The translations under genes and the position numbers were made by a program. This document shows, piece after piece, positions 1 through 14,896 of a stretch of DNA of 14,896 bases. Position 1 is the first letter of the stretch, and each line of letters opens with the position of its first letter. Below the pieces are notes generated by a model. That model did no database searches. It was not told the DNA's origin and saw nothing but the letters and a program-made list of their open reading frames with translations. Location: contig DATKZS010000113.1 of the NCBI GenBank assembly GCA_035527835.1, forward strand, positions 1 to 14,896, given 5' to 3'. The stretch is from DATKZS01 sp035527835 [NCBI: bacterium] (lineage in GTDB: Bacteria; RBG-13-61-14).

Positions 1-69
1 CAAGCCTTCCAACCTCAAGCCTCAAGCCCCACGCCCCAAGACTTCCACTCCTTCCACTCCTTTACTCCC
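1..69. repeat. Truncated intergenic microrepeat (heptad family plus TTCCACTCC nonamer)
   Basis: Bases 13-40 are a run of CCTCAAG/CCCCACG-type heptads. They match the reverse complement of the G-rich left arm at 6901-6928 closely and belong to the same family as 8839-9029. They are followed at 41-69 by two and a half copies of a TTCCACTCC-like nonamer. Both stretches are pyrimidine-rich, as are the right arms of the complete elements in this window, so this is probably the right side of an inverted element whose left arm lies before the window. No coding function is seen; the minus-strand open frame across it is a translation of the repeat. Confidence 0.6.
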
Positions 70-89
70 GCGAACCTTGATGATATACT
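61..89 (+). promoter_or_regulatory. Candidate sigma-70 promoter for lptC
   Basis: TTTACT at 61-66 (4 of 6 matches to TTGACA) is followed after exactly 17 bases by TATACT at 84-89 (5 of 6 matches to TATAAT). Transcription would begin near 96 and give a leader of about 60 bases before the lptC ATG. The -35 hexamer overlaps the end of the TTCCACTCC repeat. It is the best promoter-like pair I found and the window is otherwise GC-rich, but a match of this quality can arise by chance. Confidence 0.35.
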
Positions 90-155
90 CCAACCTTGCG
101 TTAAGATGATGGCCCCGCCGTTGGCCGGGTGGACGATAAGATTGGAATAAATGTC

Positions 156-929
156 ATGAAACTTCGTGAAGCCCTGTGGTTTTTCGGCGTGGTGGCCGGG
201 ATTTCCATCCTGGCCGCGGCCTTGTACCAGGCGGCCAGGACGCCGGGGCCCGCGAGGTCGTTTAGGCCGGCGCTGCCGGAAGGGGTGATGATCGAGCTTG
301 AGGGCCCCTCGCGCATCACTTCGACGCAGGCGGGCAAGCTCGAGTGGACGATGCTGAGCCAGGGGCTGAAATATTATCAGCCCTCGGAGCTGGCGGCGGT
401 GGATTCGCCGCGGGCGTGGATCCCGGTAAAGGACGGCGGGACGGTGGAAGTAACGGGCCGCTCCGGCGAGTATTTTAAAGGCTCGGAGGACATCCTGGTC
501 CGGGGCGGCGTTCAAGTGGAGCTGGATAAGGACGCGCGCCGGGAGTGGGTGGTCTCCGGAGACACGGCGTCATACCGGAAGGCGGAGGACGCCTTTTACA
601 TCGGGAGGCTCACGGCCGTCATGTTCCCGGCCTCCGGCGACACCGTCCGCATCACCGCGCAAAACGGCAGGTATGACACCGGGGCCCGGACCATGACCGC
701 GGCCCGCGACGTCAACTGCCGCTGGCAAAACGGCATGACGCTTGAGACCGAACAGATCGTGTACCATACGGACACGAGCCTCGCGGCCACCGACCGGCCG
801 GTGGCGATCACCGGCCAGGGCTTCAAGCTGCAAGGGGAGGGCATGGTGGCGGACCTCGCGAGCAAACACATAAAGATCGAGCGCAAGGTGGGGCTCCGGC
901 TGGAAAAGGGCATGAAGGGACTGAAATGA
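156..929 (+). CDS. lptC: LptC, LPS export periplasmic/inner-membrane protein
   Basis: LptC is the single-pass inner-membrane protein that accepts LPS from the LptBFG extractor and hands it to LptA. The product (257 residues from this ATG) begins with a short basic stretch and one hydrophobic anchor (about residues 7-26, containing FFGVVAGISILAAALY). A long periplasmic beta-rich region follows. The C-terminal part, from about residue 135, has the LptC/OstA-like pattern: 'ITAQNGRYD', then 'RDVNCRW', 'GMTLETEQIVYH', 'PVAITGQGFKLQG'. The protein is longer than the roughly 190 residues of E. coli LptC because the first half adds a second, weaker OstA-like stretch ('TVEVTGRSGEYF...ILVRGGVQVEL'). 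I chose ATG 156, preceded by GGAA with 8 bases of spacing; an in-frame GTG at 129 would add 9 residues. It overlaps lptA by four bases (ATGA), which implies translational coupling. The family call rests on pattern and on the lptA/lptB neighbours. Confidence 0.85.
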   Translation: MKLREALWFFGVVAGISILAAALYQAARTPGPARSFRPALPEGVMIELEGPSRITSTQAGKLEWTMLSQGLKYYQPSELAAVDSPRAWIPVKDGGTVEVTGRSGEYFKGSEDILVRGGVQVELDKDARREWVVSGDTASYRKAEDAFYIGRLTAVMFPASGDTVRITAQNGRYDTGARTMTAARDVNCRWQNGMTLETEQIVYHTDTSLAATDRPVAITGQGFKLQGEGMVADLASKHIKIERKVGLRLEKGMKGLK

Positions 930-1489
930 AGAGGGCGTGGACCATCGGGTGGATCGTGATGGCGCTGGGGCCATGGGCGGCGGCGGCGCAGGTCGCGGGC
1001 CCGCCCGGGCCGTTCGAGGGCTTCAAGTCAACTGATAAGCAGCCGGTGGAGATCCACGCCGGCACCATGGAGGCAGACCTCAACTCCGGCCGCCTGGTGT
1101 TCATCGGCCGCGTCACCGCGAGGCAGGGAGAGCGCACCATCTATGCGGAGCGCATCGAGGTGAACTATACGGAGGACGGGAAGATCACGTCGCTCACGGC
1201 CATCGGGAGCGTCAAGGTCAAGATGGGCGCGGCCTTCGCCACCTCGGACCGCCTGTACCTGGACAACGTGAAGCAGGTGATCACGCTCACGGGCAAGCCC
1301 AGGGTGGTGCAGGGCCGCCAGATCGTGATCGGCGACAAGATCGTCTACGAGATCGGACCCGAGCGGCTCACCGTGCAGAAGCCCAGGATCGAGTGGGTCC
1401 CCGAGCCGGAAACGGCCCCGGTAAAAGAACCGGCCGCGAGGCCGCCGGCATCGAAAGACCAGGGCGCCCAGCCGGCGGGCCGGGAGTGA
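926..1489 (+). CDS. lptA: LptA, periplasmic LPS bridge protein
   Basis: LptA is the soluble periplasmic protein whose stacked beta-jellyroll units form the bridge carrying LPS from LptC to LptD. The 187-residue product has a clear Sec signal peptide: basic MKR, a hydrophobic core, and an Ala-rich end at WAAAAQ with cleavage near residue 21. An OstA-type domain at about residues 39-153 reads as 'PVEIHAGTMEADLNSGRLVF', 'GRVTARQGERTIYAERIEV', 'AIGSVKVKM', 'ATSDRLYLDN', 'ITLTGKPRVVQG'. The C-terminal 30 residues are low-complexity Pro/Ala/Glu. It starts inside the lptC stop codon and ends three bases before the lptB start, so the three genes form one translational unit. The length is typical. Confidence 0.92.
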   Translation: MKRAWTIGWIVMALGPWAAAAQVAGPPGPFEGFKSTDKQPVEIHAGTMEADLNSGRLVFIGRVTARQGERTIYAERIEVNYTEDGKITSLTAIGSVKVKMGAAFATSDRLYLDNVKQVITLTGKPRVVQGRQIVIGDKIVYEIGPERLTVQKPRIEWVPEPETAPVKEPAARPPASKDQGAQPAGRE

Positions 1490-1492
1490 GCG

Positions 1493-2317
1493 GTGGCCAT
1501 GGCGTCGGGGACCGTGCTCAATGCGGAGCGCAAGCCGCGGCCGGCGGCCGGGGCCGAGATGAAAGACCGGGAGACATCCGCCGGCCTGGTGGCCGAGGGC
1601 CTGTGCAAGGCCTACCACGGCCGGCGGGTCGTTGACGGGGTAAGCTTCGCGGTGCGGCCCGGCGAGGTCGCGGGATTGCTGGGCCCGAACGGAGCGGGCA
1701 AGACCACGTGCTTCTACATGGTGGTGGGCGTGATCGCCTGCGAGGGCGGGCGGGTGCTGCTGGGCGGCGAGGACATCACCGGGCTGCCCATGTACCAGCG
1801 GGCGCGGCGCGGCATCAACTACCTGCCGCAGGAGGCCTCGATCTTCCGCGGGCTCAGCGTGGAGGAGAACCTGATGGCGGTGGCCGAGTCGCTGCCCATC
1901 ACGCGCTCGGAGATGAAGGAGCGCGCGCAAAGGCTGATGGAGGACCTGGGAGTGGCCCAGCTCAGGAAGAACAAGGCGATCACCCTCTCGGGCGGCGAGC
2001 GGCGCCGGGTCGAGATCGCGCGCTCGCTGGTCACGGACCCCAAGATCATCCTGATGGACGAGCCGTTCGCCGGAGTGGACCCCATCGCGGTGGCCGACAT
2101 CCAGCGCATCGTGCGCGAGCTCTCCGGACGCGGAATCGGAGTGCTCATCACCGACCACAACGTGCGCGAGACCCTGAAAATATGCGGCCGCGCAACCATC
2201 ATCCACGAGGGAAAGGTGATGGTCGCCGGAACGCCGGACCAGATCGTAACCAACGCCCTGGCCAGAAAGCATTACCTGGGCGACGACTTCGAGCTCGGGA
2301 CGCCGGGAAGGTCATAA
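1493..2317 (+). CDS. lptB: LptB, ABC-transporter ATPase of LPS export
   Basis: This is the cytoplasmic ATPase of the LptB2FG complex, which powers extraction of LPS from the inner membrane. All ABC motifs are visible: Walker A GPNGAGKT (64-71), Q-loop in YLPQEASIFR (110-119), signature LSGGE followed by RRRVEIARSL (165-179), Walker B ILMDE (186-190), and switch His222 in ITDHN. 'LPQEASIF' and 'PFAGVDPI' are hallmarks of LptB rather than of generic ABC ATPases. The GTG start has a GGGAG at 1482-1486 with a 6-base spacer. It gives a product of 274 residues, about 30 longer at the N-terminus than E. coli LptB (about 240). ATG 1499, or ATG 1559 (which would restore a standard length), are alternatives without such a good ribosome site. 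The partners lptF and lptG are not in the window. Confidence 0.95.
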   Translation: MAMASGTVLNAERKPRPAAGAEMKDRETSAGLVAEGLCKAYHGRRVVDGVSFAVRPGEVAGLLGPNGAGKTTCFYMVVGVIACEGGRVLLGGEDITGLPMYQRARRGINYLPQEASIFRGLSVEENLMAVAESLPITRSEMKERAQRLMEDLGVAQLRKNKAITLSGGERRRVEIARSLVTDPKIILMDEPFAGVDPIAVADIQRIVRELSGRGIGVLITDHNVRETLKICGRATIIHEGKVMVAGTPDQIVTNALARKHYLGDDFELGTPGRS

Positions 2318-2345
2318 GCTGAAACGGAAAGGAACCGGAATGAAT

Positions 2346-2421
2346 TTAACAAGGATACGCAGGATTAACAGGATAATTGAAGAGCATTTCTTATCCTGTT
2401 AATCCTGTGTATCCTTGTTAA
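2346..2421. repeat. Inverted nonamer repeat (ATCCTGTTA family), copy 1
   Basis: The arms 2346-2376 and 2391-2421 are reverse complements over 31 bases with one G-T difference (a G-U pair in RNA); the loop is 14 bases. Each arm is itself built of similar units of about 9 bases (AGGATTAAC / ATCCTGTTA). The element occupies most of the lptB-rpoN gap, starting 28 bases after the lptB stop and ending 27 bases before the rpoN ATG. Related copies lie at 6521-6600 and 13957-14040. There is no T-run after the stem, so it is not a classical terminator. Confidence 0.9.
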
Positions 2422-2448
2422 TAATTCTTCTTTAATGACGGACGGATC

Positions 2449-3885
2449 ATGGCCATCGAACTCAGACAGAGCCTGAAACTGGCGCAGCAACTGGTGATGA
2501 CCCCCCAGTTGCAGCAGGCCATCAAGCTCCTCCAACTCTCCCGGCTCGAGCTCGCCGAGGCCATCAACCAGGAGATGCTGGAGAACCCGGTGCTCGAGGA
2601 ATTGCAGGAAGCGGACCTCGAACCCGAGCCCCTGGCACGCCACACCGACGAGGGAGAGGGCGAGAAGCCCAAGAACGCCGAAGACAGCTACGATGACCTC
2701 GACTGGGAAAAGTTCCTCGACGAGTTCGGCGAGGTCGAGTTCTCCGGCTTCCGCGCCACCGCCCGCAGCGAGGACGAGGAATTCCCCTCGGTGGAGGCCA
2801 CCCTGAGCCAGCCCGTCACCCTGGCCGACCACCTGCGCTGGCAGCTCAAGCTCGGCAACTTCTCGCTCGAGGAAGAGGCCATCAGCGACCTGATCATCGG
2901 CAACTTGAACGACGACGGCTACCTCACCGCCGACCTCGAGCTCATCACCCAGGAGTCCGGAGAGTCCGCCGAGCGCGTGCTCGAAGTCCTTAAAAAGGTC
3001 CAGAACCTGGACCCGGTCGGCATCGGCGCCCGCGACCTCAAAGAGTGCCTCCTGCTCCAGGTCCGCCAGTTCAGCGACGTGGACCCCCTGGTCATTGACG
3101 TCATCAACGACCACTTGGGCCGCCTCGAAAACAAGGACTACCGCGGCATCTCCCGCGCCCTCAAGGTGCCCGTGACCCGCGTCCGCGACGCCGTCATGTT
3201 CATCCAGGGCCTCGAGCCCAAGCCCGGACGGCCCTTCTCGCAGGACCGCGCCGAGTACATCACTCCCGACATCTACGTCTACAAGGTGGCCAGCGAGTTC
3301 ATCATCGTGCTCAACGAGGACGGCCTGCCCAAGCTCCGGGTGAGCCCGTATTACCGCCGCATCCTCAAGGAGAAGGGCAAGGACTTCGAGGTGACCAAGG
3401 ACTACATCCAGGACAAGCTCCGCTCCGCGGTCTGGCTGATCCGCAGCCTGCACCAGCGCCAGCGCACCATTTACCGCGTCATGGAATCCATTCTCGCCCG
3501 CCAGCGCGACTTCTTCGAGAAGGGCATCGGACATCTCAAGCCCATGGTGCTCCGCGACGTGGCCCAGGACATCCAGATGCACGAGTCCACCGTCTCCCGC
3601 GTCACCACCAACAAGTACGTGTACACGACGCAGGGCATCTTCCCCATGAAGTTCTTTTTCAACTCCAAGATCGGCACCGTGGAGGGAGGATCGGTCGCGG
3701 CCGAGTCGGTCAAGGACCGCATCAAGCAGCTCATCGCCAAGGAGGACCAGAGAAAACCGCTCTCCGACCAGGAGATCGTCGAGAAGCTCAGGGAATACGG
3801 AATCGAGATCGCCCGCCGCACCGTGACCAAGTACCGCGAGATGATGGGCATCCTGTCATCGTCCAAGCGCAAGCGGCTGGCTTGA
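2449..3885 (+). CDS. rpoN: RNA polymerase sigma-54 factor RpoN
   Basis: Sigma-54 directs core polymerase to -24/-12 promoters and needs an AAA+ activator to open them. The 478-residue product shows the full layout. Region I is Gln/Leu-rich (about 1-50, 'SLKLAQQLVMTPQLQQAIKL', then 'NPVLEE'). It is followed by an acidic region II (about 50-100), the core-binding region ('LAQ..DLDPVGIGARDLKECL') and the DNA-binding part. The helix-turn-helix lies in 'MHESTVSRVTTNKYV' (377-391), and the RpoN box is ARRTVTKYRE (455-464), matching the canonical ARRTVAKYRE at all but one position. The length equals the family norm. The ATG start follows a GGACGGA purine stretch. It precedes hpf by 54 bases, the classic rpoN-hpf-ptsN order. 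I found no convincing -24/-12 site in the window. Confidence 0.97.
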   Translation: MAIELRQSLKLAQQLVMTPQLQQAIKLLQLSRLELAEAINQEMLENPVLEELQEADLEPEPLARHTDEGEGEKPKNAEDSYDDLDWEKFLDEFGEVEFSGFRATARSEDEEFPSVEATLSQPVTLADHLRWQLKLGNFSLEEEAISDLIIGNLNDDGYLTADLELITQESGESAERVLEVLKKVQNLDPVGIGARDLKECLLLQVRQFSDVDPLVIDVINDHLGRLENKDYRGISRALKVPVTRVRDAVMFIQGLEPKPGRPFSQDRAEYITPDIYVYKVASEFIIVLNEDGLPKLRVSPYYRRILKEKGKDFEVTKDYIQDKLRSAVWLIRSLHQRQRTIYRVMESILARQRDFFEKGIGHLKPMVLRDVAQDIQMHESTVSRVTTNKYVYTTQGIFPMKFFFNSKIGTVEGGSVAAESVKDRIKQLIAKEDQRKPLSDQEIVEKLREYGIEIARRTVTKYREMMGILSSSKRKRLA

Positions 3886-3939
3886 TAATCAGAAATCAGG
3901 GAAGCGGCCCATTTTGAAAGACAGGAGGAAAGTAGTTAA

Positions 3940-4494
3940 ATGAAAGTGAACGTGACGTTCCGGCACATGGAGCCTGATGACGAGCTCAAGTCCTACGTGA
4001 CCGAAAAGGTGTTGAAGCTCGCGGAAAAATACCTGCACAAGCCCAATGAAGCGGTCGTGGTCCTGACCGCGGAAAAGTTCCGGCGCATCGCGGAGATAAC
4101 CATCAAGGCCGACAACACCGTGTTGACCGGCAAGGAGGAGACCGAGGACACCAGGGGCTCGATTGACCTGGCCCTGGACAAGCTGGAGATCCAGGCCCGG
4201 CGCCGGCGAACCCGCGTCAAGTCGCGCCAGAAAGGCGGGGCCGAGCAAGGCGGCGGCTTTGCCGTGTACCACGGCTCCGCCGAGCGCACCGAGGACGAGG
4301 ACTTCGTGCCGGGGGTGATCAAGGAGGACAAGTTCGTTCCCAAACCGATGACGGTGGAGGACTCGCTCATCGTGCTCGAGGATTCCGCCGACGATTTTCT
4401 GGTTTTCCGCAATGCGGAGACCTTCGGCATCTGCGTGGTCTACCGCCGCCCGGACGGCAATTACGGATTGATCGAGCCCGAGGCCCAGGGATGA
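3940..4494 (+). CDS. hpf: Ribosome hibernation promoting factor, long form (HPF)
   Basis: HPF binds the 30S decoding region in stationary phase; the long form dimerises 70S ribosomes into 100S particles on its own. The 184-residue product has the N-terminal S30AE/RaiA domain (about 1-98: 'KVNVTFRHMEPDDELKSYV', 'KLAEKYL', 'AEITIKADN', 'GSIDLALDKLEIQARRRR'), a basic Gly-rich linker, and the C-terminal dimerisation domain of long HPFs (123-182: 'VIKEDKFVPKPMTVEDSL', 'FLVFRNAE', 'VVYRRPDGNYGLIEP'). E. coli's short HPF (95 residues) lacks the second domain. The start has AGGAGG at 3923-3928 with an 11-base spacer. It lies between rpoN and ptsN, its usual position; older annotations call it a sigma-54 modulation protein. 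Confidence 0.96.
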   Translation: MKVNVTFRHMEPDDELKSYVTEKVLKLAEKYLHKPNEAVVVLTAEKFRRIAEITIKADNTVLTGKEETEDTRGSIDLALDKLEIQARRRRTRVKSRQKGGAEQGGGFAVYHGSAERTEDEDFVPGVIKEDKFVPKPMTVEDSLIVLEDSADDFLVFRNAETFGICVVYRRPDGNYGLIEPEAQG

Positions 4495-4540
4495 TGACCG
4501 CGCGGCCGGCTCATGACAAGACAAGGGACCGGGGTCTAAG

Positions 4541-4996
4541 TTGAAGATCAAGGAAATACTGCCCAAGAAGAACGTGATCGAGAGCATGCGGGCCAGGACC
4601 AGGGATGAGGCTGTCGCCGAGCTGGTGGACATCATCGCCGGACAGGTGCCTCTGGCCAGGGACAAGCTGGTGCGCATCCTGATCGAGAGGGAGGAACAGT
4701 CGCCAACCGCCATGACCGGAGGCGTCGCCGTACCCCACGGACGCATCAAGGAGCTCGACCGCTTCGTCCTCGCCCTGGGACGGAGCAAGGTCGGGGTCCC
4801 CTTCGGAGCCAAGGAGGGGCCCATCAAGATCTTTTTCCTGCTCATGGCCCCCACCGACGACACCGTCTCTCATCTCAAGATCCTCGCCCGCCTGGCAAGG
4901 ATGTGCAGAAACAGCGCCTTCCGCGACGACCTCCTGGCCGCCAAGAACGCGGACGAGCTCTTCGAGAGAGTGATGAAGGAGGACGAGGCCGTTTGA
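4541..4996 (+). CDS. ptsN: PTS EIIA-type 2 regulatory protein (PtsN / EIIA-Ntr)
   Basis: This is a phosphoacceptor of the nitrogen-type PTS: it takes phosphate from an HPr-like protein on a His and acts as a regulator rather than in sugar uptake. The 151-residue product is a single EIIA type-2 (fructose/Ntr) domain with the active-site His66 in GGVAVPHGRI. Conserved flanking sections are 'LVRILIEREEQSPTA', 'FGAKEGPIKIFFLLMAP' and 'HLKILARLARM'. The start must be TTG at 4541: an in-frame TGA lies at 4514-4516, with no ATG or GTG between it and the TTG, and downstream Met codons would cut into the domain. Only a weak purine site (GGGG) precedes it, so translation may be modest or coupled to hpf, 46 bases upstream. 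No EIIB or EIIC is attached. Confidence 0.93.
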   Translation: MKIKEILPKKNVIESMRARTRDEAVAELVDIIAGQVPLARDKLVRILIEREEQSPTAMTGGVAVPHGRIKELDRFVLALGRSKVGVPFGAKEGPIKIFFLLMAPTDDTVSHLKILARLARMCRNSAFRDDLLAAKNADELFERVMKEDEAV

Positions 4997-5033
4997 CCAT
5001 GCCTATCTCCGCGTGCGCGCTCCGGGAGCAAGG

Positions 5034-5126
5034 ATGAAGCGGCGCTTTGGCACTCGCGCCGGTTCCGGCCTTCCCCTTGATTGCCCCTTCCGCCGGGACG
5101 GAAGGGGACCGGGAGGACTGCCGTGA
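5034..5126 (+). CDS. Possible 30-residue leader peptide abutting hprK
   Basis: The ATG at 5034 is preceded by GGGAG (5024-5028) with a 5-base spacer. It opens 30 codons rich in Arg, Gly and Pro, beginning MKRRFGTRAGSG. The stop TGA (5124-5126) overlaps the hprK GTG start (5123-5125) in a GTGA arrangement, the geometry of translational coupling. The frame runs through the perfect hairpin at 5084-5107. I recognise no family. In GC-rich DNA a 30-codon frame is common by chance, so the case rests only on the ribosome site and the overlap. Confidence 0.22.
   Translation: MKRRFGTRAGSGLPLDCPFRRDGRGPGGLP
5084..5107 (+). promoter_or_regulatory. Perfect hairpin just upstream of the hprK ribosome site
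   Basis: CCCCTTCCG (5084-5092) pairs perfectly with CGGAAGGGG (5099-5107) around a 6-base loop. The stem ends only three bases before the GGGAGG Shine-Dalgarno (5111-5116) of hprK, so in mRNA it could limit ribosome access or stack next to it. No T-run follows, so intrinsic termination is unlikely. The hairpin lies inside the possible leader frame 5034-5126, so translation of that frame would unwind it. The structure is seen in the sequence; a regulatory role is inference. Confidence 0.45.
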
Positions 5127-6091
5127 ACCGCGTCAACGTGATTGAACTGGTGGATGACAAGGACTATCAGCTCGAGCTCATGGTGGTCTCCGGCGCCGAG
5201 TTCACCGACCGCGCCATCACCGACTCCTCCATCCACAAGCTGGGCCTGGCGCTGACCGGCATCCGCTTCTCCCTGAACCCCGGCCAGGTCCAGATCATGG
5301 GCGGGTCCGAGATCGCCTATCTCCAGATGCTCGCCCCGGATGAAAGGGACAGCGTCATCGCCAAGCTGGCCGAGTTCGATTTCCCATGCCTCATCGCCAC
5401 CCGCGGCATGACCCCGCACCCGGACCTGTGCCGAGCGCTGGGCGCCCGCCGCATCTCCTGCATGCGCTCCAGCCTGGACACCGCCGAGTTCATCCGCCGC
5501 GCCGACCGCTTCCTCGACGACCACCTCGCGCCCCGCATCAGCTTCCACGGAGTCCTGGTGGACGTCATCGGCATGGGCGTGCTCATCCTCGGACAGAGCG
5601 GGATCGGCAAGAGCGAGACCGCCCTCGACCTGGTCCTCAAAGGCCACCGCCTGGTCGCCGACGACATCGTGGACATCTACCGCCGGGGCAACGCATCCCT
5701 GGTCGGGAAATCCTCGGAGATGATCCAGTACCACATGGAGATCCGGGGCCTGGGCATCATCAACATCCAGGACCTCTATGGAATCTCCGCCACCCGCGAG
5801 CGCAAGAGGATTGACCTGGTCGTCGAGCTGGTGGAATGGGAAGAAGGCAAGGACTACGACCGCCTCGGCCTGGATGAGGAGACCTATCCCGTGTTGGGAC
5901 TTGAAATCCCGCACCTCACGGTCCCGGTGCGGCCGGGAAGGAACCTGAGCTCCATCATCGAGGTCGCCGCCAGAAACCAGTTGCTGAAGCAAAGAGGGCA
6001 CCATTCCGCCCGCGAATTCCAACAGCGGCTCCTGCAGGGCCTCACCGCCTCCGGCGAGGAATGCCCCGTCGCCGCTGACGAGGTTGAGTAA
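5123..6091 (+). CDS. hprK: HPr kinase/phosphorylase
   Basis: HprK/P phosphorylates HPr on its regulatory Ser and reverses the reaction by phosphorolysis, linking carbon status to PTS and other targets. The GTG at 5123 is chosen because GGGAGG at 5111-5116 sits 6 bases upstream; it gives 322 residues, close to the family's 310-330. A TTG at 5081 would add 14 residues through the hairpin and is unlikely. The N-terminal domain (about 1-130) is followed by the catalytic domain with His142 in SFHGVLVD, P-loop GQSGIGKS (157-164), the VADD acidic pair, and the family signature EIRGLGIINIQDLYG (206-220). The stop is two bases before the EIIA(Man) start. Its substrate HPr is encoded 0.5 kb downstream and keeps the target Ser. 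Confidence 0.96.
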   Translation: MNRVNVIELVDDKDYQLELMVVSGAEFTDRAITDSSIHKLGLALTGIRFSLNPGQVQIMGGSEIAYLQMLAPDERDSVIAKLAEFDFPCLIATRGMTPHPDLCRALGARRISCMRSSLDTAEFIRRADRFLDDHLAPRISFHGVLVDVIGMGVLILGQSGIGKSETALDLVLKGHRLVADDIVDIYRRGNASLVGKSSEMIQYHMEIRGLGIINIQDLYGISATRERKRIDLVVELVEWEEGKDYDRLGLDEETYPVLGLEIPHLTVPVRPGRNLSSIIEVAARNQLLKQRGHHSAREFQQRLLQGLTASGEECPVAADEVE

Positions 6092-6093
6092 TC

Positions 6094-6498
6094 ATGGTAG
6101 GTGTGGTCATCGTAACTCACGGCAATCTCGCCCGCGACCTGGTCGAAATCACCGAGCTGATCGTCGGACCCTGTCCCAACCTCATCCCCGTATCCATCGC
6201 GCCGGACGAGGGCATCGCCGAGATCGCCAAGAAGGTCGAGTCCGCCATCAGGACCGCGGACAAGGGAAGCGGAGCGCTCATCCTCACCGACCTCTTCGGC
6301 GGCACGCCATCCAACGTCAGCCTCTCCTTCCTCCAGGAGAACAAGGTCGAGGTGCTGTCCGGCGTCAACCTGCCCATGGTCATCAAGATCGCCACCCACG
6401 GCGAAAACTCCGACGTCAAGGAGCTGGCAAGGCTCGCCCGAACCGCCGGCAAGAAAAACATCTCCCTGGCCTCCGAGATCATGAGGAAAAAAGTGTGA
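6094..6498 (+). CDS. PTS EIIA component, mannose/fructose family
   Basis: This is a single-domain EIIA of the mannose (ManX/PtsL) superfamily, unrelated in fold to PtsN. It takes phosphate from phospho-HPr on His9 (VGVVIVTHG). The second family motif TDLFGGTPSN (65-74, with conserved Asp66) is intact, followed by 'VLSGVNLPMVIKIA'. At 134 residues it is a stand-alone EIIA; no IIB, IIC or IID gene follows in this window. It starts 2 bases after hprK, implying co-translation. Isolated EIIA(Man) genes beside hprK, ptsH and ptsI are, from memory, common in Desulfobacterota, where a regulatory rather than transport role is often assumed; that role is an inference here. Confidence 0.93.
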   Translation: MVGVVIVTHGNLARDLVEITELIVGPCPNLIPVSIAPDEGIAEIAKKVESAIRTADKGSGALILTDLFGGTPSNVSLSFLQENKVEVLSGVNLPMVIKIATHGENSDVKELARLARTAGKKNISLASEIMRKKV

Positions 6499-6520
6499 GC
6501 GCCGCCCTGAAATTTTAAAA

Positions 6521-6600
6521 GACGGGATTAACAGGATTGACAGGATGAAAAGAAACAAAAGGCGTATTCCGAAAATCCTGTAAATCCTGTTAATCCTGTC
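6521..6600. repeat. Inverted nonamer repeat (ATCCTGTTA family), copy 2
   Basis: The arms 6521-6546 and 6575-6600 are complementary at 24 of 26 positions, one of the two exceptions being a G-T, around a 28-base loop. The right arm is three tandem ATCCTGTTA-like units. It fills the gap between EIIA(Man) (stop 6498) and ptsH, ending 22 bases before the ptsH ATG and just upstream of its GGAAGGAA ribosome site. The right arm differs from that of the 13957-14040 copy at only one base. Confidence 0.9.
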
Positions 6601-6622
6601 CGAGAATTCTCCGGGAAGGAAA

Positions 6623-6898
6623 ATGAACGTGATCGAGAGAGAAGTCAAGATCGTCAATCGGCTGGGAATGCACGCCCGGGCCGCCGGCCATTTCCGCCGC
6701 ACCGCCGCGGGTTTCAAGGCGAATATTGACGTGATCCGCGAGGGCATGACCGCCAACGCCAAGAGCCTCTTGGGCCTCATGGCCCTGGAGGCCGCGCAGG
6801 GAACGAAAATCGTGATCCGCGCCAAGGGCGATGACGCCGAGGCGGCGGTCGCCGCCCTGGCCGCGCTCGTCGCCGGCCGCTTCGGAGAGAACGAATAA
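6623..6898 (+). CDS. ptsH: HPr, phosphocarrier protein of the PTS
   Basis: HPr relays phosphate from Enzyme I to the EIIA proteins. The 91-residue product has the active-site His17 in LGMHARAAG and the HprK target Ser48 in NAKSLLGLMAL, equivalent to Ser46 of Bacillus HPr. The usual Pro after HAR is Ala here. The Ser motif together with hprK in the same cluster makes serine control likely. GGAAGGAA lies just before the ATG. It is followed after about 90 bases by ptsI, with a heptad inverted repeat in between. The length is normal for HPr. Confidence 0.96.
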   Translation: MNVIEREVKIVNRLGMHARAAGHFRRTAAGFKANIDVIREGMTANAKSLLGLMALEAAQGTKIVIRAKGDDAEAAVAALAALVAGRFGENE

Positions 6899-6900
6899 GG

Positions 6901-6975
6901 CCTGGGGCGTGGGGCGTGAGGCTTGAGGAAGGTGATCGGTCTTCCTCAAGCCCCAAGCCTTAAGGCCTCAAGCCC
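6901..6975. repeat. Inverted heptad repeat (CCYCARG family) between ptsH and ptsI
   Basis: A perfect 12-base inverted pair, 6920-6931 and 6941-6952 (GGCTTGAGGAAG / CTTCCTCAAGCC), closes a 9-base loop. The stem extends imperfectly through GGGGCGTG-type bases on the left and CCCCAAGCC on the right. A 10-base palindrome GCCTTAAGGC (6957-6966) follows. The element begins two bases after the ptsH stop and runs into the weak ribosome site of ptsI. It is the same family as 8839-9029 and 13-40. No T-run follows the stem. Confidence 0.85.
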
Positions 6976-6986
6976 GGGTGCTTAGA

Positions 6987-8798
6987 ATGGCAAACGACAC
7001 ACATGACGAGCAAAAGAGCTTGAAGGGAAGCGGCGTTTCCGAGGGCATCGCCATCGGCAAGGCCATCATCATCGAGCGCGAGCGCATCAGCATTCCCCAC
7101 CGCATGATCGGGACGGCGGAGGCCGGGGAAGAGGTCGCGCGCCTGCGCGAGTCCCTGGAAAAGGCCAAGCAGGGACTTCTGGCCATCAAGCAGGGCCTGT
7201 CCTCGGCCGCATCCCACGAGCCCGCCTTCATCATTGACGCGCACCTCATGATGCTCGAGGACGACATGCTGGTGGAGGGCGCCATCGCCATCATCCGCGA
7301 GCGCGGCATCAACGCCGAATGGGCGCTGCGCATCAAGGTCGCCGAGCTGGTCGCCGTGTTCTCGCGCATGAGCGACCCCTACCTCCGCGAGCGCGGCCGC
7401 GACGTCGAGGAGGTCGCGGAACGAGTGGTGCGCGAGCTGGTGGGAAAAAAGGACAGTCCGCTCGCCCGCATTGACGAGCCCGTGATCGTGGTCGCACACG
7501 AGCTCTCCCCCGCCGAGACCGCACACATGGCCGTGGACCGCGTCCTCGGATTCGCCACCGACATCGGAAGCCAGACCTCACACGCCGCCATCGTCGCCAA
7601 GTCCCTGCGCATCCCCGCCGTGGTCGGGCTCAAGACCATAACCGCCAGCGCCGCCCACGGCGACACCATCCTCATTGACGGCCAGGCCGGAATCGTCATC
7701 TTGAACCCCTCGACCCAGACCGTCCGCGACTACGAGGACAAAAGAAAGCGCATCGCCGAAATGCGCGTCGCCCTCCAGGAATACCGCGGACTCGAATCCG
7801 AGACCCTCGACCACGCCAAGATCAAGCTCGCCGCCAACCTCGAAATCATGGAGGAGATCGCATTCTACGAGGAGAGCGGCGCCGAGGGCGTCGGACTCTA
7901 CCGCACCGAGTACCTCTACCTCGACCGCGACGACCTCCCCAGCGAGGACGAGCACTTCGAGGGATACAAAAAGCTCGCCCGGGCCAGCGGCGCGCACGGC
8001 GCCACCATCCGCACCCTCGACCTCGGCGGCGACAAGTTCAAGAGCACACTGTCGCTCTCCGACGAGCTCAACCCCGCGATGGGACTCCGCGCCATCCGGC
8101 TCTGCCTCAACCGCCCCGACTTGTTCAAGACCCAGTTGCGGGCTATATTGAGGGCCAGCGCCTTCGGCAAGGCCCGCATCATGTTCCCCATGATCTCCGG
8201 GTTCCAGGAGTTCCGCGACGCCAAGCGCCTCCTCCACGAGGCCGCCGCCGAGCTGGACAAAGAAGGCGTGGCCTTCGACCGCGCCCTCGAGCTCGGAATC
8301 ATGATCGAGGTCCCCTCCGCCGCCTTCATCGCCGCGGAGCTGGCCGAGGCCGCCGACTTCTTCTCCATCGGCACCAATGACTTGATCCAGTATACCCTGG
8401 CGATTGACCGGATCAACGAGAACGTGAGCTACTTGTATCAGCCGCTCCACCCCGCCATTCTCCGCATCGTCAGCGCGGTGGTGAAGGCCGGACACGAAAA
8501 AGGGATACCGGTGCACATGTGCGGCGCCATGGCCGCGGAACCAGCATACCTGCCCGTGCTCATCGGGCTCGGACTCGACGAGCTCTCCATGCCCATGGCC
8601 AACGTCCTGCGCATCCGCAAGGTCATGCGCGGGATCAGGAAGGCGGAGGCCGAGGAGCTGGTGCGAGAGCTCTTCACCTACAAGACCGCGCAGGAAATTA
8701 AGGAAAGGGTCAAGCGCGAGATCAGGTCCCGCTGGGCCGAGGCATACGCCCTCGAGCGCGAAGTGTTCGAGGACGAGGACCTGCCGCCGGTGGGATGA
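6987..8798 (+). CDS. ptsI: PTS Enzyme I, phosphoenolpyruvate-protein phosphotransferase
   Basis: Enzyme I autophosphorylates from PEP and passes the phosphate to HPr. The 603-residue product is slightly longer than E. coli EI (575). The N-terminal phospho-His domain carries His199 in GSQTSHAAIVA. The PEP-binding barrel shows GLYRTEYLYL (Arg306), TLDLGGDKF, NPAMGLRAIRLC, MFPMISGF, IMIEVPSAAF and FSIGTNDLIQYTLAIDR, with the catalytic Cys512 in VHMCGAMAAEP. ATG 6987 is preferred, with GGGTG 7 bases upstream; GTG 6978, three codons earlier in frame, is possible. The N-terminus 'GSGVSEGIAIGKA' is standard. Both flanks are heptad inverted repeats. It lacks the GAF domain of the nitrogen-type EI (PtsP), so this one EI presumably serves both ptsN and the EIIA(Man). 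Confidence 0.97.
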   Translation: MANDTHDEQKSLKGSGVSEGIAIGKAIIIERERISIPHRMIGTAEAGEEVARLRESLEKAKQGLLAIKQGLSSAASHEPAFIIDAHLMMLEDDMLVEGAIAIIRERGINAEWALRIKVAELVAVFSRMSDPYLRERGRDVEEVAERVVRELVGKKDSPLARIDEPVIVVAHELSPAETAHMAVDRVLGFATDIGSQTSHAAIVAKSLRIPAVVGLKTITASAAHGDTILIDGQAGIVILNPSTQTVRDYEDKRKRIAEMRVALQEYRGLESETLDHAKIKLAANLEIMEEIAFYEESGAEGVGLYRTEYLYLDRDDLPSEDEHFEGYKKLARASGAHGATIRTLDLGGDKFKSTLSLSDELNPAMGLRAIRLCLNRPDLFKTQLRAILRASAFGKARIMFPMISGFQEFRDAKRLLHEAAAELDKEGVAFDRALELGIMIEVPSAAFIAAELAEAADFFSIGTNDLIQYTLAIDRINENVSYLYQPLHPAILRIVSAVVKAGHEKGIPVHMCGAMAAEPAYLPVLIGLGLDELSMPMANVLRIRKVMRGIRKAEAEELVRELFTYKTAQEIKERVKREIRSRWAEAYALEREVFEDEDLPPVG

Positions 8799-8838
8799 TA
8801 CCATGGGATCGAATGGGGGGCGGAACGGAAGGGATTGT

Positions 8839-9029
8839 GGCTTGAGGCATGAGGCTTGGGGCTTGAGCAGTGGGGTAATTCGGCCCCAACCCTCAAGCCC
8901 CAACCCTCAAGCCCCAAGCCTCAAGCCCCAAGCAAGCCCCAGGCCCCAAGCCTCAGGCCCCAAGCCCCAGGCCCCAAGCCTCAGGCCTCAAGCCCCAGGC
9001 CCCAAGCCCCAAGCCTCATGCCTCAAGCC
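8839..9029. repeat. Large inverted element with heptad tandem array (CCYCARG)n
   Basis: The arms 8839-8865 and 9003-9029 are perfect 27-base reverse complements. Between them (8866-9002) lies a short unique stretch and then an array of about 17 degenerate heptads (CCCCAAG, CCTCAAG, CCTCAGG, CCCCAGG). The left part of the array itself can pair with the left arm, so alternative foldings exist. The element occupies most of the 279-base ptsI-metK gap and ends 48 bases before the metK ATG. An open frame runs through it into metK, but it only translates the repeat into a Pro/Gln/Ser/Lys string. The unit length of 7 suggests slippage-prone, probably variable copy number. Confidence 0.92.
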
Positions 9030-9077
9030 CTGTCAATGGCGTCTAAATGGCATGAATTAAATTATAGGAGGAAGCTA

Positions 9078-10271
9078 ATGTTCAAGAAAGACTATCTGTT
9101 CACGTCCGAGTCCGTGACCGAGGGGCATCCCGACAAGGTGGCGGACAAGGTCTCCGACTCCGTGCTCGACGCGCTCCTGGAAAAGGACAAGTACTCGAGG
9201 GTCGCCTGCGAAACGCTGGTCACCACCGGCATGGCCATCATCGCCGGCGAGATCACCTCCGCCGGACTCTTGCAAGTGGACCTGCCACGGGTCGTCCGCG
9301 ACGCCGTCCGCGAGATCGGTTACACCGACACCGACATGGGATTCGACGCCGATACCTGCGCCGTGCTCGTGTCCCTCGACCGCCAGTCCCCCGACATCGC
9401 CCAAGGCGTGGACGTAAAGCCCAACAAGGACCAGGGAGCCGGCGACCAGGGAATGATGTTCGGGTTCGCCTGCGACGAGACCCCGGAGCTCATGCCCGCG
9501 CCCATATTCTACGCCCACCGCCTCACCCAGCGACTGGCCCAGGCCCGCAAGACCAAAAAGCTCCCCTTCCTCCGGCCCGACGGCAAGAGCCAGGTCACCA
9601 TCCGCTACGAGAACGGCAAGCCCAAGGCCGTAACCACCGTGGTCATCGCCTGCCAGCACTCGCCGGAGGTCAAGAATAAGACGCTGCACGACGCCGTGAT
9701 CGAGGAGGTCATCAAAAAGACCATCCCGGCCAAGCTGCTCAATAAAAACACCCGCTACGTGATCAACGCCACCGGCAAGTTCGTGATCGGCGGGCCCCAC
9801 GGAGACTGCGGGCTCACCGGCCGCAAGATCATCGTGGACACCTACGGCGGCATGGGCCGCCACGGCGGAGGCGCATTCTCCGGCAAGGACCCCTCCAAGG
9901 TGGACCGCAGCGGAGCGTACATGGCCCGCCACATCGCCAAGAACGTCGTGGCCGCGGGAATCGCCCGTACCTGCGAGGTCCAGATCGCCTACGCCATCGG
10001 CGTGGCCCGGCCCCTGGCAGTGGACGTCAACATCTACTCCTACGGAACCAACACCATGCCCGAGGAGGAGATTGCCAAGATGGTCATCAAGCACTTCGAC
10101 CTCCGGCCCCGCGCCATCATCGAGTATCTCGACCTGCTCCGGCCCATCTACAGAAAGACCGCCGCCTACGGCCACTTCGGCCGAAAGGACCCGGACTTCA
10201 CCTGGGAGAGCACCCACATGGCCAAGAAGCTCGCGGACGAGGCAAAAAAATATCAGCGCCGCGGTAAGTAG
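9078..10271 (+). CDS. metK: S-adenosylmethionine synthetase
   Basis: MetK makes SAM from methionine and ATP. The 397-residue product is full length with all signatures: SVTEGHPDK (12-20, His17), [12 protein letters not shown] (120-131), [13 protein letters not shown] (238-250), and [16 protein letters not shown] (263-278), the metal/ATP loop. The start at ATG 9078 is fixed by AGGAGG at 9066-9071 with a 6-base spacer and by the family N-terminus ('[11 protein letters not shown]'). The same frame is open upstream through the heptad array, which could mislead a gene caller into adding 74 residues. The ahcY gene follows 103 bases downstream, so the two form an activated-methyl-cycle pair. I see no SAM riboswitch in the leader, which is mostly repeat. 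Confidence 0.98.
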
Positions 10272-10282
10272 GATGCCTATCC

Positions 10283-10304
10283 AGCCCTGAAAGGGCGAAA
10301 TAAA
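10283..10304. repeat. REP-like single unit (GCCCTGAAAGGGC)
   Basis: A short hairpin GCCCT-GAA-AGGGC (10284-10296) is followed by GAAATAAA. The 22-base unit is repeated at 13883-13904 with two substitutions, and its core recurs exactly at 13804-13816. It lies 11 bases after the metK stop. There is no T-run, so it is not a canonical terminator. The rest of the metK-ahcY gap (10305-10374) is AT-rich, with the ahcY ribosome site AAGGAG at 10360-10365 and no convincing promoter. Confidence 0.7.
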
Positions 10305-10374
10305 AACTTTCCGTCAATTGCTGAACCGGGCATGACCTGAAAATTTAATTATTTCGTGAAAGGAGTCAATGTAA

Positions 10375-11631
<1,257 letters not shown>

Positions 11632-11640
11632 AGAAAATAG

Positions 11641-11749
11641 TAGATAGTAGGTGGTAGATAGTAGATAGGGAGAAAAGGCGGCGCCTCCAGACAGGGAAGC
11701 ACGCATCTCTATCATTATCCCTACATGCTATCTACTATCTACTACCTAC
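11641..11749. repeat. Inverted TAGATAGTA/CTATCTACT element before tkt
   Basis: The arms 11647-11668 and 11728-11749 match as reverse complements at 21 of 22 positions; the one exception is a G-T. Each arm consists of imperfect repeats of GTAGATA / TATCTAC. The 59-base interval contains a GGCGCC palindrome and nothing coding. The element spans nearly the whole ahcY-tkt gap and ends 7 bases before the AAGGAGG ribosome site of tkt. It is AT-rich compared with its surroundings and unrelated in sequence to the other repeat families here. Confidence 0.88.
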
Positions 11750-11767
11750 CCCTCTAAGGAGGCTACA

Positions 11768-13768
11768 GTGGACTGGAACCAGGAAGCAGTGAACAGGGCC
11801 GCGGCCGCGGTGCGCATCATCTCCGCCGAGGCCGTCGAGAAGGCCAAGTCCGGCCATCCCGGAATGCCCATGGGCATGGCCGACGCCGCGCTGGTGTTAT
11901 GGGCGCGCCATCTCCGCTTCAATCCCGCGCACCCGGCATGGCCCGACCGCGACCGCTTCATCCTCTCCGCCGGACACGGCTCCATGCTCCTCTATATGCT
12001 GCTCCACCTCTTCGGCTTCGGGCTCACCATGGAGGACATCCGGGATTTCCGCCAGTGGGGATCCAAGACCCCGGGCCATCCCGAGCACGGAATCACCCCC
12101 GGAGTCGAGACCACCACCGGCCCGCTCGGCCAGGGCTTCGCCAACGGAGTGGGAATGGCGCTCGCCGCGAAGATCATGGCCGCCCGCGTCAATACCCCGA
12201 AGTTCCCGGTGCTCTCCCACCGCGTCACTGCCATCGTCTCCGACGGCGACATCATGGAAGGCGTGGCCTCCGAGGCCGCCTCCCTTGCCGGGCACCTCGG
12301 CCTCGGCAACATCGTCTATCTGTACGACGACAACGACATTACCATCGAGGGCGCGCGCGGCCTCTCATTCTCCGAGGACACCGCCCGCCGCTTCGAGGCC
12401 TATGGCTGGCACGTGCAAAAGGCCGACGGCCTCGACCGCGCCGCCATGGACCAGGCCATCGCCAACGCCTATCAGGAAACCTCGCGGCCCAGCATCATCA
12501 TCGCCAGGACCACCATCGGCTTCGGATGCCCCACCAAGGCCGGCACCGCCGACACCCACGGCGCCCCCGTCGGACCCGATGAGATCGCCGGCGCGCGCCA
12601 GTGCCTCCACTGGGACCTGCCCGAGTTCACCGTCCCCGCCGAGGCCTACGCCTTCTGCCACGACGCCGTGAAGCCAAAGCTCGACGCATTCGAGCAATGG
12701 GAGCGGATGCTCCAGGCATTCTCCAAAGAAGAGCCGGAGCGCGCCAAGATCTTCGAGGCCATGCAAAAAGGCGACCTGCCCCGGGACCTCGAACAAAAAG
12801 TCATGGCCGCGCTCGACGTTAAGCCCGTCGCCACCCGCAGGGCCTCCGGCGCCGTCCTCCAGGCCCTCGCCAAGGAGCTGCCCCTGCTCATCGGAGGCTC
12901 CGCCGACCTCGCGCCCTCCAACAACACCATGATCAAGGGCGCCAAGTCCATCAGCAAACAAGACTTCTCCGGCCGTAACCTCCACTTCGGCATCCGCGAG
13001 CACGGAATGGCCGGCCTCATGAACGGCATGGCGCTTTACGGCCTTGTCCCCTACGGCGGGACTTTCCTCGTCTTCAGCGATTACATGCGGCCCTCCATAC
13101 GCCTCGCCGCCCTCATGGGCCTCCGCGTAATCTACGTGTTCACGCACGACAGCATCTTCGTCGGCGAGGACGGGCCCACCCACCAGCCGGTCGAGCAGGT
13201 GGCCGCGCTCCGCGTCATCCCGAACCTCCACGTCATCCGGCCGGCCGACGCCGCCGAGACCGCAATGGCATGGATGCAGGCCGTCGCCAGGAAGGACGGA
13301 CCCACCGCCCTCATCCTCTCGCGCCAGACTCTGCCCGCCATTGACCGCGCCAAGTACGGCCCGGCCTCCGGCCTCGACCAGGGCGCCTATACCCTGGGCG
13401 GCGACGTGGCCCCCGACCTCCTCATCATGGCCAGCGGCTCCGAGGTCGGAGTGGCGATCGAGGTGTTCGAGGAATTGCGGGCGGCCGGAGTGAAGGCCCG
13501 CGTCATCAGCATGCCCTGCTTCGAGAAATTCGAGGCGCAGGACAAGGATTACCGCGAAGAGGTCCTGCCCAGCTCATGCGCCCGCCGCGTGGCCATCGAG
13601 GCCGGAGTCTCCATGGGATGGCACAAGTACACCGGACTCGCGGGCCTCGTCATCGGCATGGACCGCTTCGGCGCATCCGCGCCCTACAAGGTCCTCGCCG
13701 AAAAATTCGGATTCAACCAGCAGGCCGTGATGGAGATGATCAAGTGTACGTATCCTGAGCTCTTCTAG
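11768..13768 (+). CDS. tkt: Transketolase
   Basis: Transketolase moves two-carbon units between sugar phosphates in the non-oxidative pentose phosphate pathway, using thiamine diphosphate and Mg2+. The 666-residue product is a full-length single-chain enzyme: the TPP-binding half has GHGSMLLY (His70) and SDGDIMEGV (Asp159-Asp161 region) with [10 protein letters not shown]. The pyrimidine-binding half has [21 protein letters not shown] with the catalytic Glu411, and [19 protein letters not shown] (459-477, including His472). A C-terminal transketolase domain completes it. GTG at 11768 is set by AAGGAGG at 11756-11762 with a 5-base spacer. Its products feed ribose, and indirectly arabinose-5-phosphate for Kdo, whose phosphatase gene kdsC comes next, although no direct operon link is shown across the repeat-filled 300-base gap. 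Confidence 0.98.
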
Positions 13769-13802
13769 TGCATCGCCTGGATTCGTTCGGCTTTTTTTCT
13801 TT

Positions 13803-13904
13803 AGCCCTGAAAGGGCGATAAGATAGCCCAGGGTTGGCCGTCTTCGGCCTACCCTGGGATATCGGTGCCCAATATCCTTTTAAGCCCTGAAGAGGCGAAA
13901 TAAA
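13803..13904. repeat. REP-like composite: direct repeats around a strong hairpin
   Basis: The unit AGCCCTGAAAGGGCG (13803-13817) and its near copy at 13883-13897 lie in direct orientation about 80 bases apart. Between them is a strong stem: CCCAGGGT (13827-13834) pairs with ACCCTGGG (13851-13858), and GGCCG (13836-13840) with CGGCC (13845-13849), around a TCTT loop with one T-T mismatch. A second small stem GGATAT / ATATCC (13857-13862, 13872-13877) overlaps the base. The first unit's core recurs in the metK-ahcY gap. The design is reminiscent of REP/BIME-type elements mobilised by Y1 (RAYT) transposases; none is encoded in the window. A T7 run at about 13791-13797 just upstream lacks a good preceding stem. 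Confidence 0.75.
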
Positions 13905-13956
13905 GGCAGGCCACATCGGTGGGCACTGCGTCATGGACCCGAACAGAAATTTTTCA

Positions 13957-14040
13957 GACAGGATCAACAGGATTAACGGGATGGAGGATGAAAATAATCA
14001 AGCGCTTCTCGAATATCCTGTAAATCCTGTTAATCCCGTC
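13957..14040. repeat. Inverted nonamer repeat (ATCCTGTTA family), copy 3
   Basis: The arms 13957-13982 and 14015-14040 are complementary at 22 of 26 positions (one further G-T). The right arm is nearly identical to that of copy 2, while the left arm has diverged more. It ends 28 bases before the kdsC ATG. With the REP-like element it fills the 300-base gap between tkt and kdsC; the rest of that gap (13769-13802, 13905-13956) shows nothing I can assign. Confidence 0.85.
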
Positions 14041-14068
14041 AAAAAATATCTGAAGTCGTGAGTTGTTC

Positions 14069-14596
14069 ATGGACCAGAAAATCCTCGATAAGGCCTCCCG
14101 TATCACCATGCTCATCCTCGACGTGGACGGCGTGATGACCGACGGCTCCCTCTATTACAGCGCCGAGGGCGAGGCCATCAAGATGTTCAACGTGAAGGAC
14201 GGCGCCGCCATCAAGTGGCTGCAGCGCGCCGGCATCGAGATCGCCGTCATCACCGGCCGCCAAAGCCCCCAGACCCAGGCCCGCGCCGACGAGCTCGGCA
14301 TCAAGACCGTGATCCAGGGCGCGTTCAAGAAACTGCCCGTGTTTCTGGAGTTCCTCAAAACCTCCGGAGTGCCCGCCGGCCAGGTCGCTTACATGGGCGA
14401 CGACTACCACGACCTGCCGTTATTGAGGAGAGTGGGACTCAGCATGGCGCCCGCCGACGCCATTGACGAGGTGAAGAAAATCGTGGACTGGATCGCATCC
14501 GTACCCGGCGGACGAGGCGCCGTCCGCGAAGCCGCCGAGCTCATCCTCAAAGCCCGCGGCCAATGGGAAGAGATCAGCAAGCCCTATTATGAATAG
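14069..14596 (+). CDS. kdsC: 3-deoxy-D-manno-octulosonate 8-phosphate phosphatase
   Basis: KdsC dephosphorylates Kdo-8-P to Kdo, the sugar that links lipid A to the LPS core. The 175-residue product is a capless (C0) HAD phosphatase: motif I LDVDGVMTDG (nucleophile Asp18, acid/base Asp20), motif II ITGR (Thr62), motif III Lys in AFKKLP (about Lys88), motif IV GDDYHDLPLL (110-119, Asp111, Asp112, Asp115). 'GVMTDG' and the compact size are typical of KdsC rather than of other HAD enzymes. ATG 14069 follows GTGAG by 6 bases; TTG 14063 is an in-frame alternative. kdsC often sits directly before lptC; here it is about 12 kb downstream of lptB, on the same strand, behind tkt. Confidence 0.95.
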   Translation: MDQKILDKASRITMLILDVDGVMTDGSLYYSAEGEAIKMFNVKDGAAIKWLQRAGIEIAVITGRQSPQTQARADELGIKTVIQGAFKKLPVFLEFLKTSGVPAGQVAYMGDDYHDLPLLRRVGLSMAPADAIDEVKKIVDWIASVPGGRGAVREAAELILKARGQWEEISKPYYE

Positions 14597-14685
14597 CCTC
14601 TAGCGCAGGATACTGGAACTGGTTTCATAACCCTCGGAACTATCTCCCATAAGAAAACACTCTTGTCCAAAATAGGCCGTAAGAA

Positions 14686-14891
14686 AACCGCCAAGACGCC
14701 AAGAGCGCCAAGGATCGCCAAGTAAATCATGATGTTTCTTTGAGGCCCGGCAAAAAACAGCTCCGGAGCGTTGGCCCCAACCGGCTTGGCGAACCGGCCG
14801 ACGGGAGCGCCAAGCAAGAAACATTCGCACCCAAGCCCTCTTAAAATCGTGTTTAAAAATAATCCTTGGCGCTCTTGGCGTCTTGGCGGTT
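14686..14891. repeat. Nested inverted element with perfect 30-base arms (TCTTGGCGY family)
   Basis: The arms 14686-14715 and 14862-14891 are exact reverse complements over 30 bases, built of units of 8-9 bases (GCCAAGACG / TCTTGGCGT). Inside, a second perfect pair ATGTTTCTT / AAGAAACAT (14732-14740, 14816-14824) encloses a GC-rich core with the palindrome GCTCCGGAGC (14760-14769). It occupies most of the 300 bases after kdsC; 14597-14685 shows nothing assignable. Minus-strand frames of 76 codons across it only translate the repeat (a Leu/Ala/Gly/Val string), so I do not call a gene. A following gene probably begins just past the window end. Confidence 0.9.
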
Positions 14892-14896
14892 CTCCG

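Follow-up and report, generated by a model that had tools for sequence, protein, structure and literature searches.

Tandem-armed inverted hairpins of several unit families fill intergenic gaps at a bacterial locus and may be lineage-specific small insertions

The window, by which we mean the whole stretch of DNA analyzed (14,896 nucleotides; positions 1 to 14,896 of contig DATKZS010000113.1), carries lptB, rpoN, an EIIA-type gene, the gene for HPr, ptsI, metK, ahcY, tkt, and kdsC. Seven tandem-armed hairpins occupy intergenic gaps at this locus, each made of a few tandem units of 7-9 bases and their inverted copy. All seven were located where the initial annotation had put them. HprK matches of 41-62%, and of 53% at best across most of the protein in one further phylum, did not tie the window to a known phylum.

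2346..2421, no strand assigned: nonamer hairpin in the lptB-rpoN gap; arms 2346-2376 and 2391-2421 (31 nt, 97%), loop 14
6521..6600, no strand assigned: nonamer hairpin in the gap between the EIIA-type gene and HPr; arms 6521-6546 and 6575-6600 (26 nt, 92%), loop 28
6901..6975, no strand assigned: heptad hairpin of the GGCTTGA type in the HPr-ptsI gap; core arms 6913-6931 and 6941-6959
8831..9029, no strand assigned: heptad element in the ptsI-metK gap; left arm 8831-8875, right-side array 8884-9029
11639..11750, no strand assigned: heptad hairpin TAGATAG / CTATCTA in the ahcY-tkt gap; core arms 11647-11668 and 11728-11749 (22 nt, 95%), loop 59
13957..14040, no strand assigned: nonamer hairpin in the tkt-kdsC gap; arms 13957-13982 and 14015-14040 (26 nt, 85%), loop 32
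14686..14891, no strand assigned: CGCCAAG 8/9-mer hairpin beyond kdsC; arms 14686-14715 and 14862-14891 (30 nt, 100%), loop 146

The fold of the HPr-ptsI hairpin lengthens the pairing outward beyond its core arms, and the long right array of the ptsI-metK element allows several registers. The ahcY-tkt element had initially been assigned to a family of its own, CTATCTACT; its tandem inverted design stood, but the supposed family is a CTATCTA heptad array (period 7, 87%), and the window thus holds three nonamer elements, three heptad elements, and one element of mixed 8/9 spacing. The arms of the nonamer elements at 6521 and 13957 are 92% identical between the elements and 88% within them (mean, n = 2), and the two appear to have diverged from a single element. 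The nonamer element at 2346 is further from both (69%).

A strict inverted-repeat scan (arms of at least 18 nt, at least 85% identity) recovered six of the seven elements (2346, 6521, 6913, 8831, 11647, and 14686), with the one at 13957 just under the cut (81% over 32 nt; 85% over 26 nt). Matched random sequence, which had been named as a possible source of similar counts, did not produce them: 30 dinucleotide shuffles of the window gave one stem in total and none with tandem arms. The arm period match was below 0.65 in two of the six scanned elements, 2346 (0.64) and 14686 (0.55), the latter because its CGCCAAG units are spaced by 8 and then by 9. When the six leaders other than 14686 were folded as RNA, with 8829-8930 taken for the 8831 element, each scored better than 200/200 shuffles (z from -3.5 to -11.2), and in transcripts the elements would fold as stable intercistronic hairpins. 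The Rfam search of the window returned microRNA models of the kind that match long hairpins of any sort, an Acido-Lenti-1 match below threshold, and a weak IRES model, none at the gathering score.

The initial annotation had the right arms ending shortly before start codons, and for the six elements with a gene downstream they do so, at 27, 22, 11, 48, 17, and 28 nt. The role of marking the start was not borne out. The left arms of the same six begin 28, 22, 2, 32, 7, and 188 nt past the preceding stop, and the window elements occupy the whole gap rather than marking the start. Among 71 same-direction gaps, with start positions taken from a simple purpose-made gene caller, the element was closer to the upstream stop in 50 and to the start in 20, a count on which start-codon placement as the rule was rejected. 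On the deposited annotation of Thiodictyon, a hand count found eight tandem-armed elements in same-direction gaps, six closer to the stop and two to the start, and in the Desulfobacterota alone the median distance was 94.5 to the facing start and 67 to the facing stop. Because a start preference is absent, a common function as 5'-leader hairpins is not indicated.

The observation that unrelated unit families share one architecture holds both in the window and in other genomes. Desulfobacterota, plasmids of Gemmatirosa and Thiodictyon, and certain viral contigs carry the tandem-armed design in many unit families, and elements built of 8-, 9-, and 11-mers have the same design as the heptad pairs. 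Preference for intergenic positions beyond the window was clear in one sample and not in another: among 46 tandem-armed inverted pairs found across 800 kb of Desulfobacterota loci, 44 lay between genes though 74% of the sequence codes, whereas on the Gemmatirosa plasmid an intergenic position was assigned to only 18 of 34 tandem-armed stems, which counts against the explanation we favor below. In the viral contigs, an inverted partner accompanied the array at 7/41 sites, some of them duplicated between contigs. Co-occurrence of the window's own families across 80 Desulfobacterota genomes is weak (the 8-mer in 4, the CAAGCC heptad in 5, the CTATCTA heptad in 4).

The families have a further property in common, a G-rich 5' arm, which is supported by the counts although it was noticed post hoc and the families may be non-independent. 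Of the 33 families of intergenic elements, 29 had more G than C in the 5' arm, three had the opposite, and one was tied (p = 2.6e-6); with coding places included, the split was 38 vs 11 of 49 families. Inverted repeats without tandem arms, a control not confined to intergenic places, had no polarity (30 vs 31).

Dispersal was seen most directly in the GTTTCTTTAG family, which has 27 copies in 417 kb of genome G338, in stretches picked mostly for containing it, and two partial matches in 823 kb of its sister G355. Its core lengths are 73, 82, 91, or 109 in 19 of 25 copies, a 9-step spacing. In the families of G338 and in those of genome G094, the loops were copied along with the arms. In the G094 family, which comes from another genus, the nonamer pair lies inside a MITE with 17-bp terminal repeats and a 9-bp target duplication; at one locus of this nonamer-carrying MITE, genome G130 has the empty site, and at one G094 locus a clean empty site was not obtained because the gap had been remodeled. 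The initial annotation had proposed template switching or slippage as a common generating process. Slippage does account for the change in unit number in one family, but since that family was copied as a unit and a nonamer pair sits inside a MITE, neither is enough alone. Whole-element copying does not fit every family either, because outside the clearly dispersed families the loops of members resemble one another roughly as much as shuffled loops do. Arm identity was higher within than between elements in the two pairs of the window, in a single viral family, and in one or two pairs from Gemmatirosa; homogenization of the arms by conversion was considered and rejected, as in the larger families within-element arm identity did not exceed the best between-element identity. 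Our search for an enzyme mobilizing tandem-armed hairpins found none.

Comparison of orthologous gaps in sister genomes, as had been suggested for these elements, showed the hairpins to be lineage specific, and this turnover is demonstrated only in lineages other than that of the window. Over 110 kb aligned at 94.5% identity between G338 and G355, 8440 of 11,340 intergenic bases (74%) align, and none of eight intergenic tandem-armed hairpins (0/8) lies in aligned sequence. Of 32 breakpoint gaps, six carry arrays in G338 and G355 alike; the units differ in all six (6/6), the longest common exact string is 9 nt, and tandem-armed hairpins are present in both genomes in just one of the six. In 13 of the 32, neither genome has a detected array or hairpin, and the tandem-armed elements are therefore only part of the intergenic turnover. 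A third relative, G354, likewise lacks the element, by eye, at the one gap that was readable in it. The sisters of G099 were too distant for such a comparison.

We favor, at a probability of roughly 55%, lineage-specific bursts of small foldback-type hairpins that undergo slippage in their arms and are tolerated between genes. On this view each element would be a short inserted hairpin that codes for nothing, a "foldback" repeat in miniature; its loop would be flanked by arms built from a few 6-11-nt units in tandem, each arm the inverted copy of the other. A new hairpin would be born in one lineage, burst-copied into many intergenic sites, and altered by slippage that adds or removes arm units, two steps for which the GTTTCTTTAG family is the evidence, and it would be gone again in close relatives. 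Survival would be largely confined to intergenic gaps, which would let unrelated families converge on one design and placement. The mover is probably a transposition-like or foldback-copying activity, the window's own elements presumably have the same origin, and any effect on expression would be a by-product. A sequence that is lineage specific and a design that is constant suggest fast-turning-over small insertions, the window elements included.

An unlikely but substantial alternative is de novo local generation, in which 7-9-mer arrays arise through slippage of the polymerase and are inverted by foldback template switching, with no mobile element and little or no spread. It would explain why direct arrays without an inverted partner are common (18/27 intergenic arrays), why most copies differ in their loop and arms vary in unit number, and why private unit variants are mirrored across both arms of one Gemmatirosa element (36/36 nt) and of the window's 2346 element (30/31 nt); likewise, a perfect 21-nt inverted repeat sits in one G355 gap, with a right arm similar to the flank in G338. 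Chance slippage would not be expected, however, to place the consensus units GACAGGATTAACAGG and ACCGCCAAGACGCCAAG or near variants in different phyla and in viral contigs, and the joint copying of arms and loops in G338 and G094 speaks against local generation, as does the finding that in the larger dispersed families arms are not closer to each other within an element than between elements. REPINs are dispersed, intergenic elements made of a short inverted pair and a loop. An origin as REPINs or REP-like elements mobilized by a RAYT (Y1_Tnp) transposase would fit the intergenic position, two inverted arms, and variable loop, and Y1_Tnp genes are common (26/32 of the same genomes), yet we consider it very improbable. 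Compared with that system (PMC3116915), the arms here are tandem units, and no RAYT flanking was seen: searching PF01797 in 32 genomes gave 40 Y1_Tnp stretches, of which none showed, by eye, the same unit arrayed on each side of the gene (short two-unit arms could escape such inspection), two had a stem passing the tandem cut, and five had direct arrays somewhere. Nor do match counts track the elements (20 nonamers and four matches in G099; three and 17 in G184).

Equally remote is the view that these are ordinary MITEs of DDE transposons that carry tandem units in their interior by chance. The G094 carrier, with its terminal repeats, target-site duplication, and empty site at one locus, is just that, but the pooled stand-alone elements had no excess of duplication at the arm ends (direct repeats of at least 6 nt in 7/61, against 7.2% of control pairs). 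Somewhat less improbable, though still improbable, are selected regulatory hairpins or regulator sites, in which a protein that recognizes DNA or RNA would bind the paired inverted arrays and control the neighbors. The strong intergenic hairpins predicted by RNA folding agree with this, as do published accounts that interpret paired arrays in Geobacter metallireducens as sites for global regulators (PMC2700814) and give the TAACTGA arrays of Beggiatoaceae a translational role (PMC4679880). Against it, all eight hairpins examined (8/8) turned over between the 94.5% identical genomes, the same site can hold different unit families, and start preference is absent.

For the favored reading, bursts of foldback-type hairpins, an analogy in design comes from eukaryotes. 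Foldback transposons there have inverted arms of short tandem repeats and a variable loop, and so do the elements here; target duplication shows no excess at the arm ends, the arms are tens of bases long, the host is bacterial, and no transposase was identified. Tm1 (PMC3169594) and Tetris (PMC4079207) are examples. A broader claim, possible but doubtful, is that a widespread bacterial activity makes or moves 6-11-mer-armed hairpins of fixed polarity, with the G-rich arm 5', and little regard to sequence, rewriting gaps so fast that 94.5%-identical genomes hold different unit families at one and the same site; this would be a bacterial counterpart of foldback elements. Intergenic gaps in several sampled genomes are rich in tandem-armed hairpins, and if one process makes them, it would supply spacers to operons and hairpins to mRNAs in a general and rapid way, and it could unite the heptamer and octamer repeats reported from Xanthomonas, Geobacter, Beggiatoaceae, and Nostoc. 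Pairs of element-rich genomes would then be predicted to hold lineage-specific families at orthologous gaps, G-rich arm first. Our literature searches found no description of such a many-family class, an absence that is not proof, and the unit strings matched nothing relevant.

Several published repeats are nonetheless comparable. According to the accounts of them, archaeal Borgs have tandem repeat regions for which rapid evolution and independent origin are claimed, direct repeats in giant extrachromosomal elements, where the elements here are inverted (PMC9879509), and Beggiatoaceae TAACTGA repeats form intergenic heptamer arrays common to distant lineages (PMC4679880). Xanthomonas and Geobacter repeats are related, as published relatives of the elements described here. 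Classes 1-3 of Geobacter metallireducens are multicopy tandem 7-8-mer arrays, with several families per genome, mostly paired on opposite strands at variable distance, as in our elements; they have other units and are read as possible IHF/HU sites, and the text on these sites describes no sister-genome turnover (PMC2700814). The Xanthomonas GGGAATC repeats are tandem 7-mers, 89-93% intergenic, lying on average 28 nt from the preceding ORF vs 160 nt from the next, with 70 and 75 convergent pairs termed inverted repeats (PMC4692102). As presented there, they are a single unit family, discussed as a G-quadruplex and generally without mobile-element association, whereas many families occur here. 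The window's three heptad elements are intergenic inverted heptamer pairs of this Xanthomonas type.

The seven inverted-arm elements described in the window (starting at 2346, 6521, 6901, 8831, 11641, 13957, and 14686) proved to be real: an inverted-repeat scan requiring arms of at least 18 nt and at least 85% identity recovered six of them, and the arms of the seventh are 81 to 85% identical. Thirty dinucleotide shuffles of the window yielded one stem in total and none with tandem arms, in which each arm is built of a few tandem short units and the arms are inverted copies around a loop. RNA folding was tried for six leaders, and each folded better than all 200 of its own shuffles. The element at 11641 is built of heptads rather than nonamers. 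The initial annotation also placed the elements close before start codons. The distances are indeed short, but this placement mostly reflects how the elements fill their gaps, because in five of six elements the distance to the upstream stop codon is of about the same order.

The same design recurs in Desulfobacterota. The nonamer core GGATTAACAGGAT was found in 55 of 297 genomes (62, 23, and 20 occurrences in the three richest), compared to six matches of its reversed control across all 297, and frequently formed inverted pairs with differing interiors. A sequence-independent scan of the fetched loci (800 kb, 74% coding) detected 46 tandem-armed pairs, 44 of them intergenic, with periods of 9 (31 pairs), 7 (12), 8 (two), and 6 (one), period 9 being inflated because many loci had been picked for carrying nonamers. 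The intergenic bias by itself is not special, as inverted repeats without tandem arms in this set were also mostly intergenic (38 of 47). Direct arrays with periods of 5 to 12 (n = 36) comprised 29 sevens, six nines, and one eight; nine of 27 intergenic direct arrays had an inverted partner within 250 nt versus two of 24 in a control pairing arrays with the flanks of other arrays. In one genome (G099), the heptad CCGAACY is an abundant family itself, and the reversed control of the heptad search matched 129 times.

The tandem-armed design also occurs outside MAGs. In the plasmid sequence read (500 kb from Gemmatirosa kalamazoonensis and 200 kb from Thiodictyon syntrophicum), families were built of 9-mers (ACGCAGAGG, ACAGGATGA), an 11-mer (GACTGAAGAAG), and 8-, 7-, 10-, and 6-mers, the longest arms reaching 56 nt at 98% identity. 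BLAST matches were weak (E of 0.003 to 0.2), and these elements are identified by architecture rather than by E-value. Of the 34 tandem-armed stems on the Gemmatirosa plasmid, 18 were classed as intergenic, and several of those assigned to coding sequence resemble GC-rich stems arising by chance; stems of all kinds numbered 59 versus five in one block shuffle. Nearly all the convincing tandem-armed hairpins lay in three of its ten 50-kb segments (L307 to L309 versus L310 to L316), with one more in L312. Spirosoma yielded a perfect nonamer pair of 27 nt and Nostoc one arm alone, while in viral contigs an inverted partner was present at seven of 41 array sites, some of which are one sequence present in two contigs. 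The array in Nostoc sp. UHCC 0926 (L284, 2960-3053) is a case of nesting, a single CGCCAAGA array sitting between the arms of a different inverted repeat, TTAGGACTTACGCA. By eye, single GACAGGATTAACAGGATT arrays in viral contigs (L245, L246, and L249) adjoin arrays of other families (CGCGGAGAG and CGCGGATGAA types) as composites.

Polarity and placement are the two properties that unify the tandem-armed families. The polarity was noticed post hoc, with families counted as separate when they shared fewer than three 8-mers. Among 97 intergenic tandem-armed elements, G exceeded C in the 5′ arm in 29 of 33 families and fell below it in three (p = 2.6e-6), and the 5′ arm was the purine-richer in 26 families versus four, the GTTTCTTTAG family being a clear exception. 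Polarity was 38 versus 11 once coding places were added (49 families), and 30 versus 31 (n = 67) in control inverted repeats without tandem arms, coding and intergenic places pooled. As for placement, the proposed preference for start codons was contradicted in 71 same-direction gaps, where the element was closer to the upstream stop in 50 and to the start in 20 (medians of 28 and 35 nt). Divergent gaps made up six of 89 gaps with elements versus 153 of 1094 without. Median gap length was 191 nt with the element, 90 nt once it was removed, and 129 nt in gaps without elements.

Turnover was followed between two sister genomes, G338 and G355, which are 94.5% identical over the 110 kb compared. 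Although 8440 of 11,340 intergenic bases of G338 aligned to G355, none of its eight intergenic tandem-armed hairpins did (five of the GTTTCTTTAG family and three of others); direct intergenic arrays aligned in four of 10 cases. The G338 stretches had been picked mostly for carrying the GTTTCTTTAG family, absence from G355 being no criterion. In the reverse direction, one of two intergenic tandem-armed hairpins of G355 was unaligned and one partly aligned, and a single one within a called gene aligned to G338. Across 32 breakpoint gaps, arrays or hairpins were present in 17 in G338, in eight in G355, in six in both, and in 13 in neither. The units differed at all six doubly occupied gaps, with shared exact strings of at most 9 nt; both genomes carried tandem-armed hairpins at only one, and at the other five a direct array was present in one genome or both. 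Two of the six lie within stretches called coding by our own gene caller. That so few of these gaps carry tandem-armed hairpins in both genomes slightly lowers the standing of a widespread activity that makes or moves hairpins largely irrespective of sequence, which we consider unlikely.

The most likely explanation is that hairpins with tandem-unit arms arise and are then copied in bursts that differ by lineage. In the G338 stretches the GTTTCTTTAG family numbers 27 copies, compared with two partial matches in twice as much G355 sequence; its copies retain the loop, and in 19 of 25 the core measures 73, 82, 91, or 109 nt, in steps of 9. In another genus (G094), a nonamer pair lies within a MITE of about 123 bp with 17-bp terminal repeats:

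L212, 13674-13797, and L239: MITE carrying the nonamer pair, 17-bp ends CAGCAATTCTAATTTTG, 9-bp target duplication

Copies are many in G094 and few among the matches listed in its sister G130. One locus shows an empty site in G130 and the 9-bp duplication with the MITE in G094. Ordinary transposition, carrying the hairpin along as cargo, is therefore at least one of the ways in which these elements spread. At a second locus the MITE is missing from the sisters, but the gap is remodeled. The main rival, purely local slippage and foldback, would account for a perfect 21-nt inverted repeat in one G355 gap, whose right arm is similar to the G338 flank, as would be the outcome of local foldback copying. 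No target duplication of the MITE kind was found at stand-alone elements, and Y1_Tnp genes, although frequent, were flanked by arrays in none of the stretches inspected. Both processes may act in turn, local foldback making a seed that copying spreads. Under copying in bursts, unit numbers would drift through slippage, and elements would survive where they are least harmful, in gaps after stop codons; in transcripts they would fold into stable hairpins between cistrons, which could undergo processing or shield the RNA. By eye, G057 carries, relative to G094 (L240 and L235), a 233-bp insertion with a GCGATTAGCA 10-mer array beside a CGCAGATT inverted pair.

Related repeats are described in three reports: Xanthomonas GGGAATC heptamers, with 70 and 75 convergent inverted pairs, 89 to 93% intergenic and closer to the preceding ORF (PMC4692102); tandem 7-8-mers of Geobacter metallireducens, which form several families, are paired on opposite strands, and have been interpreted as regulator sites (PMC2700814); and Beggiatoaceae TAACTGA arrays positioned before starts (PMC4679880). 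To these, our analysis adds that many families share the design within one replicon, that it is found in several phyla, that the arms have a polarity, and that orthologous gaps turn over with different units.

The window itself is a same-direction housekeeping cluster (lptC, lptA, lptB, rpoN, hpf, ptsN, hprK, an EIIA-type PTS gene, HPr, ptsI, metK, ahcY, tkt, and kdsC). An NCBIfam scan covered 10 of its 14 proteins, and ptsN and the EIIA-type gene score under the curated cut-offs of their best models; rpoN, hprK, ptsI, and metK are what we take these genes to be from the window sequence. Relatives share part of the rpoN, hprK, ptsI, and metK order, and the 44 HprK relatives found (41 to 62% identity) belong mostly to Deltaproteobacteria and Myxococcota. 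In the tkt-kdsC gap, upstream of the nonamer hairpin, a sub-threshold match to Acido-Lenti-1 RNA (32.3 bits; gathering 37) lies at 13803-13858 on the minus strand. More of the intergenic space, at 10276-10304, 13796-13824, and 13876-13904, is taken up by a further dispersed repeat whose core is AGCCCTGAAAGGGCGA or closely similar to it.
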